This document shows positions 1 to 64,000 of a stretch of 64,000 nt of DNA, one piece after another (the stretch's first letter is position 1; each line of letters starts with the position of its first letter). The notes under the pieces are model-generated. The model did no database searches and was not told the DNA's origin. It worked only from the letters and a program-made list of their open reading frames with translations. Source of the DNA: a virus. Both the position numbers and the translations under genes were made by a program. The stretch is taken from IMG/VR virus record IMGVR_UViG_3300020462_000001, positions 1-64,000 of that record. The stretch is one strand, 5' to 3'.

Positions 1-338
1 ACCAGTTGGAAAGGACCACCATTGTAAAGCCATTCATCCAAAGATGCTGCTTCCCAGATGGGGTAGAAGTGTAGACCGATTGCGTTTGAACTAGGAACAA
101 CTGCACCAGAGATGATGTTGTTACCATACATGAGTGAACCAGCTACGGGTTCACGGATACCATCGATGTCAACTGGTGGTGCTGCAATGAATGCGATGAT
201 GAAACAGATAGTTGCTGCAAGCAACGTAGGAATCATCAGAGTACCGAACCAACCGACATAGAGACGGTTTTGTGTAGACGTTACCCATTCACAGAAGTTC
301 TGCCATGGGGATGTAATAGAGCGTGTGAGTGTTGTCAT
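1..338 (-). CDS. psbA: Photosystem II D1 protein, N-terminal part (cut by window edge)
   Basis: The first 112 codons of D1 read without interruption from an ATG at 338 down to base 1; the rest lies outside the window. The N-terminus ([18 protein letters not shown]), the first membrane helix with WFGTLMIPT, and the lumenal [15 protein letters not shown] segment are characteristic of D1. D1 is the rapidly turned-over reaction-centre subunit of photosystem II. Cyanophage copies are known to be expressed during infection to keep host photosynthesis running. No intron or frameshift is seen in this part. A sigma-70-like promoter lies about 140 bases upstream, leaving a long leader of roughly 135 nt. 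Confidence 0.97.
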
Positions 339-479
339 TTGAAAAAGGGTTATGTATTAGTGCAGGGAACACTAGGTAGTAGTATCTCCACTCTACCCTT
401 GCGAGTGGATATGAAAGACTGTTGTTTATACACGCTGTTTAGTCTTGGTAAGGCGTGTTACGTTTCCGTTACAATATTT

Positions 480-508
480 AGTATAACATACTACACCTCA
501 TATGTTAA
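480..508 (-). promoter_or_regulatory. psbA promoter, sigma-70 type
   Basis: On the minus strand, TTAACA (503-508) and TATACT (480-485) are separated by exactly 17 bases, so transcription should start near 473. An ACTAAATA string (475-482), which resembles a degenerate T4 late box, overlaps the -10. The hli promoter at 5233-5261 has the same -35 and spacing. Confidence 0.7.
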
Positions 509-519
509 GTACTTGCATT

Positions 520-556
520 AAAAAACCCATACTTAACAACTTGTGTTCATATGGGT
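520..556 (-). terminator. Rho-independent terminator upstream of psbA
   Basis: Minus-strand stem ACCCATA/TATGGGT (arms 550-556 and 525-531) is followed by a run of six T. A smaller AACA/TGTT stem can form inside the loop. It lies downstream of the 594-749 gene and insulates psbA from it. It overlaps the long repeat at 531-594. Confidence 0.65.
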
Positions 557-594
557 AGAATAGGTTTGTGACCTTTGAAGGGATTGGCTTAGCT
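531..594. repeat. Long direct repeat, left copy
   Basis: Bases 548-594 match 63046-63092 at 46 of 47 positions, with T at 585 against G at 63083. Weaker similarity extends left to 531 (63029), where both copies begin ACTTAACAA. The two copies are in the same orientation, about 62.5 kb apart. Each follows the stop region of a small minus-strand gene and precedes a promoter. No function is known to me. Confidence 0.9.
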
Positions 595-749
595 TAGTAT
601 CTAAACTCTTGAAGCTTATCTAATACCTTATTGAGATATTCATCAGCAAGAGATCTTACCTCACCAATATCACTTCTTTGTTTGAGTTCATTCTTTAATT
701 CATACATGTGAGCCTCAAGCTCATACTTTGTTACTGGTCCTCTAGGCAT
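594..749 (-). CDS. Small charged protein, unknown function (51 aa)
   Basis: An ATG at 749 opens a 51-codon frame (MPRGPVTKYELEAHMYELKN...) that ends in TAA at 594-596. The protein is helical and charged, with heptad-like leucines that suggest a short coiled coil. Its start lies one base beyond the stop of the 751-1008 gene (TGATATG), so the two are probably translated from one message. The stop sits at the edge of the long repeat. No family is assigned. The tight spacing and start are the main evidence that it is a real gene. Confidence 0.7.
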   Translation of the reverse strand: MPRGPVTKYELEAHMYELKNELKQRSDIGEVRSLADEYLNKVLDKLQEFRY

Positions 750-750
750 A

Positions 751-1008
751 TCATTGCTCCTTCATAATTTTATCAATAAAAGCTGCTCTCTTGGCCCAAG
801 TGTCCTTATCGCCATAGATGTGTCCCTTTTTATGTTTCGAGTTGATACATTGGGGACTCTCTTTAATACCACACACCAAGTTACTTAGTGTTTCTTCGTC
901 ACCTTTCTGACCTGTACTCCAGATATGTTGACCGTTTAACCATACTGCCCCACAGACAGTACACTCTTTACGCTCTAGTGAAAAGTCAGATACTTCTTTA
1001 TCAGACAT
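751..1008 (-). CDS. Small Cys-containing protein, possible zinc-binding
   Basis: 85 aa. Contains CTVCG near residue 16 and two later cysteines (VCGIKE, QCINSKH), a pattern compatible with one zinc site, with several histidines nearby. The start ATG shares one base with the stop of the upstream gene (TAATG at 1006-1010), so translation is coupled. Both neighbours are small genes in the psbA-proximal region, where cyanophages carry many short accessory genes. I do not recognise a named family. Confidence 0.7.
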   Translation of the reverse strand: MSDKEVSDFSLERKECTVCGAVWLNGQHIWSTGQKGDEETLSNLVCGIKESPQCINSKHKKGHIYGDKDTWAKRAAFIDKIMKEQ

Positions 1009-1289
1009 TAGAATGGAATAGATGGAATAGACGTACCACCTGATTCTACACCAGGAATTTCAGGTACACCACTATTTAACCCATTTACTAAAGATTCTGA
1101 AACCATTCCTTGAATTTCCTTAGTAATGTTTTCTTTTACTGACTCAGTAATACTATCTTTCTCAAGATAAACATATGTTCCACCAGCTACAATAGATGCA
1201 CTTACCAGAAAAGAACTGAAAGCCATAAGATTGATAAGTTTTTGCATCGGTTTCAAGTGACTACAATATATATCTTCACTAGAATTCAT
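1008..1289 (-). CDS. Single-pass membrane protein, unknown function (93 aa)
   Basis: A hydrophobic stretch (LINLMAFSSFLVSASIVAGGTYVYL, described here only by its ends around residues 18-42) forms one membrane helix. It is followed by an amphipathic segment and a Gly/Pro/Ser tail ending in IPSIPF. The ATG at 1289 faces the plus-strand gene at 1333, so 1290-1332 is a divergent intergenic region. The stop overlaps the next start (TAATG). Function unknown. Confidence 0.7.
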   Translation of the reverse strand: MNSSEDIYCSHLKPMQKLINLMAFSSFLVSASIVAGGTYVYLEKDSITESVKENITKEIQGMVSESLVNGLNSGVPEIPGVESGGTSIPSIPF

Positions 1290-1294
1290 AATTT

Positions 1295-1302
1295 ACTAAA
1301 TA
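1295..1302 (+). promoter_or_regulatory. Possible late-type promoter (ACTAAATA)
   Basis: ACTAAATA lies 31 bases before the ATG at 1333 and matches 6 of 8 bases of the T4 late box TATAAATA. No -35/-10 pair is evident in this 43-base gap. The call is weak and rests on position and on the same variant occurring at 4583-4590. Confidence 0.3.
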
Positions 1303-1332
1303 AATTGAAACAACGATAAGGTAAAGAAAAAG

Positions 1333-1830
1333 ATGAAGAAATTTCTTCTTTTGGTTTCTGCTTTATTAATCACAACACCATTGTCCGCTAGGGAAATTAA
1401 TTCTAGAATTACAGATTCAGTACAACTCACAGTTGATGGGGCAGCAGTCCAAACCCAAAGACTAGGGTCAACTTATTCTGTTTCTGGTTCAAACATAGCT
1501 GTAGATACGATGGGTGGATTGACTGGTGGCTCTGCCACAGCCCCAGCTACAATTAGTGCAGGTTCTTATGATATCAAAACTGATGGTTCTGCATTCAATT
1601 TATCAGAATCAGCATTCATAGGAGATACTGTAGCTACAACACAATCTATTGGAAATAACGGTAGATTTGCTTCACCAACAATATATGGTAACAGTACCAC
1701 AAGTGCAGGGGGAACAGCTGGAACCCTAGCCGGTACTTTATCAGGCACATCTATTCCAACCGTCACTGCTGGTGGACCTGGAACTACTGCTGTTGGACAA
1801 CGTACAATAGAACTAACTGTATTCAACTAA
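1333..1830 (+). CDS. Exported Ser/Thr/Gly-rich protein (165 aa)
   Basis: The N-terminus is a clear signal peptide (MKKFLLLVSALLITTPLSA, cleavage expected after LSA near residue 19). The mature part is rich in Gly, Thr and Ser with alternating beta-prone segments (VSGSNIAVD, ATISAGSYDI), as in secreted or virion surface proteins. It is first of three plus-strand genes that all encode exported proteins. Its stop overlaps the next start (TAATG at 1828-1832). SD-like GGTAAAG precedes the ATG. The second gene shares SYTV/TYSVSG-type motifs with it, suggesting related folds. Function unknown. Confidence 0.75.
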   Translation: MKKFLLLVSALLITTPLSAREINSRITDSVQLTVDGAAVQTQRLGSTYSVSGSNIAVDTMGGLTGGSATAPATISAGSYDIKTDGSAFNLSESAFIGDTVATTQSIGNNGRFASPTIYGNSTTSAGGTAGTLAGTLSGTSIPTVTAGGPGTTAVGQRTIELTVFN

Positions 1831-2210
1831 TGAAAGATCTCCCATTAGCCATCATTTTAGGTGGACTTTTGGGAGTCCTTCATGGATTCTCACAACCAGT
1901 TCACTCAGCATCAGTTGTTCCTAACTTCACCAGAGGAACTGTTAACTCAGAAACAACATCTTCAACCACTGTTGTAGAGACGATAAGACAAATTGAATAC
2001 ACCACAGGTGAATCTTATACTGTCACAGGCACAAATATTATTATTCCTGAAAATCCTGGACGTGGATCTAGTTATAGAATAAGGGAACAAGGTGCCCCAT
2101 TCCAATTTAGTGAGACGTATCTTGGTCCCGGCATAGCCACGGAGACCCAAATTGACCGCACAACAACTACTGAAAGCTTTACTACTAGCCTCAGTGTGTT
2201 TACCCAGTAA
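1830..2210 (+). CDS. Exported Thr-rich protein, related to preceding gene (126 aa)
   Basis: A hydrophobic N-terminal segment (LAIILGGLLGVLHGFS) followed by QPVHSA indicates a signal peptide. The mature protein is Thr/Ser-rich with segments ESYTVTGTNIIIPE and GAPFQFSETYLG that resemble STYSVSGSNIAV and GSAFNLSESAFIG in the previous product, so the two are probably paralogs. The ATG overlaps the upstream stop by one base. The 3' end overlaps the next gene by 59 nt in another frame. Confidence 0.7.
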   Translation: MKDLPLAIILGGLLGVLHGFSQPVHSASVVPNFTRGTVNSETTSSTTVVETIRQIEYTTGESYTVTGTNIIIPENPGRGSSYRIREQGAPFQFSETYLGPGIATETQIDRTTTTESFTTSLSVFTQ

Positions 2211-2715
2211 CGCACTGGCCCAAGGTGCTCCACAAAATACAAATATAGCTGGTCCTTCAGCATCAGCTACAGGTAACGTAACCAATCAAGCAGTTCAAGT
2301 ACTACAAGGCCCCTTTGCCATTAATTCATATGGTTCGGGGGTCACATGTCAAGGCCCAACAGTTTCTATAGCACCTTTTGTTACAGCTAATAGAAACTAC
2401 AATCTAGATCCATCAACATTTCCAGCAGGTTCTGGTAATACTGGCTTAACTTTAGGGTTCAACATTCCCCTCGATGGTGGTCTTATTGAACTCTGTAAAG
2501 AAAGAGCTAGAGTTGAAACAGCAAGACAACAAGCAGAAGCAGACAAAGCAAGACTAGATTTTGAGTTAGTTCGTCTCCTCAAATGTGGTGAAGCTATGAA
2601 GACAGGTGTAAGATTTCACCCAAAATCTCCTTATGCTAGTATCTGTGCAGACATCATTGTAATCCAACCGCCACCACCTCCAGCCCCAGAACCTAAACCT
2701 GTATTGGTACCCTAA
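2152..2715 (+). CDS. Exported protein with proline-rich C-terminus (187 aa, TTG start)
   Basis: The best start is TTG at 2152: it is preceded by GGAG seven bases upstream, and it yields a complete signal peptide (LLKALLLASVCLPSNALA) with cleavage near ALA-QG. The mature protein contains paired cysteines (TCQG, LCKE, LKCGE, SICAD), an Arg/Glu/Ala helix around residues 115-140 and a terminal PPPPPAPEPKP stretch. It closes the three-gene plus-strand set. A TTG start inside the upstream gene is unusual but supported by the SD and the signal sequence. Confidence 0.7.
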   Translation: MTAQQLLKALLLASVCLPSNALAQGAPQNTNIAGPSASATGNVTNQAVQVLQGPFAINSYGSGVTCQGPTVSIAPFVTANRNYNLDPSTFPAGSGNTGLTLGFNIPLDGGLIELCKERARVETARQQAEADKARLDFELVRLLKCGEAMKTGVRFHPKSPYASICADIIVIQPPPPPAPEPKPVLVP

Positions 2716-2722
2716 CAAATAG

Positions 2723-2751
2723 TTGACCTTGAAAAACTTTATGTCTAATAT
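2723..2751 (+). promoter_or_regulatory. Sigma-70-like promoter before tiny membrane genes
   Basis: TTGACC (2723-2728) and TAATAT (2746-2751) are 17 bases apart. It lies just after the 2715 stop and before the tiny gene at 2775. A short AGTTTT/AAAACT inverted repeat sits just before that start codon. Confidence 0.45.
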
Positions 2752-2774
2752 AGATATAGAGTTTTCGAAAAACT

Positions 2775-2882
2775 ATGATCGGTACACTTATGCACAATGA
2801 CCTCTTTTTAGGAGGTCTTTGTTATGCCTTGATAGTAGTTCCAATCCTTGGATTGCAGGTTGTTCATAAAGGTGAGAAGTAA
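2775..2882 (+). CDS. Tiny membrane protein (35 aa)
   Basis: ATG at 2775 opens a 35-codon frame with one hydrophobic helix (LCYALIVVPILGLQVV) and a basic tail HKGEK. Its TAA overlaps the next ATG (TAATG, 2880-2884), which supports both as genes. A caveat is that a perfect hairpin at 2799-2817 lies within it, so part of the frame also looks like a terminator. The order and size resemble the small membrane proteins cyanophages carry near photosynthesis genes. Function unknown. Confidence 0.5.
   Translation: MIGTLMHNDLFLGGLCYALIVVPILGLQVVHKGEK
2799..2823 (+). terminator. Terminator-like hairpin inside tiny gene
   Basis: GACCTC and GAGGTC arms (2799-2804, 2812-2817) with a seven-base loop are followed by TTTGTT. 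This could end the plus-strand exported-protein transcript. Its location inside the 2775-2882 frame makes it partial or regulated. Confidence 0.45.
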
Positions 2883-2998
2883 TGGAAGAGTTTCCTTGGG
2901 GCGTGTTTTATATTTTATCATCAGGATTAGTTTTCACTGGATATATTGTTCTGTACATATTGCATATGGCTTATAAAGAAATGGAGGAGAAAAACTAA
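2882..2998 (+). CDS. Tiny single-pass membrane protein (38 aa)
   Basis: The ATG at 2882 shares its A with the previous stop. The product (MEEFPWGVFYILSSG...) has one hydrophobic helix, then HMAYKEMEEKN, so it is a one-helix membrane protein with a charged C-terminus. No homology can be named from sequence alone. Coupling to the previous tiny gene and the SD-bearing nuclease gene 28 bases downstream suggest one short operon. Confidence 0.5.
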   Translation: MEEFPWGVFYILSSGLVFTGYIVLYILHMAYKEMEEKN

Positions 2999-3025
2999 AT
3001 AACTGAGAGTTTCCTGAGAGATCAA

Positions 3026-3487
3026 ATGGGTGCAATGGTTCCGCCTAGCCGCAAGAGTTGTTACAACTTTAGAGTTGTTGAGATCAATAGAGTGTTGGAT
3101 GGAGACACAATTGATGTCACCATCGACCTTGGATTTGATCTTTTCAAGAAAGAAAGAGTTAGAGTCGCAGGAGTTGATACTCCTGAGAAAAGAACTAAAA
3201 ACTTAGAGGAGAAAGCACTTGGAATCGACGCAACCAACTGGCTCAAAGAAAAGCTTGAAGGTGCTCTGGCTGGTGATGATGAGTTGTCTGTTAGGACTGA
3301 ACTTGTTGGTGGCGTCGGCAAATATGGGCGTCTTCTTGGTTGGTTATACCTTGGGGATGCGGAATTGTCCCTCAATGAGCAAATGATCACTGAGGGATAT
3401 GCCCATGAGTATGATGGGGGAACAAAGAACATGGACCTTGAAGCCTTACGAGAAATCCGTAGAGCACATGGCACATTGGTAGAATAG
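3026..3487 (+). CDS. Thermonuclease-like (SNase) protein
   Basis: 153 aa with the staphylococcal-nuclease fold signature: VLDGDTIDVTIDLGF, then RVRVAGVDTPE (the R-x-G/A-x-D-T-P-E catalytic segment), and YGRLLGWLYLG with the second catalytic Arg region. These enzymes are calcium-dependent, sugar-non-specific nucleases, and a role in host DNA or RNA breakdown is plausible. No signal peptide is seen, so it should act in the cytoplasm. The start is supported by GAGAG five bases upstream of ATG 3026. It ends flush against the convergent gene at 3488. Confidence 0.85.
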   Translation: MGAMVPPSRKSCYNFRVVEINRVLDGDTIDVTIDLGFDLFKKERVRVAGVDTPEKRTKNLEEKALGIDATNWLKEKLEGALAGDDELSVRTELVGGVGKYGRLLGWLYLGDAELSLNEQMITEGYAHEYDGGTKNMDLEALREIRRAHGTLVE

Positions 3488-4276
3488 TTAGATAGAGAAT
3501 TTAGCTCCCAACTTCTTGATTATTGATTTGGGGGTTGCAAAATGCCTTGAAAATCTTTTTGTGCCCTCTTTTGAAAAATCTTTCTTAATCACATCATCGA
3601 TGATGATTTTGTTATCATATTCATAGAAAGAATTAAGCTCTACTTGATCTCTTAGATACTGCTCTAAGTTATCAATTTTATTGCCAATCACTTTTACACC
3701 ATCACCATCATACTGAAGTATCTGTACGGTTTTATCAACTTCTGGTATGAAGTGTAGAACTGGTTTCACCTGTTTAATTTTTATCTTTTTACTTTTAGCA
3801 GCTGCAATATTCTTCAATATTGGATCCATTCCAGATTTTAACTGAGTAAACAGAACTGTGGTTCCTAAAGCTGCAATAGTAGTAGCAACAGCCATTGCAC
3901 CTGCAGCTGCAATAGGTGCAGGATCAGGAACAGGTATATCAAGACCACCAATCTCTATGCTTGGTACTGTTACTTCTGGTTCTGGTGGTAAAGGAACAGA
4001 TGAATTCCTTGTCTCCATTGGAGGATCTGGTTGCCTCTGTTGAGACGGATTCATCTGCCCTCTAAATTCCTGTTCCGTTTGTAAATCAATTGTAGGATAC
4101 TCTATAGCTGTATCTGGAACATCCACCACAGGGGCTGTAAGACCCCTTACAACTGGTGGAGGTGGATTTACAGGTTCAGGTACATTTACAGATGATACAA
4201 CGGGTGATGGGAGTTCCTGAATAACATTACGGGCAATAATACTATTACTAGGAACTCTTATAGATTTTATTTCCAT
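3488..4276 (-). CDS. Pro-rich membrane-anchored protein, probably virion-associated (262 aa)
   Basis: Residues 20-125 are Pro/Val-rich with repeated P-x-I/V-D-hydrophobic steps (VPEPVNPPPPVV, VPSIEIGGLDIPVPDPAP). A hydrophobic Ala-rich helix follows (AAAGAMAVATTIAALGTTVL, about 126-145), then a basic segment and a folded C-terminal domain. This layout is one I associate with a conserved cyanomyovirus protein often annotated as structural; that link is from memory. The adjacent upstream gene (4283) also encodes a membrane protein, six bases away. Confidence 0.65.
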   Translation of the reverse strand: MEIKSIRVPSNSIIARNVIQELPSPVVSSVNVPEPVNPPPPVVRGLTAPVVDVPDTAIEYPTIDLQTEQEFRGQMNPSQQRQPDPPMETRNSSVPLPPEPEVTVPSIEIGGLDIPVPDPAPIAAAGAMAVATTIAALGTTVLFTQLKSGMDPILKNIAAAKSKKIKIKQVKPVLHFIPEVDKTVQILQYDGDGVKVIGNKIDNLEQYLRDQVELNSFYEYDNKIIIDDVIKKDFSKEGTKRFSRHFATPKSIIKKLGAKFSI

Positions 4277-4282
4277 ATAGTT

Positions 4283-4561
4283 CTACATTGTTTTGGTTTC
4301 ATCTTTCTTTGCTTCTTTCTCCTCCTTCTTCTTAGCAGGAACAACTCCAAAAGTTGCGAGGGTTCCAGTGAACACTGATGCAATAAACGTTGGATCGATA
4401 TTCTTTTGTGGGATGCCGGGAACAGTTACATAATTAAGGGTCAGAATAGCTGCTGACCAACCCAATATAATAACTCTCACTAGGGTAGAAACACCCTCAT
4501 CAGCCCATTCAAACTTGTTTTCCTTTTTCTTTTTTAGTGGATCCTCGGGTTTCTTTTCCAT
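4283..4561 (-). CDS. Two-helix membrane protein, holin-like candidate (92 aa)
   Basis: The protein has a Lys-rich N-terminus (KKPEDPLKKKKENK), a hydrophobic helix (VRVIILGWSAAILTLNYV), a second hydrophobic segment (FIASVFTGTLATFGVV) and a charged Lys/Glu tail. Small size, two helices and highly charged ends are holin-like, but nothing here proves that role. It probably shares a message with the 3488-4276 gene. A possible late-type box ACTAAATA lies 22 bases upstream (4583-4590). Confidence 0.55.
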   Translation of the reverse strand: MEKKPEDPLKKKKENKFEWADEGVSTLVRVIILGWSAAILTLNYVTVPGIPQKNIDPTFIASVFTGTLATFGVVPAKKKEEKEAKKDETKTM

Positions 4562-4675
4562 GGTGCAGTGGTGTGGTATGAATATTTAGTTTTTAAAAAT
4601 CCAAAGGGGTCTAAAAAATACCAGGAAATTTTTTCCAACCTTTTTTCAAATAAAAAGTCAATTTTGTTTTGAGCA

Positions 4676-4702
4676 TAAAAAAGAGGCCCTACTCGGACCT
4701 CT
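4676..4702 (-). terminator. Rho-independent terminator of the hli mini-operon
   Basis: Minus-strand eight-base stem AGAGGTCC/GGGCCTCT with one T-G pair, loop GAGTA, then six T. It overlaps the last codons of the 4689-4814 gene. The bases from 4562 to 4675 are AT-rich and hold no gene that I can support. Confidence 0.8.
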
Positions 4703-4814
4703 GATAAACAGGAGTCATCATACCCCCGTCCATGTCATCATCGTCATCGATGATGTTCAAAAATATGTAAGCAATCACAAACCCCAATGATAAACCGAGG
4801 TAAGCGCTTACCAT
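4689..4814 (-). CDS. Small membrane protein, last gene of hli operon (41 aa)
   Basis: The ATG at 4814 overlaps the end of the short hli gene (ATGGTAA). The 41-aa product has a hydrophobic helix (LGLSLGFVIAYIFLNII), then five Asp residues (DDDDDMDGG) and a short tail. The stop lies inside the terminator hairpin. It is part of a four-gene overlapping set whose other members are thylakoid-type proteins, so a thylakoid location is a reasonable inference. Function unknown. Confidence 0.6.
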   Translation of the reverse strand: MVSAYLGLSLGFVIAYIFLNIIDDDDDMDGGMMTPVYQRSE

Positions 4815-4915
4815 AGACCAGGAATCACCTGACCTGTGACAGCATATGCTCCAATAGCTGCAATGATGCCAAGCATTGCCAGGCGTCCGTTAAGTTGTTC
4901 TGCGTTGTTGTTCAT
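4808..4915 (-). CDS. hli: Short high-light-inducible protein (35 aa)
   Basis: 35 aa with the chlorophyll-binding helix signature AEQLNGRLAMLGIIAAIGAY, matching the Hli/ELIP consensus A-E-x-x-N-G-R-x-A-M-x-G, followed by VTGQVIPGLW. Hli proteins bind chlorophyll and carotenoid and protect photosystems from excess light; cyanophages commonly carry them. This copy is near the lower size limit and is essentially just the membrane helix. Its start overlaps the previous tiny gene (ATGA, 4912-4915). Confidence 0.9.
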   Translation of the reverse strand: MNNNAEQLNGRLAMLGIIAAIGAYAVTGQVIPGLW

Positions 4916-4995
4916 GATTCATCTCCTTTTTGTGTGAATAGGGCTGCACCTGCGAAGGTGGCCAATAGTATTCCAGATAATGCCAGTAGTTCCAT
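4912..4995 (-). CDS. 27-aa hydrophobic peptide between two hli genes
   Basis: ATG at 4995 overlaps the long hli stop (TAATG), and its own stop overlaps the short hli start (ATGA). The product (MELLALSGILLATFAGAALF plus TQKGDES) is a single membrane helix with a short polar tail, similar in size to the smallest subunits of photosystems and cytochrome b6f. Overlaps at both ends strongly suggest that it is translated. I cannot name a homolog. Confidence 0.55.
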   Translation of the reverse strand: MELLALSGILLATFAGAALFTQKGDES

Positions 4996-5204
4996 TAGAT
5001 AAGTCCGAAGAAAAGATTTCCTGTAATAGAATAAGAAAGAATAGCGAAGATAAAACCAATCATTGCCGCACGTCCATTCGCTCTTTCTGCACGTTCCGCG
5101 TAAGACTCATAACCATACTTTTCTGCATCAGTCTTAGAAACATACATTGTAGGCTCTTTTGCCCACATGTTTTGTTGGCCACGATCATTAGTTGTTACGG
5201 TCAT
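4995..5204 (-). CDS. hli: High-light-inducible protein (69 aa)
   Basis: The C-terminal half carries the signature AERANGRAAMIGFIFAILSY, with conserved E, N and R for pigment binding, followed by TGNLFFGLI. A polar N-terminal extension of about 38 residues precedes it. The start ATG at 5204 has AAGGAG six bases upstream. Transcription should start from the promoter at 5233-5261. The gene heads a four-gene overlapping operon. Confident Hli family member; the pigment partner is not known. Confidence 0.95.
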   Translation of the reverse strand: MTVTTNDRGQQNMWAKEPTMYVSKTDAEKYGYESYAERAERANGRAAMIGFIFAILSYSITGNLFFGLI

Positions 5205-5232
5205 GAGTCTCCTTATGTAAAGTTATGTGTAT

Positions 5233-5261
5233 ATTATATATACTTTCTTTACATTTGTTAA
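5233..5261 (-). promoter_or_regulatory. hli operon promoter, sigma-70 type
   Basis: TTAACA (5256-5261), 17-base spacer and a perfect TATAAT (5233-5238) lie on the minus strand. The -35 box overlaps the pstS stop codon. Same -35 and spacing as the psbA promoter. Confidence 0.75.
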
Positions 5262-6223
5262 CTAGGAGTTGTTAGGGTTTCTACAACTTCAAGTGATTGT
5301 TGTCTGATTGACTCAGGAAGTGGGACATAACCAAGTGAATCAGAAGTTGATTGTGCCTCTTCACTCAACATGAATCTGAATACTTCCTTCATAGTATCAT
5401 TCTTCTCATGTTCTGGATTTGCTAACACCCATGTCAATGAGACAATAGGATACGAATTGGCACCACTAGGGTTAGGGTCACTACCACGGAGCTTATCGTC
5501 CAAGACGATTCTTGATAGACCCTCTGCAGATGTTTCAGCGTTTGCTTGAACATAGTTTCCATCCCTATTTTGGATCGATGCTTGTTGGAGTGTATCAGAG
5601 TTAACAACAAATCCATAGTTCAGATAACCAATAGAACCTTGTACTTGATTGATCTGAGCAGCAACACCAGAGTTACCCTTGGCCCCAATACCTGTGGGCC
5701 AATTAACTGCCTTACCACTACCAACTTCCTCAGACCATTGAGGAGAGAATGCAGATAGGGATGCAGTCCAACCAGCAGTTGTACCACTACCATCAGAACG
5801 ATAAACAACAGTGATAGTACCACCATCACAACCAACTTCTTCCCATGTATTGATATTACCGAGGTAGATATCTGATAGTTGAGTTTGTGTGAGTTTCAGA
5901 TCACAACCAGGATTATTATAGGCAGGAACAATAGCTCCACCTGTCATAGGAATCTGAACAATGGGTACTTCATTACCATCCTTTACGGCTTTATCTGAAG
6001 CACCAAAGTCCGTTGTTCCTGCATTAAATTGTCTTACACCTGCACCACTACCAACTGCTTGATAGTTTACTAGTGGTCCACCAGATTGTGCGAGTGTCGC
6101 AAACCATGATTGATATAGAGGTGCTGGGAATGTTGCACCAGCAGCACTAATTCTTGTAGTCGAAGAAGATGAACACGCAGCCAATAAACCGACTGCTAAA
6201 ACTGAACCAATTGCTTTTTTCAT
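5258..6223 (-). CDS. pstS: Phosphate ABC transporter substrate-binding protein
   Basis: 321 aa. Lipoprotein-type signal peptide with lipobox LLAACS near residue 17. PstS features follow: ISAAGATFPAPLYQSW at the mature N-terminus, YQAVGSGAGVRQF, the phosphate-binding DFGASDKAV segment, and YRSDGSGTTAGW. It binds periplasmic phosphate. Cyanophage copies are thought to raise phosphate uptake in P-starved hosts. No transporter permease or ATPase is nearby, so it should work with host PstCAB. I looked for a Pho box upstream and saw no convincing direct repeats. Confidence 0.96.
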   Translation of the reverse strand: MKKAIGSVLAVGLLAACSSSSTTRISAAGATFPAPLYQSWFATLAQSGGPLVNYQAVGSGAGVRQFNAGTTDFGASDKAVKDGNEVPIVQIPMTGGAIVPAYNNPGCDLKLTQTQLSDIYLGNINTWEEVGCDGGTITVVYRSDGSGTTAGWTASLSAFSPQWSEEVGSGKAVNWPTGIGAKGNSGVAAQINQVQGSIGYLNYGFVVNSDTLQQASIQNRDGNYVQANAETSAEGLSRIVLDDKLRGSDPNPSGANSYPIVSLTWVLANPEHEKNDTMKEVFRFMLSEEAQSTSDSLGYVPLPESIRQQSLEVVETLTTPS

Positions 6224-6246
6224 TATCCTCTGTTTGTTGTGTGCAA

Positions 6247-6283
6247 TAAAAAAGGGGAGCCTAAACTCCCCTATATTATACCA
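6247..6283 (-). promoter_or_regulatory. Extended -10 element followed by strong hairpin, pstS leader
   Basis: On the minus strand TGGTATAAT (6275-6283) is followed four bases later by a perfect hairpin AGGGGAG/CTCCCCT (6253-6272) and six T. The hairpin would end the porin-like transcript. A start from the -10 would place it at the very 5' end of the pstS message. The same arrangement recurs at 55735-55767. Confidence 0.65.
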
Positions 6284-6295
6284 TAGATCCTAAGA

Positions 6296-6658
6296 TCAGA
6301 AGCTGTAGGTCAGACCAACTTTGGTGCCATAACCGTTGTCATCTTCGTCAGTGATGAAGCCAACTTCACCATAAACGTTAACGTTATCGGTCACATCAAC
6401 ACCAACGCCAACCTTACCGGAGATCTCAGTCTCAAGATCTTCGCCATCAGCAGCAACGAAAGCAGGACCAGCTTGAATGTACCAAGCAGCAGAATCACCA
6501 AGACTCGACTCATAACCAGCGTGAGTTTCGGTCACGGTACCATCATAATCGGAACCAGTGAAACCGGTGTTGTTCTCGATGTTCACATAAGGACCAGCAA
6601 GAGCGGCACTAGCGGAAAGAGAAAGGGCAGCGGTTGCTGCGAATACAGATTTAAACAT
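6296..6658 (-). CDS. Porin-like outer-membrane beta-barrel protein (120 aa)
   Basis: Signal peptide FAATAALSLSASAALAG with cleavage at ALA-GP, then alternating hydrophobic/polar strands (YVNIENNTGF, AAWYIQAGPAFV, VGVGVDVTDNVNVYGEVGF) ending GTKVGLTYSF, with the terminal Phe typical of outer-membrane barrels. At about 100 mature residues it could form a small eight-strand barrel. It lies upstream of pstS, so a role in envelope permeability or phosphate entry is an inference. A hairpin and extended -10 separate it from pstS. Confidence 0.75.
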   Translation of the reverse strand: MFKSVFAATAALSLSASAALAGPYVNIENNTGFTGSDYDGTVTETHAGYESSLGDSAAWYIQAGPAFVAADGEDLETEISGKVGVGVDVTDNVNVYGEVGFITDEDDNGYGTKVGLTYSF

Positions 6659-6780
6659 TTAAATTACCTTTTTAATTTTACTTGTGGAGTGATTACCCAC
6701 AGATGAAAAGAGACTCGACTTGTCTCTGTCTTATCATATAAAACCTAATTCAAGTTTGCGGAAGTTGGTTTTATTGCTCA

Positions 6781-6804
6781 GTGTAAATACTTAGTCATTT
6801 ACAC
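6781..6804. repeat. Inverted repeat upstream of porin-like gene
   Basis: Perfect eight-base arms GTGTAAAT and ATTTACAC with an eight-base loop. There is no T run on either side, so it may be an operator or a weak terminator of the sugar operon, which ends at 6826. The remaining 120 bases to 6658 hold no further gene. Confidence 0.5.
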
Positions 6805-6825
6805 AGATGTATTTAGTATATTATA

Positions 6826-7632
6826 TTATTCTTTATCTGTTGAATTTGTTTGTGAGGGTTCGGATATCCTGCCAAGGTATGGATCATAATTCATCAACTC
6901 TTCTACCGGCATCTGTGCCCCTCTCTGAGACCAGAATGCCCACTGAGCATCATAGTTACCCTTATGGAAGGCATCAACGTGTTCAGGGTGAATACTACTA
7001 CCTAAGGGGATGTGATACAACAGGAGTGGTAAGGCATAAGTGTTACCTGAGTTGTATAGAAGATCATCTGCAACTGGTCTAGGTCTTACACCATTGTCCA
7101 GTTTATACTTATCCTTTCTTGTATGAAGATCGATCATCTTCTTTGCATGATGACGAGTGATCAAATAACAAGCAGTAGAGAATTCATTGACAAATCTCTT
7201 ATGAATCTTTATCTGAATGTCTCCAGTACAAATGATTGCAATCTGACATACATCCCAGTCATAAGGAATACGACAGAAGAAATCCTTCCAAGTAAAGTTC
7301 CAGAACTTAACCAACTCTAAACTACAATCATCTTCCATCATGATTGCATAAGGATCACCACTCTCATAGAATTGTTTGATGGCTTTGAGGTGAGAGGTCA
7401 CACAACCAATCTCACCACTACTTACCATGTCAGGGTATCTACCCTTCAGAATACCTCCTAGATCGTCATCACGACCATCATAGGCAGATACTCTTGTGTA
7501 GTTAGTGACACCCCAGTATTCAAACTGATCCTCCATATATTCACGTCTCTCTGGCTGACCATCCAGATTGATGTAGTAGATATGAGGAATTCCTTCTAGC
7601 TTATACTTTGACTTGTTCTTATCTCTGGTCAT
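6826..7632 (-). CDS. Glycosyltransferase family 25 (LPS-type)
   Basis: 268 aa. IYYINLDGQPERREYMEDQ near residue 18 is the GT25 N-terminal signature, followed by RVSAYDGR and GEIGCVTSHLKAI. IMMEDDCSLEL supplies the acidic DxD-like metal site. GT25 enzymes add galactose or glucose to LPS or to hydroxylated proteins. This is the last gene of the long sugar operon; its start overlaps the upstream epimerase gene by 14 nt. The acceptor and sugar donor are unknown. Confidence 0.85.
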   Translation of the reverse strand: MTRDKNKSKYKLEGIPHIYYINLDGQPERREYMEDQFEYWGVTNYTRVSAYDGRDDDLGGILKGRYPDMVSSGEIGCVTSHLKAIKQFYESGDPYAIMMEDDCSLELVKFWNFTWKDFFCRIPYDWDVCQIAIICTGDIQIKIHKRFVNEFSTACYLITRHHAKKMIDLHTRKDKYKLDNGVRPRPVADDLLYNSGNTYALPLLLYHIPLGSSIHPEHVDAFHKGNYDAQWAFWSQRGAQMPVEELMNYDPYLGRISEPSQTNSTDKE

Positions 7633-8512
7633 AAATCCAATCCATCACATCAATTTCGGGTTTCCATCCAATGACTTCACCAATCCTATCTATATTTGCA
7701 AGAGTGGTTGAGGCTTCACCAGGACGTTCAGGTAAGTATACCTGATTATCAGAGATAGCATTAGCAATCTCTTGAATAGAATAGTTCTTACCACTACCTA
7801 CATTGTATACATGGCCCAACATATGGTAGATAGGTGATATGGCCGCAAGATAGTTTGCTCTTGCTACATCTTGAACATGAACAAAGTCACGTCTCTGTGA
7901 ACCATCACCAATAATAGTAAGTGCGTCCCCACACTTTGCTTGTCTCTGAAAGATACCAATCACTGGTGCATATTGACCAACAGTAGGAGACCTATCACCA
8001 AACACATTGAAGTATCTAAGTGATACTGTCTCTAAACCATAGAGATCTGTATACATCTTACAAAGTTTCTCACCTGTAATCTTGGATACAGAGTAAGGGT
8101 TCAGACAATCATCAGGTTGTGTCTCTACATTAGGCCAAGGATTTCCACCATAACCAGATGATGTAGAGGAATATACAACCCTCTTCACACCAGCCTCTCT
8201 TGCACATTGTAGGACTACAGTAGTTCCAACACAGTTCATCTTGACTGCATGAATAGGATTCTCAATGGCAGGTTGTAGACGACTCTCTGCTGCAAGGTGA
8301 AACACATAATCCACACCATCAAACAGAGGTCTCATCTGTTTATACTTTGTGATGTCTGCCTTTGCATTCTGTGTCTTCTTATTCCAGTGAAACTTATTAT
8401 TGTTTGCACTTTCATTATCAACACAAATGACTTCGTATTTCTTATGAAGAAGGTAATCTACTAGGTTTGAACCGATGAAACCTGCAGCTCCTGTAACTAA
8501 TGCTTTAACCAT
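7619..8512 (-). CDS. NAD-dependent sugar-nucleotide epimerase/dehydratase
   Basis: 297 aa extended-SDR. Rossmann motif VTGAAGFIGSNLVDYL at the N-terminus, LAAESRLQPAI, catalytic triad region SSTSSGYG with YSVSK (Tyr and Lys spaced by three), and RYFNVFGDRSP. This matches UDP-glucose/UDP-GlcNAc 4-epimerase relatives (WbpP/GalE group). It is probably cytoplasmic and supplies an epimerised nucleotide sugar for the cluster's transferases. Overlaps both neighbours by a few bases. The exact substrate cannot be read from sequence. Confidence 0.85.
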   Translation of the reverse strand: MVKALVTGAAGFIGSNLVDYLLHKKYEVICVDNESANNNKFHWNKKTQNAKADITKYKQMRPLFDGVDYVFHLAAESRLQPAIENPIHAVKMNCVGTTVVLQCAREAGVKRVVYSSTSSGYGGNPWPNVETQPDDCLNPYSVSKITGEKLCKMYTDLYGLETVSLRYFNVFGDRSPTVGQYAPVIGIFQRQAKCGDALTIIGDGSQRRDFVHVQDVARANYLAAISPIYHMLGHVYNVGSGKNYSIQEIANAISDNQVYLPERPGEASTTLANIDRIGEVIGWKPEIDVMDWIYDQR

Positions 8513-9236
8513 GGATAGATTGATAGATAAGATTTTTTAATCGTGTAGTAGAATACACATGTTCACTTCTGGGAATCCATACGATAGGAATACCCACCCC
8601 AACACCACTATAACTACCATCCGCATAGTCATCACCAAGAAACCTTAGATGGTATTCACCAGATTCAAGAAAGTTTAGAAACTCACTCTCAACATCATAA
8701 GTAACTACTTCATCAACATTCTTCAGTGACAATAGGATTTCTTTCCTGTCCTCTACTGATTGGACTGGTGCCAGCTTCCAACTCCTCTCGGAGTTAGGGT
8801 TGGTATGAAGGGCAACTGTTAGATGATTACAATGTTGTTTGGCAAAGGAAAACATCCTAGTGTAACCAGGATGAATAATATCAAAGGCACCAGCAACAAT
8901 ACCTTTCTTCTGTGGTTGTGTTTTCTTCCACTCCTCTACATTGATACCTTTGTCATCAATAAAGATATCAGCGTTTGGTTTGAGAAACATGGGCTCCAGT
9001 TGATGATACTTTACACCCCACTTTTTCAACTGTTCCTTTGTGAGATCTGACCAATCAATACCAGATGCCTTACCCCTTGCAGTAAAAATTGTGATGTGGT
9101 TACCCTCATCATATAATCTATTGACAGTCTCAACCATAAAGGGAAATGGTGTGGCCTCTAAGTAACCTGGCTTGTTATCATCAGGTCTCATTGGAGTGTG
9201 ACAAATAGTCCCATCCAAGTCAAAACAATATCTCAT
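8505..9236 (-). CDS. Fusion: HAD-type phosphatase plus nucleotidyltransferase
   Basis: 243 aa with ATG at 9236 (ATGA overlap with gmhA). Residues 1-105 form a HAD domain: YCFDLDGTICHTP at the start, FTARGK as motif II and IDDKGIN as motif III/IV. From about 115 a cytidylyltransferase-like domain follows (VAGAFDIIHPGYTRMFSFA, later YSTTRLKNL). The usual HxGH is HPGY here. In heptose pathways a GmhB phosphatase and a nucleotidyltransferase act in sequence, so the fusion could do both; this is inference. It could instead make another CDP- or GDP-linked sugar. Confidence 0.75.
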   Translation of the reverse strand: MRYCFDLDGTICHTPMRPDDNKPGYLEATPFPFMVETVNRLYDEGNHITIFTARGKASGIDWSDLTKEQLKKWGVKYHQLEPMFLKPNADIFIDDKGINVEEWKKTQPQKKGIVAGAFDIIHPGYTRMFSFAKQHCNHLTVALHTNPNSERSWKLAPVQSVEDRKEILLSLKNVDEVVTYDVESEFLNFLESGEYHLRFLGDDYADGSYSGVGVGIPIVWIPRSEHVYSTTRLKNLIYQSIHG

Positions 9237-9757
9237 ACCACTCCATGTAAGAATATCTGATGAACACACTCTACCACACCATAGGACTCTGAGTCAACAT
9301 GGTAATCAAACTTTGAGAAGTTTGCAAAGTTTGCATTTCTCCTCATAGTGTTGTGTGGACTGAACCCAGTTAGAATACCATGATCAATTCCATTGTAATT
9401 ACAATGTTTCTGACAGTTGATCATATTCAGTGACTCTCCACTAGAACTAATCAGAACTACCAGAGTATCTTCTTCTACATGGTACTTCAGGAACTCAACA
9501 TAAGCATTCTCATAACCATAATCATTTGTCAACATAGTCAACATAGAAGGATCAGACAATACATTCACCTTCTTCTGATGAAACTTCATATAATCTTGTG
9601 AGATATGAGATGCAACAGAGTTACTACCTCCATTCCCAAGAATGATAATACGATTATGTCTATCGAACTGATCTTGATACCTCTCAAACTCATCTTCGGC
9701 ATGAGCGTGTTCCAATGCTTCGACATAGGATTTAAAAGGATTCACCTTTAACTCCAT
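9233..9757 (-). CDS. gmhA: Sedoheptulose-7-phosphate isomerase-like SIS protein
   Basis: 174 aa. SIS-domain signatures: IILGNGGSNSVASHISQDYMK, where GxGGS binds the sugar phosphate, and VLISSSGESLNMI. GmhA converts sedoheptulose 7-phosphate to D-glycero-D-manno-heptose 7-phosphate, the first step of heptose synthesis. Length is close to the usual ~190. It sits with a GHMP kinase and HldE-like halves, which supports a heptose role over other SIS isomerases. Overlaps the upstream kinase gene by 26 nt. Confidence 0.8.
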   Translation of the reverse strand: MELKVNPFKSYVEALEHAHAEDEFERYQDQFDRHNRIIILGNGGSNSVASHISQDYMKFHQKKVNVLSDPSMLTMLTNDYGYENAYVEFLKYHVEEDTLVVLISSSGESLNMINCQKHCNYNGIDHGILTGFSPHNTMRRNANFANFSKFDYHVDSESYGVVECVHQIFLHGVV

Positions 9758-10679
9758 CAGATACCACCTTTATTTTAACATTTTCATATGGAATATTCAA
9801 TGTGTTTGTTTCAGAAAATACAAGAAAGAAACCACCATTACCTGCTCCACACAGTTTGTGAGCCACCACACTATCATTATTAGATAGAACCTTATCCATA
9901 TCTTGGATGTGTTCGTTCTCTGCAATAGAAGAACTTGTTTTCTTCTTCTGTTCCCATGACTTATTCAGTTCCTTAAGGATATGTTTGTAGTCCTTCTTCT
10001 TGAAGAACTCATATGCATGATCAACAATCTTCAGGAGGGGTTTGATTTTGTCGAGGTTTCCTGTGACACTCTTGAGTATCTTTTTAGAGTTCCTTGTAAC
10101 ACCAGTAAAGACAAGATGAGTATCATAGTGATCAAATAGATCAGTAGGTAGATACTCATACTTGATAGTGTTGATATCATAAAACTCAATTCTTTTAAAC
10201 CCTCCCACACCGCAACCATAGGGGTCTTGATAGCCACAATAAGGGTTGAACTTAAGTTCGAGAACATAGGCTAGAGAACAGATTTCCGTATCGGTTTTCT
10301 CAATACCTTGAAACAAACAACAAGCTTTGATAAGGCTAATGAGATATGAAGATGAAGATGCCAACCCACTTCCTTGTGAGTATGCATCACTAGTTAGGGT
10401 GACTTGAACAGGAGGCATATCAAAATACTCCAGAACAGTCCTTACAACTTCATTCTGGATATCATCAATACAATATACCTCTTCCCTCTTTGAGTAGTTG
10501 ATAATGTATTTGTGTTGATCCTTATTGAAACCAAACCTATCCTGACTGATAGTCACATAGGTCTTCAGGTCACATGCAAAACTAATTACAGATCCATAAC
10601 CATACTTATCAACAAAGAATGGGTTGTCAGTAGAACCACCGAAGAGTGAGATCCTCAATGGACAAGATGTGATGATCAT
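9732..10679 (-). CDS. hddA: GHMP kinase, heptose-7-phosphate kinase-like
   Basis: 315 aa from ATG 10679, which shares one base with the upstream stop (TGATG). N-terminal CPLRISLFGGSTDNPFF is the GHMP substrate segment; GSGLASSSSYLISLI is the ATP-binding motif; KLCGAGNGGFFLVF is motif 3 near the C-terminus. HddA phosphorylates D-glycero-D-manno-heptose 7-phosphate at C1 (alpha) on the way to GDP-heptose. Assignment to HddA rather than another sugar kinase rests on gmhA next door. Confidence 0.75.
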   Translation of the reverse strand: MIITSCPLRISLFGGSTDNPFFVDKYGYGSVISFACDLKTYVTISQDRFGFNKDQHKYIINYSKREEVYCIDDIQNEVVRTVLEYFDMPPVQVTLTSDAYSQGSGLASSSSYLISLIKACCLFQGIEKTDTEICSLAYVLELKFNPYCGYQDPYGCGVGGFKRIEFYDINTIKYEYLPTDLFDHYDTHLVFTGVTRNSKKILKSVTGNLDKIKPLLKIVDHAYEFFKKKDYKHILKELNKSWEQKKKTSSSIAENEHIQDMDKVLSNNDSVVAHKLCGAGNGGFFLVFSETNTLNIPYENVKIKVVSDGVKGESF

Positions 10680-11038
10680 CAATCTCCTTTCATAATACGA
10701 ATACTATCACTATCAAAGTGTGTTGTCGAGAACTCAAACAATTCTGTGTCTTTAAGTGCATACATTTGATGTCTCATACCCTTAGGCACATGAAACTTAT
10801 CTCCCTCAACAAGGAGAATCTTATCTGCATTCTCTATCCTATCTTGATAAGAGTATACAACTTCAACAGCACCTCTTTGGATATAGAACACCTCATCTTT
10901 CAGTAGGTGATAGTGCCATGAGCACTTCTTACCCTGAGCAAAGTAGAGAATCTTTCCACAATACTCAGGGCAATTCACAATCCATTTTTCGAAACCCCAC
11001 CCTTTCGATACAAACTTGATGGGATCACTCGCATGCAT
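10679..11038 (-). CDS. Cupin protein, mannose-6-phosphate isomerase-type fold
   Basis: 119 aa. Start at 11038 chosen because GGAG lies eight bases upstream of the ATG and it removes an unlikely N-terminal extension. The single cupin domain has a metal-site pattern SWHYHLLKDEVFYI and PKGMRHQMYAL. WGFEKWIVNCPEYCGKILYF resembles the C-terminal cupin of type II phosphomannose isomerase. A sugar-phosphate isomerase or epimerase role in the cluster is plausible, but single-domain cupins are diverse. Overlaps the HldC-like gene by 14 nt. Confidence 0.7.
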   Translation of the reverse strand: MHASDPIKFVSKGWGFEKWIVNCPEYCGKILYFAQGKKCSWHYHLLKDEVFYIQRGAVEVVYSYQDRIENADKILLVEGDKFHVPKGMRHQMYALKDTELFEFSTTHFDSDSIRIMKGD

Positions 11039-11447
11039 CTTTGCATCTCCTGATGACTTCTGTTGTTGAATACCCTTCCCTTCTGTCAAGGAACCTAACA
11101 TCCTCACAAAACTCTCTACCGACCACATCCCCATGCCTCCAGTCACCACCTAACAACATAATATCTGGTTTGATCATTTGGATTGAGTTTCTTAATCCTT
11201 CCCTATCATCAAACCCTAATACCAAATCTATGTATCTGATAGATTCTAACATGATCTTACGATCTATGAAAGTGTTGATAGGTCTTGATGGTCCCTTACT
11301 GTTTCTGACTTTGTTATCTGAATCGAGGCCAACAATGACCCTTCCTTCAGTTCCTGCCAAACATCTGGCGACTGAAAACAACTTAATATGAGCAGGAGTG
11401 AGAATATCATAGCAACCATTTAACCATACAGTTTTAGTTTGGGACAC
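11025..11447 (-). CDS. hldC: ADP-heptose synthase-like nucleotidyltransferase (HldE C-terminal half)
   Basis: 140 aa. WLNGCYDILTPAHIKLF aligns with the HldE C-domain motif around HxGH, with Thr and Ala replacing the first His and Gly here (TPAH). Later RPINTFIDRKIMLESI and LLGGDWRHGDVVG match the family. It would transfer a nucleotide to heptose 1-phosphate. The start is GTG at 11447 with AGAGG five bases upstream. Bacterial HldE often fuses this domain to the kinase; here they are separate adjacent genes. The altered HxGH weakens the catalytic claim. Confidence 0.75.
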   Translation of the reverse strand: MSQTKTVWLNGCYDILTPAHIKLFSVARCLAGTEGRVIVGLDSDNKVRNSKGPSRPINTFIDRKIMLESIRYIDLVLGFDDREGLRNSIQMIKPDIMLLGGDWRHGDVVGREFCEDVRFLDRREGYSTTEVIRRCKDACE

Positions 11448-12174
11448 TTGTGCCTCTCTTAGATACTACTTTACTTGCCTGTCTGTTGGCATACTTGATA
11501 GCCCTAACAATATCTTTATCTTGTGAGTATGCTACTACCAGTGCTGCCAGGAATGTATCACCAGCTCCACTCACATCTAAGGTTTCTACCTCATGTTTCA
11601 CTGGATACATCTGACCATTCCACATAACACCATCTCTACCTAAAGTTTGAATAACTTTGTCTCCAAAGATGCCAACAAAACCTTCACTGATCTCCGCTTC
11701 AAAGTTATTGATCTTGATATACTTGGCATCATATGCCCAAGTATCTAACGGTTTCTTCGTGTCAAGAAATACGGAATCATGACTAGCACATATCCACTCA
11801 ATATCATCCCAATTGAGAAATCCCTTATCATAATCTGAAATGATGACATGTTTATAGTCCTTTAGGTTGAGATCAAATACATCAATACTCTCTGTGAATT
11901 GTGGAGTATCAACACGACAGAACATATGATTGCTCTTCTCATCTACAAATCTATTCTTAGTAATAGATTCCCAGTTATCATTGGTGATAATGTCTACTTT
12001 ACCTTTAGGAAGCATGTTACATACATTCCTGTAGACATTCATAGCCATACCAGGCATCTGTTCCACATGATCCACTTCCAGAATAGGAACCGGTTTCTCT
12101 GGTGATAATCTTTTTACATCACAATAGGTGTAGATGTCTTGACAACTATCACCAATGATAAGAATCTTCTTCAC
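11434..12174 (-). CDS. hldA: Heptose-7-phosphate kinase-like PfkB protein (HldE N-terminal half)
   Basis: 246 aa. Begins IIGDSCQDIYTYCDVKRLSP, then EKPVPILEV and MPGMAMNVYRNV, as in HldE/RfaE kinase domains. The C-terminal DVSGAGDTFLAALVVA holds the PfkB catalytic Asp. It is about 70 residues shorter than typical HldA, mainly in the middle, so activity is uncertain. The start is GTG at 12174 overlapping the preceding stop (GTGA), with GGAGA upstream. Product would be heptose 1,7-bisphosphate. Confidence 0.75.
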   Translation of the reverse strand: MKKILIIGDSCQDIYTYCDVKRLSPEKPVPILEVDHVEQMPGMAMNVYRNVCNMLPKGKVDIITNDNWESITKNRFVDEKSNHMFCRVDTPQFTESIDVFDLNLKDYKHVIISDYDKGFLNWDDIEWICASHDSVFLDTKKPLDTWAYDAKYIKINNFEAEISEGFVGIFGDKVIQTLGRDGVMWNGQMYPVKHEVETLDVSGAGDTFLAALVVAYSQDKDIVRAIKYANRQASKVVSKRGTSVPN

Positions 12175-12665
12175 TCTTTCTCTCCCATTACCATGAAGGA
12201 ATCATTGAGGTCTCTGTTACCCACAAACACATTACTAAATCCGATGTCCTTCATCATATCACCAATACACTCAGGTGTCAAGGCATGAAGGTGTTTCCTG
12301 TTGTTCCAGGGTCTCCAGTACTCCTGTGAGTAGTGTGGAAGGTATAGGAAGAGGGTTCCACCTACCTTCAGTTTATCTCTCCAGTAGTAGAGAGTTTCTA
12401 CCCAGTCAGGAACATGTTCCAAACAATGACTGGAGTAGATATAATCCACCTCTTCTATTGGTAGGTTGTTTGCATGCCAGTCATCATCAAACTCTAAATC
12501 AATAGCAATGGCACCAGGAAATGCCCACTCCTTCTTACAACATCCAATATCATATCCAACACCATCACAAACATACTTTGCAAATGGGATAGCAAACTGA
12601 GATGCGTTACCCTGAGCCTGAAACTCTGGGTAACTTTTTCCTTTAAATGTTACTGTCTTTATCAT
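12171..12665 (-). CDS. SAM-dependent methyltransferase-like protein (164 aa)
   Basis: VGYDIGCCKKEW, IAIDLEFDDDW and YIYSSHCLEHVPDW form the class I methyltransferase motifs I, II and IV-like. GGTLFLYLPHY follows. It belongs to the methyltransferase-11-like group often found in O-antigen clusters, where sugars or lipid-linked acceptors are methylated. It overlaps both neighbours by four bases. Substrate unknown. Confidence 0.75.
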   Translation of the reverse strand: MIKTVTFKGKSYPEFQAQGNASQFAIPFAKYVCDGVGYDIGCCKKEWAFPGAIAIDLEFDDDWHANNLPIEEVDYIYSSHCLEHVPDWVETLYYWRDKLKVGGTLFLYLPHYSQEYWRPWNNRKHLHALTPECIGDMMKDIGFSNVFVGNRDLNDSFMVMGEKE

Positions 12666-13399
12666 ATTATTTCGTATCGAACATTGTCATAGATGAATAA
12701 TTTTCCAGTATCCATATGTTTATTATACCAGTATTCTTCCATGATACAGATACTATTTAAAGTAGGTCTATCCTTTTCTTTAATAGCCGATGACATATGA
12801 CTAGCACCACTACTGAGTGCCACTATACCATAAGAGTTTGTAATAAGATCATAGTAATCAAAGAGACCATCAACAACAACCTTTTCATCTAGGTTCATAT
12901 CATACTCATGAGTTCTCTTACCATGATTGAGATTCTTACTGAATACTACTTCAACAAATCTCTTATTAGGAAACTCACTTCTGATCTCTTCCAACTTCCT
13001 TCTAAGTGATTCGATTGGATAGGTAACACTGATACAAGAGAAGTCAACTAGGAACGCATCACTATATCCAACAATGGATAGTGGTTTGTAATAAAGTTTT
13101 GGATACTTATTGACTGGTTTCAATCCATGTAGTTGTTCGATGTTTGCAATGTGATCACCAGCAATATTATGATAGTTTAGATCTGGCAGATCACCTGCAT
13201 TCCTTTCACCATGTTTGATTCCAACAACATAAGGATTGAAGAACCAAACCATCTTGTAGATATCATCATTTCTGAACTCACTATCTGCCCATATGTAAGT
13301 TTTTCTTCCTTGTTGTTTGTAGAATTGTTCTGGTAGAGTTGACAGCTGGAGATTGTCACCCAACCCTCCATGCCATGCTCCTAAGATCACATCTTCCAT
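12662..13399 (-). CDS. Glycosyltransferase-like protein, GT9-like N-terminus (245 aa)
   Basis: The N-terminus ILGAWHGGLGDNLQLSTLPE resembles heptosyltransferase-type (GT9) proteins, which open with a Gly-rich loop and LxxLP. Near the C-terminus, SYGIVALSSGASHMSSAIKE resembles the donor-binding GT-B segment in which a Ser/Gly loop contacts the nucleotide. A heptosyltransferase would fit the heptose genes downstream. The overall similarity is limited, so this is a tentative call. Confidence 0.55.
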   Translation of the reverse strand: MEDVILGAWHGGLGDNLQLSTLPEQFYKQQGRKTYIWADSEFRNDDIYKMVWFFNPYVVGIKHGERNAGDLPDLNYHNIAGDHIANIEQLHGLKPVNKYPKLYYKPLSIVGYSDAFLVDFSCISVTYPIESLRRKLEEIRSEFPNKRFVEVVFSKNLNHGKRTHEYDMNLDEKVVVDGLFDYYDLITNSYGIVALSSGASHMSSAIKEKDRPTLNSICIMEEYWYNKHMDTGKLFIYDNVRYEII

Positions 13400-14007
13400 A
13401 CGATTTGGTATCCCTCATAAAGTAATTCTGCTCCAATGTTTTCCATGAAATCTTTCACATAGTTACCCTTACCAATGAGACCACCAGTAAAGAATCCATC
13501 ATGGTCATCCACACAAATGATAGTTCCTTTCCTACACTTTCTAATGATAGCACAGAGTTCCTTCACATGATGTAGTTGAGAGGGGTGTGGATTCTCTCTT
13601 TCAATATCATAGGAGTCCAGATACAGAAAGTCAATAGTTCCTTTCAATCTGATGTTCCAAAGAAACTCTACAGAGTCAGAACAATATGCTGTTGTTCTAT
13701 CTGATGTCATTGAGTTGGCATAATCTACATTAGCCTGACACAAATCAACAGAGATCACTTGACCATCATAGTAGTTGATGAAGTCATCAAAGATATATGT
13801 ACTAGCTCCATCATCACCAAAGGCAAGATCACCATGATCCTGTCTCATACACCCTGTTTCCACAATGGTGTAATCATCCTTATTCATCTTATCCAGTTCT
13901 TCAAAGACGATACTGAATGAAGATGCTCTATCCCTTTGTGGATTGTTCCCTGCTGGTTTCAACAAACGAGCAAAGAACTTTTTACTGAACTGATCTGAAT
14001 AACTCAT
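13387..14007 (-). CDS. Class I methyltransferase-like protein (206 aa)
   Basis: YTIVETGCMR near residue 42 acts as motif I, VISVDLCQANVDYA as motif II and TIDFLYLDSYDIE as motif IV. GTIICVDDHDGFF follows. The arrangement with LDSYD and VDDHD resembles the methyltransferase-24-like family associated with carbohydrate modification. It overlaps both neighbours (13 and 4 nt), consistent with tight translational coupling. The acceptor cannot be inferred. Confidence 0.7.
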   Translation of the reverse strand: MSYSDQFSKKFFARLLKPAGNNPQRDRASSFSIVFEELDKMNKDDYTIVETGCMRQDHGDLAFGDDGASTYIFDDFINYYDGQVISVDLCQANVDYANSMTSDRTTAYCSDSVEFLWNIRLKGTIDFLYLDSYDIERENPHPSQLHHVKELCAIIRKCRKGTIICVDDHDGFFTGGLIGKGNYVKDFMENIGAELLYEGYQIVWKM

Positions 14008-14624
14008 TCTTCTACCTTCTTCGATAACATCACATGGAAACTATAATCCTCATCCCTCAACTTATTCTCAAAGGGATACACATCAACCTTGAATTGTTTA
14101 GGTAGAATCTCATACACCCATGTATCAACTTCAAAGTTAGATACATGATACTTATCTTCAAAATCAATACTGATACTACCAACAAAGATACCATCATCTT
14201 TTAGGTGATCCAGAATGTTCTGAAAGAATTGTTCTAACTCATCAGGTTCAATGTGCTCAATCACTTCCCATGAGTTGATCATATCAAACTTAACTTGTTC
14301 CCCATCCTCTTCAATCCTATAGGGTTTTGCTGCATCAGCAGTCCATAGAATGTCTTGATAGTATGTTGCCCAACCTTCTCTTCCTGCCTTAGCACTATAG
14401 TCACTACCTTCAATACCAACAGACTTATGTCCTCTGTTATGAAGATCCACTACTAGTTGCCCACCAGAACAACCAATGTCTAGGAAGTTGATCTTCCTAC
14501 CTTCAAAGTGTTTCTCAATCTCTTCAATATATGCCAGAGATGTATTGTTATCTCCCTTTGTTCCCCAAGGTTCAATGTGATCCAGTGATTCATAAGCTAC
14601 TGGATAATCTGTAATAACTTTCAT
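14004..14624 (-). CDS. SAM-dependent methyltransferase (206 aa)
   Basis: INFLDIGCSGGQLVVDL is a clear motif I, followed by SVGIEGSDYS, FDMINSWEVIEHIEP and LKDDGIFVGSISI. These are classic class I SAM-binding and core-strand motifs. It resembles methyltransferases of surface-polysaccharide clusters. It starts five bases after the upstream gene's stop and overlaps the next methyltransferase gene by four. Substrate unknown. Confidence 0.85.
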   Translation of the reverse strand: MKVITDYPVAYESLDHIEPWGTKGDNNTSLAYIEEIEKHFEGRKINFLDIGCSGGQLVVDLHNRGHKSVGIEGSDYSAKAGREGWATYYQDILWTADAAKPYRIEEDGEQVKFDMINSWEVIEHIEPDELEQFFQNILDHLKDDGIFVGSISIDFEDKYHVSNFEVDTWVYEILPKQFKVDVYPFENKLRDEDYSFHVMLSKKVEE

Positions 14625-14629
14625 GATAA

Positions 14630-16219
14630 TCAGCTAACCTTCCTATTTACAATGATTTTTCTGTCCTCTAAAATGTCACTGTTTCTTTCATAGAATATCT
14701 TACTATTCTTATGTTGTGACTTCAGTAACCAAGAAGCAGGTTGTCCAGATACTCTAGTTCCTCCCCACTCACCATCAGATCTCATATTGATCCAATAACA
14801 ACCACACACTTTACCAAGTTCTTTGTGTGCTCTGAACATTAAATCATGATCATCCATATCCTGTGGAGAATATGCCTCATCAAAGTAGTTCAATTTCTTC
14901 AGATCTTCAAGATCAATCATCAGAGGTCCACGATTCACTGTAGCACGAACTGCAAATGTGTCTCTAGGAGTATTAGATGCATCAGCCTCATCACAGGATT
15001 GGAGAATATCACACCAACAATTATCCAGATCTTCTTTCATACCTAGATGAACAGAGTTTGGATTTGCTTGATAGTTATGTGCAGTTCTGGCAGTTACAGC
15101 GAACACATCATCAAACTTAGTGAATGGTTTCTGCATTCTACGATTCCAACCACCTTCTTGAATCACCATATCATCTTGAATGATGATCACATAATCACCA
15201 GTTGCCACTTTGATTCCAGCATTGTTTGCCTTGGTTTCAAATACATCAGGTGTATGAACAATCTTGTAATCAATCTCTGTGGATTCTAATGTTTTCATAA
15301 TAACTTCTTCTGAGTTATCAGTACATCCATCAATCACCACAATCAATTCATACTCACCGACAGTGTATTCATCAATCGATTGAATCACTTTATCGATCAA
15401 CCAATCCTTATTGTGAACAGTAAGAATTAAAGAGTGTTTAGAATCAAGACCACCAGAGTATGGACACTCATTAATAATTTCTACCAGATGATTGTCTACC
15501 GGTCTGTAGATAGGTGCACCACTAGATAGGTATCTTTCATACCACCCATCAGCATTACACTCAATGTAGTTCCTAATAGAACCACTATCAACAGACAATC
15601 CATCTCTGATTGCAATGTTGGTTAGGATAGCTTGATCCTTTGCAGAATAACCATCAAACTCTGGGAAGTTATCCTTACCTGAGAAACTACTATCCTCACC
15701 ATTTACTCTCTCATCTAAACCATACTTCAACCACTCTTCTAGAATAGCCTTAGCTTCATCACACACTCTCCAGAAGGTAATACCAGCCTCTAGTTGTCTA
15801 GAGTTCCAGTATTCTATGGAATCACAATCCATGTAAACAAAACAATCCCTCTTGGTGACTGTCTTCTGAATAGTATTACCGATGACTAGAAGACATGGAT
15901 CATCTTCCATGACTTCATCAACATAATCAAAAAGATCTGGGTGAAGAACATCCTCAGTATCACATAGGACAATCTTGTCACCTTCATTCAGTGACTTCAT
16001 TGCCTCCAGGACCATCACAGGTTTCCAACTACACCAACCATACTTCTTATCTTCTGTGAAGTAATCCTGATTCTCTTTGTATGTTGAGGTCTCCTTAAGA
16101 TCATCAAGACCATAACGAAATGCCTTAGCACCTCTCCTCTCTGCTGTATCAGAAATATACTTCTGATAGCTTTTGAATAACTTACCACCGTAAGCAAATG
16201 TAACCAAGTTCCAAGTCAT
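14630..16219 (-). CDS. Two-domain glycosyltransferase (529 aa)
   Basis: The N-terminal half (1-250) looks like a GT-A transferase: YGWCSWKPVMVLEAM, DKIVLCDTEDVLHPDLF with DxD-like acidic residues, and FDGYSAKDQAILTNIA. The C-terminal half is a GT2 domain: SLILTVHNKDWLIDKVIQS, LIVVIDGCTDNSEEVI, GDYVIIIQDDMVIQEGGW with the DD metal site. Two active sites in one chain suggest sequential addition of two sugars. It shares TAATG with the downstream GT11 gene. Donors unknown. Confidence 0.8.
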   Translation of the reverse strand: MTWNLVTFAYGGKLFKSYQKYISDTAERRGAKAFRYGLDDLKETSTYKENQDYFTEDKKYGWCSWKPVMVLEAMKSLNEGDKIVLCDTEDVLHPDLFDYVDEVMEDDPCLLVIGNTIQKTVTKRDCFVYMDCDSIEYWNSRQLEAGITFWRVCDEAKAILEEWLKYGLDERVNGEDSSFSGKDNFPEFDGYSAKDQAILTNIAIRDGLSVDSGSIRNYIECNADGWYERYLSSGAPIYRPVDNHLVEIINECPYSGGLDSKHSLILTVHNKDWLIDKVIQSIDEYTVGEYELIVVIDGCTDNSEEVIMKTLESTEIDYKIVHTPDVFETKANNAGIKVATGDYVIIIQDDMVIQEGGWNRRMQKPFTKFDDVFAVTARTAHNYQANPNSVHLGMKEDLDNCWCDILQSCDEADASNTPRDTFAVRATVNRGPLMIDLEDLKKLNYFDEAYSPQDMDDHDLMFRAHKELGKVCGCYWINMRSDGEWGGTRVSGQPASWLLKSQHKNSKIFYERNSDILEDRKIIVNRKVS

Positions 16220-17019
16220 TAGAAATCCAGAATAGTCCAGTGAGAAGGATAAAGATCCTTAGTAGATTTGTGTGCATTGTTAGGACCAAACCAAGTCTTA
16301 GGTGCAATCACCTTTCCTCTGTTGGCCAACCATGCTCCCCACCATGAGAAGGTAGAGTTTGCAATGATGAAGTCACTACATTGTGTCATCAAAAAGAGAT
16401 CATGGTAAGGACCATTTTCATCAGAGATGATAAACCTCTCTGGTTGGAATAGTTCTTGACCAAAGGCCCACAATGGATCATCAGTGAATACAATGACTTC
16501 TCTGTCAGGATCAAACTGCTTCAGTGCAGCTTCATAATACTCAAGACCTAGATTGTGATGATTCTCTGCATTGATTAGGTAATCACCTCTACGAATATGT
16601 AAGGCAATAGGATCTTGAAATACTTCTTCTATGATCTCCTTACACTCATCTTGAATCTTCTTCTTGAATGTAAACTCTTTTCTGATCCTATCTTCTATGT
16701 GTAGGAAGTATCTTTCTGTTTGAAAGAAACCAATCAGGTTGTAGTCCTTACCAATCTTAAAGATACTCTCATCATAGTGAAAGTCTTTCTCTTGATAGTT
16801 CTTATCAGTAGGAACAAACCCAAGCCTGTCTGGTTTGATATCAAATACATCAAACAATTCAATACGAAGTTTGTTACCCAATGTATCCACTACCACATCA
16901 GTATGGTTAGGTATACAAAAAGATGTCCCAATTTTATCTGCCACACCAATGAGTGTAGCATATTGGAACATCTGATTACCAAGTTGACCTAGTTTTCCTA
17001 GGTAGTTCAATCCAATCAT
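16219..17019 (-). CDS. GT11 fucosyltransferase-like protein, copy 1 (266 aa)
   Basis: GQLGNQMFQYATLIGVA at the N-terminus and IALHIRRGDYL are the two GT11 landmarks; HxRRGD contacts the GDP-sugar phosphates. FIIANSTFSWWGAWLA is the third conserved region. GT11 enzymes are mostly alpha-1,2-fucosyltransferases using GDP-fucose. In this cluster a GDP-heptose-like donor is also conceivable. Paralog of 17836-18747. No GDP-fucose synthesis genes (gmd, fcl) are visible. Confidence 0.85.
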   Translation of the reverse strand: MIGLNYLGKLGQLGNQMFQYATLIGVADKIGTSFCIPNHTDVVVDTLGNKLRIELFDVFDIKPDRLGFVPTDKNYQEKDFHYDESIFKIGKDYNLIGFFQTERYFLHIEDRIRKEFTFKKKIQDECKEIIEEVFQDPIALHIRRGDYLINAENHHNLGLEYYEAALKQFDPDREVIVFTDDPLWAFGQELFQPERFIISDENGPYHDLFLMTQCSDFIIANSTFSWWGAWLANRGKVIAPKTWFGPNNAHKSTKDLYPSHWTILDF

Positions 17020-17834
17020 TTGTATTTCTTTAGATACTTCTGTTCAGAATAATATTGTCTGAGTTCTTCTTCATTCAAGGACTGCAAGAACTCCCAAAGT
17101 TTGAAGTTATTCTGCATATGTGGATTGGTTAACCAGGAGTTAGGAGTCCTAGCATGTTCTAGATGATACACCCAGTTCTCAATCCTACCAACATTATAAC
17201 CTAGGAGGTTGAATCTATGGAGTCTCTCTTTGTCTTCTGGTGAATATGAGATAAAGTTCTCATTCTCCATACCAGCTTCAACATACACACTCTTCTTGAT
17301 GAACTGAGCATGTCCACTCTCTGCGTTATCAATCTCTACTTTCTTTTCCAGATGTGAGAACTGACAATCATTAGATAGAAATTTAGATACCATTTCATCG
17401 GTAGCAAATACTTTCTTTTGCCATGGTCCCTGTCCGTAAGGGTAGATGACATCAAAACCTCCCTCAGTGATAAACTTCTGTGCCTCTAAGTATGTCTTAA
17501 TCGGAAGAAGAACATCACAATCATAATTAGCAACAACTTCTGTATCACACATATGTAACATCTCATTGAGATATCTCATACGATAGAAGGTTGGATCAAC
17601 AGGTTCTGATTCCTCAAATACATGAGTCAGGTTGTTGATCTTATCTCCAAGATACTCCTTGATCTGAGGAAGAACACTCTCTTCAAATATAGATCTCCTA
17701 TCTACCTCCTTCAGAATAATACGAGTCTCAAAGTTCTCCAGAAGATAACAGAGAGTTGTAATAACATTCCTCATCCTATCTTCTGATTCGATACGGATAG
17801 GAATAATGAATGTTGTATCTTTTAAATCATGCAT
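17016..17834 (-). CDS. Glycosyltransferase-like protein, GT2/GT-A type (272 aa)
   Basis: ATG at 17834 chosen: it starts one base beyond the upstream stop and gives MHDLKDTTFIIPIRIESEDR, a typical GT-A opening. TEVVANYDCDVLLPIKTY provides a DxD-type motif. PEDKERLHRFNLLGYNV resembles the acceptor-side region of galactosyltransferase-like proteins. It lies between two GT11 genes. Donor and acceptor unknown. Confidence 0.7.
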   Translation of the reverse strand: MHDLKDTTFIIPIRIESEDRMRNVITTLCYLLENFETRIILKEVDRRSIFEESVLPQIKEYLGDKINNLTHVFEESEPVDPTFYRMRYLNEMLHMCDTEVVANYDCDVLLPIKTYLEAQKFITEGGFDVIYPYGQGPWQKKVFATDEMVSKFLSNDCQFSHLEKKVEIDNAESGHAQFIKKSVYVEAGMENENFISYSPEDKERLHRFNLLGYNVGRIENWVYHLEHARTPNSWLTNPHMQNNFKLWEFLQSLNEEELRQYYSEQKYLKKYK

Positions 17835-17835
17835 A

Positions 17836-18747
17836 TCAGTTAGGGATAACAGTCCAGTCTTTGGGATACAGATCCCTACAATCATTCACAGCCTCCAGAA
17901 CAGGTCCATACCAATGCTCAGGAACCACCACAGGTTGGGTTCTACCCTTCTGTAACCACGCTCCCCACCACCCTAGGGTAGAAGAGGATAGGATAGCTCC
18001 ATCACACAGAGACATGAGACACAGGTCGGTGTAGGGAACCTTAGATCGACGATGAGAACCATCACCCTCTAAACATAGATGATCATATTCTGGAACATCT
18101 GTATTCACTAGGAACCTTTCATCATCAAAGAACTCTTGTTCTGCACACCACTCTGGATCATCAGAACAAACCAACACATAAGAATCATCTGGGAATAATT
18201 CCAGAGCCCTCTTATAGTAATCGAATGTCATCATCCGATAGTGATCCTCACGGCCCACGTTATCTCCGCGACGAACATGGAGATAATGAATACTCTCAAA
18301 ATTACTGATAAACTCATTACAAGGTTCTAATACTTCTGGTTTAAATGAGAGATCTTGAAGAAGCTCATTACGAATGTGTTTGAAATACCTTTCAGTTTGA
18401 AGATATCCATCGAGGTTAGATCCATCCTCAAAATTGTTGAACAGATCCTCATCAAAATTATAACAACTCTCAGTTACGTTTGTGGTCTGAGGGTTTAAAT
18501 GTTTTAGGTGATCAAAGGAGAACATTGCCTGAGGGGACACATTCTCATTCACAAAACCAATATTCTTTTCAGACATATTAGTCATGTTGAATGGGTGGTG
18601 CATCCCATAGTTGGCATATGTCTCATGAGAATCAGGAGGAATACACCAGTCATACCCATGATGGGCTGCAATACCTCTCAGAGATGCATACTGAAAGAGT
18701 TGGTTTCCGAAACGACCATTCGTTCCGAGACGATCATATCCAATCAT
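17836..18747 (-). CDS. GT11 fucosyltransferase-like protein, copy 2 (303 aa)
   Basis: GRFGNQLFQYASLRGIAA, IHYLHVRRGDNVG and AILSSSTLGWWGAWLQ repeat the three GT11 landmarks seen in 16219-17019. It is about 37 residues longer, with an insertion between the HxRRGD and WWGAW regions. The two copies probably arose by duplication, then diverged to add the same kind of sugar in different linkages. Four-base overlap with the upstream dehydrogenase gene. Confidence 0.85.
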   Translation of the reverse strand: MIGYDRLGTNGRFGNQLFQYASLRGIAAHHGYDWCIPPDSHETYANYGMHHPFNMTNMSEKNIGFVNENVSPQAMFSFDHLKHLNPQTTNVTESCYNFDEDLFNNFEDGSNLDGYLQTERYFKHIRNELLQDLSFKPEVLEPCNEFISNFESIHYLHVRRGDNVGREDHYRMMTFDYYKRALELFPDDSYVLVCSDDPEWCAEQEFFDDERFLVNTDVPEYDHLCLEGDGSHRRSKVPYTDLCLMSLCDGAILSSSTLGWWGAWLQKGRTQPVVVPEHWYGPVLEAVNDCRDLYPKDWTVIPN

Positions 18748-19898
18748 AGGTTTACAATAAAAATGTCTTCAGTGATGTTGAATGTGTTATCAACGAATCT
18801 TACCTTGTCACCATAGGTTTTGTCAAGATACTCAGAGACCTGAGGTGTGACTCTCCTGTCATTCTGAATATAAACCTTGTGTCCTCTATCTAGAAGGTCT
18901 AGAGCTAAACGATATTGTTGACTCTCTGAAAGGATGTCTGTTCCTTTCTTGTATGTGATGTATTCAAAGTAGAATGGCTTCCTGTTCACATTCATTGTAT
19001 CCCAATAATCACACACAATCTTTGCATGCTCATTATTGAAACCATCTGTAACATACCCTAGGTTATATTCCAGTCCAACACCCTTAGCAAAGTGTGCAAA
19101 GGCTCTGTTGTCTCTAGGGAGACAAGGGCCACCATATCCAAGACCCCAGTTGAGATACTTTCTACCAATCCTACTATCAGTACCAACTGCTCTCAGAACT
19201 GCTGTGATCTCATCACCACAACCAGCCATGTTTAGAACATCTCCCAACATATTAGCGTAACTAATCTTTGTTGTGAGGAAACAATTCACTGCAATCTTTG
19301 TGATCTCTGCTGACTTTGTACTCATAGTACAAACAATAGATCTTGTTGTTTGAATCTTCCTATAGAGATCTTCAATCTCTCTAACCATATCAGAGTGTTC
19401 TTCGTTCTGATCAATACCAAGAAGAACCATATCAGCCTTCTTGAGATCACTCACAATGCTACCCTGTGCAATAAACTCAGGGTTATAGAACACTTTCACA
19501 TTGGAAGGAAGTTGTTTCTTGAAGTTATCACAATCACCAGGATTAGTAGTGCAACCAATCACCAGATGTTTTTTCTTTTCAACATCAGCAAACTCTTCTA
19601 TTACCTGCCATACAGCAGATACATCATAAGATCCATTATCACATGATGGGGTTGCAACCAAAGTGTAGATGAGATCACACTCATCAATCACCTCTCTGTT
19701 ATTTGTTGTTGCTCTAAAGTTCTTTGATACTCTAAGTAGATCTTCTACTTCTGGTTCATTAGTTACAATCTTTCTATTGTTAAGATCACTTACATAATCC
19801 TCTCTAATATCTGATACCAGTACTTCATACCCTGATTGTTCACAAAGAAGGGCAAAGCAGATACCTAATCTACCTGCCCCAATAACTCCAATTTTCAT
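18744..19898 (-). CDS. UDP-glucose/GDP-mannose dehydrogenase family protein
   Basis: 384 aa. Rossmann motif IGVIGAGRLGICFALL at the N-terminus, LIYTLVATPS, VIGCTTNPGDCDNF and YNPEFIAQGSIVSDL (substrate loop). A central GGPCLPRDNRAFAHF matches the catalytic segment of this family, with Leu where other members have Cys-Phe-x-K order, so the active-site Cys is the one in GGPC. These enzymes oxidise a nucleotide-hexose to the uronic acid using NAD. The C-terminal nucleotide-binding domain is short. Confidence 0.8.
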   Translation of the reverse strand: MKIGVIGAGRLGICFALLCEQSGYEVLVSDIREDYVSDLNNRKIVTNEPEVEDLLRVSKNFRATTNNREVIDECDLIYTLVATPSCDNGSYDVSAVWQVIEEFADVEKKKHLVIGCTTNPGDCDNFKKQLPSNVKVFYNPEFIAQGSIVSDLKKADMVLLGIDQNEEHSDMVREIEDLYRKIQTTRSIVCTMSTKSAEITKIAVNCFLTTKISYANMLGDVLNMAGCGDEITAVLRAVGTDSRIGRKYLNWGLGYGGPCLPRDNRAFAHFAKGVGLEYNLGYVTDGFNNEHAKIVCDYWDTMNVNRKPFYFEYITYKKGTDILSESQQYRLALDLLDRGHKVYIQNDRRVTPQVSEYLDKTYGDKVRFVDNTFNITEDIFIVNL

Positions 19899-20635
19899 AG
19901 TTTAAATGTGGGAATAGGATTCATCTTATGCTTATTCATGGCGTTGAAATCATGAAGGATACGAACCGCTGGGCCATTTCCATGTTCCATTGCGTATTCT
20001 AGATCTTCATATGAGGCTCCTAGTTGATCCTCATCAGTTCTACCATCATCCCATAATCCATCAGTTGGTTTAGCTTCAACAATCCTAGAATCAATACCTA
20101 AAGATTTTCCAAGTTCCCATACTTCAGTCTTATAAAGATCTGCGATTGGTGCAACATCAACACCACCATCACCATATTTAGTATAGAAGCCTACACCATA
20201 GTCTTCAACTTTGTTTCCAGTTCCAACTACCAGACCTTTATTATTTCCAGCAACCTGATAGAGAGTCACCATACGAAGACGAGAACGAGTATTAGCAAGA
20301 GAATGATTACCACTGCCATGACTTCCTAAATCCTTTTTGAATGTCTCAAAGGTATTGGTCAAATCAAACCTAAGAGTAGACACATTACTAAAGTTATTTT
20401 CTAACCACAGAAGATGTGCTTCTGATAGGTCTTTCTGTTCTTCATTCTGATGAATAGGCATCCCTACAGCAAACACTTTCTTACCAGTACTTGCTGCTAG
20501 AGTTGAGGATACTGCGGAATCAATACCACCAGATACACCAATCACCCAACTTTCTGATCCTGAATTATCAGAATACTCATTCAACCAATTAACAATACGA
20601 TCACGAAGTTCTGTGTAATCACTGATTCTGTTCAT
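19895..20635 (-). CDS. nadE: NAD synthetase, NH3-dependent type
   Basis: 246 aa from ATG 20635, which has AAGGG about nine bases upstream; longer starts lie within the upstream gene. VIGVSGGIDSAVSSTLA is the PP-loop. LVVGTGNKVEDYGVGFYTKY and DVAPIADLYKTEVWELGK are diagnostic NadE segments; SYEDLEYAM follows. It makes NAD from deamido-NAD, ammonia and ATP. No glutaminase domain is present. Placement inside a sugar operon with NAD-dependent dehydrogenase and epimerases may be meaningful. Confidence 0.85.
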   Translation of the reverse strand: MNRISDYTELRDRIVNWLNEYSDNSGSESWVIGVSGGIDSAVSSTLAASTGKKVFAVGMPIHQNEEQKDLSEAHLLWLENNFSNVSTLRFDLTNTFETFKKDLGSHGSGNHSLANTRSRLRMVTLYQVAGNNKGLVVGTGNKVEDYGVGFYTKYGDGGVDVAPIADLYKTEVWELGKSLGIDSRIVEAKPTDGLWDDGRTDEDQLGASYEDLEYAMEHGNGPAVRILHDFNAMNKHKMNPIPTFKL

Positions 20636-21674
20636 TGATCTGTCCCTTAATCCATTCATATGTTTTACGAATCCCTTCTTCAAGGGTTTGTTCGTAGTCC
20701 CATCCTAACTCACGACGGACTACATCATTGTTACTATTCCTACCACGGACACCCAAAGGTGCATCCATTTTATGATTTCTCTTGATAGGTTTACCTGCCA
20801 CTCTGGAAGTGATGTCAGTCAAATCATTGATAGTCACCATCTCTTCTGATCCAATATTGACAGGACCAATAAAGTCACTATCCATTAGACGACGAGAGGC
20901 TTCAATACACTCATCAATATAGAGGAATGAACGAGTCTGTTCTCCATCACCCCATACTTCAATGTGACCACCAACATCAGGAAGTAGTGCTACCTTTCTA
21001 CAGATTGCTGCTGGTGCCTTCTCTCTCCCCCCGTCCCAGGTTCCTTCTGGTCCGAAAATATTATGATATCGAGTAACCCGTACAGGAATACCATGATTAC
21101 GATGATAAGCAAAGTAGAGGCGCTCAGAGAAGAGCTTTTCCCATCCGTATTCTGAATCTGGGTTTGCTGGGTATGCGGATTCTTCACGGCAATCTGGATT
21201 GTTGGGATCTAGTTGATTGTGTTCTGGGTACATACATGCTGACCCAGAATAGAAGATCTTAGTATAGTTTCTACCAGTACTCTCGTTTCTCTTTCTCTGT
21301 TCTTCCAATACATTCAGGTTAATGGTAACAGAGTTGTGCATGATGTCTGCATCATTCTCACCAGAGAATACAAACCCGGCACCACCCATGTCAGCAGCAA
21401 ACTGATAGATCTCATCAAAGGAATGAATATATCTTTCAGGAACTGAATGATAGAAGTTACCACGATCTCCTTTGTATTGGAGAACACGTTGAACAAAATA
21501 TACATCTCTCAGGTCACCCTGAACAAACTCATCAGCCTCAGTATTTGAATACTCAGGATACTTAAGATCCACACCACGAACCCAGTATCCTTCAGACTTA
21601 AGTCTCTTAACCATATGGGATCCAATAAATCCACCAGCACCAAGTACAAGTGCCTTCTTACGATATTGCGTCAT
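20619..21674 (-). CDS. GDP-mannose 3,5-epimerase-like SDR protein
   Basis: 351 aa. VLGAGGFIGSHMVKRL, then VRGVDLKYPEYSNTEADEF, YQFAADMGGAGFVFSGEND and IFYSGSACMYPEHNQ, with YGWEKLFSERLYFAY holding the YxxxK pair and RYHNIFGPEGTW. These strings match plant and bacterial GDP-mannose 3,5-epimerase relatives. GDP-heptose-modifying epimerases in other bacteria belong to the same superfamily, so GDP-heptose could be the substrate here. First gene of the operon, directly after an extended -10. Confidence 0.8.
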   Translation of the reverse strand: MTQYRKKALVLGAGGFIGSHMVKRLKSEGYWVRGVDLKYPEYSNTEADEFVQGDLRDVYFVQRVLQYKGDRGNFYHSVPERYIHSFDEIYQFAADMGGAGFVFSGENDADIMHNSVTINLNVLEEQRKRNESTGRNYTKIFYSGSACMYPEHNQLDPNNPDCREESAYPANPDSEYGWEKLFSERLYFAYHRNHGIPVRVTRYHNIFGPEGTWDGGREKAPAAICRKVALLPDVGGHIEVWGDGEQTRSFLYIDECIEASRRLMDSDFIGPVNIGSEEMVTINDLTDITSRVAGKPIKRNHKMDAPLGVRGRNSNNDVVRRELGWDYEQTLEEGIRKTYEWIKGQINEQNQ

Positions 21675-21701
21675 TCAGAATAAAGTATTTACCTAGTATG
21701 T

Positions 21702-21710
21702 ATTATACCA
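21702..21710 (-). promoter_or_regulatory. Extended -10 promoter of the sugar operon
   Basis: TGGTATAAT lies on the minus strand 27 bases before the ATG at 21674. No -35 match is seen at 16-18 bases. Because no gap or terminator is visible down to 6826, it may drive a transcript of about 15 kb. Confidence 0.6.
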
Positions 21711-21718
21711 CATTAAAC

Positions 21719-24508
21719 TCAAAGTGAAGACTTTAAAGTCTGGATTTCAGATCTCATCTCCTCAATTTCTTTCTGTTGGTCTTTGATCGCTTCAATTAAA
21801 AGACCCACCATGTTTCCATAAGAAACTGTTTTGAGGTCTTGTAAAGCATCAGGATTTTTCTCTGACCTTGCATCTTGAGTTTGTACAACTTCTGGCAACA
21901 CTTCTTCAATCTCTTGTGCGATCACTCCCATACTTGACTCACCAGTATCTTTCCTATCAAAGTAGACACCACGTATAGCCTTTACCTTATCTAATGCACC
22001 ATCCACTGTACGAATATTCTCTTTGAGACGAACATCAGAATAAGCAGTTAGATTACCAGTAGCAGTCGCATTGCCATTATTGTCGCATCTTAAACTCCAA
22101 CTACCGGCGTTATTTAATATTCCAATCTGATTGGTAGAATCAGCATAAAAATACCCATTGACATTGGCGGATCCAGTGACGACTTTAATCCCGTTAGAAG
22201 TGCTATTGTTTCGTATCCTGAGATACTGGTTATCCAAATATAAGTGATAAGCGTAATTATTCGGCCAATAAAGTCCATGGTCATTACTTACTTCTATCCA
22301 AGTATTGGCATTCCAATAATTGTTACCAGTTTTGCCCATATAGTTGCTACCTTGGACACCATCAAGAGTATCAGCATCTAATCCTGAACCAGATCCATCA
22401 TTACCAGCGTGCCAAACTGCATTGCTAGATCCAATATAAACACCACCAGATGAATTGTAATTAAGGTGCAGAGAATTATCACTTTGGGCACTAATTGAGT
22501 TGTAATAGGCTCCATATCCAACCTGAAGATTGCCTAGTATCGCTCCACTGCTTCCACCAGTTGATGAATTATTAATAGATCCAGTTATTGATAAAGTGCC
22601 AGTGAAAGTGTCACTGGTATCAGACCTTAAGAAACTTGCACCTTGAATACCATCAAGAGTATCAGCATCCAATCCAGATCCAGAACCGTCGTTGCCACTA
22701 TTCCATACGGTCCTCCACGACTGCCACGTTCCATTATTCTTGCCACGGAGAGATATATTACCAGTACGATAATCACCATATATTTGATGAACCCATGAAG
22801 TGCTATATGCTTGTGAGTATAGAGCGCCATCACCTTGTCCGTACAGAGATATTGAATTTATGTACCCAGTCCCGTTAACGGTAACGTTATCAGGTGAAGT
22901 TACATTAGTACTATTACCATTTCGGAAACTTATTCCGTCAATATTAGTTGCACTACTAACAGATATTGAACCAATATCGCTTGTTTTAACATAATCAGAA
23001 CCCTGAAGCCCATCAAGAGTATCAGCATCTAATCCTGAACCAGATCCATCGTTGGAAGAGTTCCACATTGTGGCCCAGCCAGTATAGGTACCTCCCCACA
23101 CACCTCTTAGATAGCAATATGCAGGATTACCAGCTCCGACCAGGAATTGGTGACCGTATACGTTTGACCCGTTTGTGTAGTGTATTGATTGATGACCAAC
23201 CCAGTGACTAGTTTGAGTAGAAGGTTGATTGCCTGGTGAGCTCCAACCTTCAATGTGGCCAGATCCGTAATGAGAAACAGTGTTAAAATCATTATTTCCC
23301 CATCCCATCGTACCAACCCAATAGTTGGTATCAGATGTCTGTTGTTCTCTGCCTTGAAAACCAGTTTTAGCAGTTACGTTCATCAAAGAACGGAAGGATG
23401 CTAGGTCTACATATCTCAAGTAACCGTCATCTGAACAATACATCCTGTTCGGGATAGCACTGCTATTGTCACCTGAAGTTGTGTTAATCCAACCTGTCAG
23501 GAGGTAACCATTGCTGTCAGTTTTTACAACCCTGTCGGCGTTTTCATTTCTTCCACCTGTTTCAACGTGATACCCATCAAGTAAATCAGCGTCTAGCGCA
23601 GACCCTGAACCATCGTTTCCTGAGTGCCAAACAGTATAGTCAGAACCACCAACCCTTACTTGGAGTTCACCGTCAACATACTTACGAAGATCCCATCCTC
23701 CCCAGTTACTATTTAAGAATCCATATGATGGTGTAGAGGCGTGATTATGTCCATATAACTGCATTACCCAGTTATTGGAACCGTTAAAAATGCTTATTCC
23801 TGCATCTGTGGAAGCAGTAGTCCCTCCACGAAGTTTAAGATTTTGAGTAACATTAGTTCCTGTTGGCGCTAAAAATCCATTGATAGTTAGGTTTCCAGAA
23901 TATGTGTCATCTGCATCAGACCTTAAGAATGACGAGCTATCAATACTATCTAATGTTGATGCGTTAATCTGTCCGGTTAAAGATCCAACACCATCACCTG
24001 AGTCAACATTCAAGTTTCCCCCGGATGCCTTAACAGTCCAAGATCTTGTTCCACTCTGGTCAAAACCTAATCTACTTCCGTTTAGGATGAGTAGTCCAGA
24101 ATCTCCAGTGCTATTAAGATTTCCTCTACTTCCAAATCCCTGACCATCATCATCAGTATCAGACCTTAAGAAACTTCCACTATCAATACTATCTAATGTT
24201 GTCGCATTCACATCAGTCAGGTTAGCACCAGAACCACTAATATCAATACCAGTAAGGTTTGAACCGTCACCATAATAAATTGCACCAGTTACAACGCCGC
24301 ATGTGGCAATTCCAGTAACTGTAATGTCTGAAAAGAGATTATGAGAATTTCCTAAGGTACCGATAAATGCACCAGTAGCTGTAATATTCCTAGCAACAAT
24401 ATCAATGCTAGGAACAACACCAAATTCGCTTCCCTGGCTGATCATATCATCTACAGTTGTGCTCCCAAAGCCAACTGTAGTATCTACATAAGAATAATAT
24501 CTTGGCAT
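21719..24508 (-). CDS. Tail fibre protein with C-terminal S74 intramolecular chaperone (929 aa)
   Basis: The N-terminal part has a short attachment region and Gly/Thr-rich fibre segments (IYYGDGSNLTGIDISGSGANL). Four repeats of the type NDGSGSGLDADTLDG and three of LRSDTxDT follow. From about residue 820 the S74 chaperone domain begins: SDVRLKENIRTVDGALDKV, GVYFDRKDTGESSMGVIAQE, and a terminal coiled coil (DQQKEIEEMRSEIQTLKSSL). The S74 domain trimerises the fibre and then cuts itself off. A late-type promoter lies 21 bases upstream. It is likely a host-receptor-binding fibre. Confidence 0.9.
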   Translation of the reverse strand: MPRYYSYVDTTVGFGSTTVDDMISQGSEFGVVPSIDIVARNITATGAFIGTLGNSHNLFSDITVTGIATCGVVTGAIYYGDGSNLTGIDISGSGANLTDVNATTLDSIDSGSFLRSDTDDDGQGFGSRGNLNSTGDSGLLILNGSRLGFDQSGTRSWTVKASGGNLNVDSGDGVGSLTGQINASTLDSIDSSSFLRSDADDTYSGNLTINGFLAPTGTNVTQNLKLRGGTTASTDAGISIFNGSNNWVMQLYGHNHASTPSYGFLNSNWGGWDLRKYVDGELQVRVGGSDYTVWHSGNDGSGSALDADLLDGYHVETGGRNENADRVVKTDSNGYLLTGWINTTSGDNSSAIPNRMYCSDDGYLRYVDLASFRSLMNVTAKTGFQGREQQTSDTNYWVGTMGWGNNDFNTVSHYGSGHIEGWSSPGNQPSTQTSHWVGHQSIHYTNGSNVYGHQFLVGAGNPAYCYLRGVWGGTYTGWATMWNSSNDGSGSGLDADTLDGLQGSDYVKTSDIGSISVSSATNIDGISFRNGNSTNVTSPDNVTVNGTGYINSISLYGQGDGALYSQAYSTSWVHQIYGDYRTGNISLRGKNNGTWQSWRTVWNSGNDGSGSGLDADTLDGIQGASFLRSDTSDTFTGTLSITGSINNSSTGGSSGAILGNLQVGYGAYYNSISAQSDNSLHLNYNSSGGVYIGSSNAVWHAGNDGSGSGLDADTLDGVQGSNYMGKTGNNYWNANTWIEVSNDHGLYWPNNYAYHLYLDNQYLRIRNNSTSNGIKVVTGSANVNGYFYADSTNQIGILNNAGSWSLRCDNNGNATATGNLTAYSDVRLKENIRTVDGALDKVKAIRGVYFDRKDTGESSMGVIAQEIEEVLPEVVQTQDARSEKNPDALQDLKTVSYGNMVGLLIEAIKDQQKEIEEMRSEIQTLKSSL
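22358..23615. repeat. Four in-frame repeats in tail fibre gene
   Basis: Near-identical stretches of about 40 bases occur near 22358, 22646, 23005 and 23570, encoding variants of GNDGSGSGLDADTLDG. They are spaced about 290-560 bases apart and are coding. Such repeats in fibres can recombine and change fibre length. Confidence 0.8.
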
Positions 24509-24528
24509 TTATCTGATACTTTTTTAGA

Positions 24529-24536
24529 TATTTATC
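24529..24536 (-). promoter_or_regulatory. Late-type promoter before tail fibre gene
   Basis: GATAAATA, one mismatch from the T4 late box TATAAATA, lies 21 bases upstream of the fibre ATG. A structural gene downstream fits late expression through gp55. Confidence 0.5.
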
Positions 24537-24543
24537 TAGTATA

Positions 24544-24768
24544 TCAAATAGTCATCTTTCTACCAAGTCTAACAATCAAATCATCCAACCTAGCTTCTAC
24601 ATCACCACTAACTGGAGCCGATGCAGGAGCTTCATGTTTGTGTGAAGACAATTCTTCTTTGATCTCCTTTACTGCTGCTTCCAAAACTTTAAGTCTGGCT
24701 TCAACTTCAACATCATACTTTGACATTGCTGCTCCAGTAGAGGAGACACTTGCTTTACCCGCTGCCAT
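24544..24768 (-). CDS. Small coiled-coil protein upstream of tail fibre (74 aa)
   Basis: The N-terminus is small and polar (MAAGKASVSSTGAAMSKY). VEVEARLKVLEAAVKEIKEEL is a clear amphipathic coiled coil, and a second short helix follows (DVEARLDDLIVRLGRKMTI). An Ala/Pro/Ser linker joins the helices. The position next to the fibre and a late-type box 24 bases upstream suggest a fibre-associated or assembly protein. Family name not known to me. Confidence 0.65.
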   Translation of the reverse strand: MAAGKASVSSTGAAMSKYDVEVEARLKVLEAAVKEIKEELSSHKHEAPASAPVSGDVEARLDDLIVRLGRKMTI

Positions 24769-24791
24769 TTTGTTTAGTTAATAACTGCAGA

Positions 24792-24799
24792 TATTTATG
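24792..24799 (-). promoter_or_regulatory. Late-type promoter (CATAAATA)
   Basis: CATAAATA matches 7 of 8 bases of the T4 late consensus and lies directly downstream of the terminator at 24803-24825, 24 bases before the ATG at 24768. Confidence 0.5.
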
Positions 24800-24802
24800 C
24801 AC

Positions 24803-24825
24803 AAAAAAGAGACCCAGAGGGTCTC
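24803..24825 (-). terminator. Rho-independent terminator
   Basis: Minus-strand stem GAGACCC/GGGTCTC with a three-base loop is followed by six T. It lies 18 bases after the stop of the 24844-25089 gene and separates early-type small genes from the fibre genes. Confidence 0.85.
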
Positions 24826-24843
24826 AGTGCCGACGCGCCAGGG

Positions 24844-25089
24844 CTAGTTTTGAGACGATACCGAGTCTTTTACATAACAATTAACCCCATCAGAATCCAA
24901 CCACTTTGGATATTCAGGATCTTCTATAGCAAGAAGTAGTTGATCTCCATTGTCAAACAGATAGATATCAGAGTAGTTTTTATTATACTCGTTTACTTTC
25001 TGTAGACGAAAGTCTGGTTTACCATTCAATTCAATGTGACCCTTTTGAACAAATCGATAAGGATACCGTTCATGGATTACAGTAGTCAT
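24844..25089 (-). CDS. Unknown protein (81 aa)
   Basis: ATG at 25089 chosen because it forms an ATGA overlap with the upstream stop; a longer frame exists but would overlap it by more. The protein has HIELNGKPDFRLQKV, IYLFDNGDQLLLAIED and two late Cys/Tyr segments. The predicted structure is mostly beta. No family recognised. It ends just before a strong terminator. Confidence 0.6.
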   Translation of the reverse strand: MTTVIHERYPYRFVQKGHIELNGKPDFRLQKVNEYNKNYSDIYLFDNGDQLLLAIEDPEYPKWLDSDGVNCYVKDSVSSQN

Positions 25090-25298
25090 ACATTCACACT
25101 TTCGAGATCTTCTGTTAGACATTCAATAAGTACATCATAGTCATCTAATGGATCACCAGAAAACTCAACACCGTCATTCTCATAAAATTTACGAACCTTT
25201 TTGAAAAGTTTTGGATTCTTTACGTCAAGGAAGAATTCTCCATTGGCTGCAGACCGGAGAGTTGTGATGTCTTTTTTGAACCTGGAAGTAACAGTCAT
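25086..25298 (-). CDS. Unknown protein (70 aa)
   Basis: Mixed charged protein (SRFKKDITTLRSAANGEFF, LFKKVRKFYENDGVEF, DYDVLIECLTEDLESV). A helical fold is likely. It starts 23 bases after the -10 of a good sigma-70-like promoter and is translationally coupled to the next gene. No function can be named. Confidence 0.6.
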   Translation of the reverse strand: MTVTSRFKKDITTLRSAANGEFFLDVKNPKLFKKVRKFYENDGVEFSGDPLDDYDVLIECLTEDLESVNV

Positions 25299-25320
25299 TT
25301 TTCTGTTTGTTTACTCTGTT

Positions 25321-25350
25321 ATTATAATGGAATAAACCCTATAGGGTCAA
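25321..25350 (-). promoter_or_regulatory. Sigma-70-like promoter
   Basis: TTGACC (25345-25350) and TATAAT (25321-25326) are 18 bases apart on the minus strand, between tRNA-Met and the 25298 gene. Confidence 0.65.
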
Positions 25351-25378
25351 TTGCAAGGACAGTACTTGAACTGTCCAA

Positions 25379-25451
25379 TGCTGGTTGTGGGGATCGAACC
25401 CACTTTCTTTCTGTTATGAGCAGAGTGCAATTACCAAAGTGCTAAACCAGC
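25379..25451 (-). tRNA. tRNA, anticodon CAT (Met, or Ile if lysidine-modified)
   Basis: 73-base cloverleaf. Acceptor GCTGGTT pairs with AACCAGC and the discriminator is A. The T arm is GTGGG-TTCGATC-CCCAC. The anticodon loop CTCATAA gives CAT. The first pair of the anticodon stem (C27-A43) is mismatched and the D stem is only three pairs, so the gene is slightly degenerate. The CCA end is not encoded. It cannot be decided here whether it is elongator Met or the Ile-type that needs host TilS. Confidence 0.85.
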
Positions 25452-25457
25452 CAATCA

Positions 25458-25628
25458 TTATGGTGCTTCATCGTGATCGACATACAATTGATATGCCTCA
25501 TCATCGATTGGCATCATCACAGCCGTATTGCCATTGTCATTAACTATACCCAGTGTCTCTCCATTCTCTACTCTCGTTATCAACTCATCCCACCTATCTT
25601 GAAACTCTTCTACTGAAAAAACTTCCAT
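25458..25628 (-). CDS. Phd/YefM-like small protein, orphan antitoxin candidate (56 aa)
   Basis: ATG at 25628 to TAA at 25458. The opening MEVFSVEEFQDRWDELITRV and GETLGIVNDNGNTAVMMPI resemble the N-terminal DNA-binding part of Phd/YefM antitoxins, where a short strand, a helix and VxxxGxxxAVxxP follow. No toxin gene of matching size is adjacent: the neighbours are a tRNA and an oxygenase gene. It could act as a repressor, or counter a host toxin. An extended -10 sits 25 bases upstream. Confidence 0.65.
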   Translation of the reverse strand: MEVFSVEEFQDRWDELITRVENGETLGIVNDNGNTAVMMPIDDEAYQLYVDHDEAP

Positions 25629-25652
25629 CAATCTTTTGTAGTTGGTTTATTT

Positions 25653-25661
25653 ATTATAACA
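25653..25661 (-). promoter_or_regulatory. Extended -10 promoter
   Basis: TGTTATAAT lies on the minus strand upstream of the Phd-like gene and tRNA-Met. No -35 is seen. Confidence 0.5.
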
Positions 25662-25664
25662 CAT

Positions 25665-26222
25665 TTACCTGAACCATCCAACCATAGTAATTCTGTTTCC
25701 TGATTTTAATGGAAGAACTCTATGGTATTTGTCTGAAGGAAACACAATGAAATCACCATAGTCAAACTTGCTTGTATGGACACTCTTATCTGATTTTCTA
25801 ATCTGAAAGTTTCCACCAGTATAATCTGACTTATTACTCAGACAATATACAATAGACAATCTACGATCACTACAATTCCCTTGGAAGTTATCAATGTGCC
25901 ACCCATAATGATCTCCTCCGGCTGAATACTTTGTGAATTGAATACATCCATCCCATTCATTTTTCACCTCAAAGTTCCAAATCATATCATTAACATTGTT
26001 TATGATTTTCTTCAGACCCACTTCAATGAAGTTTGAATGAAGAGTATCCAACCATGCAATTGAACATTTTCTTTCAACATGATTTGGAACTCTATCCTGA
26101 CCAACAGTTCCTTCTTCATATGACATGAATTCAGGACACGAATCAAGTATCTCTTGGGTAGCCCCAATCGTTCCCAGATTACCAATAAAGAAATCTTCTG
26201 TTATGATTCTCTTCTGTTTCAT
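25665..26222 (-). CDS. 2OG-Fe(II) oxygenase, prolyl-hydroxylase type (185 aa)
   Basis: DHYGWHIDNFQGN gives the HxD iron pair. LSIVYCLSNKSDYTGGNFQI is the double-stranded beta-helix core. FPSDKYHRVLPLKSGNRITM holds the distal His and the Arg that binds 2-oxoglutarate. Cyanophages often carry several such enzymes and their substrates are not known. It follows a small gene four bases away and may share its message. Confidence 0.9.
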   Translation of the reverse strand: MKQKRIITEDFFIGNLGTIGATQEILDSCPEFMSYEEGTVGQDRVPNHVERKCSIAWLDTLHSNFIEVGLKKIINNVNDMIWNFEVKNEWDGCIQFTKYSAGGDHYGWHIDNFQGNCSDRRLSIVYCLSNKSDYTGGNFQIRKSDKSVHTSKFDYGDFIVFPSDKYHRVLPLKSGNRITMVGWFR

Positions 26223-26225
26223 GAG

Positions 26226-26537
26226 TTATTTAAGAGTCCACTTACATACATCACGATGGTTTACATCACCACCAAAGTATCCATTAATCTCAGTCTTTGA
26301 TTTCTCTTCAAGCACACTATCGTTCTTAGCTAAGAGATATGAAAGACAAGGTTTGATCAATTCAGAACGAACACTATTTTTTGTAACAACAGATTCTGAT
26401 TTAGAAACAGATTCTACGGAAGAAGCACGAACTAATTCAGTTATAGCTCCCAATGAACCACTAATGGCAAGTGCTACAGGAAGTCCTACACCTGCAATTG
26501 CCACACTACGGACAATACCGGACACATTTAAATCCAT
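26226..26537 (-). CDS. Small membrane protein (103 aa)
   Basis: Residues 7-32 form a hydrophobic Gly/Ala-rich helix (VRSVAIAGVGLPVALAISGS). The rest is polar with many Ser/Lys residues and two cysteines (KPCLSYLL, RDVCKWTL). No signal-peptidase site is obvious, so it is probably an anchored protein. It lies downstream of two tRNAs and ends four bases before the oxygenase start. No family recognised. Confidence 0.55.
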   Translation of the reverse strand: MDLNVSGIVRSVAIAGVGLPVALAISGSLGAITELVRASSVESVSKSESVVTKNSVRSELIKPCLSYLLAKNDSVLEEKSKTEINGYFGGDVNHRDVCKWTLK

Positions 26538-26582
26538 GATAAATCAAAACAATATTGGAATGTGAAGATGATCAATCTCCAA

Positions 26583-26656
26583 AGCCTCCGACCCGACTTG
26601 AACGGGTGACCTGCTGTTTACAAAACAGCTGCTCTATCCAACTGAGCTACAAAGGC
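26583..26656 (-). tRNA. tRNA-Thr(TGT)
   Basis: 74 bases. Acceptor GCCTTTG pairs with CGGAGGC including two T-G pairs; D arm AGCTCAGTTGGATAGAGC; anticodon stem GCTGT/ACAGC with loop TTTGTAA, giving anticodon TGT (reads ACA); T arm ACCCG-TTCAAGT-CGGGT. CCA is not encoded. Two bases from tRNA-Arg and transcribed after it. Confidence 0.95.
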
Positions 26657-26658
26657 AA

Positions 26659-26732
26659 CGGGTCAGGAGGGACTCGAACCCCCGACCAATTCATTAGAAG
26701 TGAATTGCTCTATCCATCTGAGCTACTGACCC
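26659..26732 (-). tRNA. tRNA-Arg(TCT)
   Basis: 74 bases. Acceptor GGGTCAG/CTGACCC with discriminator G; D arm AGCTCAGATGGATAGAGC; anticodon stem ATTCA/TGAAT with loop CTTCTAA, giving TCT (reads AGA); T arm GGGGG-TTCGAGT-CCCTC with one imperfect pair. AGA is common in this phage and rarer in hosts of higher GC, so the tRNA probably helps late translation. Confidence 0.95.
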
Positions 26733-26765
26733 AATAGGTTGAGTGGTTTCCCTCTCAACTCTTAT

Positions 26766-26790
26766 ATTATACACCTTATTGGGAAGGTGT
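26766..26790 (-). terminator. Hairpin after lysozyme-like gene, overlapping a -10 box
   Basis: Minus-strand arms ACACCTT/AAGGTGT with a six-base loop directly after the 26790 stop. No T run follows. Instead TATAAT (26766-26771) overlaps the second arm and may start the tRNA transcript. A GTTGAG/CTCAAC hairpin lies just before tRNA-Arg. Confidence 0.45.
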
Positions 26791-27425
26791 CAAACCTGAA
26801 CCAGACGGTTGATGTACTGGTTGCTGTAGTGGGTTCTGTTTCCGTGGATACCCCAACCCAACCAGTAATAAGCTGAGTCCATATACCTTCCAACAGATAA
26901 ACCAGATGTCTTAAACACATGCTCAACATCTGTCCATTGACGTTCGTTCACCATATATCTTAATTGAGTTTCAATGTGTGTTGGGTCTCCACCATACTTC
27001 TTTGAGAAGTGACCTAAGCCATGATACCTATCAGAAGTTGTCCATTGAATCAAACCAAACCCACCACTATGGCAATGGTGATAAGGAACTCTTGCACCAC
27101 CCTCACAAATATTTGGGTGGAACTTAGATTCCTGTTTGATATTACCCATTATAACAGATAGAGCAACCTTATCATAGATTCCTCGTTCTTGGAGAAAGTC
27201 TAAAACAATTCTCTCATTATCTGAGCAATTCTTACAAACCCATTTACTTAGTTTGGGTTCTTCTGGGGTTTCTTGTTCAAGTTCCTCTTTTGATTCTTCT
27301 ACAATATGGATAGTTGTATCGATTTTAGAAGAAGGGGTTTCACTTACAGCTCCAGCGAAGAGAAGAGGTACTGTAACAATTCCTAGAATGTTCTTCATAT
27401 TTTTGTAATGTTTCATGAGTATCAT
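26790..27425 (-). CDS. Phage tail lysozyme-like protein with signal sequence or anchor
   Basis: About 211 aa from ATG 27425 (GAG six bases upstream); ATGs at 27416 and 27398 are alternatives and the longest frame would use TTG. A hydrophobic N-terminal segment (ILGIVTVPLLFAGAVS) precedes a Glu-rich linker. The domain has IMGNIKQESKFHPN with the catalytic-type Glu, GGFGLIQWTTSDR and HIETQLRYMVNE, matching tail-associated lysozyme (goose-type-like) domains. CKNCSDNE holds a Cys pair. It would cleave peptidoglycan; periplasmic export is suggested by the N-terminus. Confidence 0.75.
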   Translation of the reverse strand: MILMKHYKNMKNILGIVTVPLLFAGAVSETPSSKIDTTIHIVEESKEELEQETPEEPKLSKWVCKNCSDNERIVLDFLQERGIYDKVALSVIMGNIKQESKFHPNICEGGARVPYHHCHSGGFGLIQWTTSDRYHGLGHFSKKYGGDPTHIETQLRYMVNERQWTDVEHVFKTSGLSVGRYMDSAYYWLGWGIHGNRTHYSNQYINRLVQV

Positions 27426-27445
27426 ACCAGTCTCAACTTGATTTG

Positions 27446-27874
27446 TCAAGCACCAAAATAATCTTTTCTAAAATATCGGTTCATTATGTTTGAATTGTAG
27501 TATCTAGGAGTTCCATCCCCCATAGATTCCGTAAGCACATTGTTCTTGAATAGTGCTTCTGTTTCTGCAAAATTAGTCTTACCCTTTGTGAGGTGAAGAG
27601 ACAGAATCTCTCTACGGAACATCTCCTTCCCTAAGAGTTTCACATCCTCTTTCAACTCATCACAGGATCCATAATACTTTCTCCAATCAGACTCACCCCT
27701 TACCTTGCGTTTCTTACCCTTAGGCGTACGGAAAGTCCAGAAGTATTTACGTCCGATGTATTGACGCTGGGTGGAAAGGTTGGTAATGAGATAAACAAAG
27801 CCAAAGTTGTCCCGAACATCAGCCCCATTAAAATGTTGGTTATGATAAGTCCACGGGTTTTCATATTCACACAC
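27446..27874 (-). CDS. GIY-YIG-like endonuclease (142 aa)
   Basis: FGFVYLITNLSTQRQYIGRKYF carries the VYxI...YIGRK core of GIY-YIG nucleases. DWRKYYGSCDELKEDVKLLG and ETEALFKNNVL supply the conserved Arg/Tyr region and the catalytic-type Glu. The small size implies a single catalytic domain without a separate DNA-binding module. It lies beside nrdB/nrdA, a frequent neighbourhood for freestanding homing endonucleases in T4-like phages, though many cyanophage copies appear resident. The start is GTG at 27874 with no clear SD. Confidence 0.7.
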   Translation of the reverse strand: MCEYENPWTYHNQHFNGADVRDNFGFVYLITNLSTQRQYIGRKYFWTFRTPKGKKRKVRGESDWRKYYGSCDELKEDVKLLGKEMFRREILSLHLTKGKTNFAETEALFKNNVLTESMGDGTPRYYNSNIMNRYFRKDYFGA

Positions 27875-27897
27875 ATATTAATTACAGCTAATTTTAT

Positions 27898-28203
27898 TTA
27901 GTGATGCCAATCATCACCACCCTTCCACACATATTGTGATGTTTTTGGTAGTTCAATAGGGCAACACTCATAGCCATATTTCATTTTAACATTCTCAACC
28001 TGCTCATCAATTGGTAGGTCGAGTAAGTAGATAGGTCTCTCATAATACCACTCCATAAACATACGAAGTGTCCTATGGGCCAAACTACAAAAAAGTGGCC
28101 TGAGACTATCAGACCACTTCTTATACGACAAGAGATACCCGTTATAAGGGTATCTACCTCTTATCTCAGAGTTTAAAGTTGCTGAAAGAGTCGCCTTGTA
28201 CAT
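27898..28203 (-). CDS. Unknown protein overlapping nrdB (101 aa)
   Basis: ATG at 28203 chosen over a longer TTG frame. It overlaps the nrdB 3' end by 38 nt. The protein is Tyr/Trp-rich (RGRYPYNGYLLSYKKWSDSL, FMEWYYERPIYLLDLP) and ends YVWKGGDDWHH. No family recognised. Its location after nrdB suggests a role linked to nucleotide metabolism or simple co-transcription. Not a glutaredoxin: there is no CxxC. Confidence 0.6.
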   Translation of the reverse strand: MYKATLSATLNSEIRGRYPYNGYLLSYKKWSDSLRPLFCSLAHRTLRMFMEWYYERPIYLLDLPIDEQVENVKMKYGYECCPIELPKTSQYVWKGGDDWHH

Positions 28204-29296
28204 CCTGTTTGATTCCTCCAACAACATAAGATTCGACTTCGGTTTCCTGTGGAGCCACTTGAAGACCCTTCGATGAGATCCAATGTTGGGTCCAAGGAAG
28301 TGGGTTGTTCTTAGCAGCGATATCGTAGACCGGCTTCAATCCTATACTCTTCATACGACGATTGGCAATCCACTCAACATATTGTTGCAATAGGGTGTCG
28401 TTCAGACCGATCATAGATCCATCTTGGAAGAGGTAATCAGCCCAAGCCTTCTCCTCATTCACAGCTCTATCGAACATTGCATAGACCCACTCCTCTTCTT
28501 CTTTGGCAATCTGTTTCATTACAGGATCATCACCACTCTTCCACTTATTCAAGATATTTTGCGTGATTGCAAGATGTTGATTCTCGTCACGGGCAATAAG
28601 GGAAATGATCTTCGCCGACCCTTCCATGAGTTTGAGCTCGCCGAAAGCAAAAGAACAAGCAAAAGAGACATAGAAACGAATGCCTTCCAAGATGTTGACA
28701 TTGGCAACAGCTCTGTAAAGTTTACGTTTGACTTCTTTAATCTCATAGGCAGTTGTTGGGGATCCTTTAAAGTCACTGTGCCACATCTCACCAGTTCCCC
28801 ACAATTGTGCTGTGTTGATGAAGTCATCATATGACTCTGTAACACTCCTGGCACGATCTAGGATCTTCTGATCTGTGACAATTTTATCCAACACTTCAGC
28901 AGGGTTGGAATAGATGTTCTTGATGATGTAGGTATAGGAACGACTATGGATCATCTCCATGAATCCCCATACTTCCATACAGGCTTCTAGTTCAGGTAGG
29001 CTGCAGTAAGGAATAAAAGCCATCCCAGGACCACGCCCTTGTATGGAGTCAAGCATAATCTGATACTTGAGGTTGCTTGTATAGATATGCCTTTGTTCTG
29101 GACGAAGCGAGTGATAATCTCCACGATCTTTCTGTAACGATACTTCTTCTGGTCTCCAAAAGTATCCTAATTGTTGAGTTGTAAGTTTCTCAAATACAGG
29201 ATACTTATAGGAATCATACCTCTGGACTCCCAGAGGCTTTCCAAAAAACATTGGTTGTTTCTTATAATCATGTACTTCAGTATTAAATACTGTCAT
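28166..29296 (-). CDS. nrdB: Ribonucleotide reductase class Ia, small subunit
   Basis: 376 aa from ATG 29296 (GAAAGGA precedes it); ATG at 29314 or GTG at 29359 would extend it. Iron-ligand segments are visible: PELEACMEVWGFMEMIHSRSY with ExxH, FYVSFACSFAFGELKLMEG, and ARDENQHLAITQNIL with a second ExxxH. A Tyr in MIHSRSYTYI is at the position expected for the radical. NrdB makes the tyrosyl radical for NrdA so that deoxynucleotides can be made for phage DNA. Directly downstream of nrdA. Confidence 0.95.
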   Translation of the reverse strand: MTVFNTEVHDYKKQPMFFGKPLGVQRYDSYKYPVFEKLTTQQLGYFWRPEEVSLQKDRGDYHSLRPEQRHIYTSNLKYQIMLDSIQGRGPGMAFIPYCSLPELEACMEVWGFMEMIHSRSYTYIIKNIYSNPAEVLDKIVTDQKILDRARSVTESYDDFINTAQLWGTGEMWHSDFKGSPTTAYEIKEVKRKLYRAVANVNILEGIRFYVSFACSFAFGELKLMEGSAKIISLIARDENQHLAITQNILNKWKSGDDPVMKQIAKEEEEWVYAMFDRAVNEEKAWADYLFQDGSMIGLNDTLLQQYVEWIANRRMKSIGLKPVYDIAAKNNPLPWTQHWISSKGLQVAPQETEVESYVVGGIKQDVQGDSFSNFKL

Positions 29297-29339
29297 TCCT
29301 TTCACATCATTCATATTATTACCGTTTACTGGTGAGACT

Positions 29340-31643
29340 TTAAACTGCACAGCTGTCACACTCTCCTTCCTCTATGTTTGATAGTTCTTGTAACAATGAT
29401 TCTACTTCAGATTTAGTTGAATCTTCAACCTCATCAGTCTTATTGTCATAAGTGTTCTGATAATATGAAGTTTTCCAACCATACTTATATGTAGTTAGGA
29501 AATCATTTGCCATTACAGATACCGGTACTTCATTATCAGGATAGTCTTCTGGATTATAACTCCAGTTACCACTGATAGCCTGATCAAAGAACTTCTGCAT
29601 CACAGCAACCACATTGATGTATCCTGTATTACCTTTCATCTCCCAAAGAAGTGTGTAGTTATTCTTGAGAGTGTTGTAGGAAGGTACAACTTGCTTGAGT
29701 GGTCCTTTCTTTGACTTCTTAATAGACAAGAAGTCACGGGGTGGTTCAATGCCATTGGTTGCATTTGATACCACAGAACTACTCTCTGAAGGCATCTGTG
29801 CTGATAGAGTACTATGTCTCAATCCATAAGCCTTAATCTGTTCTCTCAACTCTTCCCAATCATGTTGAAGAGGTTCTGAACTAATCTCATCTACATCTCT
29901 CTTATATGTGTCAATTGGAAGGATACCATCAGCATACTTCGTTCTACCAAAGTAATCACAATGTCCCTTCTCTTTAGCAATCTGATTAGAAGATCTCAAC
30001 AGGTAATACTGGAACGACTCTGTGAGTTTATGTACAGCATCCCATGCTTCTTGTGAATCGTATCTAACACCAAGTTTGGCAAGGTAGTGAGCCAAACCAA
30101 TAAAACCTATACCAAGTGATCTACGAGCCTTTGTGGCCTCTTCTGCGACCCTTACAGGATACTCCTGATAATCAATCAGTTCTTCCAATCCTCTGACCGC
30201 AAGATCACATAGGTCTTCCAATTCACTATCATTGTGGATTTTACCAATGTTGATAGCTGAAAGGATACAAAGAGCAATCTCAGAAGGCATCCCATCATCA
30301 ATATGTTGAATAGGATCCGTAGGAAGTGTGATCTCTTGACACAAGTTACTCATATTCACCTTGTCTTTGAAGGAAGAGTGAGAGTTACAATGGTCAATGT
30401 TCATGATATAGATTCGACCAGTCTCTGCTCTCTCTTTCAGTAGGTCGAGGATCAGTTCTTGTGCCTTGACAGTCTTTCTTGGAATAGACTCATTCTGTTC
30501 ATAACCCACATACAGCTCATCAAATCTATCAGTGCCAAAAGCATCATAGAGGTTCGGCGTATCGTGCGGTGAGAAGAGGCTAATCTCTCCATTCGTGATG
30601 AAACGTTCGTAGAAAAGTTTTGAAATTTGGATTGAGTAGTCAAGTTTCCTCACTCGATTGTCTTCTGTACCCTTGTTGTTCTTCAGTACGATGATGTCTT
30701 GGATTTCTGCGTGCCAGATGGGGAAGTGGACTGTTGCTGATCCACCACGAATCCCATTCTGCGTGCAACATCGTACAGTTGATTCAAACTTTTTAAGGAA
30801 AGGAACAACACCAGTGTGCTGAACTTCTCCGCCTCTGATCTTACTGTTGATTCCACGGATTCTTCCAGCGTTGATACCGATTCCTGACCTTTGCGCCACA
30901 TAACGGCCAATGGCCATGTCAGAAGCAAAAATACTATCCAAGGAATCGTCAACGTCAACCAAAACACAGGACGCAAATTGACGGAGGGGGGTTCGAACCC
31001 CTGCCATGATTGGTGTTGGGATGTTGATTTTGTGCTTTGAGATTGCGTCGTAGTACCTCTTGACATATGATAATCTTGTTTCCTTAGGATAGTTCTGGAA
31101 CATGGTCAACGCAATCATCATGTACATGAATTGCGGGGTCTCATATACCTCACTTGTACTTCTATCTTGCACTAGGTATTTATCCACAACCTGTCGCAAT
31201 CCAGCATATGTAAACAGGAAATCACGATCATGATCAATGAATAACTCTGCTTTCAGAATCTCTTCCAGAGAATACTTATCAAAGATACTCTTATCATACT
31301 GATGATCATATGCCAGTTTAGTAATATGATCTACCAGTGTAGGGAGTTCTCTTCTTCCACCATACAATGATTTCCTCAAAGAAAAGAGTAAAAGTCTAGC
31401 TGCCACAAACTGATAGTTAGGGTGATCCAAATCAATCAAATCACTGGCACTTTTGATAAGGATCTCTTGGATTTCAGAGGTACTAATACCATCATAAAAC
31501 TGAATCCCTGATGTCATCTCCACTTGACTTGCAGAAACACCTGCTAGTCCATCACACGCCTCTTCTACCATCAGGTGCATCTTATCAAGATCGAGAGATT
31601 CAACTCTTCCATCTCTCTTCTGTACCTTTGTGCCGTTGCTCAT
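29340..31643 (-). CDS. nrdA: Ribonucleotide reductase class Ia, large subunit
   Basis: 767 aa from ATG 31643, which forms ATGA with the gp61 stop. N-terminal ATP-cone-like region (VQKRDGRVESLDLDKMH). Catalytic features: FASCVLVDVDDS, NLCQEITLPTDP, SESSSVVSNATNGIEPPRDF and a C-terminal GECDSCAV redox Cys pair. It reduces ribonucleoside diphosphates. Full length with no intein or intron. Cyanophage and T4-like RNR operon order (nrdA then nrdB) is kept. Confidence 0.97.
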   Translation of the reverse strand: MSNGTKVQKRDGRVESLDLDKMHLMVEEACDGLAGVSASQVEMTSGIQFYDGISTSEIQEILIKSASDLIDLDHPNYQFVAARLLLFSLRKSLYGGRRELPTLVDHITKLAYDHQYDKSIFDKYSLEEILKAELFIDHDRDFLFTYAGLRQVVDKYLVQDRSTSEVYETPQFMYMMIALTMFQNYPKETRLSYVKRYYDAISKHKINIPTPIMAGVRTPLRQFASCVLVDVDDSLDSIFASDMAIGRYVAQRSGIGINAGRIRGINSKIRGGEVQHTGVVPFLKKFESTVRCCTQNGIRGGSATVHFPIWHAEIQDIIVLKNNKGTEDNRVRKLDYSIQISKLFYERFITNGEISLFSPHDTPNLYDAFGTDRFDELYVGYEQNESIPRKTVKAQELILDLLKERAETGRIYIMNIDHCNSHSSFKDKVNMSNLCQEITLPTDPIQHIDDGMPSEIALCILSAINIGKIHNDSELEDLCDLAVRGLEELIDYQEYPVRVAEEATKARRSLGIGFIGLAHYLAKLGVRYDSQEAWDAVHKLTESFQYYLLRSSNQIAKEKGHCDYFGRTKYADGILPIDTYKRDVDEISSEPLQHDWEELREQIKAYGLRHSTLSAQMPSESSSVVSNATNGIEPPRDFLSIKKSKKGPLKQVVPSYNTLKNNYTLLWEMKGNTGYINVVAVMQKFFDQAISGNWSYNPEDYPDNEVPVSVMANDFLTTYKYGWKTSYYQNTYDNKTDEVEDSTKSEVESLLQELSNIEEGECDSCAV

Positions 31644-32632
31644 ATCTTTTTCCAAGTAGTGAATTTTAGTTTTGCTTGTAGTCCTTGATAAGTATTCGAT
31701 TTTATGATAACTTCAACATCATGTCCACCCAAAACCATATCATTGATATCTTTCTGAGTAACATTAGAAGGCCAGATAACTATTTTATCTCCTCTCTCAA
31801 TAGTATTTGAGATACGGGATACGATTTCTGAATTTCTTGGTTCATTATCATATACCCAAACTGGATTAGTTATTTTCAATCCATCAGTATCAACATCAGC
31901 TCCACACATAGCAATTGAGTTATCAACGAATGTGGAATCAAATGGACCTTCAATGATATAAACGTTCTGTTCTCTATCAATTGTATCCAATCCATAAATC
32001 TTAGGAGCTTCCTCATCAATCATTATGGTTAAGTATTTAACAGGGTTTGAAGAGAGGGCTCTGCCCTGAACTCCTATCAATTCTTCATCCTTAATAAGAG
32101 GAATTACAATCCTCTGTTCACCATATTTTGTGTTCTCAAATGATCCTGGTTTAATCTCATTAACAAACTCTTGGAAGTTCTCTGCATAATAAAACTTCCC
32201 ATCAATGATGGCTCTTGATTCCAAGTAGTGCTTGGATTTATCTACACTGAAAGCAGAAGGGAGATTCAATTCAATCTTCTTTTTGAATTCAGGTTTAGAT
32301 GTTTTCAAAGTAGAGAATATATCTTTTGGCGATTCAGCAGTAAAGTTCTTACCACTCTTACCTTGTTTGAACTTCTCAAAGATATATTGTTTATGAGTTT
32401 GAGGGTCAATATCTTTTAAAAAATTATTTAAAGATATATTTACTCCACAGTTATGGCATTTATAATTGGTATTATTTTTAATTTGATAAAAATATCCACG
32501 AGCCTTACTTTTGTTCTTCTGAGAATCACCACAGATTGGACAACGGCAGTTATACAAATTGGGCTTTACTTTCTTGAACCTTTGAAGTCTGGATGATATC
32601 AAATTGATGTACTTAACATCAATAAAATCCAT
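31640..32632 (-). CDS. 61: DNA primase, T4 gp61-like
   Basis: 330 aa. N-terminal zinc site: NCRCPICGDSQKNKSKARG and YKCHNCGVNI (two Cys pairs). The TOPRIM-like core follows with QNVYIIEGPFDSTFVDNSI (the E-G-P-F-D segment) and WVYDNEPRNSEI. It makes RNA primers with the gp41 helicase. It is separated from gp41 by 9 kb of late genes here. The nrdA start overlaps its stop. Confidence 0.9.
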   Translation of the reverse strand: MDFIDVKYINLISSRLQRFKKVKPNLYNCRCPICGDSQKNKSKARGYFYQIKNNTNYKCHNCGVNISLNNFLKDIDPQTHKQYIFEKFKQGKSGKNFTAESPKDIFSTLKTSKPEFKKKIELNLPSAFSVDKSKHYLESRAIIDGKFYYAENFQEFVNEIKPGSFENTKYGEQRIVIPLIKDEELIGVQGRALSSNPVKYLTIMIDEEAPKIYGLDTIDREQNVYIIEGPFDSTFVDNSIAMCGADVDTDGLKITNPVWVYDNEPRNSEIVSRISNTIERGDKIVIWPSNVTQKDINDMVLGGHDVEVIIKSNTYQGLQAKLKFTTWKKI

Positions 32633-32633
32633 G

Positions 32634-33002
32634 TTACCTGGAGTAGCTAGTCTTTATTATATCAGTTTCCTGCTGAAAGGTCAACACTGGGGAGTTAAAA
32701 ATAAAGCTAAGAGCAGCAACAATCCCTATACCAACCCAGACCTTTCTCTCAAGACCTTGCAGTCTTGCTACTACTCCTTTGTGGTCTTGATCCATTTTGT
32801 CTCGGAGTTGATCGATCTTTGTGAACAACACTATATCAACTTCTTCTTGTTTTGATATGCGTTCTTCATGAACAGCCAACATCCTACTGACTGCTGTATT
32901 CACTTCACTCAACTTCTCAATGGTAGCATCAAGTTTTATTATTATTGGCCTAAGATCTTCTATCTTTTGTTCTAAAATAGCCACTTTAACTTGATCATCC
33001 AT
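32634..33002 (-). CDS. Coiled-coil protein with C-terminal membrane helix (122 aa)
   Basis: Two long amphipathic helices (VAILEQKIEDLRPIIIKLDA and neighbours to about residue 80) are followed by a hydrophobic segment VWVGIGIVAALSFIFNSPVL. The layout resembles XhlA/spanin-like membrane-linked coiled-coil proteins. One base separates it from the gp61 start. Role unknown; a lysis accessory is one option. Confidence 0.6.
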   Translation of the reverse strand: MDDQVKVAILEQKIEDLRPIIIKLDATIEKLSEVNTAVSRMLAVHEERISKQEEVDIVLFTKIDQLRDKMDQDHKGVVARLQGLERKVWVGIGIVAALSFIFNSPVLTFQQETDIIKTSYSR

Positions 33003-33201
33003 TCTTCGGCTTCCAGTTCTTTCTCAATCCTCGTTGATAGATATATCTCTTTTTTGGTTTACCCATAAGAGGATCAAATCCTGCTGTTGGACCTTTAGCA
33101 TCAGCCTTGCCACTGAATCCTGGTTTACTAGCGGTGCTACCGGTAGTCATCATCTCTTCTCTGATGAAATCAATAATTCTATTAAGCTTACTATTATGCA
33201 T
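32995..33201 (-). CDS. Small basic protein (68 aa)
   Basis: A helical N-terminus (LNRIIDFIREEMMTTGSTA) is followed by Gly/Lys-rich KPGFSGKADAKGPTAGFDPL and a basic end KKRYIYQRGLRKNWKPKNG. It looks like a nucleic-acid- or capsid-binding peptide. It overlaps both neighbours by 8 nt. No function can be named. Confidence 0.6.
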   Translation of the reverse strand: MHNSKLNRIIDFIREEMMTTGSTASKPGFSGKADAKGPTAGFDPLMGKPKKRYIYQRGLRKNWKPKNG

Positions 33202-33574
33202 CAGAGATTCTCTCCAATTCCTTAATACAGTGTTCGTCTGATTCTAATTCATGAACATATGACCTTGGATATTCTGGAAGTCTATCCAAAAACTCTACGA
33301 ATGATTTAACGCAAGGCCAGAGATTACTATCAATTTTGAAGAACAACATTGGCGTTGTTGCATCTCCAAAGATATTATAGAGAATAATAAAATGATTGAT
33401 TAAAAGATGAACCTTTAAATCCCCTCCACTCTTATACTTTTTGAGCAGACGTTTAATATACCTGAAGTGGTTAAGATCTTTTTCAAAATCATCGACCGTA
33501 ACCGCTTCAGGATTTTCATAATTTTTAATAGCGAATATCAGAAAGTTATCTGAATTCAATTCATTAATGATCAT
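33194..33574 (-). CDS. Conserved-type helical protein (126 aa)
   Basis: Alpha-rich (VTVDDFEKDLNHFRYIKRLL, VHLLINHFIILYNIFG, VKSFVEFLDRLPEYPR). I recall similar proteins with KYKSGGDLKxxLxxNHxIxLYNxFG in many marine T4-like phages, always unnamed. It lies in the block of virion-type genes, but there is no evidence that it is in the particle. Overlaps the next gene by 8 nt. Confidence 0.65.
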   Translation of the reverse strand: MIINELNSDNFLIFAIKNYENPEAVTVDDFEKDLNHFRYIKRLLKKYKSGGDLKVHLLINHFIILYNIFGDATTPMLFFKIDSNLWPCVKSFVEFLDRLPEYPRSYVHELESDEHCIKELERISDA

Positions 33575-33583
33575 GTTATCTCA

Positions 33584-34090
33584 TCAAGGAGTAGGATAAT
33601 CAGTACCACCAGTGGTGATTCCTGACATAGCTACAAGAGTTTCTTTCTTGACTCTAAGTTCACCTGAACTATCGTTGTATGTGGTAACACCAACCCAACC
33701 TTCGTGAGTCACTTCATATGAAGTTGCAACTGCGGCATTGCCAACACCATACACAAATGAATCACCGGAAGGTGAACCTTTCTCAGAATAAGTAGAATCC
33801 AAAATAGATGATTTTGGAAGTTGCGATACACCGAAAGCAGCTCCAGAAATTGCTGCCCCACTCAATCCAGCGGTAGAACCGATAGTACAAGAAGTGGCAC
33901 TTGCGATACTTACAATCACAGCGTCACCAAAGTAAGTACCACTCTTTGCCCCAAAACGAATAACGTCGCCTTCTTGAGCAGATCCAGTTTGTCCGAAAGA
34001 AGTGCCTGTTCCAGTAACAACGCCCGTACCATAATCGAGGACGACGGTACCCACACTATCTACGTTATCATTGTTTCCCCAAAGTGCCAT
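33584..34090 (-). CDS. Probable virion structural protein (168 aa)
   Basis: Gly/Ser/Thr-rich beta protein with no charged core: MALWGNNDNVDSVGTVVLDY, GTGTSFGQTGSAQEGDVIRF, SYEVTHEGWVGVTTYNDSSG. I associate such proteins with cyanomyovirus head or neck decoration, but this is from memory. A perfect T4 late box TATAAATA lies 34 bases upstream of the ATG, behind a strong terminator, which supports late expression. Confidence 0.75.
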   Translation of the reverse strand: MALWGNNDNVDSVGTVVLDYGTGVVTGTGTSFGQTGSAQEGDVIRFGAKSGTYFGDAVIVSIASATSCTIGSTAGLSGAAISGAAFGVSQLPKSSILDSTYSEKGSPSGDSFVYGVGNAAVATSYEVTHEGWVGVTTYNDSSGELRVKKETLVAMSGITTGGTDYPTP

Positions 34091-34124
34091 GTCTTTGTCC
34101 TAGTAAAATTGTTATGCTAGTAAA

Positions 34125-34132
34125 TATTTATA
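34125..34132 (-). promoter_or_regulatory. T4-type late promoter, perfect TATAAATA
   Basis: Exact match to the T4 late box on the minus strand, 34 bases before the ATG at 34090 and directly after the terminator's T run. Confidence 0.8.
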
Positions 34133-34156
34133 AAAAAAGGGAGACCTATGTCTCCC
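34132..34156 (-). terminator. Rho-independent terminator
   Basis: Minus-strand stem GGGAGAC/GTCTCCC with loop ATAG and seven T. It ends the transcript containing the 34162-34362 gene; the late box follows immediately. Confidence 0.88.
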
Positions 34157-34161
34157 CACAA

Positions 34162-34362
34162 TCACTCTTCTCTATTTTTGATAGCCTTAGCTACTACCTC
34201 AAGAAGTTGATCGTCCATATCGGTCTTAGTCAACTTAACTGCCTTAGCAAGAATAACAAGGCAGATCTCAACCATTTTCTCACCGAGTTCTTCGTTTTCT
34301 GGAATCTTCGCAACAGCATCACTGACAATTTTCGATGCAAGTGGTAAAAGGAATGCAAGCAT
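34162..34362 (-). CDS. Small helical protein (66 aa)
   Basis: MLAFLLPLASKIVSDAVAKI, then EKMVEICLVILAKAVKLT and LLEVVAKAIKNREE. The three helices are amphipathic with a hydrophobic first helix. A 22-base inverted repeat lies three bases upstream of the ATG and would cover the ribosome-binding region. Ends six bases before the terminator. Unnamed family. Confidence 0.6.
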   Translation of the reverse strand: MLAFLLPLASKIVSDAVAKIPENEELGEKMVEICLVILAKAVKLTKTDMDDQLLEVVAKAIKNREE

Positions 34363-34365
34363 GGT

Positions 34366-34387
34366 TATAGTGTATAACTACACTATA
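34366..34387. repeat. Inverted repeat at the ribosome-binding region of the 34362 gene
   Basis: Arms TATAGTG and CACTATA with an eight-base loop end three bases before the start codon on the minus strand. It could mask the start or serve as an operator. Confidence 0.5.
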
Positions 34388-34393
34388 TATGAT

Positions 34394-34582
34394 TTAATCT
34401 TTGTTAGAGACCCACTTCTTCTTATTCTTGTCATAGGTCTTCACTTCACCTGGTCTCAGAGAGTCTTTTTGGTATTGAGCAAAACTCTTCTTACCATATC
34501 TCATTCTGTCATCTTGTTCTTTGTGTCTTCTTTTCTCATCTTCAAGTCTTTTTTCATACTTGGCATCGTAAGCTTCATACAT
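34394..34582 (-). CDS. Small charged protein (62 aa)
   Basis: Very rich in Lys, Arg, Asp and Tyr (YEAYDAKYEKRLEDEKRRHK, RPGEVKTYDKNKKKWV). Start overlaps the upstream stop (TAATG). Low hydrophobicity points to a disordered or nucleic-acid-associated peptide. No family recognised. Confidence 0.55.
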   Translation of the reverse strand: MYEAYDAKYEKRLEDEKRRHKEQDDRMRYGKKSFAQYQKDSLRPGEVKTYDKNKKKWVSNKD

Positions 34583-35355
34583 TAGTCTGACTCTCCTACT
34601 CTTGATTTGTATGGATTTGGTTTCTTGTGCATAGCAGAGATTTTAGCTCTAGCCTTTGCATGTTTTTCTTTCTCAGATGCCTTTTCGTCAGGTGTCATTG
34701 CCTTACGTTTCTTGAAGTATTCTTGAGATACTTTCATCTGATCCTCAACACTCGTTCCCTCTTTTTTGATAGAAGGAGCCATCACTTTCATATGAGAATC
34801 ATACTTCACATCAGTTTTCTTGGCTGGTTTGGCATCCTTAATAGAAGGTGCACCAGTCATATCAGCCTCATCGAGCTCATACATCTCAACCACAACCGCA
34901 CCAATCTCTTCAAAGGCTTCAGTTACACCTTGAGGAGGATTGATTCTGATTTTGTTCTTTATATTCTTCTCTTTAATCTTACCTTTTTGATCTTTCTTAT
35001 CCTCCGATGAATCATCTGGAGATGAATCGGTTTTCTCTTCCTTATCCTCAACATCAACAACTTCACGGAGATCCGTTCTCCAATTAGAGTAGTTCTCTTT
35101 TACTTTCTTCTTCTCTTTCTTCTTCTCTACTGGAGAACAAGGAACACCTTCAACCTCACAATGACCTTCGTTTACCTTCTTACTGGGGTTCTGTTTGTTG
35201 TATTGTTTGACAGCTCTCTTATGAATGTCATAACCAACATCACCCTTGGGCATTGAATCGGAACGTTCCTCTTCTTTCTTTTCCTTCTTCTTATCACAAC
35301 CTTCACCAATACTCTGGTTGTAGATTGCAGACAGCTCGTTAAGAGGGATACTCAT
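34582..35355 (-). CDS. Lys/Glu-rich protein with virion-type N-terminus (257 aa)
   Basis: Begins MSIPLNELSAIYNQSIGE, a short helix I have seen at the start of several cyanophage virion proteins. A long Lys/Glu-rich, mostly disordered region then runs to about residue 165. Further recognisable strings are HCEVEGVPCSPVEKK and ITPDEKASEKEKHAKAR-type charged repeats near the end. High-charge low-complexity content fits an internal head protein packed with DNA. It starts eight bases after the nucleotidyltransferase gene and is likely in its late transcript. Confidence 0.65.
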   Translation of the reverse strand: MSIPLNELSAIYNQSIGEGCDKKKEKKEEERSDSMPKGDVGYDIHKRAVKQYNKQNPSKKVNEGHCEVEGVPCSPVEKKKEKKKVKENYSNWRTDLREVVDVEDKEEKTDSSPDDSSEDKKDQKGKIKEKNIKNKIRINPPQGVTEAFEEIGAVVVEMYELDEADMTGAPSIKDAKPAKKTDVKYDSHMKVMAPSIKKEGTSVEDQMKVSQEYFKKRKAMTPDEKASEKEKHAKARAKISAMHKKPNPYKSRVGESD

Positions 35356-35363
35356 TTCTCTAA

Positions 35364-36629
35364 CTACTTTTTCTTATTCTTATTTATGAAACTCTTAATA
35401 TCATAACCCTTATATGGCTTTGCACCATCTTGAAGGTTAGTAGGTTCACCCTTCTCAAAACCAGGAGTTAGTTTTGCAATTCTCTTGAAGTTACCAGAAG
35501 TTCCAACCAAAGTATTTGGATGAGACTTATCTCTCATCTCACTATCCATCTTAACTTCAGTATATTCTTTAAGATCTTTCACCCAAGACTTGAACATAAT
35601 ATTATCTTCTGTTACACAGATGAGGTAGTTAGTTCCTCTACGAACAATTTTACCTACTAATCCAGTGTTCAGGTTCTCAACTAAAGTATTCAAGTTGAAA
35701 ATCTTTTTAGTTACATAGTTCTCACGAAGATTTCTCCAGTCAAACTTAGGTGCAATCTCCCAGAGACTCCACGATTCTGTCGTAACTTTCATTGCCTTAC
35801 GAACAGTATTCATGATAGACTTCGCTGTCTTATCATCTACAGTGTCTGGAATACCAGTCCTAAACGTCTCAAAATCATTCTCTGATGCTGCCTTTCTCAT
35901 CTTAGATGCAGACATTCCTTCTACACCTTCACCTTCTGCATCTCTCTCACCAGCTGAAATGGTTTCAATGTTTCCAAAGTCATACAACTTACCATTGTAT
36001 TTCTGAGCCAAACTATCAAACTCAGATACTCTATCAGATCCAACTACGATCTGAACATCAGAATATCCTTCTGCATCTGCTGACTTGAGAGCATCAAATA
36101 CAGTAACAATCCCTTCATCATTGATGATATCATCAGCATGATCAGGGAACATCTGTTTCATCAAAGAAGTCTTTTGATTAGGATCAAGTGGATTCTTCTT
36201 AGGATCAAATGATCTGGAAGGATAGATTTTCAAATCACCCTTAGCAACAGACCTCGCTTGATCTAATAACTTCTGATGACCAACAGTTGGTGGATTGAAC
36301 CTACCAAATACTATTGTCAACGTCTCTCCACTTCTATCTCCACCCGATTCTTCTTCACCACTACCAGCTGGTGTCTCTTCTTCTGAGGATGATCTCTTAC
36401 TTGCACCCTCATCATCACTTTTAACTACTCTTTGTATACCACTTTCTTCCTGACCACCAGTTGACTTCCTATCAGTGAACACAAGTTCCCCACCTTGTGT
36501 TCTTGCTTTAACATTTCCACCACGATCTACCCAGTTACCACTACCATCAGAAGTAAGACCCAACTTTCTTGCTTTCTCTGATGCTCTTGTGACTCTCGCT
36601 TCTGATAAAAAATTAAAGAAGTCTTTCAT
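35364..36629 (-). CDS. Nucleotidyltransferase (NMNAT-like) with capsid-targeting-like N-terminus (421 aa)
   Basis: N-terminus MKDFFNFLSEARV resembles T4 internal-protein targeting peptides (MKTYQEFIAEARV in IPIII). Residues 16-52 form a small SEKARKLGLTSDGSGNWVDR module. From about 103, LTIVFGRFNPPTVGHQKLL has the TxGH nucleotidyltransferase motif; IYPSRSFDPKKNPL, IVVGSDRVSEF and GMSASKMRKAA complete an NMN/nicotinate adenylyltransferase-like core. A C-terminal domain (residues 290-421) is unknown. A late-type box lies 23 bases upstream. Probably packaged; substrate unproven. Confidence 0.75.
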   Translation of the reverse strand: MKDFFNFLSEARVTRASEKARKLGLTSDGSGNWVDRGGNVKARTQGGELVFTDRKSTGGQEESGIQRVVKSDDEGASKRSSSEEETPAGSGEEESGGDRSGETLTIVFGRFNPPTVGHQKLLDQARSVAKGDLKIYPSRSFDPKKNPLDPNQKTSLMKQMFPDHADDIINDEGIVTVFDALKSADAEGYSDVQIVVGSDRVSEFDSLAQKYNGKLYDFGNIETISAGERDAEGEGVEGMSASKMRKAASENDFETFRTGIPDTVDDKTAKSIMNTVRKAMKVTTESWSLWEIAPKFDWRNLRENYVTKKIFNLNTLVENLNTGLVGKIVRRGTNYLICVTEDNIMFKSWVKDLKEYTEVKMDSEMRDKSHPNTLVGTSGNFKRIAKLTPGFEKGEPTNLQDGAKPYKGYDIKSFINKNKKK

Positions 36630-36651
36630 TTGACAATATTATCCATAGAAG

Positions 36652-36659
36652 TATTTATC
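36652..36659 (-). promoter_or_regulatory. Late-type promoter (GATAAATA)
   Basis: One mismatch from TATAAATA, 23 bases before the ATG at 36629. Overlaps the last two bases of the sigma-factor gene. Confidence 0.5.
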
Positions 36660-37350
36660 AGACAAAATGTTTTCTGAGTTTACCCATAGATTTCTTCTCA
36701 ATAAGGTGAATCATAGCGTAACTTACACCAAAGATCTTACCACATTCTCGTTGTGATTTGGCATAGAAACCATCAAGACCATAACGATGACACATAACAC
36801 TATACTCACGTTCTGTGAGAACTTCTTTCATTTGATCCTTGACAATCTCTAACTCACAATCAAGTTCAGTGTAGTATTCATCAGATACCAAGTCCTCAAG
36901 AGTAGAGTTGTCACCAATTGACCTATTGAGAGACATCACAAAAGGAAGAGAGTTCTTGAGTTTAAGATGTTCTTCTGGATTACTCTTCTCCAACTTACGA
37001 AGCTTCTCTTTTACATGGGAAGGAATACGAACTTTACCATGATTATTGGTGTGAAACTTACTCACATAACAATAGATCCAATAGTAGGAATAGGTGGAGA
37101 ACCTACAACCTTCTTTCGGATCAAACTTACGAATTGCTTTCAGTAACCCAATCACACCCTCTTGGAACATATCCTCAAAAGAATATTGTTCATTCCTACA
37201 ATACATCTTCTTGGTAACTTTACTTACCAGACCAAGATTATGCGTAACCATCCTCTCCAAAGATCGATCACATCCTTGTTGTGCTTCCTTACACAGTTCA
37301 ATTTCTTCAACGTGGGAAAGTCGTTTGGTCTTCATTAAGGGGATCAACAT
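36658..37350 (-). CDS. Sigma-70 family RNA polymerase sigma factor (230 aa)
   Basis: Region 2: MVTHNLGLVSKVTKKMYCRN, FEDMFQEGVIGLLKAIRKFD and CRFSTYSYYWIYCYVSKF (-10 melting region). Region 3-like KVRIPSHVKEKLRKLEKS. Region 4: EVLTEREYSVMCHRYGLDG and SQRECGKIFGVSYAMIHLIE, an HTH. This is much closer to bacterial RpoD-group proteins than to T4 gp55, which is present separately at 62481-62960. It would redirect host RNA polymerase. A consensus promoter precedes it. ATG 37335 is an alternative start. Confidence 0.85.
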   Translation of the reverse strand: MLIPLMKTKRLSHVEEIELCKEAQQGCDRSLERMVTHNLGLVSKVTKKMYCRNEQYSFEDMFQEGVIGLLKAIRKFDPKEGCRFSTYSYYWIYCYVSKFHTNNHGKVRIPSHVKEKLRKLEKSNPEEHLKLKNSLPFVMSLNRSIGDNSTLEDLVSDEYYTELDCELEIVKDQMKEVLTEREYSVMCHRYGLDGFYAKSQRECGKIFGVSYAMIHLIEKKSMGKLRKHFV

Positions 37351-37365
37351 GTTTACTATACTAAT

Positions 37366-37394
37366 AGTATACCGCGGTTTTACCCCAATGTCAA
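37366..37394 (-). promoter_or_regulatory. Consensus sigma-70 promoter for the phage sigma factor
   Basis: Perfect TTGACA (37389-37394), 17-base spacer and TATACT (37366-37371), 16 bases from the ATG. It overlaps the stop region of the upstream virion gene. Best promoter match in the window. Confidence 0.85.
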
Positions 37395-37396
37395 CG

Positions 37397-39370
37397 TCAG
37401 ATGGACAGATCTCTAAGTGACCTCTTCAACCTCTCAATCATAAACCTACCAGTTTCCAATGACTCAGAAAGAATCTTCTTGAATTCTTTATTTTTCAAGA
37501 ATCTGTCAGCAAATCCACCATTCTTTTTGATATGATCAATCAACGTTGACTTTGCTGCACCATCATTCTGTTGATCAAATGCAGCCTGACTACCCATCTC
37601 TCTTGCATCTCTCCAAACTTGAGAAAGTCTTGCTCTACCTGCCTCATCTTGATCCATCAATGTGGATACAAATGCAGAATAAACCTTGTCATCTAACTTT
37701 CCTTGATTACCTCTGCCAGATTTCTTCTTCATATAACCACCAAGATCAAGTTCTTTGATCATCTCATAACCAATTCTATTCTTGACCTTAGGAAGTGACA
37801 CTCCCTTAGTCTTACCAAACTTACCAATATTGCTGTTGATAGTCTTTGCAATCTTTCTATCATTCTCTGAATACAGATCAAACAATTCAGAAGTTGCACT
37901 CTCTGACAACTTACCATTTTCCATGAACAGAGAATTGACAAGTCTGGCCTTATCATTAACAGTATTAGATTCTTCAGTCAGAGCATCTCTCGTTTCATAA
38001 TCCTCATCAGTAAAGTCCTTAAGTTTATCAACTTCGGTCTTATACCACTCATCCATACCCTTATCGAGTTTGGTTTGATTGAGGTTCGATGCTGTCAAGA
38101 TAAAGTTATCAACATTCTCACGTTGATCTTTCATCTCCTGTGTTGGAGCTCCATCATCTTTATTGTTAAATCCTCTCACATGTTCCAGATCTGTAGCATT
38201 CAAGTCAAGATCTGCACCACTATAACCATCCTTACCACCTTGTTGTAAGAATAGTTTTGCAACCATCAAACCACGCAATCTTCCATTTGCAACACCATTT
38301 GTCTTACCAGTCAACTTGCCTCTCAGTTGATTGCCATCTTTATCAATACCTAATGAGTGTCCAGTGTAGCTGTCAGATATCTTACCTGCACCTTGAAAAT
38401 TGCTCCTCAGTTTTTGTGGAAGTGCATCAAAGAATATCTCAGCTTCTTCATCAGTTACTTCAATAGCTCTAGTGGACTCTACAAACTCTTTAATTGTTTC
38501 AGGACTACCATCACCATATCCTTCTTGTAGTCTTTTTCTATTTGATTCTAGAAGTTCATAATCAACTTTACCTAATGCATTTTTACCTGCACCAGAATTA
38601 ATTCTACCAGTATAACCATAAGCTAAGGACAGGGCATTAACAAAGGACTTCTTTTTATCAGGATCTTCAATCTTACCGATAGCTTCTTTAATATCGTTAA
38701 TCCTTTTTTCCTGTTGCTTCGTCACTTCGCCAAGCTTTTCTTTATATTCACTTGTTACTTTTTCTACTTCATCATCTAGATCAAGGTCAGCATCTTCTTT
38801 TTCTTTTTCAGCAACTTTATCCTCAATTGTAGGGAAGTCTTCTGGTTTCTTTTCTGGTGCCTCTTCAGTTGCCTGAGGTTCTTCAGTAGGTTCCTCTTCT
38901 GCAGGAGGCTCTTCTTCAACAGCAGCAGCCGCGGCAGCCTGTTGATTTGCCATAGCAACCAGTGTGTTAGCTGCTCTCTTTACTTCCTTCTGTCTTTCTG
39001 GTGTTACCTTTCTACCACCAGTAAATTCTTTTGCCTTTTTCTCGGCATACTCTTGATCACTTATACCATCAGGAATCTGAGGAAGTGCAGTAGGTGTTGC
39101 CTGTGCACCAGAAGCATCTTGACTAAACTGGTCTAATGACTTTTTCTCAGCTTCTGTTTCTGCTTGTCCTGCAGGGGAGTTTGCCATTCTGTCTGGGAGA
39201 TCATAAGGCTCCAGTCTATCACCTACATTCTTATATCTCTTCTGAGTTTTGGGATCGATATAAACACCACGAGCCTGGTGTGAATAACCAAGCTCTGATG
39301 CCTTTTCGGCTCCTTTACTTTCTTGGAGAGATCTTACATGTTTGAAATACTTAAATACATCTCTCGTCAT
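37397..39370 (-). CDS. Virion-type protein with HNH nuclease-like core (657 aa)
   Basis: The N-terminus VFKYFKHVRSLQESKGAEKA plus an ELGY...GVYIDP module resembles the 35364-36629 protein. Residues 130-230 are Glu/Ala-rich and disordered. At about 385-450 lie LQQGGKDGYSGADLDLNATD, then LEHVRGFNN and ENVDNFILTASNLNQTKLDK, an HNH-like pattern (D-x-E-H, then N..N). The C-terminal part is helical and basic. It shares a late message with 39374. Such proteins are annotated as structural in cyanomyoviruses; nuclease activity is inference. The Cys usually found in many HNH zinc knuckles is absent. Confidence 0.65.
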   Translation of the reverse strand: MTRDVFKYFKHVRSLQESKGAEKASELGYSHQARGVYIDPKTQKRYKNVGDRLEPYDLPDRMANSPAGQAETEAEKKSLDQFSQDASGAQATPTALPQIPDGISDQEYAEKKAKEFTGGRKVTPERQKEVKRAANTLVAMANQQAAAAAAVEEEPPAEEEPTEEPQATEEAPEKKPEDFPTIEDKVAEKEKEDADLDLDDEVEKVTSEYKEKLGEVTKQQEKRINDIKEAIGKIEDPDKKKSFVNALSLAYGYTGRINSGAGKNALGKVDYELLESNRKRLQEGYGDGSPETIKEFVESTRAIEVTDEEAEIFFDALPQKLRSNFQGAGKISDSYTGHSLGIDKDGNQLRGKLTGKTNGVANGRLRGLMVAKLFLQQGGKDGYSGADLDLNATDLEHVRGFNNKDDGAPTQEMKDQRENVDNFILTASNLNQTKLDKGMDEWYKTEVDKLKDFTDEDYETRDALTEESNTVNDKARLVNSLFMENGKLSESATSELFDLYSENDRKIAKTINSNIGKFGKTKGVSLPKVKNRIGYEMIKELDLGGYMKKKSGRGNQGKLDDKVYSAFVSTLMDQDEAGRARLSQVWRDAREMGSQAAFDQQNDGAAKSTLIDHIKKNGGFADRFLKNKEFKKILSESLETGRFMIERLKRSLRDLSI

Positions 39371-39373
39371 TGA

Positions 39374-40447
39374 TCAACCTTCCCAGGAATTAACAATCTC
39401 TTCGATACGAGCCAGTTCAGCTTCAGAGAATTCTACACCCTCTTTCTTCATCTTCTTGCCAAATCTCATGGCTTGTTGACGTTGATACTGCTTTTCAATC
39501 TTTTTCTCGTCACGTCCATACTTCTTGGACTTGCCTTGTTCGATTGATTCTTTGTCAGCAGCACGGCCGATCTGTCTATCGATCTTGGTTTGCTTTTCTT
39601 TATTGATAGGAATGAAACCTTCAGTCTCAATTTCCTCTTTCTTCATGTTCTTGGCAATGGCCTTACGTCTCTTGGCGAGAAACTCATCAGAAGAATCCTT
39701 ATCACCATCATTATCGATGTCTCCATCTTCCTTACCTACGGGATCAAGTTTCTTCTCATAGATGGCTGCGTATGCATCACCCCAACCCTGTCTCAGAGAA
39801 GAATCACCTTCCTCCATAGAACCACGAGTTCTCTCAGCCTTATCATGATCGAAGTTCTTATCCTTCATAGGATCATAAGTCTTTGACTTACCACCAGCAT
39901 ACTTCTTCTTCATTCTATCAGCGTAAGCCTGAGGTGCTTCACCAGGCTTTCTAGCTTCAATGAGATCAGAGATCATCTCAATCAAACCACGTTTGATATT
40001 CTCTCTATCTTCATGAATCAAAGCTGCGTGAAGTTTCTGATTACCAACTTCATGAGAAACTCTGTTGTTCCACTTCTCAGTCAGAGGCTTATTCTGACGA
40101 TACTTAAGGAACTCTTCCTCACAGTTTCTTTCAGCCTTATCGGTTACGGTACCAATTACAGTTTCAAATGCTTCTACAATCTGAGTGATCTTACTATCTC
40201 TCAACGAAGAAGAGACACCTTTAGATTCTTCTAAAACAGATTTAACAACACTACAAGCCTCTTCAAGATCAAGACCATACTGGAAAAGACCTTCTACAAT
40301 TTCTTCACAAACTTCAACCAAATCAGACTCAAGCATTTGGCCCAAGTTCATCCCACTGATTTGATCTCTGGCTTGTGTAAGTTCTTCGCTAATAGTATCA
40401 TCATGTACAGCAGAGTATGCCTTATACAGATCTCTCATATCTTGCAT
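39374..40447 (-). CDS. Virion-type protein, helical and charged (357 aa)
   Basis: ATG at 40447 gives MQDMRDLYKAYSAVHDDTI; the longer frame would need TTG. Similar N-termini (LYxxYSxVH, LSAIYNQSI) recur in neighbouring genes. The middle is helical and the C-terminal third is Lys/Glu-rich with DNDGDKDSSDEFLAKRRK, a calcium-binding-like Asp run. A perfect TATAAATA lies 31 bases upstream. Probably an internal head or scaffold-associated protein; function not shown. Confidence 0.65.
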   Translation of the reverse strand: MQDMRDLYKAYSAVHDDTISEELTQARDQISGMNLGQMLESDLVEVCEEIVEGLFQYGLDLEEACSVVKSVLEESKGVSSSLRDSKITQIVEAFETVIGTVTDKAERNCEEEFLKYRQNKPLTEKWNNRVSHEVGNQKLHAALIHEDRENIKRGLIEMISDLIEARKPGEAPQAYADRMKKKYAGGKSKTYDPMKDKNFDHDKAERTRGSMEEGDSSLRQGWGDAYAAIYEKKLDPVGKEDGDIDNDGDKDSSDEFLAKRRKAIAKNMKKEEIETEGFIPINKEKQTKIDRQIGRAADKESIEQGKSKKYGRDEKKIEKQYQRQQAMRFGKKMKKEGVEFSEAELARIEEIVNSWEG

Positions 40448-40472
40448 GGTTTCGGCCAAATAAAATCTATTA

Positions 40473-40679
40473 TTAGTTATTTATATCTTCTAGGATTTCC
40501 TTTTCATTTTGATAAGGAACTTCCTTTCCACTATAAATGTCCCATCCTTTTTTAAGTTCTGGAACTAACCATACATCCCATTCTTTCATGCACTGCTGTC
40601 TGTTGAAATCATTACTATTACACATACCCAACACTAAGATGAACATATTAATTATTTTAAGGATAATCGATATGTCCAT
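40473..40679 (-). CDS. Small exported or anchored protein (68 aa)
   Basis: A hydrophobic N-terminus (IILKIINMFILVLGMCNSN) suggests a signal or lipoprotein-type sequence, with Cys at LGMC. The rest is polar (WDVWLVPELKKGWDIYSGKE). It overlaps the upstream small gene by 23 nt and the late promoter region at its end. Weak support other than ORF length and N-terminus. Confidence 0.5.
   Translation of the reverse strand: MDISIILKIINMFILVLGMCNSNDFNRQQCMKEWDVWLVPELKKGWDIYSGKEVPYQNEKEILEDINN
40478..40485 (-). promoter_or_regulatory. T4-type late promoter, perfect TATAAATA
   Basis: Exact late-box match 31 bases upstream of the ATG at 40447, inside the end of the 40473-40679 gene. Confidence 0.8.
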
Positions 40680-40836
40680 CTTGATTCCAAACTAACTGAT
40701 GTGCCATTTGATCTCTCAACTGATTGATTCTTACCTCATCATATTTTTGAAAGTTTCCTCTCTTCTCTACTTTCTTATAGTAATGAAGAGCATTAGTGAT
40801 GATAGTGTAATCATCCATTGAAAGATCAAATTTCAT
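40657..40836 (-). CDS. Small conserved-type protein (59 aa)
   Basis: ATG at 40836 forms ATGA with the upstream stop and the frame ends in TAA at 40657. The product (MKFDLSMDDYTIITNALHYY, then KVEKRGNFQKYDEVRINQLR) is helical and charged, with Tyr pairs. The overlap is good evidence of translation. I recall unnamed relatives in other cyanophages. Function unknown. Confidence 0.6.
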   Translation of the reverse strand: MKFDLSMDDYTIITNALHYYKKVEKRGNFQKYDEVRINQLRDQMAHQLVWNQDGHIDYP

Positions 40837-41072
40837 AAATCAACTCCAACACTCGAAGTACCAACAACTCTTGTGACACTATCTAGGGTACCTTCTCTAA
40901 CATGTTTCAGATGAAATCTCATCATTTCAATCACATTATCTCTATGCATCCCTGTGATTCCATGTTGGATATCATAACCTTCGATTGTATATGATGACCA
41001 CAATCCATATCTGGTTTCCCAAACATGAAATGTCTCATCAATTAGTGATTCATTCTTCCGTTGATTCTTCAT
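40833..41072 (-). CDS. Unknown protein (79 aa)
   Basis: ATG 41072 chosen; the longer frame begins with TTG. Contains ETFHVWETRYGLWSSYTIEG, YDIQHGITGMHRDNVIEMM and TLDSVTRVVGTSSVGVDL. It overlaps the upstream gene by 23 nt in another frame. Its codon pattern and strict coupling to the next gene (ATGA) support coding. No family recognised. Confidence 0.55.
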   Translation of the reverse strand: MKNQRKNESLIDETFHVWETRYGLWSSYTIEGYDIQHGITGMHRDNVIEMMRFHLKHVREGTLDSVTRVVGTSSVGVDL

Positions 41073-41268
41073 TCTTTTTATTGAATCCAAAGGGGCCTTC
41101 TTTTTCTTCTTCTTTCTTGAACTGCATCGCTACAGCTCCAAGTGATTCCATAACCTTGAGAATATCTTCTGTTTTGGCACCTTCACCAAGTTCTTTGGCA
41201 ACATACCAATACTTACTCCAGAAGTGTTCTCCAGCCTTCTGGTAGTCTTCAAGTGTTAATACTTTCAT
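41050..41268 (-). CDS. Small charged protein (72 aa)
   Basis: MKVLTLEDYQKAGEHFWSKY, VAKELGEGAKTEDILKVMES and a Lys/Glu tail. It starts with an ATGA overlap on the mazG stop. I recall the same kind of protein near mazG or gp41 in other cyanophages, always unnamed. A role beside MazG or the helicase is only suggested by position. Confidence 0.6.
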   Translation of the reverse strand: MKVLTLEDYQKAGEHFWSKYWYVAKELGEGAKTEDILKVMESLGAVAMQFKKEEEKEGPFGFNKKNEESTEE

Positions 41269-41669
41269 AGGTCTCCTTCTTTACGATTTTCAGACTGGTG
41301 AACATCAAACTCTCCACCAGGATAACGAGACTTCAGTTTATCCACATTCATCTCAATGATTTCATCAAGTGATACATTCAATCCCATACAGGCTTGTGCA
41401 ACATACCACATAACATCACCCAACTCACGCTTCAGGTGGAACAGATTCTCTTCTGTCACAGGCTTACCTTGGAATACAATCTTCTTCACAACCTCAGTAA
41501 ACTCACCTGCCTCTGCTGACATTCCTACAGCAGCAGTCAGAAGTCGATGTGTTTCAAATCCTTCACCCCTCAGTTCTTGAATACGATACTCAAAAGCATC
41601 TTCATCTTTACTAGGTTGAGATGTAACGGCATTTACAAACTCAAGATATGCATCAGTATTTACAGTCAT
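41265..41669 (-). CDS. mazG: MazG-like nucleotide pyrophosphohydrolase
   Basis: 134 aa single domain. VGMSAEAGEFTEVVKKIVFQ contains the EAGE metal motif, and LFHLKRELGDVMWYVAQAC contains ELGD. These acidic pairs bind Mg and hydrolyse (d)NTPs to NMPs and PPi. Cyanophage MazG has been proposed to act on (p)ppGpp, but published work suggests preference for dGTP or dCTP; both statements are from memory. It shares TAATG with the gp41 stop and so is coupled to the helicase. Confidence 0.9.
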   Translation of the reverse strand: MTVNTDAYLEFVNAVTSQPSKDEDAFEYRIQELRGEGFETHRLLTAAVGMSAEAGEFTEVVKKIVFQGKPVTEENLFHLKRELGDVMWYVAQACMGLNVSLDEIIEMNVDKLKSRYPGGEFDVHQSENRKEGDL

Positions 41670-43042
41670 TAGAATTTAAATCCCTCAAATGATTTCTTAG
41701 GTTTATCATCGTTATTATACTCTTCGTCTTGTTTGTTGTCAAGAAGATCATCCTGTGCAGACTGTTCACAATCATACAGTCTCATCTTTGCTCTGTCAAT
41801 ACCAACAACAAACCTCTTACAAAGGTTTGCGTCATTGTATCGATTCTTCAATTGCTTCACCAATATCTGTCCCAACTCTTCAAGCTCATCTGTTGAAATA
41901 AGGGCAAACATAAGATCAGCAGTAGCAGGGAGACCAAAGGACTCAGAAGTATCAGTAAGCTCAACATCAGAGCTACCATAACCAGAACGAGTGGTCTGGG
42001 TGGCAGATACGACAGGTACGTTCGCTTCGACAGCGAGGCCTCGAAGTTCTTCAGCAATAGACTTGACAATTGTATATGAATTGACACTACCTCCACCGCG
42101 ATACCGCGAGGAAGCACATATATTAAGGTAATCAATGAAAATAATATCAGGTCTAAATGACTTCTTAAGTGCAAGCTCATTAAGAAGTGCCGAAAAATGT
42201 CCACTATGTGCACTCGCAGTTGGGTATTCTTTAATGATAAGTGTGCCTTGAGTCTTCTGTGATAGATTGTTTACCTTTGTTTCAAAGGTTTGTTTAGGAA
42301 GTTCACCTATGTCCTGAATATTTACATTCAATAGATTGGCATCAATCCTTTCTGCAATCTTCTCTTCTGCCATCTCCAAAGTAATATACAATACATTCTT
42401 ACCAGAAAGAAGAACAGAAGAAGCCATATGACACATAAACAAAGACTTGCCGACACCAGTCCCAGCAAGGGCAATGTTAAGTGTTTTATTAGGTAACCCA
42501 CCTTTTGTGATCTTATTGAAGTATTCCAGATCGAAAGGAATTCTATTCTCTTTCCTATGATAAGATTCGAATCTTTCTTCATAGTCTAAAAGGTAATCGT
42601 GTCCAACATGATTATCAAAACTAACTGCAAGTGCATCAGAAAGAATGGCTGGAATAGCATCAGGGTTCTTGTCCTTACTCTGTCCATCAGCAATACCAAT
42701 AGATTCAACCAAAGCCAGATAGATTGCTCTATCTCTACACCACTTCTCGGTAGTATTACATAACCACTCAAACTCAGCAGGTTCATCGTTTAAGTGACTG
42801 ATAAGATGTGTAATTGATTTGAATTGTTGTTCATTGATATCCTTTCGTTTACCAACTTCAATACTCAGAACTTCTTTTGTGGGTACATTGTTGTACTCAT
42901 TAACAAAGTTTGAGATCTCATCGAATACAACCTTCTGGTCATTGTCTTCGAAGAAATCTTCTTGCAAAAAGGGGATAACCTTTCTAAGGTACTCTTCATT
43001 GTGAAGTAGATTACGAAGGATAAGAAACTCAATTTCATTCAT
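41669..43042 (-). CDS. 41: Replicative DNA helicase, T4 gp41-like
   Basis: 457 aa. Helical N-terminal domain (IEFLILRNLLHNEEYLRKVI). Walker A LNIALAGTGVGKSLFMCHMA near residue 195. Walker B DIIFIDYLNICASS. VVSATQTTRSGYGSSDVELT and QLKNRYNDANLCKRFVVGID match DnaB-family motifs H3/H4. It unwinds DNA at the fork with the gp61 primase. Length matches T4 gp41. No intein, although gp41 is a known site for split inteins in marine phages. Confidence 0.95.
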   Translation of the reverse strand: MNEIEFLILRNLLHNEEYLRKVIPFLQEDFFEDNDQKVVFDEISNFVNEYNNVPTKEVLSIEVGKRKDINEQQFKSITHLISHLNDEPAEFEWLCNTTEKWCRDRAIYLALVESIGIADGQSKDKNPDAIPAILSDALAVSFDNHVGHDYLLDYEERFESYHRKENRIPFDLEYFNKITKGGLPNKTLNIALAGTGVGKSLFMCHMASSVLLSGKNVLYITLEMAEEKIAERIDANLLNVNIQDIGELPKQTFETKVNNLSQKTQGTLIIKEYPTASAHSGHFSALLNELALKKSFRPDIIFIDYLNICASSRYRGGGSVNSYTIVKSIAEELRGLAVEANVPVVSATQTTRSGYGSSDVELTDTSESFGLPATADLMFALISTDELEELGQILVKQLKNRYNDANLCKRFVVGIDRAKMRLYDCEQSAQDDLLDNKQDEEYNNDDKPKKSFEGFKF

Positions 43043-43550
43043 AATGGACGTATGTACTCATAATATACTTCGTTTTGCTAGGTGCCAATCCAGCGTGAGG
43101 GTACTCCCACGTGGGAGGGAACACTAATACTTTACCACATCTAGGCCGAATATACAACCCACTTTGAGTGAAGTGTGTATCTCCGTCATTATTATTCAAG
43201 TAGAAGAGAAAGGCCAAAGCTCTTCTAGCAGTATCATATGATGCAACATCTACATGTTCATCAAACCTTTGTTCTCCACCTGGTTCATATCTTTTAATAC
43301 GAAATTCTTCCAGAGACCTAAGCCTTGGAAGAAACTTATTATTGACATCAGAAGCATACATTCCGTATGCTTTCTGAGTATATTTTATCAACAATTCTAT
43401 TACTTCTGGTTGATGTTGATTTAAGTTGAGTTGAGTGAAGCATGGTGTGTAATCATTGTTGATATACTCATGTCCACTCTCTGTATTCTCAAATACATCT
43501 ATCAGTGTTTCACAGAAATCCTTTGGGATAACATCATACACTTGAACCAT
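43035..43550 (-). CDS. 2OG-Fe(II) oxygenase (171 aa)
   Basis: ATG at 43550 chosen; the frame could extend to 43577. RFDEHVDVASYD gives HxD, ALAFLFYLNNNDGDTHFTQS the core strands, and VFPPTWEYPHAGLAPSKTKY the distal His and Arg/Lys region. It belongs to the prolyl 4-hydroxylase-like cyanophage family. It sits between uvsX and gp41 and overlaps both, so it belongs to the replication operon. Substrate unknown. Confidence 0.88.
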   Translation of the reverse strand: MVQVYDVIPKDFCETLIDVFENTESGHEYINNDYTPCFTQLNLNQHQPEVIELLIKYTQKAYGMYASDVNNKFLPRLRSLEEFRIKRYEPGGEQRFDEHVDVASYDTARRALAFLFYLNNNDGDTHFTQSGLYIRPRCGKVLVFPPTWEYPHAGLAPSKTKYIMSTYVHYE

Positions 43551-44544
43551 ATGAGAATTGTTCTTTTGCAATTTCATCTAACTTTTCTAATACTTCTTGA
43601 GTAAAATACGTTTCTGGATCTTTCAGAATAGCTTTAGCATAAACCTTCTTACCATCAAACTCATAACGACCGGCAACGTTCTTCCATAGTCCACCAAGTT
43701 CTCCTAACTCTAGGAGACCATAATACTTATCAAGGCCCCTTTCATCATAATAAAGACGAACCGTTACATCTTTGTTCTCTTTACTAAGTCTTGACTTTGC
43801 TGTTTTAACTTTGATAAGGTTTCCGACAACTTCTGTTCCATCCTTTTCCTTTTTCTTGCTGAGATAAAGGATCGTAGAAGCGGCATACTTGAGGCCACTG
43901 CCTCCTCCCATTTCCTTAGTAGGGACATAAGATCCGATGACATCGTAGGTGTGATTAGTAACAATCATTGGAATTTTAGCCTGTCCCAACTTCAGGGTTA
44001 ACATCCTAAATGCACCTTTAACCAACTGAGATTTGGTCATGTCACGAACTTGTTTGTCGTTAAGTGCGTCAGAAATCTCTTTCTCTGTGGATAACATACC
44101 CAAAGAGTCTAAAACAAACATACAGGGTTTGCGATCACTTTCAGGTGTCTTTAGATATATATCGACAGCCTGTAATGCCTTCTGTCGAAACTGCTCAATG
44201 GTTACAACATTAATAACAACTAATCTACTCAGGTCAATTCCACGACTCTCAAGAAGAGATTTGTTAACTGCGGCTTCAGTGTCAAAGTACAGACAGTAAC
44301 CACCAGGATTACTATCCAGAAAATTCTTAACCACAGCGAGACTAAAGAAAGTCTTGCCAGTAGAAGACTCACCAGCAATGGCAGTAATCTTATTCCCAGA
44401 ACAACCACCAAATATACTACCTGACAGAAGTCCGTTAAGGATGAACGAACCTGAGTCCACGTAAGTTTCTGTTTCGTCGATATCTGATGCGAGTTGTGTG
44501 TATTCATCACCAATCTCTTTTACAATCTCTTTTAAAAAATCCAT
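43534..44544 (-). CDS. uvsX: RecA-like recombinase UvsX
   Basis: 336 aa. Walker A AIAGESSTGKTFFSLAVV near residue 52, CLYFDTEAAVNK, Walker B CMFVLDSLGMLSTEKEI, and PMIVTNHTYDVIGSYVPTKE with the L2-type loop. UvsX pairs homologous DNA in recombination-dependent replication, loaded by UvsY and gp32, which are outside the window. One base from the small gene upstream. Its length is close to that of cyanophage homologs and shorter than T4's 391. Confidence 0.96.
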   Translation of the reverse strand: MDFLKEIVKEIGDEYTQLASDIDETETYVDSGSFILNGLLSGSIFGGCSGNKITAIAGESSTGKTFFSLAVVKNFLDSNPGGYCLYFDTEAAVNKSLLESRGIDLSRLVVINVVTIEQFRQKALQAVDIYLKTPESDRKPCMFVLDSLGMLSTEKEISDALNDKQVRDMTKSQLVKGAFRMLTLKLGQAKIPMIVTNHTYDVIGSYVPTKEMGGGSGLKYAASTILYLSKKKEKDGTEVVGNLIKVKTAKSRLSKENKDVTVRLYYDERGLDKYYGLLELGELGGLWKNVAGRYEFDGKKVYAKAILKDPETYFTQEVLEKLDEIAKEQFSYGSSV

Positions 44545-44545
44545 A

Positions 44546-44683
44546 CTAATCAGTTATTTTTAATTTTTCCCAATAGGGAGTTTGACCTTTTGATGCTTTC
44601 ATCATAGCAATATAAGTCATTACCTCTTCTATAGAAGAAAGTATTATGGGGGGTTTAATTGGTGAGTGCCAGAGTTTGTACAT
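44546..44683 (-). CDS. Small protein between gp43C and uvsX (45 aa)
   Basis: The ATG (44681-44683) overlaps the polymerase stop (TAATG) and the frame ends in TAG at 44546, one base before the uvsX ATG. The product (MYKLWHSPIKPPIILSSIEE, then YIAMMKASKGQTPYWEKLKI) has basic and aromatic residues. Complete filling of the gap with start and stop overlaps supports a real gene. No function known. Confidence 0.65.
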   Translation of the reverse strand: MYKLWHSPIKPPIILSSIEEVMTYIAMMKASKGQTPYWEKLKITD

Positions 44684-45843
44684 TATCCGAAGAATAGTTC
44701 TAAATTTGCAACCTTTTCAACATTCCACCCAATAGAATCCAATACGACTTTTAAAGGTTCAAGGAAAGCCTTGTTAAATTGTAACTCATAATCAATATAC
44801 TTGTGAAGACCAGTCTCATATGGAAAATCTGAAATAAAACTAATCACATTCTCACGAATAGGATTAGCCTTCTTCAAATACACAAACTTGATCTTATCTC
44901 CATTCTGGATGGTAGTATACTTATTATCCAGTCCTTTCTCTTTCATATAATAATTATAAAGCAAAGCTCCTCTCACATGGATTGGACACCCTTTGCCATA
45001 TATTGTTGAATGGTTCTTATGTTTATTTACATCAGAAATAGAACGGGGAAATGAGAGCTCTTCTGGAGAAAGGTTATTGAATTTAGTTCTAGCATTATCA
45101 ATAAACCTAATCATCTCATCTTCTGTTCCCTTCATCATCAACTTAAGGGCATCCTTAATCATAGTTCTACAAGGTGCAGGTGTTGATGACTTAACAGCTT
45201 CAATACCCATGATCTTGAGTTTGGGTTCCTCATAACGAACACCCTCACTATCCCACACATTGAGGATGTATCTCTTCTTTGCTGTCCAGATTCCACGGTC
45301 AGCGATATTCTCTCGCTTCATCTGCATCTTCTGATCATATGCGTTTACATAATCAGCCAGTTCCACATAACACTTATCGATGAAGGGTTCTAGTTGATCC
45401 TGACACACTTTATCAAGTAGATTTACAACCTTCTCTTTATCATCCTTCTGTTTAGATAAAAACTTATCTACCAAAGGTCCGAGGTTTAGATATACAGAAT
45501 CAGTATCAACAGCAATCACATAATCTTTATCTGTTTTGAGGAGATCATTCAGATACTTATTGAGTTTATTCTCAATCCATCGAATAGAGGTTTGACCAGA
45601 TAGTGTAATAGCTTCTGCATTTGCCAACTTATAGTATCGAAACCATTGATTACCAATGGCACCATAAGCTGAGTTCAAACAAATCTTTCTCACCATCTGG
45701 AAGTTGTTAAACTTGGCAATATCTTTTACAGTTTGGTCTCTAAGTTTTAAGAGTTGACTATCACTGAGTTTAGAATAGTCTTTATCAGATTGTATAATCT
45801 CCTCTTCTGGTCCCTCTCCAGCACCACCAATCAGATAACCCAT
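44683..45843 (-). CDS. 43B: DNA polymerase PolB (T4 gp43-like), C-terminal fragment
   Basis: 386 aa beginning MGYLIGGAGEGPEEEIIQSD, then FNNFQMVRKICLNSAYGAIG (Pol motif B, KxxxNSxYG near residue 55) and DYVIAVDTDSVYLNLG (motif C, DTDS). KKRYILNVWDSEGVRYEEPK is the KKRY thumb motif. It ends NLELFFG, a clamp-binding tail like that of T4 gp43. It lacks exonuclease and motif A, which are in 47317-48777. The two together make a full polymerase of about 870 aa. ATG overlaps a tiny lipoprotein stop. Confidence 0.93.
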   Translation of the reverse strand: MGYLIGGAGEGPEEEIIQSDKDYSKLSDSQLLKLRDQTVKDIAKFNNFQMVRKICLNSAYGAIGNQWFRYYKLANAEAITLSGQTSIRWIENKLNKYLNDLLKTDKDYVIAVDTDSVYLNLGPLVDKFLSKQKDDKEKVVNLLDKVCQDQLEPFIDKCYVELADYVNAYDQKMQMKRENIADRGIWTAKKRYILNVWDSEGVRYEEPKLKIMGIEAVKSSTPAPCRTMIKDALKLMMKGTEDEMIRFIDNARTKFNNLSPEELSFPRSISDVNKHKNHSTIYGKGCPIHVRGALLYNYYMKEKGLDNKYTTIQNGDKIKFVYLKKANPIRENVISFISDFPYETGLHKYIDYELQFNKAFLEPLKVVLDSIGWNVEKVANLELFFG

Positions 45844-45989
45844 TACTTACAAACCTCTTTTGAGTAGTTTACACCAATTCTATTTCCATAGTAGATAAAA
45901 CAGTCAGTGTCCACACTGTCCTCCACCTTACTTGAACACCCAGCCATTAAAAGAATAACCAATACTATGTAACCTTTCCAATAACCCAT
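45843..45989 (-). CDS. Tiny lipoprotein (48 aa)
   Basis: ATG at 45989 overlaps the end of purM; the frame ends TAA overlapping the gp43B ATG (TAATG). The product has a lipoprotein signal YIVLVILLMAGCSSK with lipobox MAGC at residue 18. The mature peptide SSKVEDSVDTDCFIYYGNRI has a second Cys. This looks like a small lipid-anchored peptide of the Rz1 size class, but no partner is seen. Its translation is probably coupled to that of the polymerase fragment. Confidence 0.6.
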   Translation of the reverse strand: MGYWKGYIVLVILLMAGCSSKVEDSVDTDCFIYYGNRIGVNYSKEVCK

Positions 45990-46894
45990 GACCTCATACC
46001 ATGTGGTACATCTGAAATAATTTCTTGAGTCAATATAGCTGCATCTTTTGGAACAACCACACAGAATCCAATACCTAGATTGAATACATTACGCATCTCT
46101 TCCTCAGCAATGTCTCCTGCTTCTTGAATCTTATTGAAGAGTTCTGGTCTCAACCAAGAGTCATAATCTACATCAACTGTCAAACCCTTAGGAAGACACC
46201 TAGGAAGGTTCTCAGGGATACCACCACCTGTGATGTGAGACATACCTAAGATAGGAACCACATCTAACAAGTCCTTAACAAGAGGAGCATAGATTGTAGT
46301 TGGTACTAACAACTCTGGCATCTCTTTATAGTAAATGTAATTTCTCCACAACATATCATTGACCAGTGTATATCCATTACTATGAAGACCACTACTCTCA
46401 ATACCAATGACTAAATCACCTGCTCTGATACTTCTACCATCAACAATATCAAACTTCTCTACAATACCAGTACAGAAACCAGCAAGGTCATAGTCAGTTG
46501 CTCTAAAATGTTCAGCAGTCTCACCACCTAGGAGTTGCATATCTGCAATCCTACAACCCTCAGCAACTCCATGGATAATATCACTTACATTAGCATCAAG
46601 TGTTTTAGTAGAGATATAGTCTAGAAAATATAATGGTTTAGCGCCAGAACATATAACATCATTGACGCACATAGCAACAAGATCTTGACCGATAGTGGTG
46701 TAATCATTAGCAATCCTACAGATATTGATCTTAGTTCCAACACCATCAGCACCAGACACTAGTACAGGTCTTTCATATCCTGACGGTACTTCCATCATTC
46801 CATTAAACCCACCAACACTAGGTGATAATGTTTTGATATACTCTACAAAGGATCGTCCCTTCTGAATGTCAACACCAGATGTCTTATAGTCCAT
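45965..46894 (-). CDS. purM: Phosphoribosylaminoimidazole synthetase (AIR synthetase)
   Basis: 309 aa. SGADGVGTKINICRIANDYT (Gly-rich loop with K and D), DLVAMCVNDVICSGAKPLYF, YDLAGFCTGIVEK and GMSHITGGGIPENLPRCLP are hallmark PurM strings. It converts FGAM to AIR in purine synthesis. Cyanophages carry purM to support nucleotide supply. Unusually it lies between the two halves of gp43. Slightly shorter than bacterial PurM (about 345 aa) at the C-terminus, as common in phage copies. Confidence 0.95.
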   Translation of the reverse strand: MDYKTSGVDIQKGRSFVEYIKTLSPSVGGFNGMMEVPSGYERPVLVSGADGVGTKINICRIANDYTTIGQDLVAMCVNDVICSGAKPLYFLDYISTKTLDANVSDIIHGVAEGCRIADMQLLGGETAEHFRATDYDLAGFCTGIVEKFDIVDGRSIRAGDLVIGIESSGLHSNGYTLVNDMLWRNYIYYKEMPELLVPTTIYAPLVKDLLDVVPILGMSHITGGGIPENLPRCLPKGLTVDVDYDSWLRPELFNKIQEAGDIAEEEMRNVFNLGIGFCVVVPKDAAILTQEIISDVPHGMRSWVIGKVT

Positions 46895-47147
46895 TTTTAA
46901 TCTTCTCCAATTGTTCTAGTTTCCATATGATATAGTCAATCGTTGGAATACACTGAGGATTCCATCCAACAAACCCATATGTTTGTTCACTAGGCATCTT
47001 CCAACATTCAGCATCATCATTCTCAAGATCTAATGACTTACGATACTCTTCCTCACCAAACATAACAACTGCTCGTTCTGCTTGGTTCAAACTCTTGAAA
47101 CAATCAAAAGAATTTCTTCTAATGATTTCAGGGATTTTGTGTTTCAT
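46884..47147 (-). CDS. Unknown protein between gp43 halves (87 aa)
   Basis: Basic N-terminus MKHKIPEIIRRNSFDCFKSL, then RAVVMFGEEEYRKSLDLEND, AECWKMPSEQTYGFVGWNPQ and a helical end IIWKLEQLEKIKNGL. No homing-endonuclease motif (GIY-YIG, HNH, LAGLIDADG) is visible. Starts with an ATGA overlap and overlaps purM by 11 nt. Not recognised. Confidence 0.65.
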   Translation of the reverse strand: MKHKIPEIIRRNSFDCFKSLNQAERAVVMFGEEEYRKSLDLENDDAECWKMPSEQTYGFVGWNPQCIPTIDYIIWKLEQLEKIKNGL

Positions 47148-47320
47148 TTTCCAAATAGTATACTACAAACTACATACAATCCCATTGCAGACCAGTATCC
47201 TAAGGTTGTCAATCCAAAAATACCTGGTATTACAGCATTCCATACTAACATAACAATTAGAGGACTTACAAATAATTTTATCAGTATTTTACATAATGAT
47301 TCTTTTTGTTTAGGGTTCAT
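47144..47320 (-). CDS. Small two-helix membrane protein (58 aa)
   Basis: ATG at 47320 overlaps the gp43A stop (ATGA), and its own TGA overlaps the next ATG (ATGA). Helices LIKLFVSPLIVMLVWNAVIP and TTLGYWSAMGLYVVCSILFG with a short loop. Similar small proteins with WNxxxPxxFGL...GYxxAxxL occur in many marine phages, as I recall, unnamed. Placed between the polymerase halves. Confidence 0.65.
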   Translation of the reverse strand: MNPKQKESLCKILIKLFVSPLIVMLVWNAVIPGIFGLTTLGYWSAMGLYVVCSILFGK

Positions 47321-48777
47321 AGTCCTCTCCTCTTCATCTCACCTTCAATATCAACTAACTTTTGTTTACTCTTCAACATCTCACCTTTGAATGCCTTACG
47401 TTCTGCATACATCTTCTCCATCAATTCAGGAAGGAAACCTTTAACATCCTTACGGAACATAGCTCCGTTAGCACATACTGCATAATCATTATACATCTCA
47501 AAGGTGAGTTTCTCATTAAGAATCTTATCGACAGTAACTGATGGATGTTTCTCTTCCAAAAGAGTTTCAGGTGAGATGTTGTATTGCATCATCAGGTGAG
47601 GATACAGAGAGTTAAGGTCAAAAGATACAACCCAATCATATACACCAGGAACAGGTTCTTTAACATAAGCTCCAGCAAACTTCTCATCCTTAGCAGATGT
47701 TTGTTTCTGAGGAATTACAATATTCCTCTTCTTCAGATAGTTATAGATGATCGTATCCCACAACTTTACTTGACCCATAGGATCAACAAAGTTCACTTTG
47801 GCATCAAATGCCATAGTAATAACCAGTTCAATCAAACGGAGTTTGTCCTCCATCCTATCAACAAGTTCCACGTCAACGATGTTGTAATCTACAAACTTCT
47901 TCCAGTTACCATCATAGAACTCTTTGAAGGTATTGAACTCTGAGTGGTCCAACTTCTTCTGTCCAAGTTCTACCTCAGCAATAAAGTCCAGTTTATAGCT
48001 CTCCCTATTCACATAAGTAAATTTCTTATAAAGTTCCAGAAAATCCAAAACAGTCACACCAGCCATGGTATAAACATTGTTTGGACGACCATGAATAAAC
48101 ACCTCATCATGAGACACAATGCCCCAAGGAGAGAACCTCCTCACATTTCTGTCTCCCATGATACGAGACACACGGCCAAGAAGATAAGGGATATCATAGA
48201 AACGACAGTTCCACCCTGTCACAACCTCAGGAGGATCTGTAGACCACCAATGGATGAATGCATTCAACATATCAATCTCATCTTCATAATGATGATATGT
48301 CACATTCTTTTGAGTAGGTGTATATGGTTTCCTACCCCAAGTAATGATGTTTTTGGTTGTGTAATCTTGAATGGAGATGGTCAACATCTCCTCGGCACAA
48401 GAATCAGGTGAAGGGAATCCATCTTCTGACTTCACCTCAATATCAATAGTGACCAGTTTGATCTTCTTAATATCCCATTTGATTTCATTTTGGGGATACT
48501 TTTCAGAGATATATTGGTAGAGATACTTCTCATTACCATAGATCTTGAAACCATCTACACCTTCGTACTTCTTATAGAACTCTCTACAATCTCTTACATT
48601 TCCAGGTTGAATAGGTTCAACATTCTCACCTTCGAGTGTTTTCCACTCACTTTCTTTCTTGGATTTCACATACAGAGTAGGGAAAAACTCTTCCTTATAC
48701 TGAACACGTCGTCCATTCTCATAACCACGAACCAGGAACTCATTCCTGACCATTTGAATGTTGGTGTAAAAATCCAA
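47317..48777 (-). CDS. 43A: DNA polymerase PolB (T4 gp43-like), N-terminal fragment
   Basis: 486 aa. Exonuclease motifs: Exo I VTIDIEVKSEDGFP, Exo II GWNCRFYDIPYLLGRV, Exo III YNIVDVELVDRM. Pol motif A VVSFDLNSLYPHLMMQYNIS lies near residue 395. The chain ends MLKSKQKLVDIEGEMKRRGL and a TGA, before motif B. It therefore holds proofreading and the first catalytic Asp; motifs B and C are in 44683-45843. The break falls between palm motif A and the finger helices. The stop is ATGA-coupled to a membrane-protein gene. Confidence 0.93.
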   Translation of the reverse strand: MDFYTNIQMVRNEFLVRGYENGRRVQYKEEFFPTLYVKSKKESEWKTLEGENVEPIQPGNVRDCREFYKKYEGVDGFKIYGNEKYLYQYISEKYPQNEIKWDIKKIKLVTIDIEVKSEDGFPSPDSCAEEMLTISIQDYTTKNIITWGRKPYTPTQKNVTYHHYEDEIDMLNAFIHWWSTDPPEVVTGWNCRFYDIPYLLGRVSRIMGDRNVRRFSPWGIVSHDEVFIHGRPNNVYTMAGVTVLDFLELYKKFTYVNRESYKLDFIAEVELGQKKLDHSEFNTFKEFYDGNWKKFVDYNIVDVELVDRMEDKLRLIELVITMAFDAKVNFVDPMGQVKLWDTIIYNYLKKRNIVIPQKQTSAKDEKFAGAYVKEPVPGVYDWVVSFDLNSLYPHLMMQYNISPETLLEEKHPSVTVDKILNEKLTFEMYNDYAVCANGAMFRKDVKGFLPELMEKMYAERKAFKGEMLKSKQKLVDIEGEMKRRGL

Positions 48778-48779
48778 GA

Positions 48780-49034
48780 TTACTCCTTCACCAGGTCTGT
48801 GTACTTGTCTACCAGTGTACCATTAGGTTCCACAATAGTCAAGATCTTATCTGAGTGGATCATAAAGGTATTTTGATTGGTAATATTAACCAACCAAGGT
48901 GATAAGGTTTGGTTATCATTGACAACAAAGGGTTCTGTCAGTTTACAATCTGCTTCACCCATATCTCCACCAATCTCTTCAATCTGAGTCAACAGATTCA
49001 GGTTGTTCGTCAGTACTAGTAGCTTCGGCTTCAT
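48780..49034 (-). CDS. Sm-like small protein, paralog A (84 aa)
   Basis: KPKLLVLTNNLNLLTQIEEI, LTEPFVVNDNQTLSPWLVNI, FMIHSDKILTIVEPNGTLVD. Strand order and the L-x-x-PW-L ... I-x-V-P pattern match 48979-49341, 50811-51095 and 63087-63476. The fold fits a short Sm-type beta barrel. Overlaps the upstream paralog by 56 nt in another frame. It may bind RNA or modulate other phage proteins; no direct evidence. Confidence 0.65.
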   Translation of the reverse strand: MKPKLLVLTNNLNLLTQIEEIGGDMGEADCKLTEPFVVNDNQTLSPWLVNITNQNTFMIHSDKILTIVEPNGTLVDKYTDLVKE

Positions 49035-49341
49035 TGATTTCCTCTAATCTCTTATTAAACATATCCCTCACTTCGTCATGAGGGTTCACAATAGTAATAA
49101 CCCAGTCAGAAGGAATAGGAATAGTCCTATCCTTACTTAAAGGGAGCCATGGTATCATCTGAATTCTAGTACGATGTTGAGTGGTACCATCTTTTGGTAC
49201 ATCAGCGACAAGTTTTACCCTATGTGGAACATCAAGATAGTATCCGAATACCCTCTTCTCCTCTCCATCTGGTACAATCATCTCCTGCACATCCGCTACA
49301 ACATCTTCTCCAGATTTAAGAAGTAATAGTTTTACAGTCAT
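48979..49341 (-). CDS. Sm-like small protein, paralog B (120 aa)
   Basis: VKLLLLKSGEDVVADVQEMI, then YYLDVPHRVKLVADVP, IQMIPWLPLSKDRTIPIPSD and WVITIVNPHDEVRDMFNKRL, with an acidic tail. This is the clearest family member: SGE-D-V start, PWLPLSKD centre and VITIVNPHDE end. From memory, an Sm-like protein of putative cyanophage origin has a solved structure, which makes this fold credible. It follows the hsp20 terminator and a -10 box. Confidence 0.7.
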   Translation of the reverse strand: MTVKLLLLKSGEDVVADVQEMIVPDGEEKRVFGYYLDVPHRVKLVADVPKDGTTQHRTRIQMIPWLPLSKDRTIPIPSDWVITIVNPHDEVRDMFNKRLEEINEAEATSTDEQPESVDSD

Positions 49342-49362
49342 TTTTTCAGTTGTTTATGAATC

Positions 49363-49368
49363 ATTATA
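49363..49368 (-). promoter_or_regulatory. -10 box after hsp20 terminator
   Basis: TATAAT on the minus strand directly after the terminator at 49373-49405, 22 bases before the ATG at 49341. No -35. Confidence 0.5.
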
Positions 49369-49372
49369 CCGC

Positions 49373-49405
49373 AAAAAGACCCTTGGTTTTAGCCAAAGGT
49401 CTTTT
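49373..49405 (-). terminator. Rho-independent terminator after hsp20
   Basis: Minus-strand arms AAAAGACCTTTGG/CCAAGGGTCTTTT with a six-base loop and five T. Long stem, so strong. It lies downstream of the hsp20 stop. Confidence 0.88.
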
Positions 49406-49434
49406 CTGCGACGATATTTGGGGATTACCCAAAC

Positions 49435-49875
49435 TTATTTATTGTCACTTCCTCCAAGGAAGAAACGTCTTTTTCTTGATTCTGGGATGATACGAGAAAG
49501 TGATACGATCAAAAGGCCGTTTTCAAAGGTCACATCAGACACTTCAGTGTCTTCTGAGATGGACCAGGACCGAGTGAAGGACCGTTGAGCCAGACCACGA
49601 TGAAGGTAGGTGTGACCCTCCTCCTTATCCTTAGAACCCTCCACAACGAGGTTTCCACGTTCCGTATAGACCTTTACCTCATCGTTTGTAAACCCAGCCA
49701 GAGCCAGTTCTAGACGGGACTCATCCTCTGAAACCTGCACAAGGTTGTATGGGGGATAGTTCTGTGCTTCATAGCTGAAGATACGATCAAAGTAAGTATC
49801 CATACCAATCGTATTTCTCTGTAGCCTCTCCATCAATTGATTGATGTTTGCAGTATTGTACTTAGCGAGTGTCAT
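49435..49875 (-). CDS. hsp20: Small heat-shock protein, Hsp20 family
   Basis: 146 aa alpha-crystallin fold. PPYNLVQVSEDESRLELALA, GFTNDEVKVYTERGNLVVEG and HRGLAQRSFTRSWSISEDTE, with VTFENGLLIVSLSRIIPESR holding the AxxxxGVL-like strand (here ENGLLIVSL). C-terminal RKRRFFLGG. ATP-independent holdase; cyanophages commonly carry it next to gp43. AAGGAG precedes the ATG; extended -10 at 49935-49943. Confidence 0.95.
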   Translation of the reverse strand: MTLAKYNTANINQLMERLQRNTIGMDTYFDRIFSYEAQNYPPYNLVQVSEDESRLELALAGFTNDEVKVYTERGNLVVEGSKDKEEGHTYLHRGLAQRSFTRSWSISEDTEVSDVTFENGLLIVSLSRIIPESRKRRFFLGGSDNK

Positions 49876-49934
49876 TTGTTGCTCCTTATTAAGCGAGTTT
49901 GAAGTGTGTAGCCTCTTTCGACGACCACATACTA

Positions 49935-49943
49935 ATTATAACA
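49935..49943 (-). promoter_or_regulatory. Extended -10 promoter of hsp20
   Basis: TGTTATAAT on the minus strand, 60 bases before the hsp20 ATG and just after the regA terminator. No -35. Confidence 0.6.
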
Positions 49944-49951
49944 GATGGCAC

Positions 49952-49974
49952 AAAAAAGGGGAGTCGGAACTCCC
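49952..49974 (-). terminator. Rho-independent terminator after regA
   Basis: Minus-strand GGGAGT/ACTCCC stem, loop TCCG, then six T. It follows the regA stop by seven bases. Confidence 0.85.
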
Positions 49975-49980
49975 TACTTT

Positions 49981-50424
49981 TTATTGGGGGGTTTCACTAC
50001 CCTGTTGTTTTCTGGATCCAATATTGTACTTCTGTTCCAAAATCCATTCTTGCTTTTCCCTGTAAGGAAGAACTTTAATTTGATTCAATGGTGCAATGTT
50101 CTCAATCGATTCATCATTGACTATAGAAAGTAATCCCCAATCAACAAGAAGGCGAGTAATACGATTCCTACGCTGAACATCATTAACAGTAAGATTAGCG
50201 TATTTGCCATCGAGAGCAAACAACTCTTTAAAGTGTACAATGTAATATTTACCCTGTTTATGTAAGATATGACAAGACTGATATAACTTCTTTTCTTTTC
50301 TAGAAGCAACACCAATCCTTGTCAGTGTTTCTCTAACTTTCAAGAAGTCATCAGGTGCATTTAGAACAATTTCAACCATTTCTGATTGAGACCATTCTAC
50401 CCTAGGCTCAATAGTTTGACTCAT
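49981..50424 (-). CDS. regA: Translational repressor RegA
   Basis: 147 aa. VEIVLNAPDDFLKVRETLTR, IGVASRKEKKLYQSCHILHK, YYIVHFKELFALDGKYANLT and DVQRRNRITRLLVDWGLLSI match T4 RegA order: beta strands, the Gly/Lys loop and the LDG-K region. RegA binds start regions of early mRNAs and blocks translation. T4 order regA-62-44-45 is kept, with several inserted genes here. Overlaps gp62 by four bases. Ends at a terminator. Confidence 0.95.
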   Translation of the reverse strand: MSQTIEPRVEWSQSEMVEIVLNAPDDFLKVRETLTRIGVASRKEKKLYQSCHILHKQGKYYIVHFKELFALDGKYANLTVNDVQRRNRITRLLVDWGLLSIVNDESIENIAPLNQIKVLPYREKQEWILEQKYNIGSRKQQGSETPQ

Positions 50425-50807
50425 TTCTTTCCACCAGTGTCAAGTCTTTGTTTAATGTATTCCAGTTGTTCAGGAGTCAAAATCTTCATAACTTGAGATG
50501 CCTTTTCATTACTATAACCATAGTAAGTTTTTACATAATCAAGATCTGATACCTTTTCCTTCCGAAGCCAAGGAGAGAATCTCTTCCTTTTTCTCAATAT
50601 ATTTAGATAAAAATTATATTGCATATCTTTATCAAGAAAATGGTACTTGTTCATCTCATTGGCTTGAACAATACAATCCATGTGACCTGACAGGCACTTA
50701 TTAATAATATAGGGTGGATACTCTTTAACGATATAGGGTTCTGCTTTAATAAGGTTTTCCTTATTAAAGTTTATAGAGTTCAACCAATCTTTCAATTCAA
50801 TAGACAT
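50421..50807 (-). CDS. 62: Clamp loader small subunit, T4 gp62-like
   Basis: 128 aa. LKDWLNSINFNKENLIKAEP, YIVKEYPPYIINKCLSGHMD, DLDYVKTYYGYSNEKASQVM and LTPEQLEYIKQRLDTGG match cyanophage gp62: YPPYIINKxLSxxxD and VxxYYxYSxxKAxxxxxxL. Gp62 pairs with gp44 to load gp45. It is shorter than T4 gp62 (187 aa). Lies between a Sm-like gene and regA. Confidence 0.9.
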   Translation of the reverse strand: MSIELKDWLNSINFNKENLIKAEPYIVKEYPPYIINKCLSGHMDCIVQANEMNKYHFLDKDMQYNFYLNILRKRKRFSPWLRKEKVSDLDYVKTYYGYSNEKASQVMKILTPEQLEYIKQRLDTGGKK

Positions 50808-50810
50808 AAA

Positions 50811-51095
50811 TCAGAGAATCAACTTCTTACTAGGGGTTTCAATTGGAGAGAAGATCTTCTTGTAGTTTTCTACAATCTCATCTCTTGCATCAATCACATA
50901 AACAATGTAATCTTTAGATACTTTAATAGTATTCTCATCCTTAGCAAGAGTAGACCAAGGTGCAAAACCAACTTGACCTTGAGCATTGGGAATAGCAACA
51001 AGAGGATGCTCTACCTCAATACTATTCTCATCTTCACTGATTTGAGTATAGATTACCTCTTCACCGGTATTCATTCGTAATACTTTGACTTCCAT
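50811..51095 (-). CDS. Sm-like small protein, paralog C (94 aa)
   Basis: VKVLRMNTGEEVIYTQISED, then VEHPLVAIPNAQGQVGFAPW, DENTIKVSKDYIVYVIDARD and EIVENYKKIFSPIETP. It shares the GEE/D-V strand, the PW turn and the D/E-I-V-x-N/D-x-Y/F end with paralogs A, B and D. It lies in the gp44-gp62 interval. Roles of this family are unproven; RNA binding by an Sm barrel is a possibility. Confidence 0.7.
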   Translation of the reverse strand: MEVKVLRMNTGEEVIYTQISEDENSIEVEHPLVAIPNAQGQVGFAPWSTLAKDENTIKVSKDYIVYVIDARDEIVENYKKIFSPIETPSKKLIL

Positions 51096-51098
51096 CTT

Positions 51099-51488
51099 TT
51101 AACCTCCATCAATTTGACAACCGACTAATGCTCCACCAATAATTCCAGCTGGAATACTCCAGATCCAGTTTTCTTGAGTGGATAGAGTGCCTCCAGCAGC
51201 ACCTCCAGCAATTCCACCGATAATACTACCTTCAACACAGGAATTATCATCTCCCTGACGGGGAGCAGGTCGAGTGTTTCCACCAGTATTATAGGAGTTT
51301 TCACAAGGAACTTCTACTCTTTCATTCCATGTTCTAACTCTTCCTGGATTTCCTCGTGTTCCAGGAATGTACTCTTCACGATAAACTGTCTCATAACAGT
51401 TCGTTTGTTCTGTTCCGCCACCTTGACGATAGTCAGCCATTACAGGACTACCAAATGCCAGTACCAGAATAGGGATTAGATACTTCAT
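51099..51488 (-). CDS. Exported glycine-zipper protein (129 aa)
   Basis: Signal peptide MKYLIPILVLAFGSPVMADY with cleavage at VMA-DY. The mature part has YRQGGGTEQTNCYETVYREE, Cys residues and a C-terminal Gly zipper: VEGSIIGGIAGGAAGGTLST and WSIPAGIIGGALVGCQI. Glycine-zipper 2TM proteins associate with outer membranes. It is oddly placed between purS and an Sm-like gene in the replication block. Overlaps purS by four bases. Confidence 0.75.
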   Translation of the reverse strand: MKYLIPILVLAFGSPVMADYRQGGGTEQTNCYETVYREEYIPGTRGNPGRVRTWNERVEVPCENSYNTGGNTRPAPRQGDDNSCVEGSIIGGIAGGAAGGTLSTQENWIWSIPAGIIGGALVGCQIDGG

Positions 51489-51742
51489 TGAATCTCCTCA
51501 ATATTGAATATCTCCCAGTCTTCAATTACTGTGTTTGCAAGTAATCTATCACTGAGAAGTTTTAATTGTTCGTTCATTGATTCTTCATCATCAGAATCGA
51601 TATACATCTCAATCAACTTACCCATTCTCAACTTTTCAATATTCAAATCGGAAAGTCTTCCACAAGCTCCTCTAACAGCATTACCTGCAGAGTCATCAAC
51701 TTGGGCTCTCAATCTGGTGTATATCGTAGCTTTGTACTTCAT
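51485..51742 (-). CDS. purS: FGAM synthase subunit PurS
   Basis: 85 aa. YKATIYTRLRAQVDDSAGNA, VRGACGRLSDLNIEKLRMGK and RLLANTVIEDWEIFNIEEIQ are the PurS signature (strand-helix-strand, R-x-GK, then LLANxVIEDx). PurS joins PurL and PurQ to make FGAM from FGAR. In the window only PurS is seen, with PurM and PurC; no PurL or PurQ. It may work with the host enzyme. Overlaps gp44 by four bases. Confidence 0.9.
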   Translation of the reverse strand: MKYKATIYTRLRAQVDDSAGNAVRGACGRLSDLNIEKLRMGKLIEMYIDSDDEESMNEQLKLLSDRLLANTVIEDWEIFNIEEIQ

Positions 51743-52686
51743 TTAAAATCACACTCCACCATTATTTCAGTCAAACAAGCAAGCATATTTATTTCTTGGT
51801 CAGCAACGAATGAACTTTGGTACTGATACTTCGCAATAATAAGTACAGCGGCAGCGATACCAGGACCATCAAGATGGGAGTAGACTGCATCGTATACAGA
51901 ACGAAGAAGTACAGTGGGGTCGTTATCAAGATTATCAACAACCCACTTACGAGTTGCCGCGAAATCTTTGGTTTTGAGTTTTTTGAAGAGGTCATTCGTT
52001 TTTACATTTGAAAAACTAGCAAGAATACCTGTATCAATCTTACCACTGACAGAGTATCTTTGTAGTTCATTAAGAACCCGTCTCCAGTCAGGGAAGTGTT
52101 TCTGAATCAGTTCAACTAGAACTTTTGGATCATATTCCACACCTTCTGTCTCAAGTATAGTCCTGAGACGGTTGAAAAAGTTCGCTGCGAGTTCTTGTCG
52201 TTCTTTTCCTCTGATGGCAAAGTCGATGACTGCACATCTGGAGTGGAGGGGGGAGATGATTTTGTTTTTGTAATTACAGGTGAAGATGAATCTGCAATTG
52301 CCAATGAACTCCTCAGTAAACGCCCGTAAGCAGAGTTGAACATCTGGGGTTGTGTTGTCAGCTTCGTCAATGATGATGACTTTGTGTTTAGCACTTGACG
52401 AAAGTGAGACGGTCGAAGCGAAATTCTTCGCATTGTTTCTGACGGTATCAAGGAATCGTCCTTCATCGGATCCGTTGATGACATAATAGTCTACTCCTAA
52501 TTCGTTACAGAGGGCTTTAGCGACAGTGGTTTTACCACATCCAGGTGGTCCAGATAAAAGTAGATTGGGTACTTCACCCTTCTCTACAAATTGTTTGAAC
52601 ATATTCTTGATCCCATCAGGGAGAATACATTCTTCAATAGTCTGTGGTCGATAAGATTCAACCCAGACAAATTCATTACGACTCAT
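51739..52686 (-). CDS. 44: Clamp loader large subunit, T4 gp44-like AAA+
   Basis: 315 aa from ATG 52686. EFVWVESYRPQTIEECILPD, Walker A NLLLSGPPGCGKTTVAKALC, Walker B HKVIIIDEADNTTPDVQLCL, FIFTCNYKNKIISPLHSRCA (sensor 1 and SRC box). Forms the 4:1 gp44/62 loader that puts the gp45 clamp on DNA. C-terminal collar domain follows. Upstream AbrB-like gene overlaps its start by 11 nt. Confidence 0.95.
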   Translation of the reverse strand: MSRNEFVWVESYRPQTIEECILPDGIKNMFKQFVEKGEVPNLLLSGPPGCGKTTVAKALCNELGVDYYVINGSDEGRFLDTVRNNAKNFASTVSLSSSAKHKVIIIDEADNTTPDVQLCLRAFTEEFIGNCRFIFTCNYKNKIISPLHSRCAVIDFAIRGKERQELAANFFNRLRTILETEGVEYDPKVLVELIQKHFPDWRRVLNELQRYSVSGKIDTGILASFSNVKTNDLFKKLKTKDFAATRKWVVDNLDNDPTVLLRSVYDAVYSHLDGPGIAAAVLIIAKYQYQSSFVADQEINMLACLTEIMVECDFK

Positions 52687-52822
52687 CAACTAACCTCAAA
52701 ATAAAAGAATCACCATCAGGAATCCATTCTAACAGATCACCTTCTTTCCATCCAGTTTCCTGTAGGATTTCTTCAGTGAATGTTAGGATTCCATCATCAC
52801 TAACTTTCAATATGGTGTTCAT
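52676..52822 (-). CDS. AbrB/MazE-type small DNA-binding protein (48 aa)
   Basis: ATG at 52822 overlaps the purC stop (ATGA); TAA at 52676. ILKVSDDGILTFTEEILQET, then GWKEGDLLEWIPDGDSFILR, is the swapped-hairpin AbrB pattern (Vxx-DG-x-I/L-xxPxEIL, Gx-x-GDx-LEW). Such domains form dimers that bind DNA, as in MazE antitoxins. No MazF-type toxin is adjacent. It could be a transcription regulator. Conserved-looking position before gp44. Confidence 0.7.
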   Translation of the reverse strand: MNTILKVSDDGILTFTEEILQETGWKEGDLLEWIPDGDSFILRLVDES

Positions 52823-53511
52823 ACGAACTGCCTTAACTTAGTTAGTATAATTTTATATGCCTCCACTATATCACCTTCTCCTTTACGGAACAAGTCCTTA
52901 TCGAACCTTTCTCCTTTCCCTTTACTCCATAACCTCATGTTATCTGGTGAAAGTTCATCAGCCAGATAGAGATCACCATGAGCATCATATCCAAACTCAA
53001 GTTTAAAATCAACCAAATCAATACCACACATCAAGAAGAGTTGTTGTAATAACACATTGATATCTAATGTTTTTTCAATCAATGGTTGTGTATTGATACC
53101 CATCAACCTCACACGATCTGGTGTAAGGAGTGGATCATTCTTTGTATCATCCTTGAGAAAGAACTCAACAATAGGTGGTTGGATAACCATACCTTCATTG
53201 AGATTGGTGGTCCTTACGATAGAACCAGCTGCGATATTCCTACAGATAACTTCTACAGGAACAATCTCAAGTTTCTTGCACTTCATAGTATTCAATGAAG
53301 GGCAATCAATGAAGTGAGTTCTGATTGAGTTACTTTCCAGATACTCAAACAACATTGCTGACATAAGACAACAGATCGTACCCTTTCCTTTTGGGTAATC
53401 AATCATCTGTCCGTTTCCAGCAGTCACGCAATCTTCATACTGAACCAATACCTCTTGAGGTTCATTAGTTGCATAGAGTGTTTTTACTTTTCCTTTTAAA
53501 ATTTCAGTCAT
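52819..53511 (-). CDS. purC: SAICAR synthetase
   Basis: 230 aa from ATG 53511 (ATGA with the upstream stop); 53517 is an alternative. KGKVKTLYATNEPQEVLVQY, VICRNIAAGSIVRTTNLNEG (VxRNxxAGS motif), FKLEFGYDAHGDLYLADELS and DNMRLWSKGKGERFDKDLFR (SPDxxR-like region). PurC condenses CAIR with aspartate in purine synthesis. Length and motifs fit phage and bacterial PurC. Confidence 0.95.
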   Translation of the reverse strand: MTEILKGKVKTLYATNEPQEVLVQYEDCVTAGNGQMIDYPKGKGTICCLMSAMLFEYLESNSIRTHFIDCPSLNTMKCKKLEIVPVEVICRNIAAGSIVRTTNLNEGMVIQPPIVEFFLKDDTKNDPLLTPDRVRLMGINTQPLIEKTLDINVLLQQLFLMCGIDLVDFKLEFGYDAHGDLYLADELSPDNMRLWSKGKGERFDKDLFRKGEGDIVEAYKIILTKLRQFV

Positions 53512-54035
53512 ACCCATTCAGGTTTACGATTAGGTAGGCGAAGGTAGTTATCCTTCACCCATGGTTTAGAACCAATGTACATCTTATATGCATCAAAGGT
53601 TGTGATACCAGTATCTAGCTTGAACTCATCAGGCATTGCCCTGACGAAAGGGGTGGTCACCTTGCCAGACCTTCCTGTAGGGTCTCCAGTGGGGAGAATC
53701 TCCTTCGCAGCTAGTAAAGTGTGGTGACACGTATGGACCTTGCCATACCTCTGTGTGTACTCCTCACAGAGGGCCAGACCATGGTGAAGGAGCCACTGCC
53801 AGTTCATCACGAACTCGTTGGCCCAGAGGGTACAGGGGTGGTTACGGAAGGCTCCTTTCTCAGTTGAGTAGGGAGTTCCGTCAGCCTTAGGAAGGGTACC
53901 AAACCCATGACCCCATTTGTCAGAACATACGATAGAAAGCATCTGACAGGTCTCTAAAGGCATCTTGACAATGTGCTTATCAGGAAGAACTTGTGCAGAC
54001 TCTACAGGAGAATCACTAGTGACAAAGATGTTCAT
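53508..54035 (-). CDS. Unknown conserved-type protein (175 aa)
   Basis: Starts MNIFVTSDSPVESAQVLPDK, then HIVKMPLETCQMLSIVCSDK. Central NHPCTLWANEFVMNWQWLLH and CHHTLLAAKEILPTGD, later VRAMPDEFKLDTGITTFDAY. I recall similar MxIFxxDxxPxxAAxxxxDKHxxKMxxE proteins in T4-like and other phages with no assigned function. His/Cys-rich with conserved Trp, so metal-dependent enzyme activity is possible but unproven. Overlaps both neighbours by four bases. Confidence 0.75.
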   Translation of the reverse strand: MNIFVTSDSPVESAQVLPDKHIVKMPLETCQMLSIVCSDKWGHGFGTLPKADGTPYSTEKGAFRNHPCTLWANEFVMNWQWLLHHGLALCEEYTQRYGKVHTCHHTLLAAKEILPTGDPTGRSGKVTTPFVRAMPDEFKLDTGITTFDAYKMYIGSKPWVKDNYLRLPNRKPEWV

Positions 54036-54673
54036 AAGAAATTAGAATTCAACAGTACTCTAACAGGTACATCATAAGCACACATTCCTGTGTGAAGATG
54101 ATTTCCTTCAAAAATAAACAATCTGTTAGATACTGAATCAACTCTCATCATTTCAGTAAGACCGTTTACTTGTTTGGATGTTAGGGAGTTTCCATAGGAA
54201 CCAATGGATCCTTTTCCGAATCCCCGATGAGTTTCGTAACCCTGTGTTTCATTATAGACCACCGTTGGCGACCCACAGGTGTGGAGATACAGAATTGTTG
54301 TAAAATGTTTCAATGGTATATCCACATGAGGGTGGAACTTAATTTCCTTTCCCCTATGTGTAGTGAGATCTAATCTAGTTCTAACTAGTTTTTTAAATCC
54401 AAATTCACTCCCATACCTCATCAGTATCTTGTTATTGATACGTTGAACTAAGGGAGTGTTTTTCTTATCCTGATATTTACAACCAGGTTCATCCATATGG
54501 ATGAAGTTAAAACCAAATCCATATCCAGTTTTATCAACTTCTGTATCAGGTAATCCAGAAGAACCACCTGTAATACTTGGTATGTGATAATACTCTTGGT
54601 CGTATGTTAGTGAATTTACTATGTCATCAAAGTTTTCATCATCTATAAAATTATCTACAATTTTATATTTCAT
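54032..54673 (-). CDS. 2OG-Fe(II) oxygenase-like protein (213 aa)
   Basis: ATG 54673 chosen over GTG 54685. IKFHPHVDIPLKHFTTILYL gives HxD; RLFIFEGNHLHTGMCAYDVP the distal His; VRVLLNSNFL the 2OG-side Arg. GSSGLPDTEVDKTGYGFGFN precedes. This is the third oxygenase-type gene in the window and is more divergent. It lies between gp45 and the unknown 53508 gene. Substrate not known. Confidence 0.8.
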   Translation of the reverse strand: MKYKIVDNFIDDENFDDIVNSLTYDQEYYHIPSITGGSSGLPDTEVDKTGYGFGFNFIHMDEPGCKYQDKKNTPLVQRINNKILMRYGSEFGFKKLVRTRLDLTTHRGKEIKFHPHVDIPLKHFTTILYLHTCGSPTVVYNETQGYETHRGFGKGSIGSYGNSLTSKQVNGLTEMMRVDSVSNRLFIFEGNHLHTGMCAYDVPVRVLLNSNFL

Positions 54674-54691
54674 AGTAAATGACACAGTTTA

Positions 54692-55357
54692 TCAACCGAA
54701 GGTAGAATCCGGTTCAAGTGCGATGTAATACGTCACGTCAATATTCTGATTAGTGAAACGAGAAAGGAGTTTAGATGATACAACTACATCATAGTTACCA
54801 GGTACAATCTTAAGGTTCTCTTCTTTGAAGTTGAATACAAACTCATCTTCTGTCTCACCAACAATGATAGAGAAGTCATTAGAAGTGTTATTCTTCTTGT
54901 CTCGTGCAACCAGTTTGATCACACCGTTCTCACCAATCACAGATACATCAGGAAGTTGATAGATCGATGATGCCTTCTTGAGTTTCTCAAGTTGTTGTGA
55001 GGACAACTCAAAGGACACATCCTCAGAGGGAAGAGTGATCTCCTTATCGGGGGGTGCAACGATCACAGAAGGATCTGCGAAGAAGTACTTAGACCTCATA
55101 CGACCTTCTTTGATGACGACATACTCATCATTAGTGAAGTCCAGTTCAGGACTTGCGTGAAGGGAGAGACCATTAAGGAATTGGTTCAGATCATAGATAC
55201 CAAAGTCCTTATCAAACTCTTCAGCAACGTTTGCCTCCACCAGAATGTTCTTCATCACAGAAATGGTACGAAGTTTGGTACCCTCTTTGAAGAGAATAGA
55301 TTGATTGATAGAAGAGAAGTTCTTCAGAAGATTTACAGTGGATTCAGAAAGTTTCAT
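54692..55357 (-). CDS. 45: Sliding clamp, T4 gp45-like
   Basis: 221 aa. Begins MKLSESTVNLLKNFSSINQS; FDKDFGIYDLNQFLNGLSLH, VIKEGRMRSKYFFADPSVIV, and TNQNIDVTYYIALEPDSTFG at the end. These follow T4 gp45 order, including the typical C-terminal YYIALEPDSxFG. It forms the ring clamp for the polymerase; in T4 it also activates late transcription with gp55. Length matches T4 (228). Confidence 0.95.
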   Translation of the reverse strand: MKLSESTVNLLKNFSSINQSILFKEGTKLRTISVMKNILVEANVAEEFDKDFGIYDLNQFLNGLSLHASPELDFTNDEYVVIKEGRMRSKYFFADPSVIVAPPDKEITLPSEDVSFELSSQQLEKLKKASSIYQLPDVSVIGENGVIKLVARDKKNNTSNDFSIIVGETEDEFVFNFKEENLKIVPGNYDVVVSSKLLSRFTNQNIDVTYYIALEPDSTFG

Positions 55358-55378
55358 AATTTGTTGTTTAGAGTTCGA

Positions 55379-55729
55379 TTATTGAGGGTATTGTTCAAGT
55401 TTTGCGTTTTTGTCGTTGAAGAACATTAGAAGAACAGCATAGTGGAGAATCTTTGTAATGTCACGTCGTGCTGTTCCTTTCTTATCATATCGTGATGCAT
55501 ACTTCAGGATGTTACTCCTACAGAATGCTTCACCATCACCACATGCTTCGATGAGATCTAGAGTTTGAATCTTACTCTCACCTGCTGAGTAGTGTTGATT
55601 GTATGTTCCTCTGATGTACTCAAGAAGTTCATTTACAATCTCCTCCTCATTATACTTAAGTTTCTTGTATACTGGAGCATTAGGGTCTCTGTTCCTCTCA
55701 GTATCATAATAGTGTTCAGAGTGTTCCAT
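55379..55729 (-). CDS. DUF3310-like protein (116 aa)
   Basis: EIVNELLEYIRGTYNQHYSA, LDLIEACGDGEAFCRSNILK and YASRYDKKGTARRDITKILH match the DUF3310 pattern (F/FC-xxNxxKYxxRxxKKxxxxxDxxKxxxY). The family is common in phages and often linked to nucleotide metabolism, without a proven function. The gene follows the extended -10/hairpin module at 55735-55767 and precedes gp45 by 22 bases. Confidence 0.75.
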   Translation of the reverse strand: MEHSEHYYDTERNRDPNAPVYKKLKYNEEEIVNELLEYIRGTYNQHYSAGESKIQTLDLIEACGDGEAFCRSNILKYASRYDKKGTARRDITKILHYAVLLMFFNDKNAKLEQYPQ

Positions 55730-55734
55730 AGTAA

Positions 55735-55767
55735 AGAAGGGGAGGTTTATCTCCCCATATTATATCA
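55735..55767 (-). promoter_or_regulatory. Extended -10 followed by hairpin, after cobS
   Basis: Minus strand TGATATAAT (55759-55767), in which TGA is also the cobS stop codon, then hairpin GGGGAG/CTCCCC (55739-55756) and a T-rich tail. Same order and similar hairpin as the pstS leader at 6247-6283. Confidence 0.6.
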
Positions 55768-56871
55768 GAAGTTTACCTTTCCTTCAACAGTTTCACCATT
55801 GTATTCTACAGTGAATGACTGTGACATCTCAAAGTCGATATCCACTTTATCATACAACTCAATGAATGACTGTTTGGTTTCATCATCGAAACGATTCAAA
55901 CAAACTTTGATTGCCTTGGTCTTATCACCAAAGATCTCATATGCTTTGACGATATGAACCAACCTACGGGTACTGATAACCTCTTCGATACCTCCATCGT
56001 TGAAGGTTTTACGAATGATATCAGCCCAATCAGCTAGGTGCTTACAGAACTTCTCATCCTTACATAGGATACCAAGGATCTTCTGTTCAGTAGCTGGTGA
56101 AGGATACTCTTGTTCAAGAGTGATACAGAACCTTTCAAGGAAGGCTTCATTCAATACATTGGTACCGATGAACCTACCATCATCAGATCCCTTACCCTTG
56201 GTGTTTGCTGTTGCAATTACAGTGAAACCATCTTTGGGTTTCACAAACTTACCAATCTTCTTGAGGAAGACACCCTTACCTTCAAGGATAGATTGGAGAC
56301 ACAAGATCTTATTGGATGCCAGGTCAACCTCATCTAGAAGCAACACTGCTCCACGTTCCAGAGCCTCGATGACTGGACCATTATGCCAAACAGTTTCACC
56401 ATTAACCAAACGGAAGCCACCAATAAGGTCATCCTCATCAGTCTCGATAGTAATGTTGACACGGATTAGTTCCCTCTTGAGTTGAGCACATGCCTGTTCA
56501 ACACCAAAGGTTTTACCGTTACCAGACAATCCAGTAATGAATGTAGGGTAGAATAGACCAGATTTAATAATCTTTTTGATATCATTGAAGTTACCGAATG
56601 GAACATATGATTGATCTTTGTCAGGTACTAGGTTCTCTTCAGTATGATTTTCTACAGCTGGAGTTTGATATGTTTCTTCTAATTCTTCTTTGATTTCTTG
56701 AACGGTGAGTTCCCATTTACCACGACCAGATTTATACTGATCGATTTTCTTAGTAACTGTTGGGTAAGAAGTACCATGCATCGCACACCAGGCCCGGATA
56801 TCACCTGTTCGTACAGTCTCACCATAAATGGATTGGAGAGATGATACAATGTATTCAGTGGAAAGTGTCAT
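55765..56871 (-). CDS. cobS: CobS-like MoxR-family AAA+ ATPase
   Basis: 368 aa. N-terminal helical region (TEYIVSSLQSIYGETVRTGD). Walker A TFITGLSGNGKTFGVEQACA near residue 110, ITIETDEDDLIGGFRLVNGE, Walker B AVLLLDEVDLASNKILCLQS and FTVIATANTKGKGSDDGRFI (sensor 1). C-terminal lid region. Cyanophages commonly carry cobS, named after the cobaltochelatase subunit. With the VWA gene next door, a general MoxR-VWA protein-remodelling role is equally possible. A 21-nt leader element ends 23 bases before the ATG. Confidence 0.9.
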   Translation of the reverse strand: MTLSTEYIVSSLQSIYGETVRTGDIRAWCAMHGTSYPTVTKKIDQYKSGRGKWELTVQEIKEELEETYQTPAVENHTEENLVPDKDQSYVPFGNFNDIKKIIKSGLFYPTFITGLSGNGKTFGVEQACAQLKRELIRVNITIETDEDDLIGGFRLVNGETVWHNGPVIEALERGAVLLLDEVDLASNKILCLQSILEGKGVFLKKIGKFVKPKDGFTVIATANTKGKGSDDGRFIGTNVLNEAFLERFCITLEQEYPSPATEQKILGILCKDEKFCKHLADWADIIRKTFNDGGIEEVISTRRLVHIVKAYEIFGDKTKAIKVCLNRFDDETKQSFIELYDKVDIDFEMSQSFTVEYNGETVEGKVNF

Positions 56872-56894
56872 AATAAAGGGGTTCTACAATAATG

Positions 56895-56915
56895 AAGCAG
56901 TTTAGGGGTGAGTAA
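56895..56915 (-). repeat. Leader element, cobS copy
   Basis: Minus-strand TTACTCACCCCTAAACTGCTT, 19 of 21 identical to 59105-59125. Ends 23 bases before the cobS ATG and overlaps the last codons of the 56902-57036 gene. Contains TGCTTCA, similar to a T4 MotA box, but no TATAAT at MotA spacing. Confidence 0.85.
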
Positions 56916-57036
56916 CTTTAACTAGTTTCAGTTTAAGAGATTTGAGAGCCTGTTTACGGGCCTTAAGGACACCCTTACAAGTGCCCTTTGTTTTCTTCTC
57001 TTTACCTGAATTGTGTACCCAATTGGGTGTTGACAT
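56902..57036 (-). CDS. Small basic protein between cobT-like and cobS (44 aa)
   Basis: ATG at 57036, two bases after the cobT-like stop, TAA at 56902. The product (MSTPNWVHNSGKEKKTKGTC, then KGVLKARKQALKSLKLKLVK) is very basic, ending VTHP. It may bind nucleic acid or acidic proteins. Its last codons form the leader element of cobS. No named family. Confidence 0.65.
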   Translation of the reverse strand: MSTPNWVHNSGKEKKTKGTCKGVLKARKQALKSLKLKLVKVTHP

Positions 57037-57038
57037 GA

Positions 57039-59081
57039 CTAACAGACCAGATCCATGAATTGACTGAGAACTTTCTTATTTAGAGTTTTAGCTTTGAGTG
57101 ACTTCATAAATGATGATTTGATTTTGGATTTTGTTGCGTTGTTCTCAACTTCAAAGGTCGAATCACTATCGAGTGAATTCTGAATCATAACGAAGTATGC
57201 ATCGAATCCAGAGTCATTGATCCTATAACTCTTATCTTTACGAGCAACCTTAGATTGTTCCTCTGTAATGTATTGATACCTCTTCACAAAGGGAACAAAA
57301 TCTCTAGATGAGATGAGACGAATACCAATGAAGTTAGTATCAGGAAAGGTCTGTTTTAGATCCTTCAACATAACATCAGTGAACTTCCAGTATTCATAAT
57401 CAAGTTGGTAAGTGTGACCAGTTTTACGATTACGAAGGAAACCATTTGCTACACACGACCGAGGACACATGCTACCATTATAAGTACTATATCCAAAGTG
57501 ATTTAGTTGGTGAGCTTCACCATCAGTGAGAATAACACACTGAACCTTCTGGAGGTTATTCTCTTTCTTAAACTTAGGAATAATCGTGTGAAGGGCCACC
57601 ATTGATTCATTCAAAGGTGTACCAGACAAGTTAACCTGACCAGGAGGAGCATAAGAAACATAGTGACGGAAAGAATATGCAACTCTGAATAGATTCTTCA
57701 TCTGAGTCTCAAGTGTTTTCTTATTGACTTTGGAAGTCAACACATTCATGAATGAGAAGTCACTATCAATAGTAAAGTTACCTTCTATAAATTCATTATG
57801 AAAACTATCACGTTCGGTTTCTCTTACTCTGATGTTGTAGGAACTAGTGAAAGCATATACATCAAAGGGAATATTAACCTTACTACAGAACCAAACAAGG
57901 TTGTAAAGTTGTTTGATAGTACTCTCCATACAATCAGCCATAGAACCAGACCAATCTAAGACGAAGATCAATCCGTGATTCTTACCATCAGGAACGACAG
58001 ATACCTTCCTGAATAGATCTTCATTATACTTGTAAGTATGAAGTTTAGTACAATCAAGAACACCAGTTCGTGCTGTGGTTGTTCTAGCGTAAGCGTCAGC
58101 TGACTTCTTACACTCAAACTCTTTAACCAGATAACTCACTTCACGTTGTGCAGTTTTCTTAAAGTTGTTGTATATGGAATCAACATATTGAAATGTTCCT
58201 TCAGGATATGTTTTAAATTGAATCGTTATAGCATCATGAATATCTTTATTAGGATTAACAATCTTTTCATACTCTAACTTAGGGACTTCATAATACTCAT
58301 TACCACGACCTTCTCCAATTAAACCATTCAACTCAGATACATTCTCATTGAATATCTCATCAGTTGTAACTTCTGGTTCAGATTGTGTAACTTCTTCTCC
58401 AGATGAACTAGGATCGATATCAGTTTCTGTACTATCACCCTCACCTTCAGAATCACTATCTTCTTGTTCACCTTCTTTCTTTTCTTCTCCCTTCTGGTTA
58501 CCTTCAGTTGTATCATTAAGTTCTGGTTCTTGATTATTCAACTCATCCTTACAGAACTTGTAAATCTTTTCAGCTACATCTAACGCATCTTTGAATGATT
58601 CGCTCTCACCTACAAGATCAACAAGTTCTTGTTCTACTTCTGTAAAAGGAATCTTACTGAAGTTTCCAATCTTGTAGTGTAGATTGATACGATCAGCCAG
58701 ATTCATCTCACTGATATCAGTATCTTCAAGTTCAAAGAAATCAGATTCAGATAACTCTTCATATCCACGATAAAAAGATTTACATAATCCAGGAAACCTA
58801 CGTTTCATAAGTTTCTCAATCCTAGCATCTTCTGTGATATTCACAAAAGATCTAGGTATTCTTTTTTCCCAATCCCATTCATTAGGAGTATAAAGAGCGT
58901 GTCCTACTTCATGACCAACCAACATATCATATACAGTGTTAGAAGCTCTCTTCCACATTGGAAGTGTAAGAACTCTCTTCTCAACATCAAATGATGCTGT
59001 ACTTACATCACGATTCTCTACTACCAAATCTTCTGTAGCAAGGAGTTTAGCAAGTTGTGATTTGATCTCGTAATTAACCAT
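57039..59081 (-). CDS. CobT-like VWA protein with HExxH motif (680 aa)
   Basis: LVGHEVGHALYTPNEWDWEK near residue 52 holds HEVGH, a zinc-metallopeptidase-like motif. Residues 190-260 are Glu/Asp/Ser-rich (GEEKKEGEQEDSDSEGEGDS), as in CobT linkers. From about 375, LIFVLDWSGSMADCMESTIK is a MIDAS motif (DxSxS), and QCVILTDGEAH / SGTPLNESM add the VWA second and third sites. A C-terminal domain follows. With CobS it forms a MoxR-VWA pair. Whether the HExxH is catalytic is unknown; cobalt chelation is not shown. Confidence 0.85.
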   Translation of the reverse strand: MVNYEIKSQLAKLLATEDLVVENRDVSTASFDVEKRVLTLPMWKRASNTVYDMLVGHEVGHALYTPNEWDWEKRIPRSFVNITEDARIEKLMKRRFPGLCKSFYRGYEELSESDFFELEDTDISEMNLADRINLHYKIGNFSKIPFTEVEQELVDLVGESESFKDALDVAEKIYKFCKDELNNQEPELNDTTEGNQKGEEKKEGEQEDSDSEGEGDSTETDIDPSSSGEEVTQSEPEVTTDEIFNENVSELNGLIGEGRGNEYYEVPKLEYEKIVNPNKDIHDAITIQFKTYPEGTFQYVDSIYNNFKKTAQREVSYLVKEFECKKSADAYARTTTARTGVLDCTKLHTYKYNEDLFRKVSVVPDGKNHGLIFVLDWSGSMADCMESTIKQLYNLVWFCSKVNIPFDVYAFTSSYNIRVRETERDSFHNEFIEGNFTIDSDFSFMNVLTSKVNKKTLETQMKNLFRVAYSFRHYVSYAPPGQVNLSGTPLNESMVALHTIIPKFKKENNLQKVQCVILTDGEAHQLNHFGYSTYNGSMCPRSCVANGFLRNRKTGHTYQLDYEYWKFTDVMLKDLKQTFPDTNFIGIRLISSRDFVPFVKRYQYITEEQSKVARKDKSYRINDSGFDAYFVMIQNSLDSDSTFEVENNATKSKIKSSFMKSLKAKTLNKKVLSQFMDLVC

Positions 59082-59104
59082 GGTGTAAGTGTCTCTCAGA
59101 TATA

Positions 59105-59125
59105 AAGCATTTTAGAGGTGAGTAA
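59105..59125 (-). repeat. Leader element, cobT-like copy
   Basis: Minus-strand TTACTCACCTCTAAAATGCTT, 19 of 21 identical to 56895-56915, ending 23 bases before the cobT-like ATG, exactly the same spacing as at cobS. The rest of 59126-59230 holds an AACCCCG/CGGGGTT hairpin without a T run and no gene that I can support. Confidence 0.85.
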
Positions 59126-59230
59126 TATTATTTTTGAGAGGGTTCTATCAGTTTAGTAATTGGCACACCAAACCCCGACATTTCTGCCGGGGTTCTTAGG
59201 TAGGATTCTCCTTTTAAGTTTTTATAGAAA

Positions 59231-59398
59231 TTATGTTGTCAGAATGTACCTACAGAATCTTTTTGCTTCGTGATCAGGAATGTCGCACTCGGTAATACAT
59301 TGAAAGTATTCCGTCACTTGATCATAGCGTTCCTCCTCTGTGTTTTTCTCATCCCACTCCCAAGTTGCTAGCTCGTTACGTGATATCAAATTTTTCAT
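59231..59398 (-). CDS. Small acidic protein (55 aa)
   Basis: ATG 59398 chosen for the GAGG eight bases upstream; the frame could extend to 59413. The protein is Glu/Asp-rich (NELATWEWDEKNTEEERYDQ, VTEYFQCITECDIPDHEAKR) with three Cys. Its promoter may be the TATATAAT region near 59425. It lies alone between gp46 and the cobT-like gene. No family recognised. Confidence 0.55.
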   Translation of the reverse strand: MKNLISRNELATWEWDEKNTEEERYDQVTEYFQCITECDIPDHEAKRFCRYILTT

Positions 59399-59467
59399 GT
59401 TATAACCTCTCATGAGATTCTCATTATATAGTCAGGGTATCCTAACTTTATGAAGTTTTAGTATTCT

Positions 59468-61177
59468 TCATACTTTCCTTGAGAACCCTTTACACTTCTC
59501 AAACTTGACTACTTCTTGGAACTTATCTTCGAGTCCAGTTTTGTGAGAGATCACAAATATATTAGCATCTGTAATTTGATATCTAATAATCTTGAGGAAC
59601 TCATCAGTCCCAAATCCATCCAGTGAAGAATCGAAAACCTCATCAAGGATTAAGAGGTTAGTATTCACAGAGTTCTTGAACCTAGCAACCTCTCTCCATG
59701 TGAATAGAAGTGCCAAATCAATTCTCATCTTCTCCCCTTCACTGAATGAAGAGTATGAGAAGTCCTCATGAATGGGTGATTCAATTGTCTCATTAAATTC
59801 ATCATCAAGTTTGAAATTAATGTAGAACTCCATCATCTGGAGATACTTATTGACTGACTGATTGATCAGTGGAAGATACTTCTTAATAATTTTTGTCTTA
59901 ACTCCACCATCCTTCAGAAGGTTATATGTGAAATCATAATATGAAATATCTTCTCTCTTCTTTCCTAACTCCTCATATGTGTTTTGTAGCGATTCTCTGA
60001 AACCTTCAAGCTTCTGGTGTTCAGAATTTCTGTCTTCAAGTTGTGAGGTAAGTTTTTGAATTTCAGATTCATGTTGCCTGATCTGTCTTTGACAACTAGA
60101 GATCTTAGTGTTGTTAGAAGTAATGTCATTAAGTAAGTTACTTATGTCTCCTGAAATAGATTTGAAGTGAGACTCTCTGTTTTCTTCCTCTTTGATCACA
60201 TTTAAGAGTTTCTCGTACTCTTTCTGTAAATCCTTTGCTTTAAGTTGAGAGTCTTCGATTCTATTTAACCTAAACGATTCTTCAATGTGCTGATCACAGG
60301 TAGGACAAACCGCATTATCGTTAAAAAACTTATGATCTTTAACTAATGTAGAGATCTTCTGTGAGATCTTACCCTTAAAACTTCCATACTCACGAAGTTT
60401 CTTACTGGAATCAGAATATTCTTCAAGTTCTTTCTGAAGTTGTTCAAGTAATTGATTACTATTTGAAGACTCATGAATCAACTCATTCTCTTCTGATACA
60501 AGATCTGTAATCTTACTTTGTCTCTGTTTGATATCATCCTGACTTCTGTTTTCCAACTCATCAATAAAGTTCTTCTGCATCTCAACTTTATCACTGAGTG
60601 ATTCTTTCTTCAGTTCTAGAGTTCTAATATTTTCTCTCAACCCACGAATCTTATCTTTGATCAACACATTCATAGATGAGAAGATCTTAATGTCCAACAG
60701 ATCCTCAACCACCTCTCTCCTACTGGATGTAGGGAGTTGCATAAAGGGAACAAAGGTGGATGAACCTAGGATAACGATCTGTGTGAAACTCTTATAGTTC
60801 ATCTTCAGAACATTCTGTTCCAACCACTTCTGTTGATCATTAGCAGATGCCTTTTGATCTAACTCTTCACCATTACGCCAGATCTTAAATGTGTTAGGTT
60901 TGATTCCCCTCTCAACCTTCCACTCAACCTTATTCACATTGAACTCAATCTCAACTACCGTACCCTTATCATTGGTAGTATTGATGAGTTGATTCTTATT
61001 GATTTTACGAAATGCCTTTCCGTAGAGTGAAAAGCATAATGCATCAAGGATAGTGCTTTTCCCTGCCCCATTGGTTCCAATAATAAGAGTAGTTGAATCT
61101 TTGTTTAGTTCAACTTCGGTAAAGTGATTGCCGGTAGAAAGTAGGTTCTTCCAACGAATCTTTTCAAACAAAATCAT
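59468..61177 (-). CDS. 46: Recombination endonuclease subunit, T4 gp46-like (Rad50 type)
   Basis: 569 aa. Walker A TTLIIGTNGAGKSTILDALC near residue 30, long coiled-coil arms (about 170-420) around a zinc-hook CPTCDQH, signature YSSFSEGEKMRIDLALLF, and Walker B NLLILDEVFDSSLDGFG. With gp47 it resects DNA ends for recombination-dependent replication. Length matches T4 gp46 (560). It follows the DUF3110 gene with a 14-nt overlap. Confidence 0.96.
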   Translation of the reverse strand: MILFEKIRWKNLLSTGNHFTEVELNKDSTTLIIGTNGAGKSTILDALCFSLYGKAFRKINKNQLINTTNDKGTVVEIEFNVNKVEWKVERGIKPNTFKIWRNGEELDQKASANDQQKWLEQNVLKMNYKSFTQIVILGSSTFVPFMQLPTSSRREVVEDLLDIKIFSSMNVLIKDKIRGLRENIRTLELKKESLSDKVEMQKNFIDELENRSQDDIKQRQSKITDLVSEENELIHESSNSNQLLEQLQKELEEYSDSSKKLREYGSFKGKISQKISTLVKDHKFFNDNAVCPTCDQHIEESFRLNRIEDSQLKAKDLQKEYEKLLNVIKEEENRESHFKSISGDISNLLNDITSNNTKISSCQRQIRQHESEIQKLTSQLEDRNSEHQKLEGFRESLQNTYEELGKKREDISYYDFTYNLLKDGGVKTKIIKKYLPLINQSVNKYLQMMEFYINFKLDDEFNETIESPIHEDFSYSSFSEGEKMRIDLALLFTWREVARFKNSVNTNLLILDEVFDSSLDGFGTDEFLKIIRYQITDANIFVISHKTGLEDKFQEVVKFEKCKGFSRKV

Positions 61178-61436
61178 GAGCGTTATCAGGGGGAATCACA
61201 ACATCATTGGGGGTAATAACAGTATACCTATGTTCATGTAGTTCACATGTTCTTATCATAAGTTCGTCATCTATTTCCAAAACCTTAAGTTTTGGATAGT
61301 CGAGTAATTCGAGTTGCATGGCGTATCTAACAGCATCATCCTCTTGAGTAAAGATATAAAGAACTTGTTCCCCATCTTCATCAACAACAGAATATGCTCC
61401 ATCCTTCTCTTTACCTACAACTGTGATAATATACAT
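61164..61436 (-). CDS. DUF3110-like protein (90 aa)
   Basis: MYIITVVGKEKDGAYSVVDE, then DGEQVLYIFTQEDDAVRYAM and LDYPKLKVLEIDDELMIRTC. This matches DUF3110, a small family typical of cyanobacteria (YxxL/V...GxYSVxxxxGxxVLxxFxxxxDAxRYAxxL). A position between gp47 and gp46 is one I recall in other cyanophages. Function unknown. Overlaps both genes (1 and 14 nt). Confidence 0.8.
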   Translation of the reverse strand: MYIITVVGKEKDGAYSVVDEDGEQVLYIFTQEDDAVRYAMQLELLDYPKLKVLEIDDELMIRTCELHEHRYTVITPNDVVIPPDNAHDFV

Positions 61437-62476
61437 CAGACAAGTTCACATGCTTCTTGGTATATCGATCTCATTACATTCTGAATACGTTCTGTATCCA
61501 AATCAGTCTCTGAATCGTTAATATATCTATCTAAGATAGAAAGTGTATCTTCTGATTCTTCAATCTCAAACTCTTCTGATTCTATCAGTTGGAAGTTCTC
61601 GATGATTTTAAGATCATGTACGCCAACAGAATAGAGTTTATCAATAAACTTTTCAAACTTAGTGATATTAGTTTTCTTCTTGACAATAACCTTGACAATC
61701 TTATTCTCATACTTTGTAACATCAAACATCTGATGATCCGTGTCTTCATAGTAGATGTTATGGAATAATTCGTATGGGTTATCGACCGGAGTATGATCTA
61801 GTGTCTCTGTATCAAAGATATGAAATCCTCTAGTATCATTCACATCATTCCAGAACATTTGATAGGGATTACCTAAGTAGAAGATCTTTCCGTCTGACGA
61901 TCTAGTGTGATAGTGTCCCGAGAAGACTTTCCTGTACTTCTCAAATAGTTGGCTGTCCATACCATTTTCCATGACGCAGCCACGATGAGCTCTGAATCCT
62001 GACAACTCAAGGTGCCCCATCGCACAAATGCAATTTGAATCTTTAATAGATTTGACGCTACTCTGATAATTTTGTTCATTAATCCATGGAATAAAGAGAA
62101 TTTCTAATCCACCCACATTCACTTCTGTTGTGGATGAATACACCTTAACATTATTATACTCTTTCAACAATAAGTCAACAGCGTTAATATCATTTGTGTT
62201 TTTGTAGTATGCATCATGATTACCTACCATGAGATGCATTGTGATTCCTCGTTCTTTAATAGGCTCAAAGACAACTCTCTTTGCCCATTCTAGTGAAGTG
62301 AAATCAATACCTTTACGGCTATCAAAGGCATCACCCATATGGATAATAGTATCAATGCCTTCACTATCAATAGTGGGGAAAAAGATGTCTCTATAAAACT
62401 TTTCAAAATAATCATGAAACAGTCTAGAACTTTTTCTGGCCCCATAATGAGTGTCCGTTATGATAGCAACTTTCAT
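61436..62476 (-). CDS. 47: Recombination nuclease, T4 gp47-like (Mre11 type)
   Basis: 346 aa calcineurin-like phosphoesterase: AIITDTHYGARKSSRLFHDY (DxH), IIHMGDAFDSRKGID (GDxxD), LMVGNHDAYYKNTNDINAVD (GNHD), AMGHLELSGF and FSGHYHTRSSD (GHxH). It is the nuclease partner of gp46. Order 47-46 with one small gene between. Starts four bases after the gp55 stop. Confidence 0.95.
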   Translation of the reverse strand: MKVAIITDTHYGARKSSRLFHDYFEKFYRDIFFPTIDSEGIDTIIHMGDAFDSRKGIDFTSLEWAKRVVFEPIKERGITMHLMVGNHDAYYKNTNDINAVDLLLKEYNNVKVYSSTTEVNVGGLEILFIPWINEQNYQSSVKSIKDSNCICAMGHLELSGFRAHRGCVMENGMDSQLFEKYRKVFSGHYHTRSSDGKIFYLGNPYQMFWNDVNDTRGFHIFDTETLDHTPVDNPYELFHNIYYEDTDHQMFDVTKYENKIVKVIVKKKTNITKFEKFIDKLYSVGVHDLKIIENFQLIESEEFEIEESEDTLSILDRYINDSETDLDTERIQNVMRSIYQEACELV

Positions 62477-62480
62477 ATAA

Positions 62481-62960
62481 TCAGTATCTCAACTTAGAAT
62501 GCACTGCATCTTTAATTGAATTATACTCTGAGTAGTTTGAACTGTCAAGATCATTAGAATCAAAGACCTCATCAAAGTCGGTCTTCTCAAGAATCTTATT
62601 CTTAATCTCTAGTTGCTTCTTCTCCATAGAGATTCTACGAAGGAAGGCAAAGTAGATGATTTGTGTGAAGTATGCAAAGGGATTCTTTGACTTCTCAGGA
62701 CTGAAGTTATGAATATATCTTACACAATTCTCAATACCATCACAGATCATATCATCCTTGAACATGTAGTTCACAAAGTTAGGCTTATATGATAAGTGAT
62801 TAGCAATCTTAAGGAAACATTCTCCAATGTAACGAGGAATCTGTGGTTTAGGCTTATCGTTGAGTTTAGCTCTTTCTACTTCTGCAAAGTAGTTTTCAAG
62901 AGCATTAAGAAACTCTTTGTTGTTAACGTAATGCTCTGGTTTAGCTCTTTTTCTTGCCAT
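62481..62960 (-). CDS. 55: Late-transcription sigma factor, T4 gp55
   Basis: 159 aa from ATG 62960 (GGA before it; 62987 is an alternative). HYVNNKEFLNALENYFAEVE, YIGECFLKIANHLSYKPNFV, DDMICDGIENCVRYIHNFSP and NPFAYFTQIIYFAFLRRISM track T4 gp55 (YVNNKELL, MIADGIEA, NPHAYITQ). It recognises TATAAATA with gp33 and gp45. It should serve the late boxes at 34125 and 40478. A separate RpoD-like sigma is at 36658. Confidence 0.9.
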   Translation of the reverse strand: MARKRAKPEHYVNNKEFLNALENYFAEVERAKLNDKPKPQIPRYIGECFLKIANHLSYKPNFVNYMFKDDMICDGIENCVRYIHNFSPEKSKNPFAYFTQIIYFAFLRRISMEKKQLEIKNKILEKTDFDEVFDSNDLDSSNYSEYNSIKDAVHSKLRY

Positions 62961-63008
62961 TGTTCCATAGGGTTTTGCTACATTCATGTTCCATAATCAG
63001 TTTCAATT

Positions 63009-63037
63009 ATTATACCTCATTATCAGGGACTTAACAA
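63009..63037 (-). promoter_or_regulatory. Promoter of gp55, sigma-70 type
   Basis: TTGTTA (63032-63037), 17-base spacer and TATAAT (63009-63014) on the minus strand. The -35 lies inside the right repeat copy. Confidence 0.65.
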
Positions 63038-63092
63038 ACTTAGTCCATATGGGTAGAATAGGTTTGTGACCTTTGAAGGGATGGGCTTAGCT
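63029..63092. repeat. Long direct repeat, right copy
   Basis: Partner of 531-594 (46 of 47 identical over 63046-63092). Contains the stop codon of the 63087-63476 gene, an AGGT/ACCT mini-hairpin core, and the -35 box of the gp55 promoter. It has a GGACT/AGTCC hairpin but no T run, unlike the left copy. Confidence 0.9.
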
Positions 63093-63476
63093 AGACTTAA
63101 AGAGATTCTCTAAAGACTTCTTGGTATCCTCTACAGTACCCAAGTATCCCATTTCCCTGTTGAGTTCAGAATAATTACTCTTAAACATCTTACCAACATA
63201 GTCTTCATAGAAACAGATCATCTCCATTGAATCTGATTCAGAAATAGTTAATACATCATCCATATTAAGAATAAACATATCTTGAGAAGAAGTCTTTAAC
63301 CAAGGCTCCATCTTATAAGCCTGTCTACCTCTTGTCTTTATAAACTCAACTACAATCGGATTAGAAAGAATCAATACTGTTCTATCTTCCTCTTCTGATG
63401 CAGCCACCTTTGTGAATATCTCTTCTCCTGAATACTTTAGTTTAATTGTTGCGTAAAATTCCTCTTCTATACCCAT
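63087..63476 (-). CDS. Sm-like small protein, paralog D (129 aa)
   Basis: EEFYATIKLKYSGEEIFTKV, then VLILSNPIVVEFIKTRGRQA, YKMEPWLKTSSQDMFILNMD and DVLTISESDSMEMICFYEDY. The order SGEE, NPIVV, EPWL and DVLTI matches paralogs A-C, with a longer C-terminal helix. The gene ends inside the long repeat. It lies between uvsW and gp55. Function unknown. Confidence 0.65.
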   Translation of the reverse strand: MGIEEEFYATIKLKYSGEEIFTKVAASEEEDRTVLILSNPIVVEFIKTRGRQAYKMEPWLKTSSQDMFILNMDDVLTISESDSMEMICFYEDYVGKMFKSNYSELNREMGYLGTVEDTKKSLENLFKSS

Positions 63477-63487
63477 AGGTTAGTCTC

Positions 63488-64000
63488 CTAGTCTTTGATA
63501 TTGATTGATGTGATGTCATAATTGAATTGTTCTTGATTGTATATCTTCACTCGTTCAATGAAGTGATTCAATGTATAGTTCTTACGACTATTGAGAGTGG
63601 TATCATCTGCAATGTCATAAAGCTTTGCTTTCACTTTGTTCTTGCCTTTTCTAAGGACTCTACCAATAGACTGAAGATTACGAATCCTAGACTTAGATGG
63701 AGAGGCAAAGATTACATTATGTAGATTTTTAATATTGATTCCAGTACTGAATGTTCCGTAAGAAGCCACGATTATAGCGTTATTCTGTTCCTCAGTAATA
63801 CGCCTGACCTCTTCTCTATCCTCAGTATCTACACCACCATGAATAAAGAAGACCTTTCTGCCTTCCTTTACTTTGTTATTTATCTGGTCATAAAGTATAG
63901 CTCCATGAGATTCTACTCTTGCAAATAACACAAGAGTATTACCTTCCAGGTCTACAGCTAGATTGGATATGAAGTTTGTTCTTTTAGGATGACTAATCAA
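63488..64000 (-). CDS. uvsW: DNA helicase UvsW, C-terminal part (cut by window edge)
   Basis: 170 codons of the second RecA-like domain read to the window edge: NTLVLFARVESHGAILYDQI, VFFIHGGVDTEDREEVRRIT, IIVASYGTFSTGINIKNLHN (motif V) and SKSRIRNLQSIGRVLRKGKN (motif VI, QxxGRxxR). UvsW unwinds R-loops and branched DNA, and in T4 it switches replication from origin to recombination mode. The N-terminal half is outside the window. Confidence 0.93.
   Translation of the reverse strand: MISHPKRTNFISNLAVDLEGNTLVLFARVESHGAILYDQINNKVKEGRKVFFIHGGVDTEDREEVRRITEEQNNAIIVASYGTFSTGINIKNLHNVIFASPSKSRIRNLQSIGRVLRKGKNKVKAKLYDIADDTTLNSRKNYTLNHFIERVKIYNQEQFNYDITSINIKD

Follow-up and report, generated by a model that had tools for sequence, protein, structure and literature searches.

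Does a T4-like cyanophage carry a DNA nuclease of its own in the head, and if so, which DNA would such an enzyme cut? The question is raised by an open reading frame of 657 codons with an ATG start, at positions 37397–39370 on the minus strand of the window studied here, which is the stretch of 64,000 nucleotides from position 1 to 64,000 of the IMG/VR record IMGVR_UViG_3300020462_000001. The whole virus record has 90,534 bases and holds one copy of the gene. Judged by its core genes, which include those for a gp55 sigma factor, UvsX, a split gp43 DNA polymerase, the gp44 clamp loader, NrdA, NrdB, gp46/gp47, gp45 and RegA, the window comes from a T4-like phage of the type that infects marine cyanobacteria. 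We consider it likely that the protein is a capsid-targeted HNH nuclease that is ejected with the genome and cuts host or rival DNA, although its activity, propeptide cleavage, ejection and target are all inferred.

Results

A conserved HNH core

The HNH core of the window protein consists of D381, Y383, D394-x-E396-H397, N422 and N431. Residues 381–434 (38069–38230, minus strand) are modelled as a beta-beta-alpha unit, with strands at 393–397 and 423–427 and a helix at 428–434. Within it, D394-L-E396-H397 (38180–38191, minus strand) is the predicted metal/catalytic His motif, as judged by conservation and by its alignment with the D-x-D-H of Cas9. N422 (38105–38107, minus strand), which has an aligned Asn in the Cas9 HNH region, and N431 (38078–38080, minus strand), in the terminal helix, are the predicted HNH asparagines.

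Of 50,697 phage records, 13 match the protein, all of them Synechococcus phages or cyanophages, and the S-TIM5 and S-CBWM1 homologues among them share just 24–25% identity with it. IMG/VR yielded first 6 and then 61 related loci, and these 61, together with the window and S-TIM5, make up 63 sequences that were reduced to a non-redundant set of 47. G379, D381, Y383, E396, H397, N422 and N431 are invariant throughout this set, and D394 is kept in 46 of the 47, the single exception being Glu. One of the two peptide patterns used to fetch the 61 loci spans D381–Y383, so that the search itself favoured these two residues to some extent; neither pattern includes E396, H397, N422 or N431, whose conservation is free of such selection. 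The linker and C-terminus are mostly only 10–40% identical to the window protein across the homologues, whereas the residues at catalytic positions never vary.

An AlphaFold2 model of the full-length protein, built from 38 sequences (mean pLDDT 76.5), contains the beta-beta-alpha core and has a large, acidic N-terminal half that is partly of low confidence. The full-length model gave weak Foldseek results (29 matches, several of them Cas9, none at E ≤ 0.001), and searches of Pfam and of PDB sequences with the full-length protein or profile returned nothing useful, the PDB matches looking like low-complexity or chance similarity. Folding the conserved core domain on its own (residues 254–455, 38006–38611, minus strand; pLDDT 87.9, pTM 0.87) improved the structural comparison. 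VIA-align of this core against the PDB returned 36 entries at Z ≥ 2, every one a nuclease: 34 Cas9 entries, the Gme HNH nickase 4h9d and the type II restriction enzyme 4l0k. The top Z of 5.0, at 3.8 Å over 93 residues, is modest, as is the Foldseek result, for which the best PDB matches were Cas9 HNH domains (E 0.42, probability 0.80, none at E ≤ 0.001). We give weight to these modest values because the matches are uniformly nucleases and are accompanied by identity of the key residues. When the core profile was compared with all PDB sequences, without use of any structure, Cas9 came first (E 0.012) and made up 17 of the 24 listed matches; the best alignment placed the His motif and the Asn region in register with the Cas9 HNH domain.

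The window protein itself has no HNH match in Pfam, not even to HNH_4 (PF13395) at E ≤ 1. That family was matched at E ≤ 1 by 16 of the 38 core sequences (best 3.9e-5), and we did not see its curated cut-off of 22 bits reached, the best whole-protein score among the relatives being 20.9 bits. The HNH domains of type II-C Cas9 (GeoCas9 and NmeCas9; PF13395 HNH_4) nevertheless share with the window protein a beta-beta-alpha fold over 89–97 aligned residues, as well as the D-x-(D/E)-H and Asn positions. Unlike Cas9, the window protein lacks a RuvC match, totals 657 residues, has other flanks and is fused to a head-targeting module. An identity as Cas9 in its entirety was rejected, as no RuvC family was found in Pfam at E ≤ 1 for the window protein and eight relatives.

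The sequence is thus of HNH type, and a beta-hairpin and helix with His and Asn in place make the protein a predicted member of the HNH, or beta-beta-alpha-metal, nuclease superfamily. This fold is the prediction of a model, and metal-dependent cleavage is inferred without an assay. A first-pass annotation had placed the frame and quoted the motif strings correctly; the strings lie at about residues 376–434 and the motif is not due to chance. Its claim of a Cas9-type HNH fold held at the level of the domain, through the structural, PDB-profile and HNH_4 matches, though the protein is not a Cas9. The Asn spacing that it gave, N-x-x-x-N, was wrong, N422 and N431 being separated as N-x8-N. Two outcomes had been named beforehand as refuting it, namely loss of the His and Asn in close homologues and a predicted structure without the beta-beta-alpha metal fold; both were looked for, but the residues are kept in 47 of 47 sequences and the fold is present in the model.

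An N-terminal module shared with virion proteins

Residues 1–57 (39200–39370, minus strand) form a module that is modelled as a helix followed by four short strands, and a variable acidic, Ala-Glu-rich linker (residues 58–253, 38612–39199, minus strand) joins it to the core. The first 17 residues (39320–39370, minus strand) are a putative capsid-targeting propeptide that ends in L-Q-E (residues 15–17), a site resembling those of T4 gp21, at which cleavage is inferred. A profile of 27 module sequences, run over 274 frames of the window, matched two ORFs: the nuclease and a cytidyltransferase of family T4-GC190 at 35364–36629 on the minus strand (E 4.9e-6). Over six cyanophage records the profile matched eight places in four of them, which are the gp14 kinase and gp12 of S-CREM2, the g130 kinase and g128 of S-CRM01, and the nuclease and cytidyltransferase of both S-B05 and ACG-2014f. 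The two S-CREM2 matches are the only ones in that genome. The module was also present on the cytidyltransferases of S-SSM5, S-8S55 and ACG-2014d (three of three tested), and no match was found in S-TIM5 or S-CBWM1, which have the most distant homologues. S-CRM01 g128 (L073:2702–3253) is a short ORF that consists of little more than the module; it lies near the kinase g130, which also bears the module, and is perhaps a remnant of cargo loss.

The sharing of this module, which is shown here, can be set beside virion proteomics published by others for related phages. In S-CREM2 virions, 21 unique peptides of gp14 and 28 of gp12 were detected by mass spectrometry (PMC10665884, Table 3), and both records are annotated '(virion protein)'. 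The T4-GC190 cytidyltransferase family was detected in S-SM1 virions (PMC3037559), virion kinases are also found in S-CRM01 and S-TIM5 (PMC10665884), and the S-TIM5 homologue of the nuclease is annotated 'virion structural protein and packaging'. Proteomics cannot tell a packaged protein from a co-purified one, and the S-CREM2 authors noted that such proteins may only be highly expressed (PMC10665884). Furthermore, the S-CREM2 cytidyltransferase was detected in virions without a module match, so the module is not the sole route into virion preparations. We nonetheless regard the reading as a head protein as well supported, with the reservation that virion presence has been published for module-bearing relatives and not for the window phage.

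A [LI]xE sequence occurs within the first 30 residues of all 27 modules, though the middle residue varies and its position shifts by up to five. The same pattern is found in 21 of 63 minus-strand ORFs of the window, including the two module proteins, and as a proof of targeting in its own right it was rejected. It lends support to a prohead-protease-like site, inferred from sequence alone, without proving one. In the major capsid protein gp23 of S-CRM01 there is an L-A-E near residue 58, roughly the position expected for T4-type processing. The T4 internal proteins IPI, IPII, IPIII and Alt are alike in having a short N-terminal propeptide ending in Glu, in being head proteins and in carrying cargo that varies among related phages (PMC9026906). 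They differ from the window protein, in which the cargo is a predicted DNA nuclease of about 600 residues, a small conserved domain follows the targeting part, and ejection is inferred.

A late promoter motif ahead of the operon

The gene upstream of the nuclease (39374–40459, minus strand) belongs to the same operon, is syntenic in relatives and has no known function; it has a TTG start, with a likelier ATG at 40447, and stops 3 bases ahead of the nuclease ATG. A T4-type late promoter motif, TATAAATA, lies at 40478–40485 on the minus strand, about 20 nt ahead of the TTG and about 30 nt ahead of the ATG. Taken alone, the window shows no enrichment of this motif (2 observed against 3.99 expected), and a general excess of late promoters in it was rejected; the second occurrence, at 34125–34132, is about 35 nt upstream of an ORF at 33584–34090. 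Across the relatives, however, the motif is enriched: of 52 non-redundant loci, 26 carry it on the coding strand in the 1600 nt ahead of the nuclease ORF, where mononucleotide shuffles predict 7.3, and it is present in 2 of 37 downstream control stretches. The first-pass claims of late transcription together with the 39374 gene, behind a perfect late promoter, and of a virion-targeting N-terminus are therefore both supported, the one by the motif and its enrichment in relatives and the other by a module shared with proteins detected by mass spectrometry in the virions of relatives.

One locus, several nuclease domains

Downstream of the nuclease the next gene encodes a gp55-like sigma factor (36658–37350, minus strand; phrog_351). 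On the upstream side we place MazG at 41265–41669 and a gp41-type helicase at 41669–43042, both read from the sequences and the S-SSM5 gene order without a profile search. The nuclease gene sits amid replication genes, and no terminase was found among the window ORFs scanned. The order MazG, upstream gene, nuclease, gp55 and/or cytidyltransferase is kept at most loci from the module scan described below for which the contig is long enough. Elsewhere in the window, gp43 DNA polymerase is encoded in two ORFs (47317–48777 and 44683–45843) with a purM-like gene at 45965–46894 between them (region 44683–48777), and a SegE-like GIY-YIG endonuclease (27446–27874; PF19835, E 3.6e-51) is flanked by a tail-lysozyme-like gene and NrdB.

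Three ACG-2014f isolates (C24, C8 and US26) have different nuclease domains at the same locus, where the order is Dam methylase, small gene, nuclease ORF, DNA adenine methylase, sigma factor and cytidyltransferase; two of the three isolates have additional small genes behind the nuclease. Their DNA is 96–99% identical up to about codon 208–228 of the nuclease ORF, cannot be aligned from there to the end of the ORF, and is again 87–92% identical after it. C24 has the window type, and US26 and C8 have two S-CREM2-like types that share 42% identity over 905 columns. A tblastn search found the window type in 2 ACG-2014f records and the other types in 19 listed ACG-2014f records (RefSeq copies included), without overlap.

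The window gene is likewise a chimera. A segment that covers the nuclease core and C-terminus (37397–38701, minus strand) has 77–79% DNA identity to the L012/L014 lineage (79% to L012), and its flanks match the L003/L015/L017/L018 lineage. The N-terminal module is 82–88% identical to those of L003, L015 and L018, whose cores are only 37–51% identical, whereas for L012, L013 and L002 the figures are 33–50% for the module and 85–88% for the core.

A scan of IMG/VR with the module alone gave 47 loci, 35 of them non-redundant; five of these (L006, L098, L105, L108 and L111) were left out as cut or broken, and 30 had a complete ORF. The cargo was the window-type HNH in 21, a second HNH type in five, a third in two, and a domain without recognisable HNH in the remaining two. 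As the queries were drawn from window-type proteins, these proportions are biased. All five members of the second type have sub-threshold matches to a Pfam HNH family (PF01844, E 0.0047–0.041), and the third type rests on a reading of motifs only. Behind the module there are thus at least three HNH types and one non-HNH domain. In the last case (L078:5980–8457 and L084:5977–8436) the module is fused to a long domain with '..D..ISLKK', and S-SSM5 and ACG-2014d have similar 'SLKK' stretches in separate genes that lie ahead of the slot. No informative match was found for this cargo in Pfam (L078 and L084), or in PHROGs or PDB sequences (L078 only); it is possibly another nuclease family, and to assign its '..D..ISLKK' stretch to the PD-(D/E)XK type is guesswork. 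Three cyanomyoviruses without the nuclease (L114:5145–6014, L115:4760–5962 and L116:4997–6004) have a DUF6267 protein (PF19782) in the slot before the cytidyltransferase; its KWDG stretch resembles motif I of nucleic-acid ligases.

S-CREM2 gp12 as a probable member of the same group

The 869-residue gp12 of S-CREM2 (WNL50931.1) is a distant relative of the window protein. Its authors described it as a 'CRISPR-Cas9 nuclease' present in the virion and suggested that it may have come from cyanobacterial hosts (PMC10665884). Over the core it aligns with the window family (hhalign E 1.7e-5, probability 78.8; blastp E 1.2e-4), and both proteins match phrog_3561, for which reason we interpret gp12 as belonging to the head-nuclease group and not as a CRISPR enzyme. 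It has an HNH core with Y-S-G, D-H-V and N..N-Q, a module match (E 2e-4) behind an M-A-E stretch, and detection in virions by mass spectrometry; it differs in its greater length and in a core only about 25% identical. No Cas9 or RuvC family was found in it in Pfam, nor any Cas9 feature beyond the HNH domain. The S-CREM2 type is matched by 31 phage records, and gp12 as a query found no IMG/VR relative. Directly after gp12 lies gp11 (L070:4055–4624), annotated 'restriction endonuclease EcoRI' and without a Pfam match at 1e-5, and about 1 kb beyond gp11 is a DNA adenine methylase.

DNA methyltransferases adjoin the nuclease in some relatives

Some relatives have a DNA methyltransferase directly beside the nuclease, and several families are represented: N6_N4_Mtase in L078, L084, L026/L086 and L032/L089, MethyltransfD12 in the L034, L038, L046 and L052 groups and in ACG-2014f, and a C5 methylase beside the S-TIM5 homologue. 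In L032, L109 and L113 a further adjoining gene is methylase-like by motif, without a Pfam match. Eight methyltransferase queries found none in the window and none at most loci, and a universal methyltransferase partner was rejected. The pairing may possibly serve self-protection, but is no more than suggestive.

Discussion

In the model we favour, the gene product would be a late head protein, recruited to the prohead core by its N-terminal module and probably cut after L-Q-E17 by the prohead protease. Its cargo, a nuclease of the HNH (beta-beta-alpha metal) class and Cas9-HNH type, would be packaged with the genome in a dormant state; once ejected into the next cell, it would cut DNA other than that of the phage, be it host chromosome, plasmid or rival phage. 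We infer an injected nuclease from the combination of late expression, targeting to the head, an HNH active site that looks intact, and an exchangeable cutting domain. Against it stand the lack of any assay, nuclease activity being inferred, and the modest structural scores (Z 5.0, Foldseek E 0.42).

One objection is that a nuclease in the head would destroy the phage genome. Fusions to T4 IPIII or its capsid-targeting sequence have taken EcoRI and staphylococcal nuclease into heads, and the head-borne staphylococcal nuclease digested phage DNA only after addition of Ca2+ (PMC9026906). The T4-borne nuclease thus waits in the head until metal is supplied, which answers the objection. As for the target, a review states that T4-like cyanophages lack denA, ndd and denB and that they break down host DNA either with lower efficiency or by an undescribed method (PMC2984593), which makes host DNA attractive. 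Rival phages, plasmids or host variation would account at least equally well for the variety of nuclease domains.

Since only the cutting domain is exchanged, we view the locus as a slot in which one nuclease effector can be exchanged for another while the delivery module ahead of it stays the same. Polymorphic toxins are delivered proteins with interchangeable enzyme domains, and the feature they suggest, a constant N-terminal delivery part and an exchangeable C-terminal effector, is met here. Polyvalent proteins (PMC5512222) are alike in the same respect. Unlike either, the proteins described here have one cutting domain behind a constant module. No adjacent immunity gene was found in the window, where the next gene is gp55. 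In the open-access literature searched we found no natural family of head-packaged nucleases besides S-CREM2, and no nuclease-domain swapping behind a head-targeting module.

The rival that survives best is that the protein is no effector but a packaging or DNA-processing nuclease, working in the prohead or at the motor in trimming, branch resolution or headful cutting. HNH proteins adjoin terminases in other phages. Late expression and head association fit this equally well, the homologue in S-CBWM1 is found about 1.4 kb downstream of the gene for the large terminase subunit, and the S-TIM5 record speaks of packaging. However, an essential enzyme should not be swapped for very divergent nucleases among near-identical genomes, nor be missing from most cyanomyoviruses; 13 phage records match the window type and 31 the S-CREM2 type, against 533 for the neighbouring cytidyltransferase. 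The position of the window gene, away from any terminase among the ORFs scanned, also argues against it. We therefore judge this rival unlikely, while it stays open mainly on account of the S-CBWM1 position. The first-pass annotation had left a head nuclease to act either on host DNA at entry or in packaging; its role remains inferred, and domain swapping favours entry.

HNH domains are common in homing enzymes, and the gene could be a selfish endonuclease that spreads its cassette to related phages, its association with the head being incidental. The swapped segment does speak for frequent recombination. Homing enzymes of this kind are expected to be small, stand-alone and sporadic, whereas here the HNH is the in-frame C-terminal domain of a large syntenic protein of 657 residues that also bears a head-targeting module and keeps its locus across many lineages, and the same slot is used by different nuclease types; this makes homing very unlikely. 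Also very unlikely is a structural or scaffold head protein whose HNH fold no longer cuts, for which the large acidic, partly low-confidence N-terminal half and the structural annotation of the distant S-TIM5 homologue can be cited, but against which the catalytic positions remain invariant in 47 of 47 sequences while linker and C-terminus diverge.

If we return to the injected nuclease, a bolder reading is possible but tentative: heads would carry exchangeable restriction-like enzymes, in some lineages an adjoining methyltransferase would mark the phage DNA, and the injected nuclease would at once attack unmodified host or rival DNA, so filling the gap left by denA, denB and ndd. Not all cyanomyoviruses have the family, so it cannot explain in general how host DNA is degraded.

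Head-packaged effectors are known from T4 (Alt and IPI), and EcoRI and staphylococcal nuclease have been loaded into heads artificially (PMC9026906). The present analysis offers an alternative reading of the S-CREM2 virion 'CRISPR-Cas9 nuclease', and for phages with this slot the question of host-DNA degradation (PMC2984593) becomes testable. If our interpretation is true, a natural, family-wide nuclease cargo with swapping would mean that phages load nucleases into their heads themselves.

Follow-up and report, generated by a model that had tools for sequence, protein, structure and literature searches.

The window analysed here, a 64,000-nt stretch comprising positions 1 to 64,000 of the IMG/VR virus record IMGVR_UViG_3300020462_000001, contains the DNA polymerase gene gp43 in two parts (Table 1). 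A check of the open reading frames recovered six genes, all on the minus strand, at the coordinates given in the original prediction, which had described gp43 as two genes with four unrelated genes between them; the Pfam and PHROGs identities agree with that description. The first half, gp43A, encodes the N-terminal domain, the 3'-5' exonuclease, palm motif A and the first fingers helix, and its product ends in LVDIEGEMKRRGL at the fingers tip. The second half, gp43B, starts with a new N-terminus, MGYLIGG, followed by the second fingers helix with motif B, palm motif C, the thumb and the C-terminal tail. One copy of each half, and no second gp43A or gp43B, was found in the 90.5-kb record. The insert between them is 1.47 kb long and holds four genes. 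Of their products, memb58 also matches the membrane protein family phrog_2169, more weakly, PurM has both the AIRS N- and C-terminal domains (Pfam), and unk87 is revealed by locus comparison as a travelling companion of purM.

Table 1. Features of the split gp43 locus and its neighbours (positions in the window).
Feature	Coordinates	Strand	Evidence
DUF6561 protein gene, conserved, directly upstream of gp43A	48780..49034	-	
gp43A, N-terminal half of T4-type family B DNA polymerase	47317..48777	-	Pfam, PHROGs, RB69 alignment
memb58, 58-aa predicted membrane protein, cargo	47144..47320	-	phrog_705
unk87, 87-aa protein of unknown function, cargo	46884..47147	-	phrog_1132
PurM, phosphoribosylaminoimidazole synthetase, auxiliary metabolic gene, cargo	45965..46894	-	Pfam, PHROGs, purM tree
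lipo48, 48-aa putative lipoprotein, cargo	45843..45989	-	LMAGC box, by inspection
gp43B, C-terminal half of gp43	44683..45843	-	Pfam, PHROGs, RB69 alignment
45-aa unknown protein, downstream neighbour of gp43B	44546..44683	-	phrog_3371
UvsX, conserved downstream neighbour, replication operon	43534..44544	-	

All five junctions inside the unit from gp43A to gp43B overlap, as predicted; the added claim that each takes the form ATGA or TAATG fails for two of the five. ATGA joins gp43A to memb58 and memb58 to unk87, and TAATG joins lipo48 to gp43B, while unk87 and purM overlap by 11 nt and purM and lipo48 by 25 nt. The start codon of gp43A is TTG, preceded by a GAAGGAG site, and the AAGAGG ahead of the gp43B start is encoded in the KEVCK codons of lipo48. 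The phrog_3371 gene is in turn coupled to gp43B by TAATG.

In an alignment with RB69 gp43, gp43A ends at residue 509 and gp43B starts at residue 510. This alignment places the break at the fingers-hairpin tip, and each chain therefore supplies one fingers helix. All 13 of the 13 active-site positions tested are conserved across the two halves: D114, E116, D222, D327, D411, Y416, R482 and K486 in gp43A, and K560, N564, Y567, D621 and D623 in gp43B (RB69 numbering). The Pol B profile (PF00136) breaks at column 144 in both, with columns 16-144 in gp43A and 144-452 in gp43B; gp43A contains, besides the exonuclease domain, the first third of this Pfam domain. The predicted placement of the motifs (exonuclease and A in gp43A; B, C and the tail in gp43B) is borne out by the RB69 alignment, on which neither motif A nor motif B is missing. 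To judge from these motifs, the two products together make up a T4-type family B DNA polymerase, and the arrangement, two cistrons with a break in the fingers between motifs A and B, is that of the split gp43 of T4-like phages. Both halves match the DNA polymerase family phrog_262 as well as phrog_2062 and phrog_1918, two half-length families whose existence suggests that public data already contained split halves.

Since the record is a metagenome contig, the halves might be pseudogene fragments or an assembly artefact. The chance of this is close to nil, and the reading was rejected on conservation, dN/dS and independent genomes. The tested catalytic residues are all kept in both halves. Between the window and the related contig L050, dN/dS was 0.096 for gp43A, 0.070 for gp43B, 0.162 for purM and 0.237 for unk87, and the gp43 halves gave 0.05-0.09 in two other pairs (NG86; dS was near or above 1, so the values are approximate). 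Both halves are thus under purifying selection (dN/dS 0.05-0.10). The junction is common to many independent contigs and 45 isolate records, and assembly error is very unlikely because the same junction with similar cargo occurs in L050, L101, L155 and L171 and the same break in cultured isolates.

A rejoining of the halves by protein trans-splicing, RNA splicing or ribosomal frameshifting would have a precedent, as split inteins and a group I intron are described in gp43 of Aeromonas phages (PMC2993671). For the window it is highly unlikely. About 13 and 30 extra aa are present at the break, and inspection showed no intein motifs in them; an intein was rejected because the break offers neither the sequence room nor the motifs. 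As had been predicted, no intein boundary or family was found there by inspection or with Pfam and PHROGs, and the gene does not have the form of a split-intein fractured gene. Nor does it have that of an intron-interrupted gene, as no Rfam match to a group I intron was obtained at the break; Rfam gave zero RNA family matches in the window region and in eight endonuclease- or cargo-bearing loci. Joining by frameshifting is excluded by the four genes and 1.47 kb that stand between the halves. The lack of an intein or RNA family and the size of the insert support the predicted non-covalent assembly, for which a heterodimer would be the form.

Split gp43 is already known as a kind. It had been cited for Aeromonas phages in the original prediction, rightly so, as Aeromonas phage records and PMC2988022 confirm; the latter describes, for an Aeromonas phage, co-purification of the halves and polymerase activity. 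In Aeromonas phages 44RR2.8t, 25, 65 and Aes508, as in the window, gp43 is broken at the fingers tip with no covalent rejoining there. A freestanding endonuclease gene lies between the halves in 25 and Aes508, and the latter, unlike the window, has an intron and a split intein further on as well. The halves are separated by a short untranslated spacer in 44RR and by two bases in 65, neither of which has the metabolic genes of the window. The Aeromonas phage proteins also lack the GYLIGG start of the cyanophage type. In Acinetobacter phages, gp43 of ZZ1 is split (PMC4177764), and Acj9 and Konradin-v2 resemble the window in that the break falls at the fingers tip and several unrelated genes separate the halves; in Acj9 six genes intervene between 43A and 43B, and non-endonuclease genes are annotated among them. 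These three represent an independent lineage, and their cargo consists of a DNA-binding protein, unknowns and a homing endonuclease, with no purine genes. When the records were aligned, the breaks of 44RR (513/514), 65 (515/516), Acj9 (513/514) and Konradin-v2 fell within RB69 504-516, compared with 509/510 in the window. Other core genes have been split by freestanding endonucleases with the subunits still cooperating, as described for nrdA of Aeromonas phage Aeh1 (mobE) and T4 gene 60 (mobA) (PMC2988022); these differ from the window in the gene affected and in having no accessory metabolic cargo.

Among cyanophages, the cultured Synechococcus phage ACG-2014f isolates (Atlauavirus) share the polymerase family, the break and the GYLIGG start with the window but have two small unknown genes between the halves and no purM there; in two annotated records the gp43B start is placed too far in. 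The closest cultured intact relative is RN05-S, with the same operon order; unlike the window, RN05-S and related contigs have a fused tip (LVDIESQLKNRDDPT) without GYLIGG. The literature searched mentions split polymerase genes in cyanophages of the Autographiviridae, a different polymerase setting (PMC10976474), and contained no report of a split gp43 in cyanomyophages, of its conserved new start, its spread or its metabolic cargo.

The split had first appeared to be an unusual single case. The relatives retrieved from IMG/VR with gp43B as query were partly intact and partly split, and with further searches the break proved common to many cyanophage contigs, most of them without cargo, as well as the ACG-2014f isolates. 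In all, 85 distinct junctions (IMG/VR contigs and two isolates) have the same break and a gp43B starting with GYLIGG; the loci were gathered by similarity and, in one search, by a pattern containing GYLIGG, so that such counts are not prevalence. The halves abut directly in 64 of the 85, with a one-base overlap, TAATG or TAGTG. A GAGG/AGG-type site lies upstream of gp43B in 62 of these 64; in most, the KRRG codons at the end of gp43A encode such a purine-rich stretch. The remaining junctions contain purM, purS, thioredoxin-like, small or HNH genes. The first codon of gp43B is ATG, GTG, TTG or ATT, the last preceded by GAGG or GGAGG in ACG-2014f, L002 and L031. Contigs L058 and L248 also looked split, but ambiguous bases or a partial duplication explain them best, and they were left out as examples of the MGYLIGG type. 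GenBank phages with the GYLIGG motif amount to 45 records, every one of them from the cultured Synechococcus phage ACG-2014f.

The constancy of GYLIGG raises the question of whether the split is adaptive, with the peptide serving a new function, for instance as a clasp between the subunits or as a docking site for the replisome. The motif is unchanged in 24 of 25 contigs of the same split type found without using the pattern, as well as in 85 of 85 junctions of the wider set, where all six Leu and all four Gly codons are used; this synonymous variation indicates that the peptide is conserved and not the DNA. The search pattern biases the wider set, however, as does the condition that matches start at residue 1; the exception among the 25 (L017) does without the motif, and splits of another type, discussed below, start differently. 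AlphaFold models of the separate halves, built with alignments of split relatives, reached a mean pLDDT of only 52 (gp43B) and 63 (gp43A), a quality too poor for GYLIGG to be placed. An adaptive role, which is compatible with the explanation preferred below, is accordingly a real possibility, though one we hold at somewhat less than even odds.

The gene pair of the window does not have the form of a homing-endonuclease-split gene, as no endonuclease gene lies between its halves. In relatives, two unrelated HNH families sit exactly at the gp43 tip; both were assigned by PHROGs, while Pfam had no family for either. In L002 and L031 the insert is an HNH gene of phrog_374 (HNH374) between gp43A and an ATT-initiated gp43B. 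Close relatives of this gene (at least 75% identity) lie directly downstream of gp43A in seven of seven contigs, four of which end before gp43B, and relatives at 45% identity or less are located elsewhere. The second family, phrog_655 (HNH655), was at the gp43 tip in all 18 loci where it was found, including the 171-kb contig L292, and the start of gp43B is different in this type of split. Apart from a stretch of about 960 nt in L198 with the HNH gene and its flanks, contigs L198 and L222 are 94-96% identical in gp43; this stretch is 91% identical to L067, compared with only 82% between L067 and L198 upstream. Such a pattern is what homing with co-conversion predicts, and these identities indicate that L198 is a case of recent HNH transfer with co-converted flanks, in a split type other than MGYLIGG. 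In both families a predicted hairpin ahead of the gene encloses a TATAAATA-like motif, as is known from T4 endonucleases. An endonuclease insertion giving rise to an MGYLIGG-type junction was not seen among the loci compared. HNH374 was found only at already split GYLIGG junctions, and it may have invaded a pre-existing split.

Split and intact forms are intermixed in a tip-masked tree of 176 gp43 proteins. A stricter tree of 100 rows (RB69 1-440 and 600-903, leaving out the fingers tip and its flanks) requires 12 changes of the split label, 11 of them forced by well-supported branches; well-supported mixed groupings include L016 with L032, L140 with L044 and L051, and L113 with L209. A single split clade, and with it a single origin of the split, was rejected by the AU test (p-AU 2.5e-9), although recombination inside gp43 violates the tree model and limits any single gp43 tree. 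There are three tip alleles: the split form (LVDIEAEMKRRG followed by a stop, and MGYLIGG), a fused form with an LVDIE footprint, to which RN05-S belongs, and a short form (YEKTPTK). In L025, L030 and L031, about 20 residues on each side of the break match split alleles of another clade, and the remainder matches intact neighbours (10:2 near the break vs 39:74 distally; Fisher p 0.0015). The short tips of L042, L033 and L038 show the reverse pattern (p 2.8e-5), the signal in L163 and L180 is borderline, and other groups show none. Tip alleles have thus been exchanged between lineages, at least in the two former groups.

These data bear on the possibility of an ancestral split, inherited by these cyanophages from a common forebear and abolished on many occasions through in-frame re-fusion or replacement, with the endonucleases arriving late at an existing junction. 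Such a history would account for the restriction of HNH374 to split junctions, the split state of the two deepest cyanophage branches in the tree, the LVDIE footprint retained in the fused tips of L019, L020, L032, L044, L051 and RN05-S, and the flanks of the G2 clade (L026 and kin), which carry no sign of transfer. It is harder to reconcile with the near-identical YEKTPTK short tips in far-apart clades and with the two groups whose flanks conflict with the rest of the gene; under either history, tip alleles have moved between lineages. We regard an ancestral split as possible, if somewhat less probable than its opposite.

The operon order shared by these phages is gp44, gp62, regA, hsp20, orf120, the DUF6561 gene, gp43, uvsX and gp41. 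Eight loci, some intact and some split, have purM upstream of orf120, two genes ahead of gp43; it adjoins hsp20 wherever the contig reaches that far. The arrangement gp43A-purM-gp43B, thought new when it was first noted in the window, recurs in at least five other contigs (L006, L050, L101, L155 and L171), and none of the loci compared has purM in both positions. Other occupants of the slot are unk87, a 66-aa protein, PurS, a 53-aa protein (phrog_3538), small phrog_15097 proteins, a lipoprotein and a thioredoxin-like protein. In a purM tree of only 14 rows the inside copies do not form one group, and that of L006 falls among the upstream-slot copies, which suggests that purM probably entered the gp43 slot more than once or was replaced there.

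The explanation we prefer, with a probability of about 75%, is that gp43 of the window works as a heterodimer held together non-covalently, that it was split at a homing site and that the junction has turned into a slot for accessory genes. The two polypeptides would assemble without a covalent link into one gp43, the fingers helix with Arg482 and Lys486 from gp43A and that with Lys560 and Asn564 from gp43B jointly forming the nucleotide pocket (RB69 numbering). Translation is probably coupled: the ribosome-binding site for the next start lies within the C-terminal codons of gp43A, and in the simplest relatives the stop of gp43A overlaps the start of gp43B in TAATG. The fingers tip appears to be a target of homing endonucleases, whose HNH genes would have invaded and split gp43, and endonuclease-free lineages would then either retain the two coupled cistrons or recover a fused tip through recombination. 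The junction would have become a slot for small accessory genes of the replication operon in part of the split lineages, including that of the window; purM, found upstream between hsp20 and orf120 in other relatives, lies here inside the polymerase gene pair. We infer that the heterodimer assembles and is active, that the MGYLIGG split originated from an endonuclease, and in which direction purM moved. A more tentative extension, on the doubtful side in our estimate, is that the split is a mobile allele, spread by homing and recombination, in which GYLIGG has become a working part, giving rise to a distinct two-subunit polymerase and a slot that collects host-metabolism genes.

Many viral metagenome contigs, as well as cultured Synechococcus phages, thus have a replicative polymerase that is split within its nucleotide-binding fingers, with halves that look functional. 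The intact, endonuclease-split, bare split, cargo-bearing split and footprint-bearing fused forms make up a natural series, in which the passage from a selfish insertion to a two-subunit enzyme and on to the capture of metabolic genes becomes testable. gp43 serves as a marker gene, and counts will go wrong where its split forms carry fragment annotations or incorrect starts. Splits that nature has placed at the fingers tip may also inform the engineering of split polymerases.

Among the relatives' gp43 loci (L-numbers; IMG/VR contigs and some isolates), cyanophage gp43 has a second break site, directly past motif A, in L045, L046 and L049, with a remnant in L039. The first gp43 part stops near RIAELEKML in the former three and is followed by an HNH gene (PF01844 in L045) and then by the remaining gp43; in L039, the HNH gene is reduced to a remnant. 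A TTATAAATA motif lies upstream of the HNH gene in L045 and L046. Both short-tip and fused-tip backgrounds carry this second site.

In contig IMGVR_UViG_3300049043_000133 (L294/L248:1-2541), the gp43 fingers tip with its endonuclease is followed by a second partial gp43 copy, comprising gp43A 365-468 and gp43B, possibly a duplication intermediate or else a contig-end artefact.

In the cultured Synechococcus phage ACG-2014f, gp43B probably starts at an ATT preceded by TGAGGT (L191, L192), which in KJ019058 (L191) would put the start some 50 codons further upstream than annotated. The gp43B N-terminus is missing from the annotation in both annotated ACG-2014f records examined. PurS adjoins gp44 in the window; in L050, L101, L155 and L171, by contrast, its place is within the gp43 split, after purM.

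The next gene after gp43, uvsX, is likewise interrupted, at about residue 215, in L290 and L051; a distant relative (30%) of the tip endonuclease lies between the uvsX parts of L290. Additional tip-endonuclease relatives (39-54%) were found in L282, L067 and L281. These lie in the gp43B-uvsX gap or the hsp20-DUF6561 gene gap, and therefore one endonuclease family is scattered around gp43.

Coordinates of features at gp43 and neighbouring genes
Feature	Location	Remark
Second gp43 break site	L045:5000-5800	
Second gp43 break site	L046:1600-2560	
Second gp43 break site	L049:700-1500	
Second gp43 break site	L039:5060-5320	HNH remnant
gp43B of ACG-2014f	L191:9001-10164	KJ019058
PurS	window 51485-51742	adjoins gp44
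Interrupted uvsX	L290:5367-7425	
Interrupted uvsX	L051:7773-9837	
Tip-endonuclease relative	L282:3192-3749	
Tip-endonuclease relative	L067:326-568	
Tip-endonuclease relative	L281:1248-1493
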